This document shows, piece after piece, positions 1 to 64,000 of a DNA stretch of 64,000 bases. Where the stretch lies: NCBI GenBank assembly GCA_017848855.1, contig JAFIHF010000022.1, positions 95,109-159,108 on the forward strand, read 5' to 3'. Below the pieces are notes generated by a model. That model was not told the origin of the DNA and did not search any database. It saw nothing but the letters and a program-made list of their open reading frames with translations. The number at the start of each line of letters is the position of its first letter. The stretch's first letter is position 1. This DNA is from Rhodanobacter denitrificans. Lineage in GTDB: Bacteria; Pseudomonadota; Gammaproteobacteria; Xanthomonadales; Rhodanobacteraceae. The position numbers and the translations under genes were made by a program.

Positions 1-565
1 AGAGCGCCAGTTCGCGCCAGCCGCCGGGCGGCAGCGCGGCCTTGTCGGCGTCGGGCGCGAGCAGGGCCAGCGCCTCGGCGGCCTTGCCGTCGCGGCGCAG
101 CACGCGGGCGCGCAGCACGCGCGCGGCCTGCGGCGCGGCCTGCGAGGCTTCGGCGAGGATTTCCAGCGCGCGGCCGTGTTCGCCGCGACGCGAGGCGGCC
201 TCGGCGGAGGCCAGCAGTGCGGGGCCGCGCAGCGCGTCCAGCCGCGAGGCGCGGTTCAAGTCGCGCTCGGCGTCGCCGTGGCGGCCTTCCATCAGCGCGA
301 CCAGACCCTCGGCCAGGCGCTGCCGGCTGAGCCGGCGATGCCGCCGCGACAGCGCGCCGAACGGCCAGCGCAGCAAGCGCCACGCCGCGGTCAGCACGGC
401 CCAGGCGACGAGCAGGATGACCACCGCCGCGACCACCGTGGTCTGCACCTGCCAGCCGCGCAGGCGCACCATCACGTAACCGGGGTCGACCGCCACCCAG
501 TGCCAGCCGAACGCGGCCAGCGCGGCGGCGATCGCCAGCAGCAGGATCCAGCGCCACAGGCTCAT
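1..565 (-). CDS. hemY: HemY-like heme biosynthesis membrane/TPR protein, partial
   Basis: Inner-membrane protein of the hemX-hemY tail of the heme operon; not the protoporphyrinogen oxidase that shares the name. The visible 188 codons start MSLWRWILLLAIAAALAAFG, give two N-terminal membrane helices (about residues 5-20 and 42-62), then a basic stretch and alanine-rich helical repeats typical of the HemY N-terminal/TPR region. The 3' end lies outside the window. The start codon overlaps the hemX stop (ATGA), so the two are translationally coupled. Identity is firm from layout and context; the family's exact biochemical role is not established. Confidence 0.85.
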   Translation of the reverse strand, partial: MSLWRWILLLAIAAALAAFGWHWVAVDPGYVMVRLRGWQVQTTVVAAVVILLVAWAVLTAAWRLLRWPFGALSRRHRRLSRQRLAEGLVALMEGRHGDAERDLNRASRLDALRGPALLASAEAASRRGEHGRALEILAEASQAAPQAARVLRARVLRRDGKAAEALALLAPDADKAALPPGGWRELAL

Positions 566-1650
566 CGCACGCCCCCCTTCGCCGGCGCGGCGGTGCTGGC
601 CGCGGGCGCGGGGCTGTTGGACAGCGCATGCACCGCGCGCAGGTTGCGCAGTTCGGCCAGCGACGCGCCGAGCTGCACCGGCGTGTTGCGCGGCACGGCG
701 GCGATCAGCTGCCTGATCGTGGCGCGCGCCGCGCGCACGGCGTCGGCGCCGTCATCGAACTGGCCGGCCAGCCCGGCATCGGCGCGCTGCAGCGCCGCGG
801 CATAGGCGGCCGGGTCGTGCGCAAGCAAGGCGGCCTGCGCCTGGGCGAGATCCAGCGAAGCCAGCTCGCGCGCGAAGCGCGCATCGGCCATCGCCAGCGG
901 CGCGCCGTTGTCGCGGCGCACGCTGACGACGCCGCCCAGCGCGCGCGTGATGCGCGACCACGCGCCGGGCGACGGCGCCGCCGCGGCCGCGGCCGTGTCC
1001 AGCGGTTTCAACGGCAGCGTGGCCAGTTCGCCGCGCAGCGCGGTGAGCTTGGCCAGCGCCTCGGCCTGGTCTTCCGGCTGGGTGGCCAGCAGCGCGTGGC
1101 GCTCCACCTCCACGCTCTGCTGCAAGGCGCCGAACGCGCCGTCGGTCACCGAGGCCAGCGTCTGCGACGCCAGCGCATAGGCGGCCGCGGCGCCCTGCGG
1201 ATCGTGGAACAGTTCGTAGCGGGCCTTGCCCATGCGCAACAGCGACTCGGTTTCGTCGAGCAGGGCCGTGTCGCGCGACGACAGCGTGGTCTCGGAGAGT
1301 TTGCCCACCGCTTCTTCCAGCTGGCGCAGGCGGTCGCCGTTCGACTGCTGCGCGGCCTGCAGGCTGCGCTCGAGCTGGTCGGCGGCATCCAGCCGCTGCG
1401 CAAGGCTGGCGCTGCCGCCTTTCAGGCTGTCCAGCTTGTTCTCCAGCGCGCCGACGCGGTTGAGCAGGTCCGTCGTGCTCAGCATGGCGGCATCGACGCC
1501 GGTTTTCTGCTGCCACTGGCGCCAGCCCACGTAGCCGGCCGCGAGCAGGGCCAACAGAGCCAGCAACAAAGCCAGCGCGATGCTGCCGCCGCGCGGCGCG
1601 GGCTTCGCGGCGGGCGACGTGGAAGAGGATGCGGGATCGTGTTCGTTCAT
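562..1650 (-). CDS. hemX: HemX-like uroporphyrinogen-III C-methyltransferase-related membrane protein
   Basis: 362 residues: a short Ser/Pro-rich cytoplasmic N-terminus, one strong membrane helix at about residues 24-43 (IALALLLALLALLAAGYVGW), a long heptad-like coiled coil (about 60-125, rich in L, Q, E, R) and a helical C-terminal domain. This is the HemX family, often annotated as uroporphyrin-III C-methyltransferase, but no SAM-binding methyltransferase fold is visible, so enzymatic activity is doubtful. It lies between hemD (53 nt upstream) and hemY (4-nt overlap) in the usual hemD-hemX-hemY order, suggesting a structural role at the membrane in tetrapyrrole synthesis. Confidence 0.85.
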   Translation of the reverse strand: MNEHDPASSSTSPAAKPAPRGGSIALALLLALLALLAAGYVGWRQWQQKTGVDAAMLSTTDLLNRVGALENKLDSLKGGSASLAQRLDAADQLERSLQAAQQSNGDRLRQLEEAVGKLSETTLSSRDTALLDETESLLRMGKARYELFHDPQGAAAAYALASQTLASVTDGAFGALQQSVEVERHALLATQPEDQAEALAKLTALRGELATLPLKPLDTAAAAAAPSPGAWSRITRALGGVVSVRRDNGAPLAMADARFARELASLDLAQAQAALLAHDPAAYAAALQRADAGLAGQFDDGADAVRAARATIRQLIAAVPRNTPVQLGASLAELRNLRAVHALSNSPAPAASTAAPAKGGVR

Positions 1651-1703
1651 GCCCGCATGCTAACAGGCGGGCCGCGCCGCGGTCGTTGCCGACCCGTGAA
1701 CCT

Positions 1704-2462
1704 TCAGCGACGCGACGCCGCAGCGAGCATGTGCGCAGCGAGCGCGGATTCGGCCTGCACGATGCGCGTGAAACCCGCCGCACGCGCCGCCTGCGCCAGG
1801 CGCTCGCTGCTGACCACCGCCACCGCCGCGCACAGACGCGCCCATGCCGGCGCGGGCAGCAGGCCCGCCAGGTTCTGCAGCGCCTCGGCGCTGGAGAGCA
1901 GCACGCGCGCCGAACGCGGCAGCGCCTGCAGCGCGTCGAGGTGGCGGCGATCCAGCCGCGGCGGCACGCGGCGATACACCTGCAGCTCGCGCAGCTGCGC
2001 GCCGCGCGCGGCCAGCTGTGCGCGCAGCACGCCGCGGCCGCCGGGCGCGCCGATCAGCGCCACGTGCTGGCCGCGCAGGTTCTGCGCGGCGGGCAGATCG
2101 AGCAGACCTTCGCTGTCCTGCCGCGACGGCGCCTGCGCCTCCACGCCATGTCGGCGCAGCGCCTGCGCCGTACCCTGCCCCACCGCCAGCACCGTGCTGC
2201 GGGTGCGCAGGGGCGCCAGCGCGGCGGCGAAACGCACCGCGGCGGGGCTGGTGAACACCAGCACGTCGCCGGCCAGCGCGGCGCGCAGCTGCGCGCGCAT
2301 GGCCGCGTCGTCCGCCGCGCCGCGCAGCGACAGCCCCGGCAGCAAGCACGGCACGCCGCCGCTGGTGCGCACGCGGCGCGCCAGCGCGGCCGCGGTGCCG
2401 GCGGGCCGGGTGATCACCACCACCCTGCCGCGCAGCGGCTTTCCAGTCTCCGGATCGTGCAT
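1704..2462 (-). CDS. hemD: Uroporphyrinogen-III synthase
   Basis: 252 residues. Cyclises hydroxymethylbilane with inversion of ring D to give uroporphyrinogen III, precursor of heme, siroheme and, in a denitrifier, heme d1. The N-terminus (GRVVVITRPAG) and the later VLLSSAEALQNL and ERLAQAARAAGF segments fit the two-lobe HemD fold, a family of low sequence conservation. The ATG follows GGAAGG. The usual upstream partner hemC is absent: the 5' side is the 1-kb repeat and then the nar operon, so hemD seems to start its own transcript. An 8-bp-arm inverted repeat (2498-2517) lies in its leader. Confidence 0.9.
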   Translation of the reverse strand: MHDPETGKPLRGRVVVITRPAGTAAALARRVRTSGGVPCLLPGLSLRGAADDAAMRAQLRAALAGDVLVFTSPAAVRFAAALAPLRTRSTVLAVGQGTAQALRRHGVEAQAPSRQDSEGLLDLPAAQNLRGQHVALIGAPGGRGVLRAQLAARGAQLRELQVYRRVPPRLDRRHLDALQALPRSARVLLSSAEALQNLAGLLPAPAWARLCAAVAVVSSERLAQAARAAGFTRIVQAESALAAHMLAAASRR

Positions 2463-2585
2463 GGCCTTCCAACGGTTTGCGTGGCGATGGCGAGCGCCCG
2501 CCTGCCGATGCAGGCGGACCAGCGGAGGGTACAGGCAAACCAGGCGTGCGCGTCCCTGAGGGAGGTCCGATCAATCCGGCTTCCC

Positions 2586-3592
2586 GCTCGTCATTCCTGC
2601 GAGGCGCTTTTCAACAGCCGAAGGCTGGTCAAGCACACTGGTGTCCGGAATATTTCGCGGGTGATCTGCTCCCCTCTCCCTCCGGGACGGGGGCTCGCGA
2701 GAACCATTCGATTCCGCACGTTGGCTCGCCTGCGGCGGGTTTTCGCTCGGGTGCTTTCGCAAGCGACAAAGCGGTTTCGGTCGCCTGCCGGCGCCCGAGT
2801 CACTTCTCTTTGCTGGCCCACGCCACCGCAGGAGCGGTGGCGAACGGCGCAGCCGGCCCGAAGGGCGGAGGGCAGGATGCCCGGAGTCAAGAGAAGTAAC
2901 CAAGAGAAATGGCCTGGTTCAATCCGCCGACCCTACAAGCCCGCTGTGTCGAGGGGATTGGACCAACGTTCGTCGACACGTCACCCTACAGCGGCCACTC
3001 CGCGACGTATCTGGAAACTGAGGAACGCAACGCTCGTCGCCCCAGCGAAAGCTGGGGCCCAGTGCCTTTGCTTTGCTCTTGCAGTGCTTTGGCTCTGGCC
3101 TTTGCTTCTGCGCGCAGGAGCGCGCTGCTTTTCCCGGGGCCCCTCGGCGACGGTGAGGCGGGGACGATCAGGCCGCGCAGCGGGCGTTGCCAGGGAGGGC
3201 AACGCCTTTTCGCGCGGGCAGGAGCCCGCTCGAAAAGCCCGGCCCCGACTCACGGACTTTCCGTCCATGGATGGACGGAAAGCGGCGCCGCGGGGTGTCG
3301 TTTCTCTTTGGTGACTTTCTCTTTGGACAAGCAAAGAGAAAGTCACTCGGGCCGCGGCAGCGGCTCGAAACCGCTTTGAATCTGGCGAAGACGGAAAGCA
3401 GAGCCCCTCTCCCGGAGAGAGAGAGGAATTCACCAACCAGCACCTTCCCGAATGCGAGTCGCTCGGCTTCGTCGTTCAAGGCGAAAGCCTGCGGTGCCTG
3501 GAGCCTGCAAACTGGAGCATCGAATATGCTGGACACCAGTGCGCTTGACCGGCCCTGCGGCCGTTGAAAAGCGCCTCGCAGGAATGACGAGC
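2586..3592. repeat. Composite intergenic repeat, copy A (full length, with TIRs)
   Basis: About 1 kb without a credible gene. The ends are perfect 30-bp inverted repeats (2586-2615 and 3563-3592), and the similarity continues imperfectly inward for roughly 75 bp. Two diverged inverted modules (about 2586-2815 and 3300-3592) each carry a hairpin of the ACTTCTCTTTG type; the middle holds further hairpins (3183-3206; 3257-3282 with 12-bp arms). The same element recurs at 26875 and 63565 in the same orientation; a 43-nt core (2898-2940) is identical in all three. Copy A alone has about 65 extra bases (from 2820) inside its first hairpin, themselves containing a 9-bp-arm hairpin (2821-2842). No transposase is present; a MITE-like or structural-RNA element is inferred. 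Confidence 0.85.
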
Positions 3593-3594
3593 AG

Positions 3595-3617
3595 GTAGCC
3601 CGCGTACGCCGGGCTAC
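3595..3617. repeat. GTAG-type REP palindrome after the nar operon
   Basis: Arms GTAGCCCG and CGGGCTAC around a 7-nt loop. It abuts copy A of the large repeat and contains the TAG stop codon of the PPIase gene. It matches the GTAG-starting, CTAC-ending REP class common in Xanthomonadaceae (from memory). There is no T tract, so it is more likely a REP and 3'-end stabiliser than a classical intrinsic terminator. Confidence 0.7.
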
Positions 3618-4330
3618 TGCACCAGCGGCGAGGCGACCGCTTCCAGCTCCACCCCTTCCAGTTCGGCCTGCCCCGCCAGCACGCGCACGTACTGGCCCAG
3701 GGCCTTGCGTTCGGCGGCGGCGCGCAGCTCGCGCGCCACCCGACCGGCCACCGCCTCGAACGGCAGCTGCTCGCCGGGGATGCGCCGGTCCACCGCCACG
3801 ATGTGGAAACCGTAGCGGGTGTTCACCAGCTTCGGCAGCACGCCGGTCGCGTTGCCTTCGAAGATCGCCTGCTCGAACTCGGGCACGCTGGCGCCGCGCG
3901 CGAGCTGGCCGAGCTGGCCGCCCTGCGCGCCGGAGGGACAGTTGGATTTCTCCCGCGCGCGCGCCTCGAACAGCTCCGGCTGCTCACGCAATTCCTGCAG
4001 CATCGCCTCGGCCAGCGCGCGGATCGCCGGCACCGGCGCACCGGGCGTGACCTGGAACAGGATGTGCCGCGCGTGCACCAGTTCGCCGCTGCGGTAGCGT
4101 TCGGGATGGGCGTCGTAGTAGCGGCGGCACTCCGCCGGCGTGGGCTCGGGCACCGGCACTTCGCGCGCCAGCAGCTGCTCGATCGCCTCGGCGCCGGCCT
4201 GCTCGTCGGCGTCCGCGGCCAGCAGTTGCAGTTCCCGCGCGCGCTGGCGCAGCAGTTCGTGCACCGCGGCCAGTTCGTCGCTGGGCCAGGCTTCGGTATC
4301 CACTGCCACGCCGTTGACGCGCACGCTCAC
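3614..4330 (-). CDS. Parvulin-type peptidyl-prolyl isomerase of the nar operon (NifM-like)
   Basis: 238 residues from a GTG start whose GTGA overlaps the narI stop. A helical N-terminal arm (1-95) precedes a rotamase/parvulin domain (about 105-205) with the family landmarks VHARHILF, a Gly-rich GGQLGQLARG segment and NTRYGFHIVAVDRRIPGEQL. No signal peptide, so it acts in the cytoplasm. PPIases of this NifM-like kind end nar operons in several denitrifying pseudomonads and betaproteobacteria; a role in folding or maturing NarGHI is the natural inference. The stop codon is embedded in a REP palindrome. Confidence 0.85.
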   Translation of the reverse strand: MSVRVNGVAVDTEAWPSDELAAVHELLRQRARELQLLAADADEQAGAEAIEQLLAREVPVPEPTPAECRRYYDAHPERYRSGELVHARHILFQVTPGAPVPAIRALAEAMLQELREQPELFEARAREKSNCPSGAQGGQLGQLARGASVPEFEQAIFEGNATGVLPKLVNTRYGFHIVAVDRRIPGEQLPFEAVAGRVARELRAAAERKALGQYVRVLAGQAELEGVELEAVASPLVQ

Positions 4331-5034
4331 GAGTGCACCGCCCGCTTGCGCGTGCGCACCAGCTGGTAGGGCCGGAACAGGTAGGCGAGGCTGCCCACGC
4401 CGCTCCAGATATGCACCATGCGGGTGAACGGCGAGACCAGGAAGATGGTGAAGCCGAGCAGGATGTGCAGCTGGTACACCCACGGCGTGCCCTGCAGGAT
4501 CGCCGCGTTGTCGCCGTGGAACAGCACCACGCCCTGCACGTAGGCCACCAGCCGCTCGAACATCGCGCCGTCCATGTGCTGCGCCGACATCGGCACCGTG
4601 GCCACGCCCAGCAGCAGCTGGAACCACAGCATCACCACGATGCTGATGTCCCACTTGCGGCTGTTGCGGCGCACGCGCGGGTCGCCGATGCGGCGCCAGA
4701 TCAAGAGGCTCAGGCCGATGATCGCCACCACGCCGGCCGGGCCGCCCACCGCCATCGCCAGCAGCTGGTGCTGGCCCGGGCTCATCAGCCACAGCACCAG
4801 CGACTCGGGCATCAGGAAGCCGGCGAAGTGGCCCAGCACCACCACCAGCACGCCGTAGTGGAACAGGTTGGAGCCCCAGCGCAGCGTCTGCGCGCGCAGC
4901 ACCTGCGAGGAGTCGCTCTTCCACGAGTAGGGCTCGCGGTCGTAGCGGATCAGGCTGCCCAGCAGCAGCACGGCGAGGCAGATGTACGGGTAGATGCCGA
5001 ACAGGAACTGGTTCCAGGCGGGGGACAGGGTCAT
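4327..5034 (-). CDS. narI: Respiratory nitrate reductase gamma subunit (cytochrome b)
   Basis: 235 residues, five membrane helices. Takes electrons from quinol at the periplasmic side through two b hemes to NarH. Likely heme ligands are the His residues in LFHYGVLVVVLGHFAGF (helix 2) and in WVYQLHILLGF and RMVHIWS (helix 5). I chose the ATG at 5034 (MTLSPAWNQFLFG) because AGGAG sits 8 nt upstream; a GTG at 5043 would fall on that ribosome site. It follows narJ by 34 nt and overlaps the PPIase start by 4 nt. Confidence 0.95.
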   Translation of the reverse strand: MTLSPAWNQFLFGIYPYICLAVLLLGSLIRYDREPYSWKSDSSQVLRAQTLRWGSNLFHYGVLVVVLGHFAGFLMPESLVLWLMSPGQHQLLAMAVGGPAGVVAIIGLSLLIWRRIGDPRVRRNSRKWDISIVVMLWFQLLLGVATVPMSAQHMDGAMFERLVAYVQGVVLFHGDNAAILQGTPWVYQLHILLGFTIFLVSPFTRMVHIWSGVGSLAYLFRPYQLVRTRKRAVHS

Positions 5035-5068
5035 GGCGGGCACTCCTGGACGGAAGCGGGATCGGTGG

Positions 5069-5686
5069 TCATGGCGCGGCCTCGGCGGGCCGCTCGAAGG
5101 CGGGGCGCTCTTCCCAGCTCGCGTCGAGATCCTCGGGCGGCGGCACCGGCGTGTGCGGGTCGAGTCCCTCCTCCCCGGCCAGCGCCAGCAAGGCGGCGGG
5201 CACCGCGGCGTAGCGGCTGCCGCGATGGGCCAGTGCGTTGCCCAGCTTGCGCAGCACGTGGGCGCACTCGCCCAGCAATTCGGGCGTCTCGGCCGGCTCG
5301 CAGCAGCTCAGGTATTCCAGCAGCACCGGCAGGTGGTCGGGCAGTTCGTGGCCGCTTTGTGCCAGCCCGATCCGCGCGTAGCGCTCGCGCAGCTCCAGCA
5401 TCGCCGCGCCGCGCTCGCGGCCGTCGCCGTGCACGTGCTCGAACAGGTTGAGCGAGGTGGAGCGGCCGCGGTCGAACAGGTCGACGTAGCGCGCCTCGGC
5501 GTCGAGCTGCTCGCCCTGCCCCAGCTCGGCGGCCAGGGCCAGCAGCTCGTCGCGGCGCGCGGCGTCGAGGCCGCGCGCGGCGCGCAGGGCCTCGGCGATC
5601 TCGGGCAGCGCGGCGCGCAGTTCCTCGTCCGGGTAGGCGAGCAGCGCGGCCAGTGCGCGCAGGGTGGTGGCGTGTTCGCTCGTCAT
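5069..5686 (-). CDS. narJ: Nitrate reductase assembly chaperone (delta subunit)
   Basis: 205 residues. Cytoplasmic chaperone of the TorD/DmsD/NarJ family, which binds the NarG N-terminus and checks cofactor insertion before the NarGH complex docks on NarI. Start MTSEHATTLRALAALLAYPD; the conserved LNLFEHVHGDGRERG and LPDHLPVLLEYLS segments are diagnostic. The ATG shares one base with the narH stop (TGATG). The acidic C-terminus after about residue 165 is typically variable. Confidence 0.95.
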   Translation of the reverse strand: MTSEHATTLRALAALLAYPDEELRAALPEIAEALRAARGLDAARRDELLALAAELGQGEQLDAEARYVDLFDRGRSTSLNLFEHVHGDGRERGAAMLELRERYARIGLAQSGHELPDHLPVLLEYLSCCEPAETPELLGECAHVLRKLGNALAHRGSRYAAVPAALLALAGEEGLDPHTPVPPPEDLDASWEERPAFERPAEAAP

Positions 5687-7227
5687 CAGGTGCCGTCGTC
5701 GATCATGCGGATGGGGATGACCTTGCGCCGGCCCATCTTGCCGCCGAACAGGCCGGCCTTGGCGTCGATGCCGTCGCAGCCGTTGCCGAAGGTGAAGCCG
5801 CAGCCGCCGCGCAGCTGGTAGGCGTTCTCGGCCTCTTCGCGGTGCGCGGTGGGGATCACGAAGCGGTCCTCGTAGTTCGCGATCGCGAGGTAGCGGTGCA
5901 TGGCCTCGGCGCCGGCCTCGTCGAGGCCGACCGCAGCTAGCATGGCCGGGTCCTGCGGCGCGCCGAGCTGGCGCGCGCGGAACCAGGCGCGCATCGCCAG
6001 CATGCGCTTGAGCGCGCCGGCCACCGGCGCCTCGTTGCCGGCGGTGAGCAGGTTCGCGAGGTAGCGCACCGGGATGCGCAAGGAATCCACGTCGGGCAGG
6101 CCGTGCTCGGTGCTGTCGATCGCGCCCGCGTTCGCGTGCGCCTGGATCGGCGACAGCGGCGGCACGTACCACACCATCGGCAGGGTGCGGTATTCGGGAT
6201 GCAGCGGGAACGCGATCTTCCACTCCACCGCCATCTTGTACGTGGGCGAGTTCTTCGCCGATTCGATCCACTCGGCCGACACGCCGTCGGCCAGCGCCTG
6301 GCGCTGCACTTCCGGATCGTTCGGGTCGAGGAAGACGTCGAGCTGGGCCTGGTAGAGGTCGTGCGGGTTCTCGACGGCGGCGGCCGCGCCGATGCGGTCG
6401 GCGTCGTACAGCAGCACGCCGAGGTAGCGGATGCGGCCCACGCAGGTTTCCGAGCACACGGTGGGCAGGCCGGCCTCGATGCGCGGGTAGCAGAACGTGC
6501 ACTTCTCCGCCTTGCCGCTGGTCCAGTTGTAGTAGATCTTCTTGTACGGGCAGCCGGACACGCACATGCGCCAGCCGCGGCACTTGTCCTGGTCGATCAG
6601 GACGATGCCGTCCTCCTCGCGCTTGTAGATCGAGCCGGACGGGCACGAGGCCACGCAGCTGGGGTTGAGGCAGTGCTCGCACAGCCGCGGCAGGTACATC
6701 ATGAAGGTGTTTTCGAACTGGCCGTAGATGTCCTTCTGCACGGCCTCGAAGTTGTAGTCGGCGCTGCGCTTGTCGAATTCGCCGCCGAGGATCTCCTCCC
6801 AGTTCGGGCCCCACTCCACCTTGTCCATGGTGCGGCCGGAGATCAGCGAGATCGGCCGCGCCACCGGCGCGGTGGGCAGTTCCGGCGCGGTCTGCAGGTT
6901 CTCGTAGTCGAAGGTGAACGGCTCGTAGTAGTCGTCGATCTGCGGCATCGCCGGGTTGGAAAACAGCTTCGCCAGCACCGCGAAGCGGCCGCCCTGCTTC
7001 GGCACCAGCTTGCCGTTCGGCTTGCGCGTCCAGCCGCCCTTCCAGCGCTCCTGGTTCTCCCAGTCCTTGGGGTAGCCGATGCCGGGCTTGGTCTCCACGT
7101 TGTTGAACCACGCGTATTCCATGCCCTTGCGCGAGGTCCACACGTTCTTGCAGGTGACCGAACAGGTGTGGCAGCCGATGCACTTGTCGAGGTTCAGCAC
7201 CATCGCGATCTGTGCGCGAACTTTCAT
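5686..7227 (-). CDS. narH: Respiratory nitrate reductase beta subunit (Fe-S)
   Basis: 513 residues, full length. Carries electrons from the NarI hemes to NarG through four Fe-S clusters. The Cys groups are visible in order: CIGCHTCSVTCK near the N-terminus, CEHCLNPSCVASCP, CRGWRMCVSGCP (Trp at the second position, as in the subunit's [3Fe-4S] site) and CTFCYPR with CSETCVGR. The start MKVRAQIAMVLNLDKC is preceded by GAGGAG. It lies 11 nt after narG and shares a base with narJ. Confidence 0.97.
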   Translation of the reverse strand: MKVRAQIAMVLNLDKCIGCHTCSVTCKNVWTSRKGMEYAWFNNVETKPGIGYPKDWENQERWKGGWTRKPNGKLVPKQGGRFAVLAKLFSNPAMPQIDDYYEPFTFDYENLQTAPELPTAPVARPISLISGRTMDKVEWGPNWEEILGGEFDKRSADYNFEAVQKDIYGQFENTFMMYLPRLCEHCLNPSCVASCPSGSIYKREEDGIVLIDQDKCRGWRMCVSGCPYKKIYYNWTSGKAEKCTFCYPRIEAGLPTVCSETCVGRIRYLGVLLYDADRIGAAAAVENPHDLYQAQLDVFLDPNDPEVQRQALADGVSAEWIESAKNSPTYKMAVEWKIAFPLHPEYRTLPMVWYVPPLSPIQAHANAGAIDSTEHGLPDVDSLRIPVRYLANLLTAGNEAPVAGALKRMLAMRAWFRARQLGAPQDPAMLAAVGLDEAGAEAMHRYLAIANYEDRFVIPTAHREEAENAYQLRGGCGFTFGNGCDGIDAKAGLFGGKMGRRKVIPIRMIDDGT

Positions 7228-7238
7228 GGATCCGCTCC

Positions 7239-10200
7239 TCACGCCAGCTTCGTGTTGAGTTCTTCTTCGCGCGCCTGGTGCTGCACGCGGTCCATCCAGT
7301 CCACCTTGGCCAGCTTGCGCACGATCACGAACTCGTCGCGGTTGGAACCCACGGTGCCGTAGTAGTTGAAGCCCCAGCTGAGCTGCGCGTAGCCGCCCAC
7401 CATGTGGGTGGGCTTGAGCACGGTGCGTGTCATCGAGTTGTGGATGCCGCCGCGCATGCCGGTGACTTCCGAGCCGGGCACGTTCACGATCTTCTCCTGC
7501 GCGTGGTACATCAGGCACATGCCTTCCTTCACGCGCTGGCTCACCACCGCGCGCGCGGTGAGCGCGCCGTTCGCGTTGAACATCTCGATCCAGTCGTTGT
7601 CGACGATGCCGGCCTGCTTCGCGTCGGTTTCGGAGAGCCACACGATCGGCCCGCCGCGCGACAGCGTGAGCATGATGAGGTTGTCGGTGTAGGTGCTGTG
7701 GATGCCCCACTTCTGGTGCGGGGTGATGAAGTTCAGCACCACCTCGGGGTGGCCGTTGCCCTTCTTGCCGACCAGCGGCGCCACCGTGCGGGTGTCGATC
7801 GGCGGGCGGTACAGCGCGAAGCCCTCGCCGAAATCGCGCAGCCAGGCGTGGTCCTGGTAGAACTGCTGGCGGCCGGAGATCGTGCGCCACGGGATCAGCT
7901 CGTTGACGTTGGTCCAGCCCGCGTTGTAGCTGACGTGCTCGCTCTCGATGCCGCTCCAGGTGGGCGAGGAGATGATCTTGCGCGGCTGCGCCTGGACGTC
8001 GCGGTAGCGGATCTTCTCGTCCTCGCGCGGCCGCGCGAGGTGGGTGTGGTCGCGGCCGGTGATCTTGGACAGCGCGGCCCAAGCCTTCACCGCCACCTCG
8101 CCGTTGGTCTCGGGCGCGAGGTAGAGGATGGTTTCGGCCGCGTCGATGTCGCTGGCGATGCGCGGCCGCCCCTTGGCCGGGCCGTCCGCCACCGTGTAGT
8201 TGAGCGCGGCCAGCCCCTGCACCTCATGCTCGGTGTTCCAGGCGATGCCCTTGCCGCCGTTGCCGAGCTTGTCCATCAGCGGGCCGAGCGCGGTGTAGCG
8301 CGCATAGGTGGCCGGGTAGTCGCGTTCCACCACCGCGATGTTCGAGGCGGTGACGCCCGGGACCAGCTCGCACTCGCCCTTCTTCCAGTCGCGCGGCTCG
8401 AACGGCTGGGCCAGTTCGGCCGGCGTGTCGTGCATGATCGGCGTGAGCACCACGTCCTTTTCCACGCCGAGCTTGCCGACGCTGAGCTCGGAGAACTTCT
8501 TCGCCACTGCCTTGAAGATCTCCCAGTCGCTCTTCGACTCGAACACCGGGTCCACCGCCGCGGAGAGCGGGTGGATGAACGGGTGCATGTCCGAGGTGTT
8601 GAGGTCGTTCTTCTCGTACCAGGAGGCGGTGGGCAGCACCACGTCCGAATACAGGCCGGAGGTGGACATGCGGAAGTCCAGCGTCACCACCAGGTCGAGC
8701 TTGCCCTCGGGCGCGGGCTCGCGCCACACCACTTCCTCGGGCTTCTCGCGCCCTTCCTCGCCCAGGTCCTTGCCTTGCAGGCCGCAACGGGTGCCGAGGA
8801 AGTGCTTGAGGAAATACTCGTGGCCCTTGCCGGAGGAGCCGAACAGGTTGGAGCGCCAGATGAACAGGTTGCGCGGGAAGTTCGCCGGGTTGTCCGGGTC
8901 TTCGCTGGCCATCGCCAGCGCGCCGGATTTCAGGCCCTCGACCACGTAGTCCCTGACCTCCTTGCCCGCGGCCGCGGCGTCGCGCACCACCTCCAGCGGG
9001 TTGCGGTTGAGCTGCGGCGCGGTGGGCGTCCAGCCCATGCGCTGGGCGCGCACGTTGCAGTCGATCAGGCTGCGGCCGTGGCGCTTCACATCGGCCAGCG
9101 GCGAGAGCAGTTCGCCCACGTCGAGCTTCTCGTAGCGCCACTGGTCGGAGTGCACGTAGAAGAACGTGGTGCCGGCCATCTGCCGCGGCGGACGCACCCA
9201 GTCCAGCGCGAAGGCCAGCGCGGTCCAGCCGGTCTGCGGGCGCAGCTTCTCCTGGCCCACGTAGTGCGACCAGCCGCCGCCGGAGACGCCCACCGTGCCG
9301 CACAGCATAAGGAAGTTGATGATGCTGCGGTAGTTCATGTCCTGGTGGTACCAGTGGTTCATGCCCGCGCCGATGATCACCATCGAGCGGCCGCGGGTCT
9401 TCTCCGCGTTGTCGGCGAAACCGCGCGCCACCGCGATCGCGTGCTTCGCGGGCACGCCGGTGATCGCCTCCTGCCAGGCCGGGGTGTAGGCCAGGTTGTC
9501 CTCGTAGCCCTTGGCGCAATCGCCGCCCAGGCCGCGATCCACGCCGTAGTGCGCGCACAGCAGGTCGAACGCGGTGGCCACCATCACCTCGCCGTCTTTC
9601 GTGGCGAGCTTGCGCGCCGGCACGTTGCGCAGCAGCACGTCGCCGCCCTGCGCGTTGTGCGGGAAATTGGGATGCTCGGTGCCGCCGAAGTACGGGAAGG
9701 CCACCGCGCAGACCTCGTCGCGGCGGTCGATCTGGGTCAGCGCGAGGTGGATCTCGCGGCCGTCGCCGGTCTTCTGCTCCAGGTTCCACTTGCCGTGGTC
9801 TGGGCTGTCCTGGCCCGGCCAGCGGAAGCCGATCGAGCCCTGCGGCACCACCGGCGCGCCGTCGGCATCGAAGCCCACGGTCTTCCACTCGGCGTGGCCG
9901 GGGCTGCCCAGCGCGCCGTCGAAATCGCTGGCGCGCAGGTAGCGGTCGGGTACCCAGCGCGCGCCGTCCTTGCGCAGCGTCACCAGCAGCGGCAGGTCGG
10001 TGTAGCGGCGGCAGTAGTCCTGGAAGTACTCGACATGGCGGTCGACGAAGAACTCCTTGAGGATCACGTGGCCGATCGCCATCGCCAGCGCGGCATCGGT
10101 GCCCTGCTTCGGATGCAGCCACAGGTCGGAGAGCTTGGCGACCTCGGAATAGTCCGGCGTCACCGCGACGATCTGGGTGCCGTTGTAGCGCGCCTCGACG

Positions 10201-10997
10201 AAGAAGTGCGCGTCGGGCGTGCGCGTCTGCGGCACGTTCGAGCCCCAGGCGACGATGTAGCCGGAGTTGTACCAGTCGGCCGACTCGGGCACGTCGGTCT
10301 GCTCGCCCCAGGTCTGCGGGCTGGAGGGCGGCAGGTCGCAGTACCAGTCGTAGAACGACAGCAGGGTGCCGCCGATCAGGCTGAGGTAGCGCGCGCCGGA
10401 GGCGTAGGACACCATCGACATCGCCGGGATCGGCGAGAAGCCCACCACCCGGTCCGGCCCCTGCGTCTTCACCGTGTGCACGTTCGCGGCGGCGACCAGC
10501 TCCAGCGCCTCGTCCCACTTCACGCGCACGAAGCCGCCGAGGCCGCGGCTGGCCTTGTAGTCCTTCATCGCCGGGTCGGCCATCAGCGCGGCCCACGCCT
10601 CCACCGGCGCCATGATCTGGCGCAGCTTGCGCCAGTGCTTGAGCAGCCGGCCGCGGATCATCGGGTACTTCAGCCGGTTCGCGCTGTACAGGTACCAGGA
10701 ATACGAGGCGCCGCGCGAGCAGCCGCGCGGCTCGTGGTTGGGCATGCCCGGGCGGGTGCGCGGGTAGTCGGTGTACTGGGTTTCCCAGGTCACCACGCCC
10801 TGCTTGACGTGGATCTTCCAGCTGCACGAGCCGGTGCAGTTCACGCCGTGGGTGGAACGCACCACCTTGTCGTGCGACCAGCGGTTGCGGTAGCCGTCCT
10901 CCCACTGCCGCGCCTCGCTGCGCACCTCGCCCCAGCCTTCGGAGAACGATACGCGCGGACGGGAGAAGTAGCGCAGGCGTTCCAGGAAATGACCCAT
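7239..10997 (-). CDS. narG: Respiratory nitrate reductase alpha subunit (Mo-bisMGD catalytic)
   Basis: 1252 residues, close to the usual length. Reduces nitrate to nitrite in the cytoplasm using bis-molybdopterin guanine dinucleotide and an N-terminal [4Fe-4S] cluster. The FS0 ligand pattern is seen as HGVNCTGSCSW followed by PRGCSRGAS. The start MGHFLERLRYFSRPRV is the short N-terminal peptide recognised by NarJ in this family. The ATG is 15 nt after narK. Its cofactor is made by the operon directly upstream (12446-20037), which argues for shared control. Confidence 0.98.
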   Translation of the reverse strand: MGHFLERLRYFSRPRVSFSEGWGEVRSEARQWEDGYRNRWSHDKVVRSTHGVNCTGSCSWKIHVKQGVVTWETQYTDYPRTRPGMPNHEPRGCSRGASYSWYLYSANRLKYPMIRGRLLKHWRKLRQIMAPVEAWAALMADPAMKDYKASRGLGGFVRVKWDEALELVAAANVHTVKTQGPDRVVGFSPIPAMSMVSYASGARYLSLIGGTLLSFYDWYCDLPPSSPQTWGEQTDVPESADWYNSGYIVAWGSNVPQTRTPDAHFFVEARYNGTQIVAVTPDYSEVAKLSDLWLHPKQGTDAALAMAIGHVILKEFFVDRHVEYFQDYCRRYTDLPLLVTLRKDGARWVPDRYLRASDFDGALGSPGHAEWKTVGFDADGAPVVPQGSIGFRWPGQDSPDHGKWNLEQKTGDGREIHLALTQIDRRDEVCAVAFPYFGGTEHPNFPHNAQGGDVLLRNVPARKLATKDGEVMVATAFDLLCAHYGVDRGLGGDCAKGYEDNLAYTPAWQEAITGVPAKHAIAVARGFADNAEKTRGRSMVIIGAGMNHWYHQDMNYRSIINFLMLCGTVGVSGGGWSHYVGQEKLRPQTGWTALAFALDWVRPPRQMAGTTFFYVHSDQWRYEKLDVGELLSPLADVKRHGRSLIDCNVRAQRMGWTPTAPQLNRNPLEVVRDAAAAGKEVRDYVVEGLKSGALAMASEDPDNPANFPRNLFIWRSNLFGSSGKGHEYFLKHFLGTRCGLQGKDLGEEGREKPEEVVWREPAPEGKLDLVVTLDFRMSTSGLYSDVVLPTASWYEKNDLNTSDMHPFIHPLSAAVDPVFESKSDWEIFKAVAKKFSELSVGKLGVEKDVVLTPIMHDTPAELAQPFEPRDWKKGECELVPGVTASNIAVVERDYPATYARYTALGPLMDKLGNGGKGIAWNTEHEVQGLAALNYTVADGPAKGRPRIASDIDAAETILYLAPETNGEVAVKAWAALSKITGRDHTHLARPREDEKIRYRDVQAQPRKIISSPTWSGIESEHVSYNAGWTNVNELIPWRTISGRQQFYQDHAWLRDFGEGFALYRPPIDTRTVAPLVGKKGNGHPEVVLNFITPHQKWGIHSTYTDNLIMLTLSRGGPIVWLSETDAKQAGIVDNDWIEMFNANGALTARAVVSQRVKEGMCLMYHAQEKIVNVPGSEVTGMRGGIHNSMTRTVLKPTHMVGGYAQLSWGFNYYGTVGSNRDEFVIVRKLAKVDWMDRVQHQAREEELNTKLA

Positions 10998-11012
10998 GGC
11001 GGCAACCTCGGC

Positions 11013-12263
11013 TCAGGTTCGGATTTTGGAAGAAGCATCGACGCGACCGTGGAAATCCACCTGCCGCACTTCGGTGAAGAAGATCAGGATCAGCGCCACG
11101 ATCACCACGCCGTACAGCAGCATGAAGGCGCTGGAACGGATGCCCAGCCAGTCCAGCAGCGCGCCCCAGATGATCGGCAGCAGGAAGCCGCCGAGGCCGC
11201 CGGCCAGGCCCACGATGCCGGTGACCACGCCCAGGTTGTCGGCGAAATCGTCGCCCAGGTACTTGAAGGTGGAGGCCATGCCGAAGGCCAGCGACACACC
11301 CAGCACGAACAGCAGCGGCACGAACAGCCACAGGCCCAGGCCGATGTCGAAGCTGGCCGGGCCGCGGATGGTGTGCACGGTCAGCTGGGTCTGCGGGTAG
11401 GAGAGCAGGAACAGCATCACCGAGGCCACCCACAGCACCCACCAGGTGGTGGCGTGCGCGCCGAACCGGTCGGACAGCGCGCCGCCCAGCGCGCGCAGCA
11501 CGCCGGCCGGCAGCGAGAAGCAGGCGGCCAGCGCCGCCGCCGTGCCGATCGCCACGCCGTATTCGCCGATGAAGTACTGCGGCATCCACAGCGACAGCGC
11601 GGTGAAGCCGCCGAAGGTCAGCGAGTAGTACTGGCAGTATTTCCACACCCGCGGATCGCGCAGCACGCGCAGCTGCGCGCCCATGCCCGGCGCCTTGCCG
11701 CCCTTGCCCACGCCGGGGTCGGGCGCCGACAGCAGCCAGAACAGCGCGGCGGTGACCAGCAGCGCCACCGCGTAGACGTGCGGCACCGCACGCCAGCCGT
11801 AGTGGCTCACCAGCGCCGGCGCCACGAACAGGTTCAGCGCCGCGCCCGAAGTGCCGGCGCCGAACACGCCCATCGCGAAGCCGCGCCGCGAGGCGGGGAA
11901 GAAGCGCGCCACGTAGGGCGTGCCCACCGCGAACGAGGCGCCCACCGAGCCCAGCACCAGGCCCACCAGCAGGAACTGCCACAACTGGCCGGCGTAGCCC
12001 ACCAGCCAGACCGGCACGGCCGCGGCCAGCAGCAGGATCGTCATCACGATGCGGCCGCCGAAACGGTCGGTCCAGATGCCCAGCGGCAGGCGCAGGATCG
12101 CGCCGGTGAGCACCGGCGTGGCGGTGAGCAGGCCGAACTCGGTGGCGTTCAGCCCCAGCTCCTTGCGGATCGGGATGCCGATCACGCCGAACATCATCCA
12201 CACCGCGAAGCACACCACGAACGCGAACGTGCTCGCGAACAACACCCGGTAGGCGACACCCAT
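11013..12263 (-). CDS. narK: Nitrate/nitrite transporter, MFS (NarK)
   Basis: 416 residues with about 12 membrane helices; the compact size resembles the NarK1 subtype (nitrate-proton symport), but subtype should be tested by phylogeny. Family landmarks include FAVWMMFGVIGIPIRKELG, RLPLGIWTDRFGGR after helix 2 and the glycine-rich GAGTSGAALN and GLAGGLGGFLLP segments. I place the start at 12263 because GGAGG lies 8 nt upstream; a GTG at 12278 would overlap that site. It is the first gene of narKGHJI-PPIase and supplies nitrate to cytoplasmic NarG. Only one narK copy is present. Confidence 0.95.
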   Translation of the reverse strand: MGVAYRVLFASTFAFVVCFAVWMMFGVIGIPIRKELGLNATEFGLLTATPVLTGAILRLPLGIWTDRFGGRIVMTILLLAAAVPVWLVGYAGQLWQFLLVGLVLGSVGASFAVGTPYVARFFPASRRGFAMGVFGAGTSGAALNLFVAPALVSHYGWRAVPHVYAVALLVTAALFWLLSAPDPGVGKGGKAPGMGAQLRVLRDPRVWKYCQYYSLTFGGFTALSLWMPQYFIGEYGVAIGTAAALAACFSLPAGVLRALGGALSDRFGAHATTWWVLWVASVMLFLLSYPQTQLTVHTIRGPASFDIGLGLWLFVPLLFVLGVSLAFGMASTFKYLGDDFADNLGVVTGIVGLAGGLGGFLLPIIWGALLDWLGIRSSAFMLLYGVVIVALILIFFTEVRQVDFHGRVDASSKIRT

Positions 12264-12445
12264 GGCGCGGGCCTCCACTGGCTGGCGGGTCGACTGTCGA
12301 CACGGTCGGCGGCCACCCTACAGGGATGCGGTGCTCCGAATCCTTGTCCCCGATCAAGTGCGGAGCATCTTCCCCCGCGCCGCGTTCCGAAACGACCTCG
12401 CCCACCATTGCCGACGCCACGTAAAATCGAAGTGACGGCGAAGTC
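12264..12445 (-). promoter_or_regulatory. narK promoter region with FNR/Dnr-like box
   Basis: On the minus strand TTGATCGGGGACAA (12357-12344) matches TTGAT-N4-ATCAA at 8 of 10 informative bases. Its centre is about 87 nt before the narK ATG. If it sits at -41.5, transcription would begin near 12309, with a poor -10 (GTAGGG, 12321-12316), as expected for an activator-dependent promoter. A second palindrome, GTCGACTGTCGAC (12289-12301), lies between box and gene and could be another operator. Oxygen or NO sensing by an FNR/Dnr protein encoded elsewhere is inferred. Confidence 0.6.
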
Positions 12446-13426
12446 TCAGGCCGGCCAGCAGCGGATCGCCGCCGGCGGCAGGCTTAAACGCACGGTCGCC
12501 GCCGCATCGCTGGATGGCAGCCCGGCCCACAGCCGCGCCTGCCCGCAGCGCAGGCCCAGATAGCGGCCGTGCGCACTCGACTGCCGCAGTTCCACGCTGG
12601 CCTCGATGGCGTCGGCTGGCGCGGCGCCCGCGTCGTGCAACACCACCGCTTCGGGCGCGATATGCCAGTCCACGCGCGCGCCGTCGGGCAGCGGCGTGCG
12701 CACCGGCAGCGACACGCCCGCCTCCAGCCATAGCAGATGCTGCGCATCCGCCGCTCCCTCCAGCTTTCCGCGGAACACGTTGCGCAGACCCAGCAACCGC
12801 GCCACCGCGGCGCTGGCCGGTTGCGCATGCACCTCGGCCGGCGTGCCCGCCTGCACGATGCGGCGCTGGTGCAGCAGCACCAGCCGATCCGCCACCGCGG
12901 CCAGCGCGGGGTCGTGGCTCACCGCCAGCGCGGGGATGCCGGCCGCGTGCACTTCGGCGATCAGTTCGGCCAGCACGTCGTCGCGGGTGACGGGATCGAG
13001 CGCCGAGGTGGGTTCGTCCAGCAGCAGCAGCTGCGGCTTGCGCGCCAGCGCGCGGGCCAGCGCCACGCGCTGCTGCTGGCCGCCGGAGAGCTGTGCGGGC
13101 AGGCGCTCGGCCAGTTCGGCCAGCCCCACGCGTTCCAGCCATTGCAGCGCCTCGTCGCGGCGGCGCGGGCCGGCCAGCGCAAAGGCCACGTTCTGCCACG
13201 CGTTCAAGTGCGGGAACAGCGCATGCCCCTGCGGCAGGTAGCCCACCGCGCGATGCTGCGGCGGCAGGCCGTCGAACGGTTCGCCCTGCGCGGGGATCAG
13301 GCCGGCGATGGCGCGCAAGAGCAGCGACTTGCCCTCGCCGCTCGCGCCCAAGAGCACGGTGAAGCCTTCCACGTCGAAACCCGCGGCGAGCGCGATGGGC
13401 CGTGCGATGCGGTAGTCCACGCGCAT
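12446..13426 (-). CDS. modC: Molybdate ABC transporter ATP-binding protein
   Basis: 326 residues. The ATPase domain (1-225) shows Walker A (GASGEGKS), the signature LSGGQQQR, Walker B ([13 protein letters not shown]) and the switch His (AVSHD). A C-terminal extension (about 235-326) fits a TOBE/Mop-like regulatory domain, normal for ModC. It shares one base with the modB stop (TGATG) and is the last gene of the molybdenum operon; 182 nt separate it from narK. Confidence 0.93.
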
Positions 13427-14184
13427 CAGGCCAGCCTCCGGCGCACCGCCAGCCCCAGCGCGAGCGGCAGCGGCAAGGCGACCAGGAAGAACACCCACAG
13501 CAGCGGATACACGGCGGCGAGGCCGATGTCCTGCAGGTTCGTCCACAGCTTCACCGGGATGCCCTGCGGGTAATAGGCCACGATCAGCACCACGCCGAAC
13601 TCGCCCAGCGCGCGCACCCAGGCCAGCGCCACCGCGGCGGCGAGGCCCAGCTTCGCCAGCGGCAGGCTGACCCGGAAGAAGCAGCGCGCGGGCGAGTGGC
13701 CCAGCGTCAGCGCGATCTGCTCCAGCTCGCGCGGCACGCCCTCGAACGCGGCGCGCGCGGCCAGCACGTAGTACGGCAGCGCGGCGTAGAACTGCGCCAT
13801 CACGAAGGCCGGCGCGGAGTTGGTGAGCGCCAGCCCCGCGCGCTCCAGCAGGCTGCCGGCCGGGCCGTAGGGGCCGTACATGGTGGCGAGCAGCAGGCCC
13901 ATCGCCAGCGGCGGCGTGAGCAGGGCCAGCAGCAGCAGCGCGTCGATCAGCCATTGCCCGCGCACGCGATGGCGCGCCAGCCACCACGCCAGCGGCGTGC
14001 CCAGCGCCACGATCAGGCCCAGCGCGACGAGGCTCAGGCCCAGCGACACCGCCACCGCACCGCCGTCGCCGTGGGCGAAGCCGAAGTGCCGCCAGTCGGT
14101 GGCCAGCACCAGCCCCGCAAACGGCGCGGCCAGCAGCAGCAGGGCGAACGCGGCGAGGCCGGCGACGAGGCGCGGACGACTCAC
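13426..14184 (-). CDS. modB: Molybdate ABC transporter permease
   Basis: 252 residues from a GTG that overlaps the modA stop (GTGA). About six membrane helices and the EAA-type coupling loop ([18 protein letters not shown], around residues 140-160) that contacts ModC. It forms the channel of the molybdate/tungstate importer. All three transporter genes are coupled by overlaps. Confidence 0.92.
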
Positions 14185-15182
14185 AGCGCCTCGCCGTGCG
14201 GCGGGTCGTAGCCGCGTTCGCGCAGCGCCTGCTGGCCCGCCGCGCCCTGCAGCAACTCCACGAACGCGCGCCCCAGCGCCGGCTTTGCCGCGTTCGCCGG
14301 TACCGCGGCGTAGAACACCAGCGGCTGCGCCTCCACTTTCTTGCCGCCGGGCAGGACGAAGCCGGCTTTCGCGTACCAGTCCGCCTGCATCGCCGGCTGC
14401 GCGAGGTCGATCTCGGCGGGCAGGGCTATGGTGGGCAAGTGATGCGAGAACGCCGCGCTGGCGTAGCCGAGGGTGGCGTCGATCTGGCCCGCCTCCAGCC
14501 GCGACATCAGCGAGGTTTCGGCAAATATCTGCTTGGGGTTTTGCGGCTCGCCCGCGATCTCCTCCAGCAGCTTCGGCTGGCGGTAGTAGCGCGCCGCGAG
14601 TTGCAGGGTGAGCAGCGCGTTCGCGCCCTGCGGATCGACGGCGGGATCGGTGCGGCCCAGGCGCAGGCCCGGTTCGCGCAGCACGTCGTACCACGCCTTC
14701 CTGCCCGCGGCAGCGGCCTTGAAGTCGGCGGCGAAACGGCTCTTCGGGCTGTAGACCACCACCATGCGCGTGCTGGCCACCGGCACGGCCTGCGTTATGA
14801 GGCCCGCCTTTTTCAGCACCTGCATCGGCCCCGGCGTGATGGCGACGAAGGCGTCGGCGACGAGCTGCTTGCCGGCGATCAGCCGCGCCAGCGCATACGA
14901 GCCCTGGCCGATGCCTTGGTACTGCGCGCCATGTGCCTTGGCGAAGGCGGGGCCGAGGTCACGATCCATCACCACGCCCATCGAACCGGCGTAGGCCACG
15001 CGCACGACGGGCGTGTCGGCGGCCTGGGCGACAAAGGCACACAACAGCAGGGCAAGCGCGACCAGCAAGCGGCAAGGCTTCAAGCCGCTGCAGGAGCGCA
15101 CCCTGTGCGCGACGAGGCCCTTCGCGAAGGGCGACCATCGCGCACAGGGTGCGCTCCTACCGGTAAACCGCGGCATGCTCAT
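14181..15182 (-). CDS. modA: Molybdate/tungstate-binding periplasmic protein, REP-extended N-terminus
   Basis: 333 residues from the ATG that overlaps the preceding stop (ATGA). The mature part begins near [20 protein letters not shown] and is a type-2 solute-binding protein with [14 protein letters not shown] and [11 protein letters not shown], closer in feel to WtpA/TupA than to E. coli ModA, so tungstate is possible. The true signal peptide is [18 protein letters not shown]. It is preceded by about 35 residues read from a GTAG-type REP palindrome (15090-15160) lying in frame inside the gene. Alternative starts exist inside or just after the REP (GTG, TTG). Confidence 0.85.
15090..15160. 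repeat. REP palindrome inside the 5' coding part of modA
   Basis: Perfect 20-bp arms at 15092-15111 and 15139-15158, with an inner 7-bp-scale stem around TTCGCGAA. The right end reads CTCCTAC, the left GCAGGAG (one change from GTAGGAG). The palindrome is translated as part of the ModA pre-sequence and does not break the frame. REP elements are normally intergenic, so this is an unusual placement. Confidence 0.85.
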
Positions 15183-15505
15183 GCCCTGCCCTTCTTGATG
15201 CGGCGCGCGCTGTCGCGCACGTCCACGTCGAAGGTCAGGTCGAGGCCCGCCAGCGCGAACTCCAGCCCGTCGCGGCTGGGCAGGCGCGCGGCCAGCGCGC
15301 GCACGTCTTCGCCGGCCAGCGCCACGCGCCAGCCGTCGTCCGCCCGCTGCCAGCCATGCGCGGCGGCAAGCACCACCTGCTGGCGCTCGAGGCGGCCATC
15401 GGGCCAGCGCGTGGCGTTCTCCACCACCTCGCCGGCCAGCAGCCGCGCCAGCTCGGCCTCGTCGATGCGCAGGCGCAGCGACTGTTGCTGTTGTTGCACT
15501 CTCAT
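15179..15505 (-). CDS. Small uncharacterised protein between mobA and modA
   Basis: 108 residues, not recognised with certainty. Starts MRVQQQQQSLRLRIDEAEL; mixed alpha/beta composition with a Trp-rich centre (HGWQRADDGWRVALAGED) and a basic end (ARRIKKGRA). No signal peptide, membrane helix or metal motif. Both ends overlap neighbours by ATGA (mobA upstream, modA downstream), so it is made together with molybdenum uptake and cofactor genes. A role in molybdate handling or cofactor assembly is a guess from context only. Confidence 0.75.
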   Translation of the reverse strand: MRVQQQQQSLRLRIDEAELARLLAGEVVENATRWPDGRLERQQVVLAAAHGWQRADDGWRVALAGEDVRALAARLPSRDGLEFALAGLDLTFDVDVRDSARRIKKGRA

Positions 15506-16074
15506 CGGGCCACCTCGTTCCAGCGTTCGGGCGTATTGCAGTCCACCAGTTGCGCCGCCTCCTCGTGCGACAAGGCGAGTTCCTCGCCATCCAGCGCCGC
15601 CTGCAGGGCACGCAGCGAACGCGCGCGCGGCTCGGCGGCCTGCGCCAGCGCCTGCAGCGATGCGCGGCTGGCGGCATCCAGGCGCAGGCGCCACGGCAGC
15701 ACGTGGCCGGCGAAACACAGGCTGCGCGCCTCCGGGCTCTCCTCGCACAGGCGCCGCAGCAGCGCGCCGGAAAGCCGCGGCATGTCCACCGGGATCACCA
15801 GCAGCTCGGCCTCGCCCGCCACGCCCGCCGCCACGCTGGCGAGGCCACTCACCGGGCCGAGCTGCGGCGTCAGGTCGGCCACGCCGTGGTAGTCGGGGCG
15901 CGGGCCGCTCACGCGCAGCTCGTCCACGCCGGCCGCGCGCAACGTGTCGAGCTGATGTTCGATCAGCGGCCGGCCATGCCAGTCCAGCAGCGCCTTGTCG
16001 CGGCCCATGCGGCTGGACTGGCCGCCGGCCAGCAGCACGCCGATGCAGGGGCGCTGCTCAGTGACCGTGGCCAT
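15502..16074 (-). CDS. mobA: Molybdenum cofactor guanylyltransferase
   Basis: 190 residues. Adds GMP from GTP to molybdopterin, giving the MGD form that NarG needs. The nucleotide-binding N-terminus is VLLAGGQSSRMGRDKALLDW; the catalytic Asp region reads VIPVDMPRLS. The start lies inside the 3' end of moaE (17-nt overlap) and the stop overlaps the next gene by ATGA. Confidence 0.95.
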   Translation of the reverse strand: MATVTEQRPCIGVLLAGGQSSRMGRDKALLDWHGRPLIEHQLDTLRAAGVDELRVSGPRPDYHGVADLTPQLGPVSGLASVAAGVAGEAELLVIPVDMPRLSGALLRRLCEESPEARSLCFAGHVLPWRLRLDAASRASLQALAQAAEPRARSLRALQAALDGEELALSHEEAAQLVDCNTPERWNEVAR

Positions 16075-16546
16075 GGGCGGCGTGGGTGTGGGCGCGGTCT
16101 TCCTCGCACAGCGAGCAGCCTTCGCTCCAGGCGCTGTCGCCGTCCACGTAGTGCTCCTGCTTCCAGATCGGCGCCTCGTGCTTCACCGCCTCGATGGCGA
16201 GCCGGCAAGCGCGGAACGCCTCGTCGCGATGCGGCGTGCCGGCGGCCACCACCACGGCGATGTCGCCGATCGCGAGCCGGCCCTTGGCGTGCGCGATCCA
16301 CAGCTTCAGCGGCGCGCCCACTTCCATCAGTGCGCGCTCGCCGATGGCGCGGAATCGGTTGAGCGCCAGCGGCACGAACAGGTCGTAGCTGATGCCGGTG
16401 ACGCTGCGCCCCACGTTGTGGTCGCGCACGCGGCCGATGAAGCTGGCGATACCACCGAAGCGCGGGTCGGCCACGAACTCCAGCGCCGCGGCCACATCCA
16501 GCGCGCCCTCGCCGCGTTCCACCACCGCCACGTGCAAACCGTCCAT
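16058..16546 (-). CDS. moaE: Molybdopterin synthase catalytic subunit, His-tailed
   Basis: 162 residues. Converts precursor Z (cPMP) to molybdopterin with the MoaD thiocarboxylate. Typical features: FIGRVRDHN, AHAKGRLAIGD, HRDEAFRACR and the catalytic KHEAPIWKQEHY segment. The ATG at 16546 has GGAGG 5 nt upstream and sits one base after the moaD stop. The C-terminus is longer than usual and rich in Cys and His (SEGCSLCEEDRAHTHAAHGH), a possible metal-binding tail that overlaps the mobA start. Confidence 0.95.
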   Translation of the reverse strand: MDGLHVAVVERGEGALDVAAALEFVADPRFGGIASFIGRVRDHNVGRSVTGISYDLFVPLALNRFRAIGERALMEVGAPLKLWIAHAKGRLAIGDIAVVVAAGTPHRDEAFRACRLAIEAVKHEAPIWKQEHYVDGDSAWSEGCSLCEEDRAHTHAAHGHGH

Positions 16547-16547
16547 C

Positions 16548-16808
16548 TCAGCCTCCACTCACCGGCGGCAGCACGGCCAGCGCCACGCCCTCGGGCACGG
16601 GCCGATGGTTGTGCAGGATTTCCTCGTCGGTGGCGAACGCGCAGCGGCGCACGAGTCCCGCGGAGACCAGCGGCGCATGCGCGGCCAGATGCGTGACCAG
16701 CAATTCGCGCAGCTCGGCGATGGTGCTGCCCGCGGGCACCTCCAGCTCCACCGCGCCGCTGGCGTCGGCCTCGCGCAATGCGCCGAACAGGGCAATCCGC
16801 GTCTTCAT
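16548..16808 (-). CDS. moaD: Molybdopterin synthase sulfur-carrier subunit
   Basis: 86 residues, ubiquitin-like fold. The terminal VLPPVSGG carries the Gly-Gly that MoeB adenylates and that becomes a thiocarboxylate, the sulfur donor to precursor Z. Start MKTRIALFGALREA preceded by GGGAG; ATGA overlap with moeA. The moeB gene needed for activation lies far away at 46313. Confidence 0.95.
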   Translation of the reverse strand: MKTRIALFGALREADASGAVELEVPAGSTIAELRELLVTHLAAHAPLVSAGLVRRCAFATDEEILHNHRPVPEGVALAVLPPVSGG

Positions 16809-18058
16809 GCTGCGCTCCCGCCGAAATCCGGACTGTGCAGATGATCGAGGCCGTAGACCTCGACCGGTTCGCCCGCCGTGAGCGCATTCGCCTCCACGGG
16901 AATCACCGCCCACGCATTGGCCTGCGCCAACGAGCGGATGCGGTAGGACTCCTGACCTTCCAGCACCTGCGCGGCGAGACGGCCCTGCGCATCCATCGCC
17001 ACGCGCGCCTTGAGGTGGAAGCGCAGGCGCGGCTTCTTCGCGTAGTCGGCGGCCAGCGGCACGCGCCACGGCACCTCGCGCGGCAGGCCCAGCAGCGCGC
17101 GCAGCGCGGGCTCGACGAAGAAGCGCAACCCTACCGCCACCGCGATGGGGTTGCCCGGCAGGCCGAAGAACAGCGTGCCGTCGGGCAGGCGCGCGAACAG
17201 CAGCGGCTTGCCGGGGCGGATCGCCAGCTTGTGGAAGATCGCCGTGGCGCCGAGCCGCGCCAGCGCCTCGGGCACGAAGTCGTAGCGGCCCATCGACACC
17301 GCGCCGGTGGAGATCACGAGACGCGCGCCGGCGGCGCGGGCGCGGGCGAACGCGGCGAGGAAGGCGTCCACCTCGTCGCCCACGGTTTCGCGATGCACCA
17401 GCTCGGCGCCCGCGCGCGGCAAGGCGACGGCGAGATACGGCCCGTTGGAATTGCGGATCTGCCCCGGCGTGAGCGCGGCGCCGGCCTCGTCCACCAGCTC
17501 GCGGCCGGTGCACAGCACCGCCACGTGCGGCCGCGCGGCCACACGCACGCGCGCCACGCCCAGCGCGGCGAGCAGCATCAGGTGATTGGGCGCGAGCAGC
17601 GTGCCGGCGGCAAGCACGGCCGCGCCCTGCGCCACGTCGGAGCCGGCGCGGCGCAGGTTGTCGCCCGCCGCCACCGCGGCCTTGAGGCGTACCCGCGGCG
17701 GCGCGTCCAGGCGATCGGTCTGCTCGACGGGAATCACGCGGTCGAGGCCATCGGGCAGGCGCGCGCCGGTCATGATTTCCCAGGCGCCGTGCCGCGCGCG
17801 GCGGGCGCCGTCGCCCGCGGCCTGCTCGCCTTCGATGATCCACTCGCTGCCGGCCGGCAAGGGCTCGGCGCCGCCGGCGAGCGCGTAGCCGTCCATCGCC
17901 GAGTTGTCGAACGGCGGCAGCGCCTCGGGCGCGATCACCGCTGCGGCGAGCACGCGGCCCATCGCCTCATCCAGCGCGCAATCCTCGGCGGGCAGCGCCG
18001 CGCATTCGGCGAGGATCAGCCGCAGCGCGGCTTCGGGGTCGAGCAGCTCGTGGCTCAT
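16805..18058 (-). CDS. moeA: Molybdopterin molybdenumtransferase
   Basis: 417 residues. Inserts molybdate into adenylylated molybdopterin. Conserved segments include PPFDNSAMDGYAL (about 48-60), GQIRNSNGPYL, STGAVSMGRYDFV (TGGxSxGxxD-like) and FFGLPGNPIAVAVG. Coupled at both ends by ATGA overlaps (moaCB upstream, moaD downstream). Confidence 0.96.
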   Translation of the reverse strand: MSHELLDPEAALRLILAECAALPAEDCALDEAMGRVLAAAVIAPEALPPFDNSAMDGYALAGGAEPLPAGSEWIIEGEQAAGDGARRARHGAWEIMTGARLPDGLDRVIPVEQTDRLDAPPRVRLKAAVAAGDNLRRAGSDVAQGAAVLAAGTLLAPNHLMLLAALGVARVRVAARPHVAVLCTGRELVDEAGAALTPGQIRNSNGPYLAVALPRAGAELVHRETVGDEVDAFLAAFARARAAGARLVISTGAVSMGRYDFVPEALARLGATAIFHKLAIRPGKPLLFARLPDGTLFFGLPGNPIAVAVGLRFFVEPALRALLGLPREVPWRVPLAADYAKKPRLRFHLKARVAMDAQGRLAAQVLEGQESYRIRSLAQANAWAVIPVEANALTAGEPVEVYGLDHLHSPDFGGSAA

Positions 18059-19053
18059 GCGTGGCCCTCGCCGGCGGCCATCGCCAGCGCATGCGCGAGG
18101 ATGGGCGCGAGGATCTCCATGCCCTGCGCCACCGCCTTCGCGCTGCCGGGCAGCGCGATCGCGAGCATGCCGCCCACCAGCACCGCCTCGGCGCGGCTCA
18201 GCCACGCGAGCACGGTGTGCTGGCTGCTCTCGGCGCGGAACAGCTCGCCGATGCCGGGCACGCGACGGTCGGCAGCCAGCGCCAGCGCCTCGGGCGTGAC
18301 GTCGCGCGGCGACAGGCCGGTGCCGCCGGTGCACAGCGCGAGGCGAATTCCCGCCGCAGCGAGTTCGCGCAGGCGCGCGGCCAGCGGCGCGGCCTCGTCG
18401 GCGCGCAGTTCGGCGGGGCCGAGCTCGGCGCCCAGCGCGCGCAGGCGTTCCACCAGCAGCGGGCCGGAAAGATCCTCGTAATCGCCACGGCTGGCGCGGT
18501 CGCTGAGCGTGACCACGGCGGCGGGCACGCCGTCGAGCCTGGGCAAGGCGCGCGGGCGATAGTGCGCGCGTTCCTCGTCGGTCATGCCGTCGGGATGGAA
18601 CCACAATCCCTTCTTGCCGCCCTCCTTGAACAGCAACCGCACGTTGCCGATGGCGAGCGCAGGCTCCACCGGCTTGGTGAGGTCGTAGAGCGTGAGCAGG
18701 GCCGCGCTGGCGCCGGCCAGCGCTTCCATCTCCACCCCGGTGCGGGCGATGGCGGCGGCCTCGCAGTAGACGCGGATCGCGCGCCGCTCCGGCACCGGCA
18801 CGCAGCGCAGCTCGGCGTATTCCAGCGCCAGCGGATGGCACAGCGGCATCAGTTGCGCGGCGTTTTTCGCGCCCTGCAGGCCGGCCACCTCGGCCATGCC
18901 CATGGCGTCACCCTTGGGCAGGCGGCGCTCCACGATGGCCTCGAACGCGCTGCCGGCAGCGAGCTCGCCCACCGCCACGGCGCGGCGCGCGGTGATGCGT
19001 TTGTGGCGCACGTCGGCCATGTGGAAAGACGCGCTGTTGCCGCGCTCGTGCAT
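18055..19053 (-). CDS. moaCB: Fused MoaC-MogA/MoaB bifunctional molybdopterin biosynthesis protein
   Basis: 332 residues joining two pathway steps. Residues 1-150 are MoaC (cyclic pyranopterin monophosphate synthase): KNAAQLMPLCHPL and TGVEMEALAGASAALLTLYDL. Residues about 163-332 are a MogA/MoaB-type molybdopterin adenylyltransferase: VVTLSDRASRGDYEDLSGP and CTGGTGLSPRDVTPEA. The two catalyse non-consecutive reactions, so the fusion probably serves co-expression or scaffolding. Such fusions occur in other proteobacteria. Preceded by GGAGG, 3 nt after moaA. Confidence 0.95.
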   Translation of the reverse strand: MHERGNSASFHMADVRHKRITARRAVAVGELAAGSAFEAIVERRLPKGDAMGMAEVAGLQGAKNAAQLMPLCHPLALEYAELRCVPVPERRAIRVYCEAAAIARTGVEMEALAGASAALLTLYDLTKPVEPALAIGNVRLLFKEGGKKGLWFHPDGMTDEERAHYRPRALPRLDGVPAAVVTLSDRASRGDYEDLSGPLLVERLRALGAELGPAELRADEAAPLAARLRELAAAGIRLALCTGGTGLSPRDVTPEALALAADRRVPGIGELFRAESSQHTVLAWLSRAEAVLVGGMLAIALPGSAKAVAQGMEILAPILAHALAMAAGEGHA

Positions 19054-19056
19054 GGA

Positions 19057-20037
19057 TCAACCTCCGGTGGATGCGAGATGGGGCGTGATGCCGGTGCGCC
19101 CCTGGTGCAGGAAATGGCCCTGCTCCTTGCGGCCGATCTGGCCGCCGATGGCGTGTACCAGCTCTTCGAGCTGGTCGTCGCGCGCAAGGAACCGGCGCAG
19201 CGGGATGCCGAACTCGCCGAACAGGCACAGCCGCAGGTCGCCGGTGGCGGTGACGCGCAGGCGGTTGCAGCCGGCGCAGAAGTCCTTGGAATACGGCGCG
19301 ATGATACCGATGCGGCCGGCGTAGTCGGGGTGGGCGTATTCGCGCGCCGGGCCGGCATCGGGCGCGCGCGGCAACGCCTGCCAGCCCTGTTCGCGGATCG
19401 CATCCTCCAGCGTCTCGGCGCGCACGTGGTGGTCGCGGAAGAACGCGAGGTTGTCGCCGGTCTGCATCAGCTCGATGAAACGCACGCCCACCGCATGCTC
19501 GCGCAGGTAATCCAGCCAGCGCGGCAGTTCGCGGTCGTTGACGCCGCGCAGCAGCACGGCGTTGAGCTTGGTGGGCAGGCCAGCGCCCAGCGCCATCTCC
19601 ACACCGTGCAGGATGTCGTCGAGGCGGTCGTGGCCGGTGATGCGCGCGAACGCCGCACGGTCGAGGCTGTCCACGCTGACGTTGATCGCGTTCAACCCCG
19701 CGTCCATCCACTCGTGCAGGCGCCTGGACAGCAGCGTGCCGTTGGTGGTCATGGCGAGTTTCTGCACGCTGGGCACGGCGGATGCGGCGCGCAGCACGTC
19801 GGCGAGGTCGCGGCGCACGCTGGGCTCGCCGCCGGTGATGCGCAGCTTGTGCATGCCCAGCTCGGCGAAGCCGCGCAGCAGGCGCGTGATTTCATCGAGC
19901 GACAGCGGGCCGGCCGTGCCCGCCTCGGCCTCGTAGCCGTGCGGCAGGCAGTAGCTGCAACGGAAGTTGCAGGCGGGAATGATCGACAGCCGCAGGTACG
20001 GAAAGCGGCGACCGTAGCGATCGGCCAGCGGGGTCAT
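19057..20037 (-). CDS. moaA: GTP 3',8-cyclase (radical SAM)
   Basis: 326 residues. First step of molybdopterin synthesis from GTP. The radical-SAM cluster is CNFRCSYC; ITGGEPSVRRDL follows; the second cluster is in CAGCNRLR ... CLF; the tail ends with the Gly-Gly (LASTGG) that reaches the active site in MoaA. First gene of a ten-gene coupled operon and directly downstream of a molybdenum-cofactor riboswitch. AGGAG lies 9 nt before the ATG, at the base of the riboswitch. Confidence 0.97.
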   Translation of the reverse strand: MTPLADRYGRRFPYLRLSIIPACNFRCSYCLPHGYEAEAGTAGPLSLDEITRLLRGFAELGMHKLRITGGEPSVRRDLADVLRAASAVPSVQKLAMTTNGTLLSRRLHEWMDAGLNAINVSVDSLDRAAFARITGHDRLDDILHGVEMALGAGLPTKLNAVLLRGVNDRELPRWLDYLREHAVGVRFIELMQTGDNLAFFRDHHVRAETLEDAIREQGWQALPRAPDAGPAREYAHPDYAGRIGIIAPYSKDFCAGCNRLRVTATGDLRLCLFGEFGIPLRRFLARDDQLEELVHAIGGQIGRKEQGHFLHQGRTGITPHLASTGG

Positions 20038-20040
20038 GCG

Positions 20041-20158
20041 TTTTCGCTCCTTTCCAATGTCGGGAGGCGAACGCGTTTCCCCGTTCGCCCGGTGATCCGG
20101 AGATCACGGACGCAGCGCCATGCTCCCGAAGGAACGAAGGCCCTGCGCCTCGGAGTTG
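20041..20158 (-). promoter_or_regulatory. Molybdenum cofactor (Moco) riboswitch of moaA
   Basis: The minus-strand leader ends in a stem GGGCGAACG / CGTTCGCC followed by CTCCCGACATTGGAAAGGAG just before the start codon. The E. coli moaA leader has the same end: a GGGCGAAG / CTTCGCC stem, then TCCCGTATCTGGAAAGGTG (from memory). Upstream blocks (GGCGCTGCGTCCGTGA, then GGATCACCGGGCG) correspond in order to the E. coli Moco motif. The ribosome site AGGAG (20051-20047) is at the 3' edge, so ligand binding would be expected to hide it. The outer boundary near 20158 is approximate. Confidence 0.85.
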
Positions 20159-20434
20159 CGGTTCCGATTGTGGCCCCGCTGCCGCGGCCTGTCGATGGCC
20201 GCTGTCGCCGCAAGAGCCAGCCCGCGTCGTCGCTCATCCTGTCGCCGCGATCCTTCGCACGACCTTTACGCAAGAAATTTCATCGTTGCCGCGCCAGGCA
20301 GCAGCGCCTATCTTCGCGGCTTGTGCGCGCCCGGGTGACTGCGACAACGGGTGCCGGGCGCGGGGCTCGTCTCTCGCCGGGTTCGAGCGGCCAGCCGCTT
20401 GCAGAACGATGCGCGAGGAGAGTGCGGGTCCGCC
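20159..20434. promoter_or_regulatory. Divergent intergenic region with candidate RND-operon promoter
   Basis: Between the riboswitch (-) and the RND operon (+). On the plus strand TTGCCG (20286-20291), a 17-nt spacer and TATCTT (20309-20314) form a plausible sigma-70 promoter, giving a leader of about 115 nt. No clear MerR- or CopR-type palindrome was recognised, and no metal regulator gene is adjacent. The minus-strand promoter for the molybdenum operon must also lie here but has no convincing hexamers. Confidence 0.4.
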
Positions 20435-21949
20435 ATGCTGGTCTTGCCGTTTGCCCGAGTGCCCGTGGCGCGAGCCCTGCGCCGTGCCCTGCCGATGGCC
20501 GCGACGCTGCTGCTCGCCGCCTGCGCGGTGGGGCCGGATTTCAGGACGCCGGCGCCGCCGGCCGTCGACCGCTACACGCCCCGCCCCGTCGCGACGACGG
20601 CGGCCACGCCGCGGCTGGCAGGCGGCGCGGCTCAACGATTCGAAACGGGCGCGGACATCCCCGGCGACTGGTGGACGCTGTTCCATTCCGCGCCGCTGAA
20701 CGCCCTGATCGCGCAGGCGCTGGCACACAACCATGATTTGAAGGCCGCGCAGGCGGCGTTGCGCGTGGCGCACGAGAACAGGCTGGCGCAGCGCGGAGCG
20801 TTCCTGCCCAGCGTGTCGGCGAGTTTCTCGGCCAGCCACCAGCGCCAGTCGACCCTGCTCGCGCCGGTGCCGAACTATCCGGTGGTGCCGAGCGAGTTCC
20901 AGTACAACCTCTACACGCCGCAGCTCTCGATCTCCTACACGCCCGACGTGTTCGGCGGCGCGCGGCGCGCGTCCGAGTCGCTCCAGGCGCAGGAGCAGGC
21001 CGCGCGTTTCCAGATGATCGCGACCTGGAACACGCTGGCGTCGAACGTGGCGGTGGCGGCGATCCAGCTGGCCGCGCTGCAGGCGCAGGTCGAGGCCACG
21101 CGGCAGTCCGTGGATGTCGGCACGAAGATGCTGGAGATCCTGCGCTACCAGTACGCCAAGGGCTACGCGAGCCGGGTCGACCTCGCCGCGCAGGAAGCGC
21201 AACTGGCGCAGACCCGCGCCGCGCTGCCGCCGCTGCAGAAGCAGCTGGCGCAGCAGCGCGACCAGCTCGCGGTGCTGACCGGCCGCTTCCCCTCGCAGGC
21301 GCAAGAGCCGCGCTTCACGCTGGCCAGCCTGCACCTGCCCGAAGAGTTGCCGCTGAGCCTGCCCTCGGCCCTGGTGGAACAGCGCCCCGACATCCGCCAG
21401 GCGCAAGCCAACCTGCATGCCGCCAGCGCCGCGGTCGGCGTGGCCACCGCCGCGCGGCTGCCCAGCCTCACGCTCAGCGCCGATACCGGCAGCACCGCGC
21501 TGGAGTTCTCCAAGCTGTTCACCGGCGGCACCGGTTTCTGGGACGTGGCGGCCGGCATCACCGCGCCGATCTTCGAGGGCGGCAGCCTGCGGCACCAGCA
21601 GCGCGCGGCGAAGGCGGCCTACGACGAGGCCTCCGAGCAATACCGCGGTACCGTGCTGGTGGCGTTCCAGAACGTGGCCGACACGCTGGCCGCGCTGGAA
21701 CAGGACGCGAAGGCGCTGCAGGCGGCGGCCGCCGCCGAGCAGGCCGCGAAGCTGACGCTGGATCTCACCCGGCGCCAGCTCGAGGACGGCTACGCCGGCC
21801 GGCTGCAATGGCTCACCGCCGAACAGGCCTGGCAGCAGGCACGGATCGCCCTCGTGCAGGCCCAGGCCAACCGCTACGCCGACACCGCCGCGCTGTACCA
21901 GGCGCTGGGCGGCGGCTGGTGGCACCACAACGATCTCGCCAAGCCGTGA
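20435..21949 (+). CDS. Outer-membrane efflux lipoprotein (CzcC/OprM-NodT type)
   Basis: 504 residues. Outer-membrane channel of an RND pump. The signal peptide ends in the lipobox LLLAACAVGPDF, so the Cys at about residue 29 is acylated. Two OEP repeats follow with long coiled-coil stretches (RRASESLQAQEQAARF; QAVRQAQANLHAASAAV-like segments). The ATG at 20435 starts a proper signal sequence; GAGGAG is 14 nt upstream, rather far. Two nt separate it from the adaptor gene. It completes a metal efflux tripartite system. Confidence 0.9.
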   Translation: MLVLPFARVPVARALRRALPMAATLLLAACAVGPDFRTPAPPAVDRYTPRPVATTAATPRLAGGAAQRFETGADIPGDWWTLFHSAPLNALIAQALAHNHDLKAAQAALRVAHENRLAQRGAFLPSVSASFSASHQRQSTLLAPVPNYPVVPSEFQYNLYTPQLSISYTPDVFGGARRASESLQAQEQAARFQMIATWNTLASNVAVAAIQLAALQAQVEATRQSVDVGTKMLEILRYQYAKGYASRVDLAAQEAQLAQTRAALPPLQKQLAQQRDQLAVLTGRFPSQAQEPRFTLASLHLPEELPLSLPSALVEQRPDIRQAQANLHAASAAVGVATAARLPSLTLSADTGSTALEFSKLFTGGTGFWDVAAGITAPIFEGGSLRHQQRAAKAAYDEASEQYRGTVLVAFQNVADTLAALEQDAKALQAAAAAEQAAKLTLDLTRRQLEDGYAGRLQWLTAEQAWQQARIALVQAQANRYADTAALYQALGGGWWHHNDLAKP

Positions 21950-21951
21950 CG

Positions 21952-23097
21952 ATGAACATGCCCTTCCCCGTTTTGTTCCGCCACGGCGCGCTCGTGCTGG
22001 CCGTGGCCGCGCTCGCCGCCTGCTCGGCCGGCGCGGACGCGCCCGCCCCCGCGGCCGGCACGCCGCACAACGTCACGCTCACCGCGGCGCAGCAGCAGAG
22101 CATCCAGCTCTACACTGTCGCGCCGTCCGCGTTCCATCGCGTGGTCGACACCACCGGCATCGTGGATTACGACCAGAACCGTGCCACCGCGGTGCTGGCG
22201 CCGTTCTCCGGCCCGGTGACCAAGGTGCTGGCGAGCCTGGGCGAGAAGGTGAAGCAGGGCCAGCCGCTGGCGACCGTGGCCTCGCCCGATTTCGCCGCGG
22301 CGCTGGACGGCTACCGCAAGGCGCTGGCGGCCGCGCGCGCCGCCGCCAAGGTGGCCGCCACCGACAGCGACCTCTACGCCCACCATGCGATCTCCGCGCG
22401 CGAGAACGCGCAGGCGCAGTCCGACGCGGTCGGCACGCAGTCCGACAGCGACGCCGCGCGGCAGGCGCTGCTGGCGCTGCACGTCGATCCGCAAGTGGTG
22501 AAGGCCGTCGAGCAAGGCCGCCCGGTGGCGAACGTGCCGGCGGTGATCCGCGCGCCGGTGGCGGGCACCGTGGTGCAGCGCGCGATCGCGCCCGGCCAGT
22601 TGCTGCAGGCGGGCAGCACGGCCTGCTTCACCGTGGCCGACCTCTCGCAGGTGTGGGTGATGGCGCAGCTGTTCGGCAGCGATCTCGCCGCGGTGCAGCC
22701 GGGCGATCGCGCCGAGGTGGAGATCGGCGGCGGCCAGACCCTGCCCGGCCAGGTCGCCAACGTGGCGCCGGAGGTCGATCCCGACACCCGCTCGGTGGCC
22801 GCTCGCGTGGTGGTGGACAACCGCGGCGGCCTGCTGAAGAAGCAGATGTACGTGCGCGTGCATATCCAGTCGGCCGCGGCGGCGAGCGGCCTGCTGGTGC
22901 CGGTGGGTGCGGTGCTGCGCGACGACGAGAACCTGCCCTTCGTCTATGTGCAGGAGGCCGACGGCAGCTACGCGCGCCGCCCGGTGACGCTGGGCGCACG
23001 CACGGGCGACCGCTACCTGATCGCCGACGGCCTCAAGGCCGGCGACAAGGTGGTGAGCGCGGGCGGCATCTTCGTGCGCTTCATCCAGACCCAATGA
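21952..23097 (+). CDS. RND periplasmic adaptor (CzcB/CusB type)
   Basis: 381 residues. Membrane-fusion protein with a lipoprotein-like leader (AVAALAACSAGAD), a barrel-sandwich hybrid domain (LAPFSGPVTKVLASLGEKVKQG ... IRAPVAGTVVQRAI), a short helical hairpin and a beta-barrel/proximal domain ending SAGGIFVRFIQTQ. This layout fits heavy-metal RND adaptors rather than the AcrA group. No N-terminal His-rich or CxxC metal domain is seen. Its stop overlaps the pump start (ATGA). Confidence 0.9.
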   Translation: MNMPFPVLFRHGALVLAVAALAACSAGADAPAPAAGTPHNVTLTAAQQQSIQLYTVAPSAFHRVVDTTGIVDYDQNRATAVLAPFSGPVTKVLASLGEKVKQGQPLATVASPDFAAALDGYRKALAAARAAAKVAATDSDLYAHHAISARENAQAQSDAVGTQSDSDAARQALLALHVDPQVVKAVEQGRPVANVPAVIRAPVAGTVVQRAIAPGQLLQAGSTACFTVADLSQVWVMAQLFGSDLAAVQPGDRAEVEIGGGQTLPGQVANVAPEVDPDTRSVAARVVVDNRGGLLKKQMYVRVHIQSAAAASGLLVPVGAVLRDDENLPFVYVQEADGSYARRPVTLGARTGDRYLIADGLKAGDKVVSAGGIFVRFIQTQ

Positions 23098-26000
23098 ACG
23101 AGCTCACGCCGCCACCCGGAGCGCGCCCGGCCTCGCTCATCAACCGCGTCGTGGCGTTCGCGCTGGAGCAGCGCCTGCTGATCGTGCTGCTCACCGCGAT
23201 CGTGGCCGGCGCCGGCATCTGGGCGCTGAAGCGCCTGCCGATGGATGCCTACCCCGATCTCTCGCCGCCGATGGTGGAGATCATCACGCAGTGGCCGGGC
23301 CATTCCGCCGAGGAGGTGGAGCGCCTCATCACGGTGCCGGTCGAGCTGGGCATGAACGGCATCCCGAACCTGTCGGTGAAGCGTTCGATCTCGCTGTACG
23401 GCCTCTCCGACGTCACCCTCACCTTCAACGACGGCACCGACAACTACTGGGCGCGCCAGCGCGTGTTCAATCGCCTCCCCGGCATCGCCCTGCCCGGCGG
23501 CGTGGCGCCCTCGCTGTCGCCGCTGTCCTCGCCGTCGGGGCTGATCTACCGCTACGTGCTGCAGAGCACCGACCGCTCGCCGATGGAGCTGAAGACGCTG
23601 CAGGACTGGGTGATCGCGCCGCAGTACCGCTCGGTGCCCGGCGTGGCCGACGACTCCGCCTTCGGCGGCGGCAACATGCAGTACCAGGTGCTGCTCGATC
23701 CCGCCAAGATCGCCGCGCAAGGCCTGTCGGTGGCCCAGGTGCAGGCGGCGATCGCGGCGAACAACGGCAACGCCGGCGGCGGCTTCTACACCCAGGGCGG
23801 GCAGTTCTACTACGTGCGCGGGCTGGGCCGGATCAAGACGCTGGAGGACATCGGCCACATCGTGCTGGCCGTGCACAACGGCACGCCGGTGCTGGTGCAG
23901 GACGTGGGCAAGGTGCAGATCGGCATCGCGCCGCGCCTCGGCGAGTTCGGCTACATGGGCCAGGACGACGCGGTGGAAGGCGTGATCCTGATGCTCACCG
24001 GGCAGAAGACCCAGGACGTGCTCAAGCGGGTGGAGGCGAAGACGCGGGAACTCAACGCGCACGTGCTGCCGCCGGACGTGAAGATCCACCCGTTCTACGA
24101 CCTCAGCGACCTGATCGTGCAGACCACCCACGTGGTCGAACGCAACCTGCTGCTCGGCATGGCGCTGGTGGTGCTGGTGCTGATCTTCTTCCTCTACGAC
24201 GTGCGCGCCGGCCTGATCGTGGCGGTGACGATACCGCTGGCGCTGCTGTTCGCCTTCGTCTGCATCCAGCTGCAGGGCGCCTCGGCCAACCTGCTCTCCA
24301 TCGGCGCGGTGGATTTCGGCATCCTCGTGGATGGCGCGATCTTCATGGTCGAGAACATCTTCCGCGAACTGGCGAAGCGGCACGGCAGCGACTACGACAT
24401 CCGTGACGTGATCCGCAGCGCGGCCTCGGAAGTGGATCGCCCGCTGGTCTACGCGGTGGCGGTGATCGTGGCGAGCTTCCTGCCGATCTACGTGCTCAGC
24501 GGGCCGTCCGGCACGCTGTTCAAGCCGATGGCCGACACCATGATCTTCGCCCTGGTCGGCTCGCTCTTGGTCACGCTGACCCTGCTGCCGGTACTGTGCG
24601 CGCTGTTCATGCGCAAGGGCGTGCGCGAGCGGCGCAACGCGGCGTTCGAATGGCTGCAGGCGCGCTACGCCGCGTGGCTGGACCGCTGCACCGCGCGGCG
24701 CTGGCGCACCGTGGCGATCCCCGCGATCCTGCTTGCGCTTTCGCTGCTGCTGGTGCCGCGCATCGGCGCCGAGTTCATGCCGCACCTGGACGAAGGCGCG
24801 CTGTGGGTGCGCGCCACCCTGCCCTACACCATCTCCTACGAGGAGTCGGCGCGGATCACGCCGAAGATCCGCGCGATCCTGCGCTCGTTCCCGGTGGTGA
24901 CCACGGTGACCTCCGAACTGGGCCGGCCCGACGACGGCACCGACTCCACCGGCTTCTTCAACGTGGAGTTCTTCGTGGGCCTGAAGCCGTATGCCGAATG
25001 GGGCGGCCAGTACAAGGACAAGCAGGCGCTGATCGCCGCGATCGACCGCAAGCTGCAGGCCTTCCCCGGCATCGCCTTCAACTACACCCAGCCGGCCGAG
25101 GACGCGGTGGACGAGGCCGAGACCGGCCTCAAGAGCTCGCTGGCGGTGAAGGTCTACGGCCCCGACCTGAAGACGCTGCAGGACAAGGGCAAGGCGATCA
25201 AGCAGGCGATGCAGCAGGTGCGCGGCATCACCGACGTGACCCTGGTGCACGAGCTGGGCCAGCCCAACCTCGCGATCAGCATCGACCGCGCCGCGATCGC
25301 GCGCTACGGCCTCAACGTGGCCGACGTCAACGGCATGATCGAGGCCGCCATCGGCGGCGACGTGGCGACCCAGGTCGTGCAGGGCGAGAAGCAGTTCGAC
25401 CTGGTGGTGCGGCTCGAACGTCCATACCGCGACAACCCGCAGGCGATCGGCGACATCCCGCTGCTCACGCCCGGCGGCCAGCAGGTGCCGCTGAAGGAAC
25501 TGGCCGGGATCAAGGTGGAGAACGGCGCCTCCTTCATCTACCGCGAGGACAATTCGCGCTACATCGGCGTGCAGTTCGCGGTCAGCGGGCGCGACCTCGC
25601 CAGCACGGTGGGCGACGCGATCAAACAGGTGGCGCAGAAGGTGAAGCTGCCGCAGGGCTACCGGCTGGACTGGGGCGGCGAGTACAAGGAATACACCGCC
25701 TCGCGCGCGCAGATGAACGTGATCCTGCCGCTCACCCTGCTGGCGATCTTCGGCCTGCTGTTCGTGCTGTACGGCAACTTCAAGTTCCCGTTCATCACCG
25801 TGCTGGGCGTGCTGCTCAGCTCGCCGGTCGGCGCGATCTTCGCGCTGTGGGCCACCGGCACCGCGTTCTCGGTGTCCTCCGGCATCGGCTTCATCGTGCT
25901 GTTCGGCGTCTCGGTGCTGACCTCGGTGGTCTACATCTCCTGCGCCAACGAACTGCGCCTGGGCGGCATGGGCATCGCCGAGGCGACGCGCCAGGCCGCG

Positions 26001-26213
26001 ATGCTGCGCCTGCGCCCGATCACGATGACCGCGCTGGTGGCCGCGCTGGGCCTGCTGCCCGCGGCGATCGCCACCGGCGTGGGCACCGATTCGCAGCGGC
26101 CGTTCGCGCTGGTGATCGTGGCCGGTATGCTCTCGCGCCTCTTGATCGGCGTGTTCCTGATGCCGGTGCTGTACGGCCTGGTGGCGCGCGCGGACGACCG
26201 CCTGCAGGTGTAG
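23094..26213 (+). CDS. Heavy-metal efflux RND pump (CzcA family)
   Basis: 1039 residues, 12 membrane helices, two large periplasmic loops. Proton-driven metal export. Helix 4 reads GAVDFGILVDGAIFMVEN: two Asp and one Glu in the D-x5-D-x6-E pattern of divalent-cation exporters (Czc/Cnr type), unlike the CusA monovalent signature. The periplasmic entry lacks the Met triad that would suggest Cu(I)/Ag(I), as far as can be read. Zinc, cobalt, nickel or cadmium is the likely substrate. Ends 9 nt from the convergent tadA stop. Confidence 0.9.
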   Translation: MNELTPPPGARPASLINRVVAFALEQRLLIVLLTAIVAGAGIWALKRLPMDAYPDLSPPMVEIITQWPGHSAEEVERLITVPVELGMNGIPNLSVKRSISLYGLSDVTLTFNDGTDNYWARQRVFNRLPGIALPGGVAPSLSPLSSPSGLIYRYVLQSTDRSPMELKTLQDWVIAPQYRSVPGVADDSAFGGGNMQYQVLLDPAKIAAQGLSVAQVQAAIAANNGNAGGGFYTQGGQFYYVRGLGRIKTLEDIGHIVLAVHNGTPVLVQDVGKVQIGIAPRLGEFGYMGQDDAVEGVILMLTGQKTQDVLKRVEAKTRELNAHVLPPDVKIHPFYDLSDLIVQTTHVVERNLLLGMALVVLVLIFFLYDVRAGLIVAVTIPLALLFAFVCIQLQGASANLLSIGAVDFGILVDGAIFMVENIFRELAKRHGSDYDIRDVIRSAASEVDRPLVYAVAVIVASFLPIYVLSGPSGTLFKPMADTMIFALVGSLLVTLTLLPVLCALFMRKGVRERRNAAFEWLQARYAAWLDRCTARRWRTVAIPAILLALSLLLVPRIGAEFMPHLDEGALWVRATLPYTISYEESARITPKIRAILRSFPVVTTVTSELGRPDDGTDSTGFFNVEFFVGLKPYAEWGGQYKDKQALIAAIDRKLQAFPGIAFNYTQPAEDAVDEAETGLKSSLAVKVYGPDLKTLQDKGKAIKQAMQQVRGITDVTLVHELGQPNLAISIDRAAIARYGLNVADVNGMIEAAIGGDVATQVVQGEKQFDLVVRLERPYRDNPQAIGDIPLLTPGGQQVPLKELAGIKVENGASFIYREDNSRYIGVQFAVSGRDLASTVGDAIKQVAQKVKLPQGYRLDWGGEYKEYTASRAQMNVILPLTLLAIFGLLFVLYGNFKFPFITVLGVLLSSPVGAIFALWATGTAFSVSSGIGFIVLFGVSVLTSVVYISCANELRLGGMGIAEATRQAAMLRLRPITMTALVAALGLLPAAIATGVGTDSQRPFALVIVAGMLSRLLIGVFLMPVLYGLVARADDRLQV

Positions 26214-26222
26214 CGGCCCGCC

Positions 26223-26874
<652 letters not shown>

Positions 26875-27752
26875 GCTCGTCATCCCGGCGAGGCGCTTTT
26901 CAACAGCCGAAGGCTGGTCGAGCTCACTGCTGTCCGGAATATTTCGCCGGTGATCTGTTCCCCTCTCCCTCCGGGACGGGTGCTCGCGAGAACCATTCGA
27001 TTCCGCACCTTGGCTCGCCTGCGACGGGTTTTCGCTCGGGTGCTTTCGCAAGTTTCAAAGCGGTTTCGGTCGCCTGCCGGCGCCCGAGTTACTTCTCTTT
27101 GCTGGCCCAAAGAGAAGTAACCAAGAGAAATGGCCTGGTTCAATCCGCCGACCCTACAAGCTCGCCATGTCGAGGGGGTTGGATCAACGTTCATCGACAC
27201 GTCGCCCTACAGCGGCCACCCCGCGACGTATCTGGAAACTGAGGGGCCGAATCTTGCAGCGCATCGCTCTGCTTTGGCTTTGGCTTTGGCTTTGGCTGTT
27301 GCTTCTGCGCGCTGGGAGCGCGCTGCTTTTCCCGGGGGCCCCTCGGCGGCGGTGAGGCGGGGACGAGGAGGCCGCGCAGCGGGCGAGGCCATGGATGGAC
27401 TCGCCTTTTCGCGCGGGCAGGAGCCCGCTCGAAAAGCCCGGCCCCGCCTCACGGACTTTCCGTCCATGAATGGACGGAAAGCGTCGCCGCGGGGTGTCGT
27501 TTTCTCTTGGCTACTTCTCTTTTGGACAAGCAAAAGAGAAGTAGTTCGGGCGCCGGCAGGCGCGCGAAACCGCTTTGTCGCTCGCGATAACGCAGAAGCA
27601 AGAGCCCCACCCCAACCCTCTCCCGAAGGGAGAGGAATTCACCAATCAGCACCTTCCCGAATTCGAGTCGCTCGGCTTCGTCGTTCAAAGCGAGAGCCTG
27701 CGGTACTTGGAGCCTGCAAACTGGAACATCGAATATTCCGGACACCAGTGAG
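26875..27752. repeat. Composite intergenic repeat, copy B (right end truncated)
   Basis: Second copy of the element at 2586-3592, same orientation. The left terminal repeat is present (26875-26904, two changes); the right end stops at GGACACCAGTGAGC, so about 35 bp of the right terminal repeat is lost. The 43-nt invariant core is at 27119-27161. Hairpins: 27088-27121 (14-bp arms, loop CTGGCC), 27382-27405, a CTTTCCGTCCAT stem near 27464-27490, and 27511-27544 (14-bp arms, loop GACAAG). A tandem GCTTTG x4 run lies at 27271-27294. It lies 37 nt beyond the 3' end of the ABC efflux operon. Confidence 0.85.
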
Positions 27753-27789
27753 CGAAAGCCGGGAGCAGTGCCTGTGGGCCGTCGCCCGC

Positions 27790-28944
27790 TCAGGAAAACT
27801 GCCGACGGAAGCGCGCCAGCCCGGCGCCGAACGCGAGCGCGCCGAGCAGCGTCATCGCCAGCAGCGGCGGCGCCAGTTCGGCCAGCGTCATGCCCTTGAG
27901 CAGCACGCCGAAGCCGGCGTCGATGTAGTAGTGCATCGGCGACACCGCCATCAGCGCGCGCACCGGCGGCGCCAGCGCCTCGGGCGGCGTCCACATGCCG
28001 GACAGGAACATCATCGGCGCCAGCACCATGATCGCGAGCATGCCGACCTGCGCCATGTTGCGCGCAATGGTCGCCAGCAGCAGGCCGATGCCGGAGGTGG
28101 TGAACACGTACAGCGCGCTGATCGCGTAGAACAGCGGCAGGCTGCCGCGGATCGGCACGTCGAACACGCCGCGCAGCACCACCGCGAGCGCCAGCGTGAC
28201 GCCGGCCAGGATCACCAGGGTCATCGCCAGCACCTTGGGCAGCAGGATCTCCAGCGGGCGCAGCGGCGACACCAGCAGCTGCTCGATCGTGCCGCGCTCC
28301 TTCTCGCGCACCGCGGCCACCGCCGGCAGGATGATCGCGAACACGGTGACCAGCATCAGCAGCTCGGCGATGCCCATGAACCACGCCTCGTTCTGGTTCG
28401 GGTTGAACAGCGCGCGCTGGGCGTTGTCCACGCGCGGCAGGCCCGCGCCGGCACCAGCCGCGGCCAGCCGCGCGGCGCTCTGTTCGAGGTTGTAGCGGCC
28501 GACGATCTCGGCCGCGTGGCTGCCGGCGAGCAGGCCGAGCACGCTGTTGCTGCTGTCGACCAGGTACTGCACGTCGGCCGGCCGGCCGGCGCCGAGGTCG
28601 GCCTGGAAGCGCGGCGGGATCTGCATCACCACCATGCTGCGGCCGGTGTCGAGCTGCCGCTGCGCGGCGCGCGGGTCGGCCGGCGCCGGCACGCGCCGGA
28701 ACTGCGGCGGCTGGAAGCGGCTGGCCAGCTCGCGCGAGGCCTGGCTCATGTCCTGGTCCATCACCGCGATGGTCGCGTTGTGCAGCGAGAAGCTCAGGCC
28801 CGAGCCGGCCAGGTAGATGTCGACCGTGAACACGTACAGCAGGAACAGGATCAGCACGCGGTCGCGCCAGAGCTGCAGCAGCTCCTTGCGCACCAGTTCG
28901 AGGCCGCGGCCGAGCACGCCGCGCCAGCCGAGCACCGGGTTCAT
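27790..28944 (-). CDS. ABC-2 type permease (YhhJ-like), second
   Basis: 384 residues. One N-terminal helix (about 25-45), a large extracytoplasmic domain (about 50-180) and five C-terminal helices with VREKERGTIEQLLVSPLRPLEILLPK, the ABC-2 coupling segment. Same length and design as its partner permease, suggesting a heterodimeric channel. ATGA overlap with the upstream permease; last gene of the operon. Confidence 0.88.
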   Translation of the reverse strand: MNPVLGWRGVLGRGLELVRKELLQLWRDRVLILFLLYVFTVDIYLAGSGLSFSLHNATIAVMDQDMSQASRELASRFQPPQFRRVPAPADPRAAQRQLDTGRSMVVMQIPPRFQADLGAGRPADVQYLVDSSNSVLGLLAGSHAAEIVGRYNLEQSAARLAAAGAGAGLPRVDNAQRALFNPNQNEAWFMGIAELLMLVTVFAIILPAVAAVREKERGTIEQLLVSPLRPLEILLPKVLAMTLVILAGVTLALAVVLRGVFDVPIRGSLPLFYAISALYVFTTSGIGLLLATIARNMAQVGMLAIMVLAPMMFLSGMWTPPEALAPPVRALMAVSPMHYYIDAGFGVLLKGMTLAELAPPLLAMTLLGALAFGAGLARFRRQFS

Positions 28945-30095
28945 GCGCGCGGCCTCTTGGAGAACAGCAGGTAGCCCACCGTCATCAGCAGCGCCGCGTA
29001 GGCCGCCAGCACCAGCAGGTTCGGCCACAGCACCGGCCAGCCGACGCCCTTCAGGAACGAGCCGGTGGCGACCTGCGCGTAGTACATCGCCGGCAGCAGG
29101 TGGGCGACGCCGGCGGCGGCCGGCGACAGCGATTCGATCGGGATGATCGCGCCCGAATACAGCGCGGCGGGGACCACGGTGACGATCGCCACCACCACCA
29201 TCGCCGCGGTCTGCGTGCGCACCAGCACCGAGATGACCAGGCCGATGCCGGTGGTGCACGCCACGTACATCGCGGTGGCCAGCGCGAAGCACAGCGGATC
29301 GCCCTTGAACGGCGCGCCGAACAGCCAGCGCGCCAGCCCGAACAGCAGCAGCGCGTTGAACAGCGAGATGGCGACGTAGGGCAGCAGCTTGCCGACCAGG
29401 AACTCGGCCTTGCTGACGGTGGAGGCGTAGATGTTGAAGATCGAGCCGCCCTCCTTCTCGCGCACCACGCCGAGCACGGTCAGGAACGGCGGCGCGATCA
29501 TCAGGATCACCATGATCAGCTTCGGCGCCATCGACCACACGCTGCGCAGCGGCTGGTTGTAGAGGTTGCGCGTCTCCAGCCGCACCGGCTGCGCCAGCGC
29601 GGCGAGGCTGCGCTCGTCGGCGCCGGTGGCGGCGCGCGCGCGCTCCAGCGCGAGGTCCGCGGAAGCCTGCGCGTTGATCGCCAGCACGTAGCCGCGCATC
29701 GTCATCGCGCGCACCGGGAAGGTGCCGTCGATCACCGTCTGCACGCGCGCGGCGCGCCCGGCGCCGAGGTCGCGGCCGAAGCCGGGCGGGATCACCAGCA
29801 CCGCGCGCAGCGCGTTGGCGGCGATCAGGCGGTCGATCGCGCCTTCGTCGGCGAGGCGGCCGCGGAAGTCGAAGTAGCGCGAATCGCTGAAGCGGGCGCT
29901 GTAGTCGCGCGAGGCGGGCGTGTCGTCGTGGTCGACCACCGCGAACGGGATGTGCTCCACGTCCAGCGACAGGCCGTAGCCGAACAGCAGCATCAGCACC
30001 ATCGGCACCAGCAGGCACAGCGCCATGAACAGCCGGTCGCGGCGGATCTCCAGCCACTCCTTGCGCGCGACCACCAGCGTGCGGCCGGCCTTCAT
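28941..30095 (-). CDS. ABC-2 type permease, first
   Basis: 384 residues. N-terminal helix LFMALCLLVPMVLMLLFGYG, a periplasmic domain (VVDHDDTPASRDYSARF onward) and five C-terminal helices; the coupling motif is VREKEGGSIFNIYASTVSKAEFL. It resembles the permease half of RbbA in the E. coli yhiI-rbbA-yhhJ export locus, here as a separate gene. ATGA overlap with both neighbours. Confidence 0.88.
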   Translation of the reverse strand: MKAGRTLVVARKEWLEIRRDRLFMALCLLVPMVLMLLFGYGLSLDVEHIPFAVVDHDDTPASRDYSARFSDSRYFDFRGRLADEGAIDRLIAANALRAVLVIPPGFGRDLGAGRAARVQTVIDGTFPVRAMTMRGYVLAINAQASADLALERARAATGADERSLAALAQPVRLETRNLYNQPLRSVWSMAPKLIMVILMIAPPFLTVLGVVREKEGGSIFNIYASTVSKAEFLVGKLLPYVAISLFNALLLFGLARWLFGAPFKGDPLCFALATAMYVACTTGIGLVISVLVRTQTAAMVVVAIVTVVPAALYSGAIIPIESLSPAAAGVAHLLPAMYYAQVATGSFLKGVGWPVLWPNLLVLAAYAALLMTVGYLLFSKRPRA

Positions 30096-32062
30096 CGCGC
30101 CGCCTCCCGCTCGAGTTCGAGCACGCGCTCGACGAACACGTCCTCCATGCTCAGCGGCCGGCGCTGCGGCGGCCCGGCCGCGATGCCGAGCGGCGCGAGC
30201 GCGACGGCGACGCGCGCCGCCAGCGTCGCGCCGTCCGGGTCGAGCAGGTGCACGCTGGTGCCGTACAGGCTGGCGTCGGCGAAGCCGGCGTCGCGCAGCG
30301 CCTCGACGGCCGCCTGCGGCGCGCTGGTGTCGAACGCCCACAGCGCGCCGCGGCGCGCGCCGAGCTCGGCCTTGAGCTGCTCCGGGCTGGCGTCGGCCAC
30401 CACGCGCCCGGCGTACATCAGGCTGATGTGGTCGCACTGCTCGGCCTCGCTCATGTAGTGCGTGGTGATCAGCAGCGCCACGCCCTCGGCGCGCGCGAGG
30501 TGGAACAGGATGTCCCAGAAGCGGCGCCGGCCGACCGGGTCGACGCCGGAGGTCGGCTCGTCGAGGAACACCACCTCCGGCTCGTGCACCAGCGCGCAGG
30601 CCAGCGCCAGGCGCTGGCGCCGGCCCATCGGCAGGTCGCCGGCGAGCATGTCCTCGATGCCCTGGATGTCGCACAGGCGCAGCAGCTCGTGCACGCGCGC
30701 CGCGCGCCGCGCGCGCGGCACGCCGTAGATCGCGGCGAACAGGCGCAGGTTCTCGCGCACGCTCAGGTCCAGGTACAGCGAGAACGCCTGCGACATGTAG
30801 CCGATGCGGCGCTTGATCTGCCCCGGCGCGCGCAGCATGTCGGCGCCGGCCACGCTGCCGCTGCCGGCGGTGGGCGGCTGGATGCCGTTGAGCATCTTGA
30901 TCACCGTGGTCTTGCCGGCGCCGTTGGCGCCGAGCAGGCCGAAGATCTCGCCCGGCTTGACCGTGAAGCTGACCTGGTCGACCGCGCGGAAATCGCCGAA
31001 CTGGCGCACCAGCCCGTGCGCCTCGATCGCGTGGTAGCCGGGCGGCCAAGCGCGCCGCGCGGCCGGCGCGGACGCGGGCAGCGGTGCGGGCGCGCCGGCC
31101 GGCGCGGCGCGCGCGATGAACAGGTCTTCCAGGTCCGGCGCGGCGGTGTCGAGCGCCTCGACGGCGAGCCCGGCGAGCGCCTCGCGCACGCGCGCCTCGG
31201 CGCGGCGCGCGCGCTCGGATGCGGGTTCTTCCGGCGCGGCGTCGACCACCGTGCGCAGCCACGCGCCGCGCAGCATGGTGTCGCGGAAGTGCGCGCCGAG
31301 CCGGCGCTGCGCCTCGACCTGCTCACCGCACCTGACGCTGACCACGGTCGCCGGCAGCGCCGCCAGCAGGCCGGCCGGCGTGCCTTCGGCGAGCACGCGG
31401 CCGCCCAGCATCATCGTCGCGGTGGCGAAGCGCGCCGCCTCGTCCATGTAGGCGGTGCTGACCAGCGCGGTCAGGCCGCGCTCGTCGACCAGCCCGTCGA
31501 GGATCGCCCAGAAGTCACGCCGCGACACCGGGTCCACGCCGGTGGTCGGCTCGTCGAGGATGATCAGCTCGGGCTCGTGGATCAGCGTGCAGACGAGGCC
31601 CAGCTTCTGCTTCATGCCGCCGGAGAGGTTCTTCATCGGCCGCTCGCGGAAGCGTTCCAGCCGCGTCATCGCCAGCAGCTGCCGCTTGCGCGCGGCCAGC
31701 GCCTGCTCGTCCACGCCGCGCAAGCGCGCGAAGAAGTCGATGTTCTCCTCCACCGACAGCTCGGCGTAGAGGTTCTGGCCCAGCCCCTGCGGCATCAGGC
31801 CGATGCGCTGCTTGACGCGCTCGGCGCTGCGCTCGGAGGTCACCGCCTGGCCGAACACCTCGAGCGTGCCGCCGTCGTGCGCGAGCACGCCGGCGACGAT
31901 CTTCATCAGGCTGCTCTTGCCGGCGCCGTCCGGGCCGATCAGGCCGTGCATGCGGCCGCGCCGCACCGCGAGGTCGACGCCGTCGACCGCGGTGGCGGCG
32001 CCGTAGCGCTTGACCAGGCCGCGCAGGTTCACCACGGCCGCGCCGGCGGGCGATCCATCCAT
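30092..32062 (-). CDS. Double ATP-binding ABC protein (RbbA N-terminal-like)
   Basis: 656 residues, two nucleotide-binding domains. NBD1 (about 10-235): Walker A GPDGAGKS, signature LSGGMKQKL, Walker B LIILDEPTTGVDP. NBD2 (about 345-570): Walker A GANGAGKT, a variant signature LPMGRRQRL, Walker B VVFLDEPTSGVDP. The variant second signature recurs in RbbA-like proteins, as I recall, so it is not necessarily inactive. Start placed at the ATG 5 nt after hlyD; upstream GTGs (32071, 32089) are possible. It powers the two permeases downstream. Confidence 0.9.
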   Translation of the reverse strand: MDGSPAGAAVVNLRGLVKRYGAATAVDGVDLAVRRGRMHGLIGPDGAGKSSLMKIVAGVLAHDGGTLEVFGQAVTSERSAERVKQRIGLMPQGLGQNLYAELSVEENIDFFARLRGVDEQALAARKRQLLAMTRLERFRERPMKNLSGGMKQKLGLVCTLIHEPELIILDEPTTGVDPVSRRDFWAILDGLVDERGLTALVSTAYMDEAARFATATMMLGGRVLAEGTPAGLLAALPATVVSVRCGEQVEAQRRLGAHFRDTMLRGAWLRTVVDAAPEEPASERARRAEARVREALAGLAVEALDTAAPDLEDLFIARAAPAGAPAPLPASAPAARRAWPPGYHAIEAHGLVRQFGDFRAVDQVSFTVKPGEIFGLLGANGAGKTTVIKMLNGIQPPTAGSGSVAGADMLRAPGQIKRRIGYMSQAFSLYLDLSVRENLRLFAAIYGVPRARRAARVHELLRLCDIQGIEDMLAGDLPMGRRQRLALACALVHEPEVVFLDEPTSGVDPVGRRRFWDILFHLARAEGVALLITTHYMSEAEQCDHISLMYAGRVVADASPEQLKAELGARRGALWAFDTSAPQAAVEALRDAGFADASLYGTSVHLLDPDGATLAARVAVALAPLGIAAGPPQRRPLSMEDVFVERVLELEREAAR

Positions 32063-32067
32063 CGCCG

Positions 32068-33189
32068 TCACCAGCGCGGCGCGCGCCACGGCACGGAGCC
32101 GTCGTAGCGGATCACCGCGTCGGCCGGGATGCCGGGCGTGAGCACGTGCTCCGGGTTCGCGTCGAGGTAGAGCTTGATGCGGTAGACCTGCTTGACGCGC
32201 TCGTCGCGGGTCTGCACCTCCTTCGGCGTGAACTCGGCGCGGCTGGCGATCGTGTCGAGCGTGGCCGCGAACGCGCGCTGCGGGAACGCATCGACGTAGA
32301 CGCGCGCCGGCAGCCCGCGCTTGAGCTGGCCGATCTCGACCGCCGGCACGAACGCGGTCAGGTACAGGCGGTCGAGATCGACCAGCTCCAGCAGCGGCGC
32401 GCCGGCGGCCATCACCACGCCCGGCTCGGCGATGCGCGTGCTGACGATGCCGGCCACCGGCGCGCGCACGGCGAGGTCGCGGGCGACGCTGTCGACCTCG
32501 GCGAGGCCGGCGCGCGCGCGATCGAGCTCGGCCGCCAGCGACGCCACCTCGTCGCGCTTGCCGCCGATGCGCGCGGGCCCGAGCCGGGCGTTGGCCAGCG
32601 CGCGCTCGGCCACCGCCACGCCGGCCGCGGCCGACACGCGGTCGGCGTGGCGCGCGGCCAGCAGCAGTTCGGCTTCCTCGCGCCGGTGCCGCTCGATCGC
32701 GCCTTCCTGCTCCAGCGCGCGCATGCGCCCGACGTCGCGCAGCGCCTGGTCCTCGGCCGCCTGCGCCTTGCCGCGCAGCGCCTGCGCGTTGGCCACGCCG
32801 GCCTCGGCGCTGGCCACCGCCAGCGGCACTTCCTGCTCGCCGACCGCCAGCGCCGCCTGCGCCGCCTTCAGCCGGGCCTCGAGCGCGGCCACCGCCTGGC
32901 GCGCCTGATCCACCTTGGCGCGCACCTGGTCGTCGTCGAGCGTGGCGAGCACCTCGCCGGCCTGCACCGCCTGCCCTTCGCGCACCAGCACTTCCTGCAC
33001 GCGTCCGGGGATCTTGGCCGCGGCGACGTAGCGGTCGCCCTCGATGCGGCCGTTGGCGAGGATCAGGCCGTCCGGCCAGGCGCGGTAGTGGTTCCAGGCC
33101 AGCACCGCGGCGGCCAGCAGGGCCAGCGCGGCGACGGCGCCGGCGACGAGGCGGCGGCGGGCGGATTGGGAAACGGCAACGGCGGGCAT
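32068..33189 (-). CDS. HlyD-family periplasmic adaptor (YhiI-like)
   Basis: 373 residues. One N-terminal membrane helix (about 13-32), a biotinyl-lipoyl half (IPGRVQEVLVREGQAVQAG), a long coiled-coil hairpin (about 88-225, K/Q/A/E rich) and the second half (VRAPVAGIVSTRIAEPG). Links the ABC-2 permeases to TolC. GAGGAA lies before the ATG; 13 nt after tolC. Confidence 0.92.
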   Translation of the reverse strand: MPAVAVSQSARRRLVAGAVAALALLAAAVLAWNHYRAWPDGLILANGRIEGDRYVAAAKIPGRVQEVLVREGQAVQAGEVLATLDDDQVRAKVDQARQAVAALEARLKAAQAALAVGEQEVPLAVASAEAGVANAQALRGKAQAAEDQALRDVGRMRALEQEGAIERHRREEAELLLAARHADRVSAAAGVAVAERALANARLGPARIGGKRDEVASLAAELDRARAGLAEVDSVARDLAVRAPVAGIVSTRIAEPGVVMAAGAPLLELVDLDRLYLTAFVPAVEIGQLKRGLPARVYVDAFPQRAFAATLDTIASRAEFTPKEVQTRDERVKQVYRIKLYLDANPEHVLTPGIPADAVIRYDGSVPWRAPRW

Positions 33190-33202
33190 CGGGAATTCTT
33201 CC

Positions 33203-34492
33203 TCACAAACGGCCGAGCGCGCGGTCGAGGTCGATCTCGGCGAACGCGGCGTCGTAGCGGGCGATCTGGTAGCGGGTTTCGGCGGCGCTGTTCTCGCGCT
33301 CGGCGTCGAGCACGTCGGCGTTGGTGCCCAGGCCCTCGCGGTAGCGCGAGCGCGCCACGCGCAGGTTCTCGGCGGCGGCGCCGAGCGCGCCGCGCGCCAC
33401 GCCGAGGCGATCGCGCCCGTCGCCCAGCGCCAGCCAGGCGCGGCGCACGTCCAGCTCGATCAGCGAGCGCGCTTCCGCGCCGCGTTCGCGCGCGGCCTCG
33501 GCCTGCTGCGCGTAGCGGCCGGCCTCGGCGCGCGTGCGGCCGCCGTCGAAGAAGGTCCAGTTCAGCGTCGCGCCGACCACCCAGCTGCCCTGGTTGCCGA
33601 GGCGCTCGCTGTCCCAGCGCGCGTAGCCGCCGACCAGCGCCAGGCTGGGCAGGTTCTCGGCGCGCTTGCTCGCGGCGAGGCGGTCGGCGGCGTCGGCGGC
33701 GCGGCCGAGCGCCTTGAGCTCCTCGCGCCGCGCCAGCGCGTCGCGGGTCAGCGCCGCCAGCTCGCCCAGCGCGACCGCCGACGGCTCGCGCTCGGCCAGC
33801 GCGACGGCGGCGTCGAGCGGACGGCCGAGCTGGCGGTTGTAGGCCGCGCGCGCGAGGTCCAGGCGGTTCTCCGCCTGGCGCAGCTGCTGGCCGACGTCGG
33901 CCAGCATCACCTCGACCGCGAGCCGGTCCTTCTTCGGCACGTAGCCCTGGGCGTACAGGTTGCCGACGTCGCGCGCGTGCGCCTGCAGGCTGGCCTGCGC
34001 ATCGCGCGCGACCGCGAGCAGGCGCCCGGCCTTGAGCACGTCGAAATAGCGCTGCGCCACCTGCAGGCGCAGGTCGCGCGCGCTGGAGCCTTCGCGCTGC
34101 GCGGCGGCGTCCGCGCCGGCGCGCGCGGCCTCGATCGCGTTGGCGATGCGGCCGCTGGTGAACAGCGGCATCGTGGCGACGAGGCCGCCGACGCCGAGGT
34201 CGCGGTCGGCGCCGATCGGCAGCCCGAGACCGAACGCGGGCAGCGGCACGATGGTCTGCGGCGGCGTGTCCACGCGCACGCGCGCGGCCTCCAGCTGCAG
34301 CGTGGGCAGGCGCAGCGCCTGCGCGGCGCGCTCGCCCTCGCGCGCGGCCGCGCTGTCGGCGCGCACTGCGGCCAGGCCATGGTCGGCCGCCGCGGCCGCC
34401 TGCCACGCCTGTTCCAGCGTTTCCGCGCCGAACGCCGGCGCGATCATCCCCGCCAGCGCGAGCGCCAGCCACCGCCGCGCCGCGCGCTTCAT
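33203..34492 (-). CDS. TolC-like outer-membrane efflux protein
   Basis: 429 residues with signal peptide MKRAARRWLALALAGMIAPA (cleavage near FGAE). Two OEP repeats; beta-strand segments VATMPLFTSGRI and GATLNWTFFDGGRTRAEAG are the usual paired strands. No lipobox. Its start overlaps the ackA stop (ATGA), directly coupling an efflux channel to a metabolic gene. Confidence 0.9.
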   Translation of the reverse strand: MKRAARRWLALALAGMIAPAFGAETLEQAWQAAAAADHGLAAVRADSAAAREGERAAQALRLPTLQLEAARVRVDTPPQTIVPLPAFGLGLPIGADRDLGVGGLVATMPLFTSGRIANAIEAARAGADAAAQREGSSARDLRLQVAQRYFDVLKAGRLLAVARDAQASLQAHARDVGNLYAQGYVPKKDRLAVEVMLADVGQQLRQAENRLDLARAAYNRQLGRPLDAAVALAEREPSAVALGELAALTRDALARREELKALGRAADAADRLAASKRAENLPSLALVGGYARWDSERLGNQGSWVVGATLNWTFFDGGRTRAEAGRYAQQAEAARERGAEARSLIELDVRRAWLALGDGRDRLGVARGALGAAAENLRVARSRYREGLGTNADVLDAERENSAAETRYQIARYDAAFAEIDLDRALGRL

Positions 34493-35670
34493 GCCGCCAC
34501 CTGCGCGTGGGCGTGCGTCGCGGCGATCCACTCCTCGTTGGTCGGCTCGACCGCGACGGTCACCGCGCTGTCGTCGGCCGAGATCCGCAGTGCGTGCGCC
34601 GCGTTGGCCTGTGCGTCGAGGCGCACGCCGAGGTAGCCCAGCGCGGCGCAGACGCGTTCGCGGATCGCCGCGTTGTGCTCGCCGACGCCGGCGGTGAACA
34701 CCAGCAGGTCGAGGCCGCCGAGCACGGCGGCGAGCGCGCCGATCTCGCGCACGATGCGGCGCACGTACAGCGCCAGCGCGGCCTGCACGCGCGGGTTGCC
34801 CGGCTCCTGTGCCAGCAGCACGCGCGGGTCGGACGACACCCCCGACACGCCGAGCAGGCCGGAGCGGTGGTAGAGCAGTTGGCCGACCTCCTCCAGGCTC
34901 AGCTTCTCGATCTCCATCAGGTAGAGCAGCGCGCCCGGATCGAGCGCGCCGGTGCGCGTGCCCATCATCAGGCCGTCGAGCGCGGAGAAGCCCATCGTGG
35001 TGGCCACGCTCGCGAGGCCCTGCATCGCGCACAGGCTGGCGCCGCTGCCGAGGTGGGCGACGAGGGTGCGGCCGCGCGCCCGCTCGCCGTAGCGTTCGGC
35101 CAGCGCGATCGACTGGTATTCGTAGGACAGCCCGTGGAAGCCGTAGCGGCGCAGGCCGCGCTCCCACGCATCCCACGGCAGCGGCAGCAACTGCTCGACC
35201 ATCGGCATGCCGTGGTGGAACGCGGTGTCGAAGCAGGCCACCTGCGGCAGCTCCGGGCGCGACTCCAGCAGCACGGCGATCGCCTCCAGCGCGAACGGCT
35301 GGTGCAGCGGCGCCAGCGGGATGTAGCTGCGCAGGTCGGCCAGCACGGCCGCGTCCACGCGCACCGGCGCGAAATACTTGCTGCCGCCGTGCACCACGCG
35401 GTGCGCGATCGCGCGGAGGCGGCGGCCGTCCAGGCGTGCCAGCACGCGCGCGCGGATGTGCTCGAGCGCGGCGTGGTAGGGCTGCTGCGGATCGAGCGCG
35501 ACCGGGCCGGGCGCCACGCCGGTTTCGCCGAAGGTCGGCGCCGGGCCGGCGATGCCGTCGACCTTGCCGTTCCACAGCGGCGTGCGCGGCAGCGGCGCGC
35601 GCGCGCCCTCGAACAGCGCGAACTTGATGCTCGACGAGCCGCAGTTGAGGACCAGGATCGGTTCGCTCAC
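34489..35670 (-). CDS. ackA: Acetate kinase family protein
   Basis: 393 residues from GTG. Interconverts acetyl phosphate and ADP with acetate and ATP (propionate or butyrate are possible given the unusual partner). Seen: LNCGSSSIKFALFEG, AHRVVHGG, CFDTAFHHGMP, VAHLGSGASLCAM and MMGTRTGALDPG. Full length. GTGA overlap with the phosphotransacetylase fusion upstream and ATGA overlap with tolC downstream. With that partner it can make ATP from acyl-CoA without respiration. Confidence 0.93.
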   Translation of the reverse strand: MSEPILVLNCGSSSIKFALFEGARAPLPRTPLWNGKVDGIAGPAPTFGETGVAPGPVALDPQQPYHAALEHIRARVLARLDGRRLRAIAHRVVHGGSKYFAPVRVDAAVLADLRSYIPLAPLHQPFALEAIAVLLESRPELPQVACFDTAFHHGMPMVEQLLPLPWDAWERGLRRYGFHGLSYEYQSIALAERYGERARGRTLVAHLGSGASLCAMQGLASVATTMGFSALDGLMMGTRTGALDPGALLYLMEIEKLSLEEVGQLLYHRSGLLGVSGVSSDPRVLLAQEPGNPRVQAALALYVRRIVREIGALAAVLGGLDLLVFTAGVGEHNAAIRERVCAALGYLGVRLDAQANAAHALRISADDSAVTVAVEPTNEEWIAATHAHAQVAA

Positions 35671-37115
35671 GGCGGCGTCGTCCGGTGGTGGTGGGCGAGC
35701 AGCAGCGCCAGCGCGCAGGAGGCGATGCGCGATTCGCGCGAGTCGGCGCGGCTGGTCAGCACGATCGGCACGCGCGCGCCGAGCACGATGCCGGCGCTGG
35801 CGGCGCCACCGAGGTATTCCAGCTGCTTGGCGAGCATGTTGCCGCTCTCCAGGTCCGGCACCACCAGGATGTCGGCGGCGCCGGCGACCTCGGAGCGGAT
35901 GCCCTTGATGCGCGCGGCCGCCGCCGAGATCGCGTTGTCGAACGCGAGCGGCCCGTCCAGCACGCCGCCCTCGATCTGGCCGCGGTCGGCCATCTTGCAC
36001 AGCGCCGCGGCGTCGAGCGTGGCCGGCATCGCGGCGCTGACCGTCTCCACCGCGGCCAGGATCGCCACGCGTGGCTGCGCCACGCCGATCGCGTGCGCGA
36101 GGTCGATCGCGTTGCGCACGATGTCGGCCTTGTGCTCCAGCGTCGGCGCGATGTTGATCGCCGCGTCGGTGATGATGAACGGGCGCGGATAGGCCGGCGT
36201 CTGCATCAGGAAGCAGTGGCTGACGCGGCGCGCGGTGCGCAGCCCGCAGGCCGCATCGACCACCGCCGCCATCAGCTCGTCGGTATGCAGGCTGCCCTTC
36301 ATCAGCGCCTCGACCGCGCCGCCGCGGGCCAGCTCGACCGCGCGCGCGGCGGCGGCGTGGCTGTACGGCACGTCCTCGATGGCGATGCCGGACAGGTCCA
36401 GCCCGGCCGCCGCGGCCAGCGCCTCCAGGCGCGCGCGCGGGGCCACCAGCACCGGCTCGATCAGGCCGGCCGCGCGCGCGTCCAGCGCGGACGACAGGCT
36501 GAGCTCGTCGCACGGGTGCACGACCGCGGTGCGCACCGCGGCCAGCGGCTGCACGTATTCGAGCAGGCGCCGCGCGCCGTCCTTGCCGGCGCTCAGGCGC
36601 ACCTCCGGCAACGTCGAGCGCGGCCGTTCGATGCGCTCGGTCGGCGCGATCACCTCGGCCTCGCCGTCGATCACGGTGACGCCGTCCTGGTTGACGCACT
36701 GGCAGGCCAGGCGCAGCCGGTGCCGCGGCGCGTCGCGCTCGCTGACGGTCACGCGCACGCTCAGCGTGTCGCCGATGCGCACCGGCGCGAGGAAGCGCAG
36801 GGTCTGGCCGAGGTAGACCGTGCCCGGCCCGGGCAGGCGCGTGCCGAGCACGGCGGAGATCAGCGCCGCACCCCACATGCCGTGCGCGATCACGCCGTGG
36901 AAGCGGGTCGAGGCGGCGAACTGCGGGTCGATGTGCTGCGGGTTGACGTCGCCGGACATCACCGCGAACAACTGGATGTCGGCGGCGCCCAGGGTGCGCT
37001 CGATGCTGGCCGAGTCGCCGACCGCGATCTCGTCGAAGAGGCGGTTGCGCAGGACGAGGCCCGGCGCGTCGGCGGCGTCGCCGCGGGCGACGGGCGGCGG
37101 GGTCGTCCCGTTCAT
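35667..37115 (-). CDS. Fused MaoC-like hydratase / phosphate acetyl(butyryl)transferase
   Basis: 482 residues. Residues about 20-160 are a MaoC hot-dog domain (FAVMSGDVNPQHIDPQFA, GVIAHGMWGAALISAVLG, which holds the Asp/His hydratase pair). Residues about 180-475 are a Pta/Ptb domain (ALMKGSLHTDELMAAV, FIITDAAINIAPTLEHK). This architecture is known and annotated as bifunctional enoyl-CoA hydratase/phosphate acetyltransferase. (R)-specific hydration would supply hydroxyacyl-CoA to the PHA synthase upstream; the second half feeds AckA. Its ATG overlaps the stop of a 28-codon mini-ORF. Confidence 0.93.
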   Translation of the reverse strand: MNGTTPPPVARGDAADAPGLVLRNRLFDEIAVGDSASIERTLGAADIQLFAVMSGDVNPQHIDPQFAASTRFHGVIAHGMWGAALISAVLGTRLPGPGTVYLGQTLRFLAPVRIGDTLSVRVTVSERDAPRHRLRLACQCVNQDGVTVIDGEAEVIAPTERIERPRSTLPEVRLSAGKDGARRLLEYVQPLAAVRTAVVHPCDELSLSSALDARAAGLIEPVLVAPRARLEALAAAAGLDLSGIAIEDVPYSHAAAARAVELARGGAVEALMKGSLHTDELMAAVVDAACGLRTARRVSHCFLMQTPAYPRPFIITDAAINIAPTLEHKADIVRNAIDLAHAIGVAQPRVAILAAVETVSAAMPATLDAAALCKMADRGQIEGGVLDGPLAFDNAISAAAARIKGIRSEVAGAADILVVPDLESGNMLAKQLEYLGGAASAGIVLGARVPIVLTSRADSRESRIASCALALLLAHHHRTTPP

Positions 37116-37198
37116 GCCGGCCGGCTCCGGCGCCGCAGGAACCGCGCATCGGGGCGACCGGCTTCGGCGGTCGCACGGGCAAGCTCGCGCTGCATCAT
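37112..37198 (-). CDS. 28-codon leader ORF coupled to the MaoC-Pta gene
   Basis: Reads MMQRELARATAEAGRPDARF then LRRRSRPA. A strong ribosome site GAGGAG is 6 nt before the first ATG, whereas the MaoC-Pta gene has no good site of its own. The stop overlaps the MaoC-Pta ATG (ATGA). Arg-rich, no known family. It may be a real small protein or simply a translational-coupling leader. Confidence 0.5.
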   Translation of the reverse strand: MMQRELARATAEAGRPDARFLRRRSRPA

Positions 37199-37216
37199 GC
37201 TGGGCTCCTCTTCGTG

Positions 37217-37239
37217 GCGGCGTCCCGGCGGGACGCCGC
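37217..37239 (-). terminator. Hairpin between phaC and the mini-ORF
   Basis: Perfect 10-bp arms GCGGCGTCCC / GGGACGCCGC with loop GGC, 32 nt after the phaC stop. No T tract. It may act as a partial terminator or an RNA-processing/stability element that sets phaC apart from the downstream pta-ackA-efflux genes. Confidence 0.45.
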
Positions 37240-37271
37240 GATGGAACGGATCGCCGGGGCGCGCGGACATC

Positions 37272-39020
37272 TCAGCGCTCCAGCACGTAGCTGCCGGGCG
37301 CGTCGCCGAGCACGGCGTAGCCGCGCGCACGCGCGCCCATGCGCGGCGGCGCCGCCTCGCCGCTCGAGCGCGCAGCCAGCCAGGCCTGCCACTCGGGCCA
37401 CCACGAGCCTTCCTTGCGCGGCGCGGCCTGCTGCCAGGCCTCCGTCGACAGCGTCGTGCCGCCGGCGGGCCGCGTGAGCACGCTGAAGTGGCGGTGCGCA
37501 TGCCCCGGCTCGCTGACGATGCCGGCGTTGTGGCCGCCGCTGGTCAGCGCGAACGTGACCTCGCCCACGGTCAGGCCGTGGATCTTGTAGACCGACTGCC
37601 ACGGCGCAACGTGGTCGCTCAGCGTGCCCACGCAGAACAGCGGCACCCGGATGCGGTTGAGCAGCACCGGTGCGCCGCCGACCCGGTAGCGCCCGCGTGC
37701 GAGGTCGTTGTGCAGGTAAAGGTGGCGCAGATATTGCGAGTGCATCAGCGCCGGCATGCGCGTGGCGTCGGCGTTCCACGCCATCAGGTCGTTCAGCGGC
37801 AGGCGCTCGCCGAGCACGTAGTCGCGCAGCAGGCGCGCCCAGACCAGCTCGTACGAACTCAGCAGCTGGAATGCGCCGGCCATCTGCTCGGCGGTCAGGT
37901 AGCCGGTGTGCGCCATCTGCGCCGCAAGCAGGCTGACCGCGCTCTCGTCGATGAACAGGCCCAGCTCGCCCGGCTCGGAAAAATCGGTCTGCGCGGCGAG
38001 CAGGGTCAGCGAGGCGAGGCGGTCGTCGCCGTCGCGCGCCATCGCCGCCGCCGCGATCGACAGCAGCGTGCCGCCGAGGCAGTAGCCGGCCGCGTGCGCC
38101 TTGCGCTTCGGCACGATCGCGTTGACCGCGGCCAGCGCCTCGTACACGCCGTCGCGCAGGTAGTCGTCCATGCCCAGGTCGCGCTCGGCCGCGCCCGGGT
38201 TCTTCCACGAAATGCAGAACACCGTGTAGCCCTGCCCGACCAGGTAGCGCACCAGCGAATTGTGCGGCGACAGGTCAAGGATGTAGTACTTCATGATCCA
38301 CGCCGGCACGATCAGGATCGGTTCGGCCTTGACCCTGGCCGTCGCCGGCGCGTACTGGATCAGCTCGATCAGGCGGTTGCGGTAGACCACCTTGCCCGCG
38401 GTGACGCCGACGTCGCGGCCGACCACGAAGCGCTCGGCGCCGGCCGGCGGCGCGCCGGCGCTGGCCCGGCGCACGTCGTCGAGCAGGTTGCCCAGGCCGC
38501 GCGCGAGGTTGGCGCCGCCCTCGGCCAGCGTGCGCCGCAGCGCCACCGGGTTGCTGGCGAGGTAGTTCTCCGGCGAGTGGAAGCTGAGCAACTGGTGGGC
38601 GATGAAGCCGACGACATCCTCGTGGTGCGCCGCCACGCCCCATACGCCCTGCGTTGCCGCCTGCCACCATTGCTCGGCGAGCCGGTAGCACTGCTGCGCG
38701 ACGTTGAACGGGAACAGGTTCCATTCCTCGCCCGCGAAGCGGCGGTCGCCGGGCTGCGGTTCCACGCACGGACGCAGCCCGGTTCCCGGCGCGGCGAACA
38801 AGGCCTCGCGCGTGTAGCGCGCCAGTTGCCCGGCCTGCGCGACCGCCTGCCCGGCCAGGTCGAGCTGCTTGCCGGGCGAGCTCGCCAGATGCAGCGCCCA
38901 GTCGAGCAGCGGCAGCGCGATCGAGGTCGGCGACAACGAAGCGGTGGCCCGCGCCACGGCGGCATGGAATTGCGGATCAATGCGCGCTGCGGAGGAAATG
39001 GCCGCGTTCGAGGTGTTCAT
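37272..39020 (-). CDS. phaC: Poly(3-hydroxyalkanoate) synthase, class I-like
   Basis: 582 residues, cytoplasmic, granule-bound. Polymerises (R)-3-hydroxyacyl-CoA. The alpha/beta-hydrolase core holds the lipase-like box GYCLGG with the catalytic Cys; WNLFPFNVAQQCYRL, PAWIMKYYILDLSPHNSLVRYL and the late SGGHNAGIV (catalytic His) are family landmarks. AAGGA precedes the ATG. No phaA, phaB or phasin gene is nearby; the MaoC domain of the next gene could provide substrate from beta-oxidation. Confidence 0.93.
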   Translation of the reverse strand: MNTSNAAISSAARIDPQFHAAVARATASLSPTSIALPLLDWALHLASSPGKQLDLAGQAVAQAGQLARYTREALFAAPGTGLRPCVEPQPGDRRFAGEEWNLFPFNVAQQCYRLAEQWWQAATQGVWGVAAHHEDVVGFIAHQLLSFHSPENYLASNPVALRRTLAEGGANLARGLGNLLDDVRRASAGAPPAGAERFVVGRDVGVTAGKVVYRNRLIELIQYAPATARVKAEPILIVPAWIMKYYILDLSPHNSLVRYLVGQGYTVFCISWKNPGAAERDLGMDDYLRDGVYEALAAVNAIVPKRKAHAAGYCLGGTLLSIAAAAMARDGDDRLASLTLLAAQTDFSEPGELGLFIDESAVSLLAAQMAHTGYLTAEQMAGAFQLLSSYELVWARLLRDYVLGERLPLNDLMAWNADATRMPALMHSQYLRHLYLHNDLARGRYRVGGAPVLLNRIRVPLFCVGTLSDHVAPWQSVYKIHGLTVGEVTFALTSGGHNAGIVSEPGHAHRHFSVLTRPAGGTTLSTEAWQQAAPRKEGSWWPEWQAWLAARSSGEAAPPRMGARARGYAVLGDAPGSYVLER

Positions 39021-39326
39021 GGCCGACTGGTCCTTGGGTCGACGACGATTCCGGATGCCTCGGCCGGCATGCCGACCAGGTGCCAATGTACTCCCCTCAT
39101 ATCGCAGCGCAGCAAAACTGCGCCAACTTGCCGCAAGTTGATACGCCAGCGCCACACCGGGCGGCGTCCACGGCCGCGGGCAAAGCGCTTTCAGGCACGC
39201 GCCGCGCCTGGGCGGACGCAGGTTGCGAAGGCCATGGCCGGGCGCCGTTGCATCGCCAACCCGTCCGCAGGCGGCTTCTCCGTTCGGCGCCCGAAAAGCC
39301 CGGTCGCCCCGAAGCCACGGCGGCCG
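39021..39326 (-). promoter_or_regulatory. phaC upstream region with a palindromic operator candidate
   Basis: 306 nt without a gene. Palindrome CAACTTG-CCG-CAAGTTG at 39124-39140, centred about 112 nt before the phaC ATG, contains TTGC/GCAA half sites. It could bind an FNR/CRP- or TetR-like regulator; it does not fit the strict FNR consensus. The rest up to the ycgJ-like stop shows no ORF or clear terminator. Confidence 0.45.
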
Positions 39327-39692
39327 CTACTTTCCGAAGAGCAGCTTCGTGTATTTCCTGGAGACAGCCCCGGAACGCTGCCCGTTCGCGCCGTAGTAGC
39401 GATCCACCCGGCACAGCCGCTCCTTCACGTCGCAGAAGACCCCGTTGGCAAAGGTGAACTCGGTCGTGTCGAAGTCGCCTTGTGAATACAACCTGGTCGC
39501 GGCCTTCCTGCCGAGATACTTCCGCGTCAACGCGCGGGAAATCCCCTGGTCGTTCGCGCACGCGTAACGGTCGCAGAGCACGCCCGGCGCGGGCGAACGG
39601 ACGGCAGCGCCTTGCGCCGCGTGCACGGGCAAGGCGGAACCGGCCAGCAGCATGGCCAGGGAGAATGGAAGAAACGCGGTTTTCAAGCTCAT
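39327..39692 (-). CDS. YcgJ-like small secreted protein
   Basis: 121 residues. Signal peptide with cleavage near PVHAAQG (about residue 26). The mature part has four Cys (VLCDRYACAND ... GVFCDVKERLCRVDRYYG), likely two disulfides, plus FDTTEFTFANG, as in the YcgJ family of unknown function. AAGGAG lies 6 nt before the ATG. Not obviously linked to its neighbours. Confidence 0.75.
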   Translation of the reverse strand: MSLKTAFLPFSLAMLLAGSALPVHAAQGAAVRSPAPGVLCDRYACANDQGISRALTRKYLGRKAATRLYSQGDFDTTEFTFANGVFCDVKERLCRVDRYYGANGQRSGAVSRKYTKLLFGK

Positions 39693-39775
39693 GAAAATCT
39701 CCTTCAGCGCACTCTGACGAGACCGCCGTGAACCGCATATCAACAGCTCAGAGGCCCGCTTCACTCCTTCGACCA

Positions 39776-40702
39776 TCAGCACCGGGGTAAGGCAGACAGC
39801 CGCGCGGCAAGCAAGTCGGCCTGCCCGGAAAATTTCTTCGCTTGGGTTTCCTTCAACTGCATCAGGTTGTGCAGCTTCCAGCGGATGCCCGGCAAGTGTT
39901 CGAGATGGGCCATACCCAACCGCGGCCACTCGGGCATACCGGCCACCAGCGACAACAGGAAGCGGCGCTCGTCGTCGTCCAAGCCCTGCTGGATTTCGCG
40001 CAGCATGCGTTCCCGCGCGGCAAGCAGCGCGTCGAGCGGCACCAGCTCGGCCGTCATGCCCTGGAAGTTGTGCGCGTAGTCGTGCCGGATGTCGCGCAGC
40101 GGCGGGAACAGCACTTCATGCAGCGGCCGGTTGCTGCTGGCCAGGTAGACCACGAAGGCGCGCCGGATACCGGGCGTGATGCCCTCGTGCGCAAAGAGCT
40201 GCATCACGTCGAACAGATCGCGCGGATGCTGCCGATCCAGCGCCGCCGCCAGCTTGCCGCCGTACACGTCCTCCAGCGACACCACCGGGATGTCCAGGTC
40301 GGCCATCAGCACGTCGCGTGCGGATGGCGTCAGCGAAGCGCGACGTACCGGCCGCACCGTGCCGCGCATGACGAAGTTCACTTCGACCTTGACCTGGATC
40401 GAGCCACGGCGCACCAACAGCTTGGTCTCTCCTGCTGCCGCCGCCGGCGCATGCGTCTGGAATCCTCGCCTCTGCAACCGCTCGGCAGCCTGCCGGATGG
40501 CCTCGTTGATGCGCGCCAGCGCCTCGTCGCGCGGCAAGGTGTGATCGGGAAAGACCAGGTCGAGATCGACCGACAGGCGCGGCATGTCGCGCACGAACAG
40601 ATTGATCGCCGTGCCGCCCTTCAGCGCAAAGGTGTCGTCCACGAATACCAGCGGCGCCACCTGCACCAGCAGGCGTGCGGTATCGAGCCAGGTCTGGTTC
40701 AC
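39776..40702 (-). CDS. abiEii: AbiEii-type nucleotidyltransferase toxin
   Basis: 308 residues from GTG, overlapping the antitoxin stop (GTGA). Nucleotidyltransferase fold: LKGGTAINLF then SVDLDLVF (the G-[ST]-x-DxD motif), VSLEDVYGGKLAAALDR (motif II Lys), RDLFDVMQLF and FLLSLVAG. AbiEii relatives (for example MenT) add nucleotides to tRNA or other acceptors and stop growth; here the substrate is unknown. Partner of a type IV toxin-antitoxin and abortive-infection system. Confidence 0.88.
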   Translation of the reverse strand: MNQTWLDTARLLVQVAPLVFVDDTFALKGGTAINLFVRDMPRLSVDLDLVFPDHTLPRDEALARINEAIRQAAERLQRRGFQTHAPAAAAGETKLLVRRGSIQVKVEVNFVMRGTVRPVRRASLTPSARDVLMADLDIPVVSLEDVYGGKLAAALDRQHPRDLFDVMQLFAHEGITPGIRRAFVVYLASSNRPLHEVLFPPLRDIRHDYAHNFQGMTAELVPLDALLAARERMLREIQQGLDDDERRFLLSLVAGMPEWPRLGMAHLEHLPGIRWKLHNLMQLKETQAKKFSGQADLLAARLSALPRC

Positions 40703-41436
40703 GGCTTGAGCACCAGCAGGCCGTCGGCAGAGCGGGATACCCAGGGCCGATCGCTGCCCGTGGGCAACGTGGCCGGATCGAGCTTGGCCATCCACGGCAG
40801 CGACGCTTCGCGGCCGAGTTGCAGGCACAGCCGCACGGTCTTGATGCTCATGCAGTGCTGCAACAGCTCGCGCAGCACGTCGGCGCGCAAGCCGTAGGCG
40901 TTTTCCACGAGCTCGCGGGCTTCCTGCAACGGCTGGCGCACGCCGACTTCGCTCAACAGTTCCAGCAAGGCGCGCTCCGGCGCCGATACCTGCGGCGCGC
41001 CGCCACGCTGCTCGAACGTGCCGACGTGCAGCAGGCTGCCCGGCTGTTCGTGGAACAGGCGCTTGCGGTGGTACTCGGCCGGGAAGCGTTCGGTGAACCA
41101 CTCCGGCAGGTGCGCTGCCGTCCAACCATACAGGTGCAGCATGGGCTGCTGCGACACGTATTGGCGCACGCCGTACCAGTCCAGCGCCGACTTGCCGCCG
41201 ACATGCAGGCCCACGAACCTGCGCTGCAACAGCAACAGGCTGGGGTGAAGCGCCAGAGTGTCGTTCGGGCGGCCATACACCCCGCGGGCCAAGCGCGTGA
41301 GCCAACCTGCCCGCACGTAGTGGACGGCCAGGTCGGCGGAGATGCCCAGCGCAGCCAAGTCTTCGGAGGTCAGCGGCGTACCCGGCGCCAGCCGGGTGTA
41401 GAGCGCATTCAACTTGCTTGAGGAAGTCGTAGCCAT
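40699..41436 (-). CDS. abiEi: AbiEi-type antitoxin / transcriptional repressor
   Basis: 245 residues. N-terminal winged helix (about 1-60, LTSEDLAALGISADLAVHYVRAGWLTRLARGVYG), then the AbiEi antitoxin domain (LVGLHVGGKSALDWYG-like and VSAPERALLELLSEVG). In characterised AbiE systems this protein represses its own promoter by binding inverted repeats and neutralises the toxin without direct contact. The matching inverted repeats are present at its start. Confidence 0.88.
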   Translation of the reverse strand: MATTSSSKLNALYTRLAPGTPLTSEDLAALGISADLAVHYVRAGWLTRLARGVYGRPNDTLALHPSLLLLQRRFVGLHVGGKSALDWYGVRQYVSQQPMLHLYGWTAAHLPEWFTERFPAEYHRKRLFHEQPGSLLHVGTFEQRGGAPQVSAPERALLELLSEVGVRQPLQEARELVENAYGLRADVLRELLQHCMSIKTVRLCLQLGREASLPWMAKLDPATLPTGSDRPWVSRSADGLLVLKP

Positions 41437-41508
41437 ACTACGACTTCTACGACTTTCTCAAGCACAAGTCAATTTGACATTTCGCCTTCAATCGTAGCCA
41501 GGCTACGA
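41423..41508 (-). promoter_or_regulatory. AbiE promoter with inverted-repeat operator array
   Basis: IR1: GAAGTCGTAG (41423-41432) and CTACGACTTC (41438-41447) around the start codon. A further direct copy CTACGACTT occupies 41447-41455. IR2: TCGTAGC (41492-41498) and GCTACGA (41502-41508). All share a CGTAG half site. On the minus strand -35 TTGACT (41472-41467), 17-nt spacer and -10 TAGAAG (41449-41444) put the start site next to the ATG at 41436, so the message looks leaderless. The operators flank and cover the promoter, fitting autorepression by AbiEi. Confidence 0.75.
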
Positions 41509-41569
41509 CTGAAACAGTTTGTCCAAATCATCCCTTGCACAAAACAAGCTATTGCCGAGGGACGCCCTG

Positions 41570-43153
41570 TCACTCCCACTCGATCGTCGCCGGCGGCTTG
41601 CCGCTGATGTCGTAGACCACGCGGGAGACGCCGCGCAGTTCGTTGATGATGCGGTTGGAGACGCGGCCGAGGAACTCGTACGGCAGGTGCGCCCAGTGCG
41701 CGGTCATGAAGTCGATGGTTTCCACTGCGCGCAGCGCGATCACCCATTCGTAGGCGCGGGCGTCGCCGACCACGCCCACCGATTTCACCGGCAGGAACAC
41801 GGCGAAGGCCTGGCTGGTCTTGTCGTACAGGTCGGCCTTGCGCAGTTCCTCGATGAAGATCGCGTCGGCGCGGGCCAGGAGTTCGGCGTACTCGGGCTTC
41901 ACCTCGCCCAGGATGCGCACGCCGAGGCCCGGGCCGGGGAACGGGTGGCGGTAGACCATCGCGCGCGGCAGGCCGAGTTCCACGCCGATGCGGCGTACCT
42001 CGTCCTTGAACAGTTCGCGCAGCGGCTCGACCAGCTTGAGCTTCATGTGCTCGGGCAGGCCGCCCACGTTGTGGTGGCTCTTGATGACGTGGGCCTTGCC
42101 GGTCTTGCTGCCGGCCGATTCGATCACGTCGGGGTAGATCGTGCCCTGCGCCAGCCATTTCACCTGACCGTGGCCCGCTTCGGTGACCTTGGCCGATTCC
42201 TCGTCGAAGATCTCCACGAACAGGCGGCCGATGATCTTGCGCTTGGCCTCCGGGTCGGCCACGCCTGCCAGCGCCTTGAAGTAGCGCTCGGCGGCGTTGA
42301 CGCGGATCACCTTGACGCCCATGTGCTCGGCCATCGTGGCCATCACCTGGTCGCCTTCCTGCCAGCGCAGCAGGCCGGTGTCGACGAACACACAGGTGAG
42401 CTGGTCGCCGATGGCCTTGTGCAGCAGCGCGGCGACCACCGAGGAATCCACGCCGCCGGACAGGCCCAGCAGCACGTGGTCGCTGCCCACCTGCGCGCGC
42501 ACGCGTGCGATCTGATCCTCGATGATGTTGGCCGCCGTCCACAGCGTGGCGCAGCCGCAGATTTCGGTGACGAAGCGCTGCAGCAGCGCACTGCCCTGCT
42601 TCGTGTGCGTCACCTCGGGATGGAACTGCACGCCGTACCAGCGCTTCGCTTCGTTCTCCATCACCGCGACCGGGATGCGATCCGTGCTGCCGGTGACCAC
42701 GAAGCCCGGCGGCGCCTTCGACACGTGGTCGCCGTGGCTCATCCAGACGTCCAGACGATGCGCGCCGGCGTGGTCGCTCAGGCCGTCGAACAGCCGGCTC
42801 TTCGCCACGATCTCCACTTCGGCGTGGCCGAATTCGCGCTGGTCGGCCGCTTCCGTGGCGCCGCCCAACTGCGCGGCCAGGGTCTGCATGCCGTAGCAGA
42901 TGCCCAGGATCGGCAGGCCCGAATCGAACACTTCCTGCGGCGCGGCGGGCGCGCCCGGCAGCGTGGTCGATTCCGGGCCGCCGGAAAGGATGATGCCCTT
43001 GGCCCCGAACGCCGCGATCTCGGCCGGGTTGTGGTCCCAGGCCCAGATCTCGCAGTACACGCCCAGCTCGCGCACGCGCCGCGCGATCAGCTGCGTGTAC
43101 TGCGCGCCGAAGTCGAGGATGAGGATTTTGTCGGAGTGGATGTTTTGTGTCAT
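41570..43153 (-). CDS. guaA: GMP synthase (glutamine-hydrolysing)
   Basis: 527 residues. Converts XMP to GMP. Class I glutamine amidotransferase domain (1-200; GICYGMQ nucleophile Cys, VQFHPEV His/Glu), ATP-pyrophosphatase domain ([15 protein letters not shown]) and the C-terminal dimerisation domain ([16 protein letters not shown]). Ends KPPATIEWE as usual. Downstream of guaB, separated by an inverted pair of heptamer arrays. Confidence 0.98.
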
Positions 43154-43154
43154 G

Positions 43155-43297
43155 CGGGACTCGGGACTCGGGACTCGGGACTCGGGCCCCCAAGATCCAC
43201 CGCATCATCGAATACGGACTGGCGCAGATGCCTGATCCACACCAGCGCTTATGCTTTTTTGCTTTGCCGAGTCCCGAGTCCCGAGTCCCGAGTCCCG
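43155..43297. repeat. Inverted pair of heptamer tandem arrays between guaB and guaA
   Basis: Left array: four CGGGACT units plus CGGG (43155-43186), starting 2 nt after the guaA ATG on the upstream side. Right array: four AGTCCCG units (43270-43297), preceded by CCG. The two are reverse complements over about 31 bp, with an 80-nt loop that includes a T6 run (43254-43259). A transcript from guaB to guaA would form a very long stem right before the guaA start. Confidence 0.9.
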
Positions 43298-43304
43298 GCT
43301 CTCC

Positions 43305-47577
<4,273 letters not shown>

Positions 47578-47592
47578 CCCAACCTGCCCGAC

Positions 47593-48993
47593 CTACCTGC
47601 CGCGCTTCTTCATCTCGCGGATCATCCGCTGGCGCTTGCGCAGCTGGCCTTCGGTGAGCACGTTCTTCTTGCCGGCGTAGGGGTTCTCGCCTTCGCGGAA
47701 CTCGATGCGGATCGGCGTGCCTTCGAGCTTGTAGCGGCGGCGGAAGAAGTTTTCCAGATACCTGCGATAGGCCGGCGCGATGTGCTTGGTGCGGCTGCCG
47801 TGGATCACGATGGTGGGCGGGTTGTTGCCGCCCGGATGGGCGAAGCGCAGCTTCGGCGCATGGCCGCGCACCAGCGGCGGCTGGTAGCTCTCGTAGGCTT
47901 TTTCCAGCGTGCGGGTGAGGTCGGAGGAACCGAGTTCCTTCGTGGCCGCGGCATGCGCGCGCACCACCGCGCGCATCAGCTCGCGCAGGCCGGAGCCGTG
48001 CAGCGCGGAGATGAATACGGTCTTCGCCCAGTCGACGAACTGCAGGCGGCGATCCAGCGCACGTTCGCACTGCTCGCGCTGGTAGGCGTCGAGGCCGTCC
48101 CACTTGTTCACCGCGATCACCAGCGCCCTGCCCTCGTCCACCGCGTGGCCGATCAGGGTGAGGTCCTGGTCGGCGAGGTTCTCGCGTGCGTCGATCATGA
48201 CCACCACCACCTGGGCGGCGGCGATGGATTGCAGGGTCTTGATGACGCTGAATTTCTCCACCGCCTCCTCGACGCGCGCCTTGCGCCGCACGCCGGCGGT
48301 GTCGATCAGGGTGTAGCGGCGGCCGTCGCGCTCCAGCGGCACGCGGATCGGGTCACGCGTGGTGCCGGCCACGTCGGAGACGATCAGCCGGTCCTCGCCG
48401 AGCAGGCGGTTGACCAGGGTGGACTTGCCTGCGTTCGGCCGGCCCACGATGGCGACGCGGATGGAGCCGTCCTCGCCTGCGGCCAGCTCCTCGTGCGCGT
48501 CTTCCGGCAGCACCGGCAGCAGCGCGGCAACCAGTTCCTCGGTGCCGCGGTTGTGCGCGGCCGACAACGGCAGCGTGGCGGCAATGCCGAAGCGGGCGAA
48601 CTCGGCCAGCGCCTCGTGCAGGTCCAGGCCGTCGGTCTTGTTCACCGCGAGCAGCAGCGGCTTGCCGCTGCGGCGCAGCTCGTCGAGGATGTTGCGGTCC
48701 TGCGGCAGCAGGCCGTCGCGCGCATCCACCACGAACACCAGCGCCTGCGCTTCCTCGATGGCGAGGCGCACCTGCTGCGCGGTGAGCCCGTCGAGGCCCT
48801 CGTCCACGCCGGAGAGGCCGCCGGTGTCGACCACCACGAACGGGCGCGCGCCGCTGCGGCACACGCCGTAATGGCGGTCGCGGGTGACGCCCGGCAGGTC
48901 GGCCACCAGGGCGTCGCGGCTGCGCGTCAGCGCGTTGAACAGGGTCGATTTACCGACGTTGGGGCGACCGACCAGGGCGACGACGGGCAGCAT
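47593..48993 (-). CDS. der: Ribosome assembly GTPase Der (EngA)
   Basis: 466 residues. Two G domains: GRPNVGKST / DTGG / NKTD and GRPNAGKST / DTAG / NKWD, then a KH-like domain (HPGGNNPPTIVIHGSRT). Needed for 50S maturation. Last gene of the conserved rlmN-to-der series. Confidence 0.98.
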   Translation of the reverse strand: MLPVVALVGRPNVGKSTLFNALTRSRDALVADLPGVTRDRHYGVCRSGARPFVVVDTGGLSGVDEGLDGLTAQQVRLAIEEAQALVFVVDARDGLLPQDRNILDELRRSGKPLLLAVNKTDGLDLHEALAEFARFGIAATLPLSAAHNRGTEELVAALLPVLPEDAHEELAAGEDGSIRVAIVGRPNAGKSTLVNRLLGEDRLIVSDVAGTTRDPIRVPLERDGRRYTLIDTAGVRRKARVEEAVEKFSVIKTLQSIAAAQVVVVMIDARENLADQDLTLIGHAVDEGRALVIAVNKWDGLDAYQREQCERALDRRLQFVDWAKTVFISALHGSGLRELMRAVVRAHAAATKELGSSDLTRTLEKAYESYQPPLVRGHAPKLRFAHPGGNNPPTIVIHGSRTKHIAPAYRRYLENFFRRRYKLEGTPIRIEFREGENPYAGKKNVLTEGQLRKRQRMIREMKKRGR

Positions 48994-49026
48994 GGCGAAA
49001 CACGGTTCCTTGCAGCGGGTGCGGCG

Positions 49027-50244
49027 TCAGTGCGCGGCGAGACGGTAGGCGCCGATGTGGCCCTTCACGTCCTCGACGTACACGGTGTCGCCCACCACCA
49101 GCGGCTGGGCCTGGATCGCCTTCTTCGACAGGCGCACGCGCGCGGCCAGCGCGCCGTCGCCGGACTGCAGCCAGTGCACGTAACCGTAGGCGTCGGCCAC
49201 CACCACGTAGTTGCCCTGCACGGCGGGGCCGGTGAGCCAGCGGTACTTCAGCTTGTCGTTCTTCCACATGTCGGCGCCGCCGCTGCGGTCGAACGCCCAC
49301 GCCACGCCCTGGTCGTCGACGCCGTACACGGCGTTGCCGCTCACGGCCAGCGCGGTGTAGGTGGAGAACGGATGCGACCACAGCGGCCGGCCGCTGGGGC
49401 CGTCGATCGCGGTGAGGTTGCCGTGGTAGGCGGCGCCGTACAGCGTGCTGCCGTCGAGCACGATCGCGCCGTCGGCGTCGTCGAGGCGCTCGATGTCGGT
49501 GCGGCCCTCGCCGTTGGCGAGCTTCTGCTCCCACAGCTTGTCGCCGTTGTCCTGGCGCAGCGCGACCAGCTTGCCGTCGTCGCTGCCGATGAACACCACG
49601 CCGTTCGCGGCCAGCGGGGCGGCGTTGCCGCGCAGGCTGAGCGCGGGCACGCTGCCCTGGTCGTAGACCCAGCGGCGCTTGCCGGTGGCGGCATCGAGGC
49701 CGTACACGCGGCCGTCCTGGGTGCGCGCGATCACCAGGTCGCCGCTGATCGCCGGCGCGGCGACCACCTCGGAATTCAGCTCGGCCTCCCAGCGCGGGCT
49801 GCCGTCCTTCGCGCCCATGCCGTAGACGTGGCCGTCGAGCGTGCCCACCACCAGCAGGTCGCCGGCCACGGCGGGGCCGCCGGCGTACAGCGCGTCGGGG
49901 CGCTGGTGCTTCTTGTCGCCCCAGCCGAACCAGCCCTTGGTGCGGCTGCTCTTTTCCCACAGCTGCTTGCCGCTGGCGGCGTCGAACGCGGCGATCTTGC
50001 CGTCGGTGCTGTCGGCGTACAGCACGCCGTCCACCACGGTCGGGCGCAGGCGCAGGCCGCTGATGCCGGCGCCGTCACCGATGCGCGCGGTCCACAGCTT
50101 GCTGACCTGCACGGTCGGCGTGAAATGCTTGTCCAGCGGGGTCGGCGGCTCGAGGTTCTTCTTCTTGAACGAGTTGCAGCCGGCCAGCAGCACCAGCGAA
50201 CCCAGCGCGACCAGCCATACGCTCTTCTTCACCACGACTTTCAT
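49027..50244 (-). CDS. bamB: Outer-membrane protein assembly lipoprotein BamB
   Basis: 405 residues. Lipobox LVLLAGCNSFKKK (acylated Cys about 23), then an eight-bladed PQQ-type propeller with repeats such as AFDAASGKQLWEK, GLDAATGKRRWVY and ALRQDNGDKLWEQ. Part of the BAM complex. Overlaps yfgM by ATGA. Confidence 0.96.
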   Translation of the reverse strand: MKVVVKKSVWLVALGSLVLLAGCNSFKKKNLEPPTPLDKHFTPTVQVSKLWTARIGDGAGISGLRLRPTVVDGVLYADSTDGKIAAFDAASGKQLWEKSSRTKGWFGWGDKKHQRPDALYAGGPAVAGDLLVVGTLDGHVYGMGAKDGSPRWEAELNSEVVAAPAISGDLVIARTQDGRVYGLDAATGKRRWVYDQGSVPALSLRGNAAPLAANGVVFIGSDDGKLVALRQDNGDKLWEQKLANGEGRTDIERLDDADGAIVLDGSTLYGAAYHGNLTAIDGPSGRPLWSHPFSTYTALAVSGNAVYGVDDQGVAWAFDRSGGADMWKNDKLKYRWLTGPAVQGNYVVVADAYGYVHWLQSGDGALAARVRLSKKAIQAQPLVVGDTVYVEDVKGHIGAYRLAAH

Positions 50245-50891
50245 GCACCCTGCTTCCCGGCCACGGCCAGATCGTCGATCTTCATCTGCAGGACGGCATG
50301 CTGCGGCGCGTCCTCACCCAATGCCGCCATCGCCGCCTGGTAGGCCTTGCGGGCGTCGTCGGCGCGTCCCAGCTTGACCAGCGCATCGCCGCGGAGTTCC
50401 TGGTTGAGGCCGGCGTACTGCCCGGCCGGCATCGCTTCGAGCACGGCCAGCGCGGCCTTGCCGTCGCCCTTGGCGAGCTGCACGCGCGCGATGCGCAACT
50501 GCACCAGCGCCTTCAGCGCCGGATCGGCGGCGTGCGCCTCGGCCCACTGCAGCGAGGCGAGTGCCTTGTCCAACTGCCTGTCCTGCACCTGCTGCTTGGC
50601 GCGGTCGCTCACCGCGAACAGCGCGTACGGCGACTTGGCGTAGTCCTTCATCAGCTCGTCGACGAAGGCGGTCGCCGCAGTCGGCTTGCCGCTGGCCAGC
50701 GCCACCTGCGCCTGCTGGTACAGGCCGGCGGCGGCGGCTTCGTTGTTCGCCTGGTGCTTGCGCCACTGCTGCAGGCCGAAGATGCCGACCAGGCCGATCG
50801 CGATGCCGACGGCGATGGAGAGGCCGTTCTCGCGCAGCCATTTCTGGACGCGTTCGCTTTGTTCGTAGTCGTCGTATGCGTCAAAAGCCAT
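50241..50891 (-). CDS. yfgM: YfgM-like ancillary SecYEG subunit, TPR protein
   Basis: 216 residues. MAFDAYDDYEQSERVQKWLREN, one membrane helix (about 25-42, IAVGIAIGLVGIFGLQQW), then TPR-like helices in the periplasm. In E. coli YfgM with PpiD assists proteins leaving the Sec translocon. Directly upstream of bamB, as usual. Confidence 0.92.
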   Translation of the reverse strand: MAFDAYDDYEQSERVQKWLRENGLSIAVGIAIGLVGIFGLQQWRKHQANNEAAAAGLYQQAQVALASGKPTAATAFVDELMKDYAKSPYALFAVSDRAKQQVQDRQLDKALASLQWAEAHAADPALKALVQLRIARVQLAKGDGKAALAVLEAMPAGQYAGLNQELRGDALVKLGRADDARKAYQAAMAALGEDAPQHAVLQMKIDDLAVAGKQGA

Positions 50892-51045
50892 GCTTCACCG
50901 TTCGTGGGTAGCGCAGGGGCGTGCCCGTTGCGGAGGGCGAGAAAAACGGCTCGCCGTCACCCTTCGCCCGCACGCGGGCGAAGAATGGGCAAGCATAACC
51001 GAAATGGATCGCGCGCAGGCGCGGCGAGCGCCTGCGATACCGCGC
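50892..51045. other. rodZ-yfgM gap with two hairpins
   Basis: 154 nt. Hairpins with 10-bp arms (50962-50983, CTTCGCCCGC and complement) and 9-bp arms (51014-51036, CGCAGGCGC and complement) follow the rodZ stop. They may terminate or punctuate the rodZ transcript, but neither has a T tract. In many relatives ispG and/or hisS sit here; neither is present. Confidence 0.5.
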
Positions 51046-52044
51046 TCAGAGGCTGGCCGCAGCGGCCCTGCCGTCCGCGATCTGCACGCGGAAGTGTGCC
51101 ACGTTCGCGTGGCGGAACGTGTCGAGCGCCACCGCCTGGCCGTCGATGCTCGCCTGCGCGCCGGCGACGTTGCCGATGCGCACGTCCAGCGGCTGGTCGC
51201 TGTGCCAGGTCTTGCTGGTGCCGGCGGGCAGCAGGCCGTATTCCAGGCGCGTGCCGTCCTGCGCGACCACCTCGACCCAGCTCGCCGCGCTGAGGTTCAG
51301 GCTGAGGCTGTGGCCGCCGGTGCCGGCGTCGACGGCGGGCGCGGCGATCTTCGGCGGCGCCAACTCGTCGTTGCCGAGGTTCGGGAACGGCGCCATCGAG
51401 GCCATCAGCGGCTGCTCCTGGGCCGGCTGCGCGGCCGGCGCCTTGGCGACCGGCGCCGCGGTTGCCGGCACGCCCGGCTTGCCCGGCGAGGCGGCCTGCG
51501 CATCCTGCTGCGCCACCGGCGAGGCATCCAGCGGGGTGAGATGGCTGAGGTCGCGATCCAGCGTGCTGCGCACGCCGAACCAGACGGTCGGCACCGCGAT
51601 CACCAGGGTCAGCACCACGTAGGTGGCGGCGGTGGCGTAGCGGTCGAGCAGGAAGCGCGAGTGCGAGATGCCGCCGGTGGCCACCAGCGGCGGCTCGGCC
51701 TGGCGGATGCGCGCCTGCTCGGCCTGGATCTCGGTTTCGTCGAGGCCGAGGTACTGCCCGTACTTGCCGATGTAGCTGGCGAGGTAGATCTTCGAGTCGA
51801 TGCCGTCGTGCTCGCCCTGCTCCAGCTTGCGCAGGATGCGCAGCGGCAACTTGAGCGCGTGCGCGCAGGCCTCCAAGTCCATGCCGCGCGCCTCGCGCGC
51901 CGCCCGCAGGCGTTGGCCGAAGGCGCTGTCGTGCCCGCCGAATGCGCGCTTGTCCGCGGATGTCGTCGTGCTGCCCGGCTGGTTGTCGAACAGAATGTGC
52001 TCGGCTGCATCCGGGCCGGGCTGGAAAGACTGTTTCGTGGTCAT
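51046..52044 (-). CDS. rodZ: RodZ-like cytoskeletal protein
   Basis: 332 residues. N-terminal HTH (about 43-110; GQRLRAAREARGMDLEACAHALKLPLRILRKLE), one membrane helix (about 145-163, TYVVLTLVIAVPTVWFG), a Pro/Ala linker and a C-terminal beta domain (DUF4115-type, SWVEVVAQDGTRLEYGLLPAG). Links MreB to the membrane and cell shape. ATGA overlap with pilW. Confidence 0.93.
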   Translation of the reverse strand: MTTKQSFQPGPDAAEHILFDNQPGSTTTSADKRAFGGHDSAFGQRLRAAREARGMDLEACAHALKLPLRILRKLEQGEHDGIDSKIYLASYIGKYGQYLGLDETEIQAEQARIRQAEPPLVATGGISHSRFLLDRYATAATYVVLTLVIAVPTVWFGVRSTLDRDLSHLTPLDASPVAQQDAQAASPGKPGVPATAAPVAKAPAAQPAQEQPLMASMAPFPNLGNDELAPPKIAAPAVDAGTGGHSLSLNLSAASWVEVVAQDGTRLEYGLLPAGTSKTWHSDQPLDVRIGNVAGAQASIDGQAVALDTFRHANVAHFRVQIADGRAAAASL

Positions 52045-52844
52045 GGACTGCTGGCAGTGATTTTCAGCGCGCGCGCCTGTTCCGAATCCGGGAACTGGCC
52101 CTGCAAACGCCTGAGATAGGTCTGGGCTGCGTCCGTGTTGCCCAAGCGCGACTCGATATCGTAACCAAGCTTGAGGGCGGCCGCATTGGGATTGCCCAGC
52201 GCGTCGAAACGCTGGATGAAAGCCCGGGCACGAAACGCATCCCCCTGCCGGTAGAGTACTTCGGCAAGGTGGAAAAGTGCCTCGCCATTGCCGGGATTTC
52301 GCGCGATTGCGTCACGGAAACTCGCTTCCGCACCGGCCGTGTCGTTCATCTGCAGCTGGCAGATGCCGGCGTTGGTGAGCGCCACGTCGGGGGTGGCGTA
52401 GAACGGATCGGCCACCGCCTTGCGGAAGTAGCCGATCGACTCCTGCATCTTGCCGGTGCGGCACAGGAACTGGCCGAGGTTGTTGTTCGGGCCGCCCTTG
52501 CCCGGTTCCAGCGCCACCGCCCTGCGGTAGTGCAGCTCGGCCTCGGGCAGGTTGTTGATCTTCTCGTAGACCACCGCGATCACGGTGTGGGCGGGCGCAT
52601 AGTCCGGGTCGAACTTCAGCGCCAGCTGCAGCTTGGTCAGTGCATCCTGCAGGTCGCCGTCGGCGAGGTAGTGCTGGGCCAGCTCGGTGTGGATGCGCGC
52701 GGCATCCTGGCGCTGCTCGGCCTTGCTGGTCTTCGGGATGTGGACAGGGGGCTGGCCGTCGCCGTTGTTGTTGCCGCCGCCCACCGTCACGCAGCCGGCC
52801 AGCGCCAGCGACAGACCGAAGGCAAGCAATCGCTCACACCGCAT
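52041..52844 (-). CDS. pilW: Type IV pilus biogenesis/stability lipoprotein PilW (PilF)
   Basis: 267 residues. Lipobox [14 protein letters not shown], then six or so TPR units ([20 protein letters not shown] ...). Pilotin for the PilQ secretin. Overlaps the rlmN 3' end by 11 nt; the order ndk-rlmN-pilW-rodZ is typical. Confidence 0.94.
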
Positions 52845-53976
52845 GCGTCACCTCTGCGTTCACGCGTTTGCGAATCTCGGCGCTGCGCCGGGTGCGGTCG
52901 TGCACCTGGCCGGCCAGCTGGCCGCAGGCGGCATCGATGTCGTCGCCGCGGGTACGGCGCAGCATGGTGAGAATGCCGGCATTGAGCAACTGGGTCTGGA
53001 ACGCGCGGATGGTGTCGGCGTCCGAGCGCTCGAACTGGGTGCCGGGGAAGGGATTGAACGGGATCAGGTTCACCTTGCAGGTGGGCAGGCGGCGCATGAA
53101 GCGGATCAGCTGCTTCGCATGCTCGGGCTGGTCGTTCACGCCCTTCATCAAGGTGTATTCGAAGGTGATCGAGGTACGCGGCTTGCGCGCGACCCAGCGC
53201 TGGCAGGCCGCGGTGAGCTCGGCCAGCGGATAGCGCTTGTTGATCGGCATCAGCTCGGTGCGCAGCTCGTCGTTCGCCGCATGCAGCGACACCGCCAGCG
53301 ACACGTCGATCGCGTCGGAGAGCTTGTCGATCCACGGCACCATGCCGGCGGTGGACAGCGTAACGCGCTTGGACGCGAGGCCGAAGCCGAGGTCGTCGCG
53401 CATCAGCTTCATCGCGGCGACCACGTTGTCGAAGTTCGCCAGCGGTTCGCCCATGCCCATCATCACCACGTTGGTGATGCGTCGGTTCTGGTGAGTGACG
53501 TTGCCCAGGTACTTCGCCGCCACCCATACCTGGCCGATGATCTCGGCGGTGCTGAGGTTGCGGTTGAAGCCCTGCGCGCCGGTGGAGCAGAACTGGCAGT
53601 TCAGCGCGCAGCCGATCTGCGAGGACACGCACAGCGTGCCGCGGGTGGGCTCGGGGATGTACACGGTTTCCACCGCGTTGCCCGTGTCCATGCCCAGCAG
53701 CCACTTGTGCGTGCCGTCGGCGGCGGCCTTGTCCACCAGCGTGTTCGGCCGCCCCACGTAGCAGGCCTCACCGAGCTTGGCGCGCAGCGCCTTGCCCAGG
53801 TCGGTCATGTTGCCGAAGTCGTCCTCGAGGTTGTGGTAGATCCACTTCATCACCTGCTCGGCGCGATACGGCTTCTCGCCGAGCTGCGCGAAGAACTCGC
53901 GCAGCCCCTCGCGATCGAAGTCGAGCAGGTTGACCTTGCTGGCGGCAGCAGGCGGCGTGGCGACAACCTCGGTCAC
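52834..53976 (-). CDS. rlmN: 23S rRNA/tRNA adenine C2-methyltransferase
   Basis: 380 residues from GTG. Radical [14 protein letters not shown] with [13 protein letters not shown]; the acceptor Cys is in the late DAACGQLAG. Methylates A2503 of 23S rRNA and A37 of some tRNAs. Starts 7 nt after ndk. Confidence 0.97.
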
Positions 53977-53983
53977 AACCTCA

Positions 53984-54409
53984 TTACCTCGCGTGGATCT
54001 CGGTGGCCGCGAAGAAGTACGCGATCTCGACGGCGGCAGTCTCGGCGGCGTCGGAGCCGTGCACGGCGTTCGCGTCGATCGAGTCGGCGAAGTCGGCGCG
54101 GATCGTGCCCGGCGCGGCGTCCTTCGGGTTGGTGGCGCCCATCAGCTCGCGGTTCTTGAGGATCGCACCCTCGCCTTCCAGCACCTGGATCATCACCGGG
54201 CCGGAGATCATGAAATCCACCAGCGCCTTGAAGAACGGGCGCTCGCGGTGCACCGCGTAGAAGCCCTCGGCCTCGGCACGCGACAGCTGCTTCTGCTTGG
54301 CGGCCACGATCTTCAGGCCGCCCTTCTCGAAACGGGCGTAGATCTCGCCGATCACGTTCTTGGCGACGGCGTCGGGCTTGATGATGGAAAGAGTGCGCTC
54401 CAGCGCCAT
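53984..54409 (-). CDS. ndk: Nucleoside diphosphate kinase
   Basis: 141 residues. [15 protein letters not shown] start, active His in NAVHGSDA, and the usual [16 protein letters not shown]. Balances NTP pools. A TAGAAT -10 candidate for it is at 54517-54512 on the minus strand (weak -35), about 100 nt upstream. Confidence 0.98.
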
Positions 54410-54558
54410 GGGTGTGCTCCGGGAAACAGATGATGGGATGGGGTCGGCATTGCGCCGCGACAAAGGCCAAAACCGACTCGAAATGCGGGTTTAGCTGGCG
54501 AAGTTTGACAGATTCTACCCCATTCGCAAGCCGTCGACAGGCCGGCCGGCGCCACGGT

Positions 54559-54603
54559 TTGACGACAGCGAAGCCGTCCGCGTATGCTCAAACGATCGTT
54601 TGA
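54559..54603 (+). promoter_or_regulatory. psrA promoter with perfect PsrA-type palindrome
   Basis: -35 TTGACG (54559-54564), 18-nt spacer, -10 TATGCT (54583-54588). The 16-bp perfect palindrome TCAAACGATCGTTTGA (54588-54603) covers the expected start site. It contains CAAAC-N4-GTTTG, the motif bound by Pseudomonas PsrA, so repression relieved by fatty acyl ligands is likely. Confidence 0.75.
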
Positions 54604-54637
54604 ACGATGCCCTTGGCCACCTGGGAAGACCCGCTCC

Positions 54638-55255
54638 GTGAACCGCACCGGCTCCACCAAGGAACGCATACTCGGCGCCGCCGAAGCCCTGTTCGCCCAG
54701 CGCGGCTTCGACGGCGCCTCGCTGCGCCAGCTGACCAGCAGCGCCGGGGTCAACCTCGCCGCGGTGAACTACCACTTCGGCTCGAAGGAGAAGCTGGTCG
54801 AGGAAGTGTTCCGCCGCCGCCTGGACGCGCTGAACGCCCAGCGCCAGGCCGCGCTGGCCAAGGTCACCGAGCTCGGCGGCAACCGGCTGGAGGACGTGCT
54901 GGACGCCTTCATCCGGCCCGCGATGGAGCTCTCCGACGACGACGGCGGCCCGCTGTTCATGCGCGTGCTGGTGCGCGCCTTCGCCGAGCACGACGACACC
55001 CTGCGACGCTTCGTGTCCGAGAACTACGGCCACGTGATGCGCCAGTTCAGCGCGGAATTCGCCCGCCTGCTGCCGGACCTCAGCAAGGAGGAGCTGTACT
55101 GGCGCATCGACATCATGGTGGGCGCGCTGACCCATGCGATGTCCGGCTTCGGCATGATGAAGCGCAAGAACGACGTCAGCGCGCGCGCCCACCGCGAGCA
55201 GACCATCCAGCACCTGATCCGTTTCGCCGCCGCCGGCCTGCGCGCCGGCAGTTGA
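54638..55255 (+). CDS. psrA: TetR-family fatty-acid regulator (PsrA-like)
   Basis: 205 residues from GTG. N-terminal TetR HTH (TKERILGAAEALFAQRGFDG ... VNYHFGSKEKLVEEVF) and a ligand domain resembling PsrA/CerR (PLFMRVLVRAFAEHD, GALTHAMSGFGMMKRKN). An in-frame ATG at 54584 would put the operator inside the gene, so the GTG after GGGAAG is preferred. Directly upstream of fadB-fadA, which it probably controls together with itself. Confidence 0.88.
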   Translation: MNRTGSTKERILGAAEALFAQRGFDGASLRQLTSSAGVNLAAVNYHFGSKEKLVEEVFRRRLDALNAQRQAALAKVTELGGNRLEDVLDAFIRPAMELSDDDGGPLFMRVLVRAFAEHDDTLRRFVSENYGHVMRQFSAEFARLLPDLSKEELYWRIDIMVGALTHAMSGFGMMKRKNDVSARAHREQTIQHLIRFAAAGLRAGS

Positions 55256-55334
55256 GCCCCGCACCGTTCGCCGGCCGCCGGCCGGGTTCCATGTCCCGTT
55301 TGCCTCACGTGTCCGCACCACTCTGGAGAATCCG

Positions 55335-57722
55335 ATGACCGCTCCATCCACCACCACCCCGGCGCTGCGCATCCGCAAGGCGGCCGTGCTCGGCGCCGGC
55401 GTCATGGGCGCGCAGATCGCCGCCCACCTCACCAACGCCGGCGTCGAGACCGTGCTGTTCGACCTGGCCGCGAAGGAAGGCCCCAAGAGCGGCATTGCGC
55501 TGAAGGCGATCGCCAACCTCGCCAAGCTCTCGCCTGCGCCGCTGGCCGACAAGAACCTCGCCAGCGCGATCATCCCGGCGAACTACGACGAGCACCTCGC
55601 CCTGCTCGAAGGCTGCGACCTGATCGTGGAAGCGATCGCCGAGCGGATGGACTGGAAGCTGGATCTCTACAAGAAGATCGCCCCGCACGTCGCGCCCGGC
55701 GCGGTGCTGGCCTCGAACACCTCGGGCCTGTCGATCAACGGCCTCGCCGAAGCATTGCCTGAAGAAATGCGCCACCGCTTCTGCGGCGTGCACTTCTTCA
55801 ACCCGCCGCGCTACATGCACCTGGTCGAGCTGATCCCCACCCGCCTCACCGAGGCGAAGGTGGTCGATGGGCTGGAAGCCTTCCTCACCACCGCCGTGGG
55901 CAAGGGCGTGGTGATCGCGCGCGACACGCCGAACTTCATCGGCAACCGCATCGGCGTGTTCTCGATGCTGGCCACCATGCACCACACCGAGCAGTTCGGG
56001 CTGGGCTTCGACGTGGTCGACGCGCTCACCGGCCCGGCCGTGGGCCGCCCCAAGAGCGCCACCTACCGCACCGCCGACGTGGTGGGCCTGGACACCATGG
56101 CGCACGTCATCAAGACCATGGCCGACACGCTGCCGAACGACCCGTGGCACGCCTACTTCAAGGCGCCGGCGTGGCTCAGCGGCCTGATCGAGAAGGGCGC
56201 GCTGGGCCAGAAGAACGGCGCGGGCTTCTACAGGAAGGCCGGCAAGGACATCGTGGTGCTCGACGTGGCGAAGCAGGATTACCGCGCCTCCGAGCAGAAG
56301 GCGTCCGACGAAGTCGCCGCCATCCTCGCGATCAAGAATCCCGCCGAGAAGTTCGCCAAGCTGCGCGCCTCGCAGGACAAGCAGGCGCAGTTCCTGTGGG
56401 CCACGTTCCGCGACCTGTTCCACTACACCGCCTACCACCTCGCCGACATCGCCGACACCGCGCGCGACGTGGACTTCGCGATCCGCTGGGGCTACGGCTG
56501 GAAGCTCGGCCCGTTCGAGACCTGGCAGGCCGCGGGCTGGCAGCAGGTGGCGAAATGGGTGCAGGAGGACATCGCCGCCAGCAAGGCGATGAGCAACGCG
56601 CCCCTGCCCGCCTGGGTGCTGGACGGCCGCGACGGCGTGCATGGCAAGGACGGCTCGTGGTCGGCCGCCGAGGGCAAGGCCAAGCCGCGCTCGCAGCATC
56701 CGGTCTATGCGCGCCAGCTGTTCCCCGACCCCATCCTGGGCGAGCAATTCGACCAGGGCACCACCGTGTGGGAGAACGACGGCGTGCGCCTGTGGACGCT
56801 GGGCAACGACGGCGTGGGCATCCTCTCGTTCAAGACCAAGATGCACACGGTCAACGACCAGGTGCTCGACGGCATCCAGCACGCGATCGGCATCGCCGAG
56901 GAGCAGCTCAAGGCCGTGGTGATCTGGCAGAGCGGCGAGCCGTTCTCCGCCGGCGCGGATCTGAAGGGCGCGCTGGGCCTGCTGCAAGCCGGCAAGTTCG
57001 ACGACTTCGAGAAGATGGTCGCCAACTTCCAGCGCACCAGCATGCGCATCAAGCATGCGCTGGTGCCGGTGGTGTCCGCCGTGCGTGGCCTCGCGCTGGG
57101 CGGCGGCTGCGAGTTCCAGATGCACTCGGCGCGCACCGTAGCCGCGCTGGAGTCCTACATCGGCCTGGTCGAGGCCGGCGTGGGCCTGCTGCCCGCCGGC
57201 GGCGGCCTGCACGAGCTGGCCGTGCGCGCGGCCAAGGCCAACCCGGCCGATCCGTTCGAGTCGCTGAAGAAGGTGTTCGAGACGGTGGCGATGGCCAAGG
57301 TCTCGCCCAGCGCGATCGAGGCGAAGAACATGGGCCTCCTGCGCGACAGCGACGTGATCGTGTTCAACGCCTACGAGCTGCTCTACGTGGCGAAGCAGGT
57401 CGCGCTGTCGCTGGCCGAATCCGGCTACCGCCCGCCGCTGTACCAGCGCGCGATCCCGGTCGCCGGCGACGTGGGCCGCGCCACCTTCCAGGCCTCGCTC
57501 GCGAACCTGCAGGCCGGCTACTTCGCCTCCGAGCACGACATCGCCATCGCCACCCGCATCGCCGACTGCCTGTGCGGCGGCAACGTGGAGCGCGGCTCGC
57601 TGGTGGACGAGGAGTGGCTGCTGGAACTGGAGCGCAAGCACTTCGTGGAGCTGGCCAAGACCGAGAAGACCCAGGCCCGCATCGCCCACACCATGACCAC
57701 CGGCAAGCCGCTGCGCAACTGA
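55335..57722 (+). CDS. 3-hydroxyacyl-CoA dehydrogenase / enoyl-CoA hydratase (FadN-like order)
   Basis: 795 residues. The dehydrogenase is N-terminal (VLGAGVMGAQIAAHLTNAGV; catalytic His in GVHFFNPPRYMHLVELIP) and the crotonase domain C-terminal (GEPFSAGADLKGA; catalytic Glu in LGGGCEFQM and LVEAGVGLLP). This is the reverse of classical FadB and matches the FadN type. Catalyses two beta-oxidation steps. GGAG 7 nt before the ATG; 79 nt after psrA. Confidence 0.93.
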   Translation: MTAPSTTTPALRIRKAAVLGAGVMGAQIAAHLTNAGVETVLFDLAAKEGPKSGIALKAIANLAKLSPAPLADKNLASAIIPANYDEHLALLEGCDLIVEAIAERMDWKLDLYKKIAPHVAPGAVLASNTSGLSINGLAEALPEEMRHRFCGVHFFNPPRYMHLVELIPTRLTEAKVVDGLEAFLTTAVGKGVVIARDTPNFIGNRIGVFSMLATMHHTEQFGLGFDVVDALTGPAVGRPKSATYRTADVVGLDTMAHVIKTMADTLPNDPWHAYFKAPAWLSGLIEKGALGQKNGAGFYRKAGKDIVVLDVAKQDYRASEQKASDEVAAILAIKNPAEKFAKLRASQDKQAQFLWATFRDLFHYTAYHLADIADTARDVDFAIRWGYGWKLGPFETWQAAGWQQVAKWVQEDIAASKAMSNAPLPAWVLDGRDGVHGKDGSWSAAEGKAKPRSQHPVYARQLFPDPILGEQFDQGTTVWENDGVRLWTLGNDGVGILSFKTKMHTVNDQVLDGIQHAIGIAEEQLKAVVIWQSGEPFSAGADLKGALGLLQAGKFDDFEKMVANFQRTSMRIKHALVPVVSAVRGLALGGGCEFQMHSARTVAALESYIGLVEAGVGLLPAGGGLHELAVRAAKANPADPFESLKKVFETVAMAKVSPSAIEAKNMGLLRDSDVIVFNAYELLYVAKQVALSLAESGYRPPLYQRAIPVAGDVGRATFQASLANLQAGYFASEHDIAIATRIADCLCGGNVERGSLVDEEWLLELERKHFVELAKTEKTQARIAHTMTTGKPLRN

Positions 57723-57734
57723 CCGCCACCTGCT

Positions 57735-57780
57735 CCCTCCCCTTCAAGGGGAGGGCCGGGGTGGGGATGGTTGTCCCCAC
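57735..57780 (+). repeat. Two hairpins between the fad genes
   Basis: First: 10-bp arms CCCTCCCCTT / AAGGGGAGGG around one base (57735-57755). Second: GTGGGGA / TCCCCAC (57761-57780). They fill the 117-nt gap before fadA and resemble a dispersed G-rich intergenic repeat seen in many GC-rich genomes. May tune relative expression. Confidence 0.6.
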
Positions 57781-57839
57781 CAGCCACGACAAAACTTCGC
57801 CCTGATCCGCGCACCGCGCGAAGGGCCACGGAGAACGAA

Positions 57840-59045
<1,206 letters not shown>

Positions 59046-59047
59046 AT

Positions 59048-59108
59048 CCTCCGCAGACAAACCCTCCGCAGACAAACCCGACGGCGCCGCAGCGATGCGG
59101 CGCCGTCG
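59048..59108. terminator. Bidirectional terminator-like hairpin after fadA, with a short tandem repeat
   Basis: 12-bp arms CGACGGCGCCGC / GCGGCGCCGTCG with a 6-nt loop (59079-59108), between convergent genes. Just before it CCTCCGCAGACAAA is repeated in tandem (59048-59061, 59063-59076). Confidence 0.7.
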
Positions 59109-59122
59109 TCGTATTCGCGCCA

Positions 59123-59734
59123 TTACCCGCGATGCGCCTGCTGCGCCTCGAACGCCCGGCGCAGCTCGGGATCGAGCACGTCCATCTGCCGCCTGGACTG
59201 CATCAGCGGCCGCTCGCCCATCGGCAACTGGCAGTTGCGCGACAGTGTGTCGGCGCCGGCCGAAGTGGTCGCCGTGACGTCCTGCAGGTTGACGGTGACC
59301 GCGAGCGTGTCGCCCAACGGCTCCATCGCGAGGCACAGCCGGTCGATCATCGCGGTGCTGCGATAACGGGCGCCGTCGACAAGCACCATCAGGTTGTGAT
59401 CGTCCACCCACGCGCTGGAACGCACACCGGACACGCTGGCCAGCACGGCACGCGCGGATTCGTGACCGACCGGTCGCGACGGGTCGGCCACGCGCATCGA
59501 ACGCAGCATGTCGTTGGACATGCCTTCGAGATGCCGCTGCACGACGCGCTGGTTGCCAGTGACGGCAGCCGCCTCGATGGCGGCCAGGTGCCGCGCCGTG
59601 GCCAACGGATTCACCGGCTGGCCGGCCTGTTGCGGGCGCGGCTCGTTCGCGGCGGTTTCCCTGGCCGGGTCGCTGCAGCCAGTGGCGGCAATGCAAGTCA
59701 CCACGGCGGCAATCAGCCAGCGCTGCATGGTCAT
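59123..59734 (-). CDS. Uncharacterised lipoprotein
   Basis: 203 residues; family not recognised. Signal peptide with lipobox AATGCSDPARET (acylated Cys about 20). The mature part has a helical N-half (ATARHLAAIEAAAVTGNQRV) and a beta-rich C-half (SAWVDDHNLMVLVDGARYRS, LAVTVNLQDVTATTSAG) and a Gln/Arg-rich end. Start 59734 has AGGGG upstream; 59728 is an alternative. Convergent with fadA. Confidence 0.75.
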   Translation of the reverse strand: MTMQRWLIAAVVTCIAATGCSDPARETAANEPRPQQAGQPVNPLATARHLAAIEAAAVTGNQRVVQRHLEGMSNDMLRSMRVADPSRPVGHESARAVLASVSGVRSSAWVDDHNLMVLVDGARYRSTAMIDRLCLAMEPLGDTLAVTVNLQDVTATTSAGADTLSRNCQLPMGERPLMQSRRQMDVLDPELRRAFEAQQAHRG

Positions 59735-59848
59735 CCCTTTCCCCTGATCGAATGCGGGCATGAGGATAACCTGCCCATCGTCTGGCAGCACGATCGCCGA
59801 TGCCGCGCGGCATACACGGCTCATGCCTCGGTCAACCGGGCAGCCGCC

Positions 59849-61021
59849 TCACCCTTGCTGCAGCTTGCCCGTGATCCGCTGCCAGAACGAGGGCTTGGCT
59901 TTCTCGGCCGGCGCCTTCGGCGGCACATAGCCCGGCTGCAGCGCCTGGCAATCCGCGTAGAACGGTTGCGTGAGTTTTTCGGCCAGCGCCGGCGCGAGCC
60001 AGAAGCCCAGCCGCACCGGGCTGCCGGTGATTTCGATCCAGCTGGCCAGCGATCCGGCGTGCAGCACGGACGCGAGCTGCGCGAACGGCATCTGGCGCTC
60101 GAACACCAGCGCATCGCCATCGGCCTGCGGGCGCTTGCCCAGCCGCGGTTGCCAGGCCTGCTCGCCCACCACGAAATAGGCGTACATCGCGCGCGCGGCC
60201 AGGTTTTGGGCACGCTCGTCGCCCACGGTGTAGCGGGCGCTCAGGGTGATCTGGCCGGGCGCGCATTGCAGGGTGACCTGGTTCTGCTGGCCGCGCACGG
60301 TCTGCGAGAGCACCAGCGTGGGAGCGTCGCCGGGCGTCTTCCGGTAGGACGCCGCCAACGGCAGGCGGCCGTTGTTCGCCACCTGCGCGGGCAGCAGCTG
60401 CTCCGTCTTCCACCAGGCGATGCCGTTCACCACCAGGCCGCCAACCTGGGCAATCTGCTCGGGACGCACGTCCATCGCGGCGATGTAGCTGCGCAGTTCC
60501 GCGGGCGACGGTGTGCCGGGCACGGCAGTGTCGCGGTTCGGCAGCAGGTCCCCGTGCAGGCCGATGCGATCGGCGCCGCTCGGCGACCAGCGGTACACGC
60601 CGCCCAGCCAGGCGTAGGCGCAAGCATCCAGGCAGGTAGCCGGCAGCGCCGGCGTCGAACCCGTGTGCCAGGTGCCCAAGTGCGTGTTGAAGCGGGCGTC
60701 ACGGAACAGCTTGCCGAGCTCCATGCCGGCGGCAGCGTCGCCGGCGGACGAGTCGAGGTAGACGTCCGTGCCCGGCGGAGCCTTGCCCGACTGCAGCAGC
60801 TGGCGCACCTGCTCCACCGCGGCGGCATTGATGGTGCCCGCCAGATAGAGCTGCGGCGCCTTCGCCATGCGCAGCGTGATGCGGTCGCTGCGCAGGTGCA
60901 CGGTGAGCGGGCCATCGAAACCGGGAGACGACTTCGCCATCGCCGGGATCGCCAGCGTGCAAGCCGCCGCAGTCAGCAGCCGCAGCGCACCGCGGGAAAG
61001 AAAGGAATCGGGCAAGATCAC
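59849..61021 (-). CDS. Periplasmic ClpP/crotonase-fold protein lacking the usual Ser
   Basis: 390 residues from GTG (GAGG upstream). Signal peptide ends near AIPAMA. An N-terminal beta sheet (VHLRSDRITLRMAKAPQLYLAG) leads into a protease-like fold: YLDSSAGDAAAGMELGKLFRDA, then CLDACAYAWLGGVYR and DRIGLHG. Relatives (COG3904-like) normally read CxSAC at this place; here Asp replaces the presumed catalytic Ser, so it may be a pseudoprotease. A separate C-terminal domain ends SFWQRITGKLQQG. Confidence 0.7.
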   Translation of the reverse strand: MILPDSFLSRGALRLLTAAACTLAIPAMAKSSPGFDGPLTVHLRSDRITLRMAKAPQLYLAGTINAAAVEQVRQLLQSGKAPPGTDVYLDSSAGDAAAGMELGKLFRDARFNTHLGTWHTGSTPALPATCLDACAYAWLGGVYRWSPSGADRIGLHGDLLPNRDTAVPGTPSPAELRSYIAAMDVRPEQIAQVGGLVVNGIAWWKTEQLLPAQVANNGRLPLAASYRKTPGDAPTLVLSQTVRGQQNQVTLQCAPGQITLSARYTVGDERAQNLAARAMYAYFVVGEQAWQPRLGKRPQADGDALVFERQMPFAQLASVLHAGSLASWIEITGSPVRLGFWLAPALAEKLTQPFYADCQALQPGYVPPKAPAEKAKPSFWQRITGKLQQG

Positions 61022-61103
61022 GCGCCTCGTGGGGAGCCAAGCGCCGAAGTGTCGCGCACTTGCGCTGGGCCTTGCATGAATGCAATGCGCCTGATCGACG
61101 CAC

Positions 61104-61367
61104 CTAGCGCAACTGGCTGTCCTTGCTGCCGCGGCGGTTGTAGAGGTTGGCCGCGCGTTCGGCGTCCTGCGCCGCCTGGCAGGCCACGCACAGGCGCACG
61201 CCGGGCACGGCCTGGCGACGCGCCTCGGGAATCGGCGCATCGCATTCCTCGCAGCGGGCGAGGCTCGGCCCCCGCTTCAACTGGCTGCGGGCACGCTGCA
61301 CCGCATCGGCGACGGTGGCGTCGATCTGATCCTGCACGGCGCCGTCGCCGGCCCATCCGGTAGCCAT
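61104..61367 (-). CDS. DksA/TraR C4 zinc-finger protein (YbiI-like)
   Basis: 87 residues. Short helical N-half, then CEECDAPIP ... GVRLCVAC, the four-Cys zinc knuckle of the DksA/TraR family, and a basic tail. The long DksA coiled coil is missing, so action at the RNA polymerase secondary channel is uncertain. GGAGG 5 nt before the ATG. Confidence 0.88.
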   Translation of the reverse strand: MATGWAGDGAVQDQIDATVADAVQRARSQLKRGPSLARCEECDAPIPEARRQAVPGVRLCVACQAAQDAERAANLYNRRGSKDSQLR

Positions 61368-61515
61368 GGGAACCTCCACGCACGCAATGGCCGACTGCGG
61401 AATATGCGGCCGATGCCAGCGGATTTCCAGCGCAGGCGTCGCTTGACCCAGGTCAGCGGCGCGGCGGACGCCGATGGCTAGGATCGACGCGAGCAACAGG
61501 AACTCGGCGGAGACC

Positions 61516-62067
61516 ATGGACATGTTTCAACCCGCGCGGCTGCAGGAGCCGACCGGCGAAGCGGCCAACGGCGACGTGGCGCAGCCGCCCGAACCGCTCG
61601 GCGACGTGCGCTTCGCGCCGGGGCCGGTGCTGATCGCCTGCGCCTCGCAGACCGGCGTGGCCGAGGATCTGGCCGCGGCCACGCACGAGCAGCTGCGCGC
61701 CGCGGGCATCGCCTCGCGCGTAATGGATTTCGAGGCGCTGGATCGACCCACGCTGGAAGCCGCCCGCCAGGTGCTGTTCCTCGCCAGCACCACCTACGAC
61801 GGCGACCCGCCGGACATGGCCGAAACCTTCAGCCGCGAAGCGATGGCGCAACCTGCGTCGCTCGCGCACTTGCACTACGGCCTGCTGGCGCTGGGCGACC
61901 GTGGCTACGGGGATTTCTGCGCCTTCGGCCGCGCACTCGATGTCTGGCTGCGAGCCAGCGGCGCGCAGCCGTGGTTCCCGCGCATCGAGGTGGACGACGA
62001 GGACGCTGCCGCACTGGAACGCTGGCATGCGCAGGTGGCGGCGCTGGCGGCGGCCGTCGCGGCATGA
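61516..62067 (+). CDS. Flavodoxin-domain protein (MioC-like)
   Basis: 183 residues. About 35 unstructured residues, then a flavodoxin fold: LIACASQTGVAEDLA (FMN phosphate loop), FLASTTYDGDPPDMA (the T-x-G-D/E loop) and LLALGDRGYGDFCAFG. Likely electron carrier or part of a reductase. Its stop overlaps a membrane-protein gene (ATGA). Confidence 0.88.
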   Translation: MDMFQPARLQEPTGEAANGDVAQPPEPLGDVRFAPGPVLIACASQTGVAEDLAAATHEQLRAAGIASRVMDFEALDRPTLEAARQVLFLASTTYDGDPPDMAETFSREAMAQPASLAHLHYGLLALGDRGYGDFCAFGRALDVWLRASGAQPWFPRIEVDDEDAAALERWHAQVAALAAAVAA

Positions 62068-62585
62068 TGCGACGACGCGCTCCCGCCGGATCGACGCACA
62101 TGCCGACCACTATCCCCGCCGACCTGCACGAACGCCTGCGCGTGGCGCGTCCGTTCCTGCTCACCGCCCTGCTCGCGCTGCTGCTCGCGGGCCTGGTGGC
62201 CGCCGCCGTGGCGCATGCACCGACCCGGCCGCTGGTGTGGATGGTGGCCTACCTGGTGCTGGTGGCCGGCGTGGCGCAGGGCGTGCTGGGGCTGGGCCAG
62301 GCCTGGTTGCCGGAGCGCCTGCCCGCGCCGCGCTGGCGGGCCGGCGAATGGCTGCTGTTCAACCTCGGCAACCTCGGCGTGATCGCCGGCACGCTGCGGG
62401 TGTCGCCCGCGCTGGTGGCTGCAGGCACGGCGCTGTTCGTGGCCGCGCTGCTGGCGTTCCTGCTCGGCGTACGCGGCGCGGGCCGCGGTGGTTGGCTGCT
62501 GCATGCGTTCCGCGCGGTGCTGGTGGTGACCTGCCTCGGCGCCTGCGTGGGGCTGGCCTTGTCGGTGTCCGGCGTGGCGGTCTGA
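62064..62585 (+). CDS. Five-helix membrane protein coupled to the flavodoxin
   Basis: 173 residues; family not recognised. Helices at about 31-50 (FLLTALLALLLAGLVAAAVA), 57-80, 95-112, 117-138 and 148-170. No clear heme or metal ligands beyond single His residues. A later start at 62100 is possible. Coupling to the flavodoxin gene suggests a membrane partner for electron transfer, but this is inference. Confidence 0.7.
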   Translation: MMRRRAPAGSTHMPTTIPADLHERLRVARPFLLTALLALLLAGLVAAAVAHAPTRPLVWMVAYLVLVAGVAQGVLGLGQAWLPERLPAPRWRAGEWLLFNLGNLGVIAGTLRVSPALVAAGTALFVAALLAFLLGVRGAGRGGWLLHAFRAVLVVTCLGACVGLALSVSGVAV

Positions 62586-62658
62586 ACGCGTTCCGCCGCG
62601 GTCATGGCCGGCGCGCTTCGCTAAACTAGCCAGCGCAAACCCACACGCCGAACCGCCC

Positions 62659-63549
62659 ATGACCCGCAAGATCCTGAAAGCCGCTCTGTTGCAGGAAACC
62701 GATCGCGGCAGCCGCGACGCCAACCTCGACGCGATCGAGGCCGGCCTGCGCGAGGCCGCCAAGGCCGGCGCCGAACTGGTACTGCTGCAGGAGCTGCACA
62801 ACGGCCCGTACTTCTGCCAGCACGAATCGGTGGATCTGTTCGACCTCGCCGAGCGCATCCCGGGCCCGAGCACCGCGCGCATCGGCCAGTTGGCCGAGGA
62901 GCTGAAACTGGTGGTGGTGGCCTCGCTGTTCGAGCAGCGCGCCACCGGGCTGTATCACAACACCGCGGTGGTGTTCGACCGCTCGGCGGCGATCGCGGGC
63001 AAGTACCGCAAGATGCACATTCCCGACGATCCGGCGTTCTACGAGAAGTTCTACTTCACTCCGGGCGACCTCGGCTTCGAGCCGATCCAGACCTCGGTGG
63101 GCAGGCTCGGCGTGCTGGTGTGCTGGGATCAGTGGTATCCCGAGGCCGCGCGCCTGATGGCGCTGGCCGGCGCGGAACTCTTGCTCTACCCCACCGCCAT
63201 CGGCTGGGATCCGAACGACGCGCAGGCCGAGCAGGATCGCCAGCGCGAGGCCTGGATCACCGTGCAGCGCGGCCACGCGGTGGCGAACGGCCTGCCGCTG
63301 CTGGCCTGCAACCGCACCGGCCACGAGCCCGATCCCTCGGGCACCGGCGCCGGCATCCGGTTCTGGGGCAGCAGCTTCGTGGCCGGGCCGCAGGGCGAGT
63401 TCCTCGCCCGGGCCGGCACCGATGCGCGCGAACTCTTGCTCGCCGAGATCGACATGCAGCGCAGCGAGCACGTGCGCCGCATCTGGCCGTTCTTGCGCGA
63501 CCGGCGCATCGATGCCTATGGAGACCTGCTCAAGCGCTTTCGTGACTAG
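62659..63549 (+). CDS. aguB: N-carbamoylputrescine amidase
   Basis: 296 residues, nitrilase superfamily. Catalytic triad visible: Glu in LLQELHNGPYF, Lys in KYRKMHIPDDP, Cys in VLVCWDQWYPEAARL. Makes putrescine from N-carbamoylputrescine. The partner agmatine deiminase gene (aguA) is not in the window. A TAAACT -10-like hexamer lies about 40 nt upstream. Confidence 0.95.
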   Translation: MTRKILKAALLQETDRGSRDANLDAIEAGLREAAKAGAELVLLQELHNGPYFCQHESVDLFDLAERIPGPSTARIGQLAEELKLVVVASLFEQRATGLYHNTAVVFDRSAAIAGKYRKMHIPDDPAFYEKFYFTPGDLGFEPIQTSVGRLGVLVCWDQWYPEAARLMALAGAELLLYPTAIGWDPNDAQAEQDRQREAWITVQRGHAVANGLPLLACNRTGHEPDPSGTGAGIRFWGSSFVAGPQGEFLARAGTDARELLLAEIDMQRSEHVRRIWPFLRDRRIDAYGDLLKRFRD

Positions 63550-63564
63550 AGAATGTTTGGTTCT

Positions 63565-64000
63565 GCTCGTCATCCCTGCGAGGTGCTTTTCAACAGCCGA
63601 AGGCTGGTCAAGCTCACTGCGGTCCGGAATATTTCGCCGGTGATCTGCTCTCCTCTCCCTCCGGGACGGGTGCTTGTGAGAACCATTGGATTCCGAGCCT
63701 TGGCTCGCCTGCGGCGGGCTTTCGCTCGGGTGTTTTCGCCAGCGACAAAGCGGTTTCGGTCGCCTGCCGGCGCCCGAGTTCCTTCTCTTTGCTGGCCCAA
63801 AGAGAAGGAACCAAGAGAAATGGCCTGGTTCAATCCGCCGACCCTACAAGCCCGCCGTGTCGAGGGGGTTGGACCAACGCTTGTCGACACGTCGCCCCTC
63901 AGCAGCCACGCCGCGACGTATCTGAAAACTGAGGAACAAAGCTTCGCAGCGCTTCGCCTCCCCTCGCGCTGTATCTCCCTCCCCTGCGTGCAGGGGGGGG
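63565..64000. repeat. Composite intergenic repeat, copy C (cut by window end)
   Basis: Third copy, same orientation, beginning 15 nt after the aguB stop. Left terminal repeat 63565-63594; first hairpin 63778-63811 with 14-bp arms (GTTCCTTCTCTTTG and complement) and loop CTGGCC; 43-nt invariant core at 63809-63851. The right half lies beyond the window, and after about 63930 it diverges from copies A and B. Confidence 0.85.

Follow-up and report, generated by a model that had tools for sequence, protein, structure and literature searches.

A dispersed, high-copy non-coding element of Rhodanobacter denitrificans built from candidate structured RNA units with a proposed triple-helix pseudoknot and putative CsrA-binding hairpins

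Small RNAs of the CsrB/RsmZ type and RsmU of Xanthomonas carry several hairpins with GGA loops (PMC7694677), and the primary site recognized by CsrA/RsmA is A(N)GGA (PMC4066749). RsmU derives from a 3' UTR, and its authors report that they found no homologue of CsrB or RsmY/Z in Xanthomonas (PMC7694677). At the DNA level, intrastrand triplex repeats of the TMECO/PIT kind combine a hairpin with a mirror-repeat third strand (PMC4666352), and MITEs and CGTC/GTAG REP sequences are non-coding, palindromic, intergenic and present in many copies (PMC3733652). The element analyzed here occurs three times in a window of 64,000 nt (the whole stretch of DNA that was studied) and resembles each of these systems in part: its tail carries GGA-loop hairpins, its head pairs a hairpin with a mirror-repeat third strand, and it is non-coding, palindromic, intergenic and multicopy, with a CGTC half palindrome in the ends of its shell. 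Triple helices are also found in the H-type pseudoknots of telomerase RNA and SAM-II and in MALAT1/ENE; in all of these, as proposed for the head, a pyrimidine strand occupies the major groove of a stem rich in A.

The same comparisons set the element apart. Unlike CsrB, RsmZ and RsmU, it is dispersed as an estimated 100 heads per genome, arranged in inverted pairs with a triple-helix pseudoknot at the 3' side, and its CsrA binding is putative. In the classification of PMC4666352, the sense strand of the head corresponds to class IV and its complement to class II; however, TMECO is a G/C-rich plain hairpin-triplex, whereas the head is rich in A/T, contains a pseudoknot and belongs to a larger unit. 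Some heads may be listed in the triplex database of that paper. In contrast to MITEs and REP sequences, the ends of the element are inconstant across genomes, and its conserved part is an internal folded unit. In contrast to telomerase RNA, SAM-II and MALAT1/ENE, the head is bacterial, high-copy and in line with CsrA-type hairpins. A literature search, judged mostly from titles and summaries of the papers listed, yielded no description of the element, and none of six core strings turned up in a paper; each ingredient is known on its own, and the combined element is so far undescribed.

No Rfam family matches the element in the window, and at four loci no CsrB/CsrC/RsmX/Y/Z/W family was matched, RsmW scoring E 0.87 and 25.2 bits against a cut-off of 52; a known RNA family was accordingly dropped as an explanation. 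The only Rfam match in the window lies elsewhere, at 20031-20167 on the minus strand, and is a molybdenum/tungsten (Moco) riboswitch aptamer (70.2 bits). The TMECO pattern CCCTCNCCC..GGGNGAGGG..GGGNGAGGG gave 0 exact matches to its first two blocks in the window; with a wider first loop, it was seen in or beside 24 of 327 loci.

The core of each of the three copies (A, B and C) consists of two back-to-back units. Read 5' to 3' on its sense strand, defined as the strand reading tail and then head, a unit comprises a hairpin tail followed by a head of ~83 nt. In the comparison of copies, a head of ~110 bp is common to the L and R units, and the tails differ (L, R and a third type). The features in the window are the following.

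2586..3592, no strand assigned: copy A, the whole nest (shell plus two inner units)
2586..2615, plus strand: outer left end of A, a perfect 30-bp inverted repeat with a CGTC-type half palindrome
3563..3592, minus strand: outer right end of A, partner of 2586-2615
2766..3026, minus strand (sense = minus): left inner unit of A, L type, with the tail end taken from HSP limits
2766-2916, minus strand: head of A's left unit, 65.6 bits, its apical loop enlarged by an insert of ~70 nt
3104..3379, plus strand (sense = plus): right inner unit of A, R type, multi-hairpin tail and then head
3110..3125, plus strand: hairpin with AGGA loop in A's R unit, read in the sequence, fold predicted
3184..3205, plus strand: hairpin with loop AGGGAG in A's R unit, stem pairs compensated
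3206..3237, plus strand: hairpin with AGGA loop in A's R unit, from alignment and fold
3257..3282, plus strand: hairpin with loop ATGGAT in A's R unit, from alignment and fold
3295..3379, plus strand: head of A's right unit, 93 bits with model R1
3295..3299, plus strand: 5' strand of the pseudoknot, GTGTC, pairing with the loop at 3326-3331
3300..3309, plus strand: pyrimidine tract proposed as the third strand of a triple helix
3311..3346, plus strand: head hairpin with a 15-bp stem and loop GACAAG, its purine arm taking the third strand
26875..27752, no strand assigned: copy B
27055..27137, minus strand: head of B's left unit, 96 bits
27288..27608, plus strand: B's right unit, R type, with its head at 27494-27578
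63565..64000, no strand assigned: copy C, cut by the contig end
63745..63827, minus strand: head of C's left unit, 93.1 bits

The original prediction had described three non-coding copies with a common order of blocks, a 43-nt stretch identical in all three and perfect 30-bp ends in A; all of this proved real, and the copies turned out to be nested. The longer terminal arms of A measure 47 nt and are 91% complementary, with half a CGTC stem at each end of the copy; a full CGTC REP would join the CGTC tag to a complete short stem-loop and a CCA tail. In A and B the left unit lies on the minus strand and the right unit on the plus strand; copy C keeps its left unit and is incomplete because contig C51 stops where the window stops. 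The back-to-back arrangement was present in all 32 multi-unit loci among the 50 loci analyzed for gene context, and in two distant loci, L144 and L149, the heads face each other. The shell (positions 1-165 and 830-1007 of A) was also found without a core (C61:350231-350706) and varies among genomes, the perfect 30-bp ends being those noted for A. Terminal inverted repeats are absent or different in many copies and genomes, and the units of other species are single or paired, mostly without the shell of A. The earlier picture of the copy was corrected: as judged from sequence comparison, a single copy is not one unit, and the reproducible object across genomes is the inner head-plus-tail unit.

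None of the six ORFs of A matched Pfam or NCBIfam at E<=0.01, so the protein-coding reading of A was dropped, in agreement with the predicted absence of a conserved reading frame. The accompanying remark that short hypothetical proteins of Xanthomonadaceae look like chance translations of such elements was checked solely as this absence of Pfam/NCBIfam matches for the six ORFs of A. When genes were called across 50 element loci, none overlapped an element by more than 100 nt (0/50); a separate run placed one ORF, of 177 nt, at the margin of copy B.

Several loci show individual variations on this architecture. The insert of ~70 nt in the apical loop of the triple-helix hairpin, seen at 2766-2916, recurs at L115:10270-10423 and 10904-11058. 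The third tail type at L110:14106-14440 contains GGAGGAAAGTCC, which we take to resemble a conserved RNase P stretch; an Rfam search of L045, a locus with a third-type tail, gave no RNase P match. At L152 a gene is located between back-to-back heads 1.3 kb apart (95-172 and 1501-1576), and its end has, by eye, the look of a nuclease-type (PD-(D/E)XK) domain. A lone shell end with a REP-like closing half lies at C61:184229-184343 and gives the impression of a CGTC repeat with a filled loop.

The expectation of many copies per genome was borne out by a search of the genome of origin (G000, 3.49 Mb in 73 contigs), which revealed 135 matching pieces in at least 40 places, A and B included (40 of 254 candidates being scored); 458 kb of it contain 14 heads, and the six complete pairs among them all run minus then plus; if evenly spread, this extrapolates to about 100 heads per genome. 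Seven heads were detected in 400 kb of G011. The search of relatives that had been proposed likewise yielded copies beyond the window, with matches in 42 of 61 genomes searched and, within the genus, in 14 of 15, the genome of origin counted. Within the class, the head model matched 69 of 274 genomes, from 61 of 222 genera; in the phylum it matched 55 of 299 genomes, a set that overlaps the class set and whose hits outside the class are weak. A generic head matched 21 plasmid or chromid records, and its named matches were to Burkholderia, Paraburkholderia, Aeromonas, Pasteurella, Pseudoalteromonas and one plasmid of Ilyobacter, a member of another phylum; in Paraburkholderia, at least 38-40 places were found in each of seven replicons. 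No phage record matched the generic head. Two exact patterns matched 0 and 2 viral contigs, and one exact pattern matched 1 public genome contig. A phage or plasmid origin was rejected, as copy B matches none of 50,697 phage or 72,556 plasmid records. Contigs C12, C30, C32, C39, C44, C46, C53, C62, C67 and others of G000 begin or end inside copies, and the element accounts for the intergenic repeat breaking this assembly.

The surroundings of the heads differ as well: CGTC-type ends occur in the genome of origin and in G141, and one G141 copy has complete REP-like ends. A 455-bp carrier with a single unit, found in G307 (L172, L173, L174), has the ends CAGGGCAAACGCATTAAAA; its 19-bp inverted ends are perfect in one of four copies and contain one or two mismatches in the other three; 10-bp target duplications were present at two of the four. 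Carriers with differing ends and the target duplications of G307 indicate that units move, at least as passengers. Inspection of 15 units by eye revealed no transposase between two heads that would mark an autonomous form, and no target duplication was seen in the flanks of A. In relatives, 11 loci have the left flank of A and two its right flank, in each case without the element, and the two flanks are not neighbors there, so synteny is broken at A's site and the empty site with a target duplication that was sought in relatives was not obtained. Of the two identities suggested in the original prediction, the large MITE-like element finds partial support: the G307 carrier has 19-bp inverted ends and, at two of four copies, 10-bp duplications, but A shows no duplication, its outer ends are inconstant and its flanks occur without the element in relatives; the unrecognized structured RNA or DNA family holds for the inner unit, given its covariation, pseudoknot and third strand.

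RNAalifold predicted 82 pairs in the R-type tails (47 units), 32 of which are changed on both sides. Folds of both strands agreed on 89 pairs, with at least two Watson-Crick types in 36 and at least three in 17, and these agreed pairs are Watson-Crick in 3921 of 4140 cells. The tail hairpin at 3184-3205 of A carries C-A-(N)-G-G-A-N-G, invariant in 47/47 aligned units (the first N missing in 3), on a stem in which five pairs show three or four pair types. In the head, 15 of 21 pairs are changed on both sides (76 heads). The head folds as an H-type pseudoknot in which a strand of 4-5 nt is complementary to the loop of a hairpin with a 12-15 bp stem, and a small hairpin follows; the strand and loop change together across heads (GTGTC/GACA, GTGGCC/GGCCA, GTGCTC/GAGCA). 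A pyrimidine tract between this strand and the hairpin repeats the hairpin's pyrimidine arm read backwards, which aligns it base by base with the purine arm to give U.A-U and C+.G-C triples.

Both tertiary contacts were compared with re-paired heads, 110 of 125 heads being parsed. The third strand matches its hairpin arm at 7.64 of 8 positions against 6.67 (sd 0.08) after re-pairing in 56 unique heads (z 12), and the pseudoknot matches at 3.91 of 4 against 3.09 (sd 0.06; z 13), perfectly in 72 of 79. The model that found the distant heads included neither the pseudoknot nor the third strand. A hold-out of distant loci, of which 36 of 40 could be parsed, gave z values of 6.0 for the third strand and 8.6 for the pseudoknot; most of these loci belong to genomes already represented in the first set, so that the hold-out is not wholly independent. 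Across 83 unique heads, 624 of 664 triple positions are T.A-T or C.G-C, counted with the register chosen for best fit and with three heads fitting at fewer than 6 of 8 positions dropped. At five places the purine arm has a T, and the third strand has G at four of them, the fifth being a doubtful parse; in this triple motif, T-A is known to be read by G. We regard the third strand as very probably real, and the structure of the unit as a whole is well supported by these sequence comparisons.

The pairs also bear on the nature of the folded molecule. At pairs chosen without strand bias, G-U exceeds A-C in 94 versus 45 genome-level events and in 60 versus 31 columns. RNA of the sense strand is favored because of this excess and because the loop motif is directional; fold stability is undecisive, since both strands fold far below shuffles (z -7.5 for the other strand and -6.4 for the sense strand). 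It is therefore quite likely that the unit is structured as RNA of the sense strand. A consensus scan of 2400-3800, which misses other promoter types, showed no sigma-70-like promoter, and no terminator-like site follows the head in copy A; terminator-like sites in 2400-3800 are in excess, at 7 versus 1.4 in shuffles. Of 12 single-unit loci flanked by co-directional genes, 9 have a sense strand that runs counter to the genes, so that ordinary read-through would yield antisense transcripts.

We consider it rather unlikely that the structure acts only at the DNA level, as a palindromic REP- or MITE-like repeat whose hairpins or triplex are recognized in transposition or replication, with no functional RNA. 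Such a repeat would explain the high copy number, the intergenic sites, the inverted pairs and the inverted-repeat carriers, and it agrees with the strong folding of both strands, the synteny break at A's site and the existence in bacteria of intrastrand DNA triplex repeats tied to rearrangement (PMC4666352); however, it leaves unexplained why G-U outnumbers A-C two to one on one strand and why A(N)GGA loops sit on the sense strand, with loops mostly of other kinds where csrA is missing.

The loops of the R-type tails are A(N)GGA closed by C-G. This closed motif occurs at least once in 46 of 47 R-type units and at least twice in 45 of 47; the L-type tails of A, B and C contain no closed GGA motif. 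Upstream of 41 distant heads, GGA loops number 39 and TCC loops 3, against 10 and 13.5 in scaled controls, and the hold-out tails gave 35 GGA versus 7 TCC loops in 37 units. When one unit per locus is counted, a GGA loop is present in 17 of 29 and a TCC loop in 1 of 29, with ACAAGGATGT and ACAGGGATGT among the GGA/TCC loops listed. Among hexaloop hairpins of G000 and G011 combined, ANGGAN accounts for 14 of 40 in element zones versus 10 of 301 outside.

The csrA gene is present in the genome of origin. Across genomes, the closed motif (CANGGANG hairpins) was found in 50 of 103 units of csrA-positive genomes versus 2 of 38 units of csrA-negative ones, counts that leave out the units of 20 loci and units with less than 120 nt upstream. 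By genome, the ratio is 22 of 40 (csrA being assumed for one of them, G598) versus 2 of 9, the latter set comprising four families (all six f118 genomes, G534, G182 and G318); the examined units of the other 18 of the 40 csrA-positive genomes lack the closed motif. Two incomplete genomes lacking a csrA hit contributed four further units that were kept out of these counts; two of the four have the motif. On the other strand, the closed motif appears in 8 of the first 99 csrA-positive units and in none of the 4 added. The gene itself is present in 59 of 69 element-bearing genomes and in 176 of 205 element-free ones, and csrA as a prerequisite of the element was thereby ruled out. The involvement of CsrA is supported rather than proved, because four families are few and approximately half of the csrA-positive units lack the motif; from these sequence patterns, binding of CsrA to the tail hairpins is probable.

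Alternatively, the GGA loops of a structured RNA could serve a partner other than CsrA, such as the ribosome, an RNase or another RNA, the element being, for example, a dispersed terminator, stabilizer or gene-end insulator. Its preference for gene ends fits this proposal, with 19 of 50 element loci between convergent genes versus 30 of 202 gaps and 3 of 50 between divergent genes versus 49 of 202 (a background that includes the element sites), as do the excess of terminator-like sites in A and the lack of relation between element presence and csrA. We nevertheless judge it unlikely, considering that the loops conform to the A(N)GGA primary site, including the variable N, as given in PMC4066749, and that the closed motif is rare in csrA-negative genomes. 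It is very improbable that the covariation arose through template switching during the repair of imperfect palindromes in DNA and is silent on function, since such repair would produce the near-perfect stems (3921/4140 cells Watson-Crick) with few G-U intermediates, but neither a parallel third-strand match, nor covariation between the loop and the upstream pseudoknot strand, nor invariant A(N)GGA loops.

On balance, we lean towards reading the core as two units, placed back to back, of a structured non-coding RNA that is dispersed, mobile, high-copy and CsrA-binding, with a triple helix guarding its 3' end. Under this CsrA-binding reading, the sense strand of the unit would be transcribed, CsrA/RsmA would dock on the GGA tail hairpins, and the triple-helix pseudoknot would shield the 3' end of the RNA. 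Each GGA-type unit could then act as a small CsrA decoy or docking RNA, and ~100 heads per genome might represent either a distributed CsrA buffer or a selfish repeat exploiting CsrA. The units would travel as passengers, in an inverted-repeat carrier in G307 and in REP-like shells in the genome of origin, and would settle mostly at gene ends. A net sponge effect on CsrA, as predicted from sequence, is conceivable but doubtful. More broadly, we tentatively hypothesize that class-wide mobile RNA genes, in selfish or domesticated pairs, buffer CsrA instead of or besides dedicated sponges, and that the docking hairpins decay after CsrA loss while the triple-helix end is kept.

If these readings are correct, the element would represent a new structured RNA family present in roughly one in four sampled genomes of the class (69/274), a naturally covarying bacterial major-groove triple helix with dozens of sequence variants, and a global post-transcriptional regulator tied to a mobile repeat. 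The question of a CsrA/RsmA antagonist in bacteria without CsrB/RsmZ homologues is thereby made directly testable. Finally, stand-alone hairpins with GGA-type loops, of the rough form TTnTGCGnnn-loop-nnnCGCA, were observed outside the elements, at C61:154503, C61:312183, on C51 before the window, and at 81062 and 380950 of the G011 stretch.
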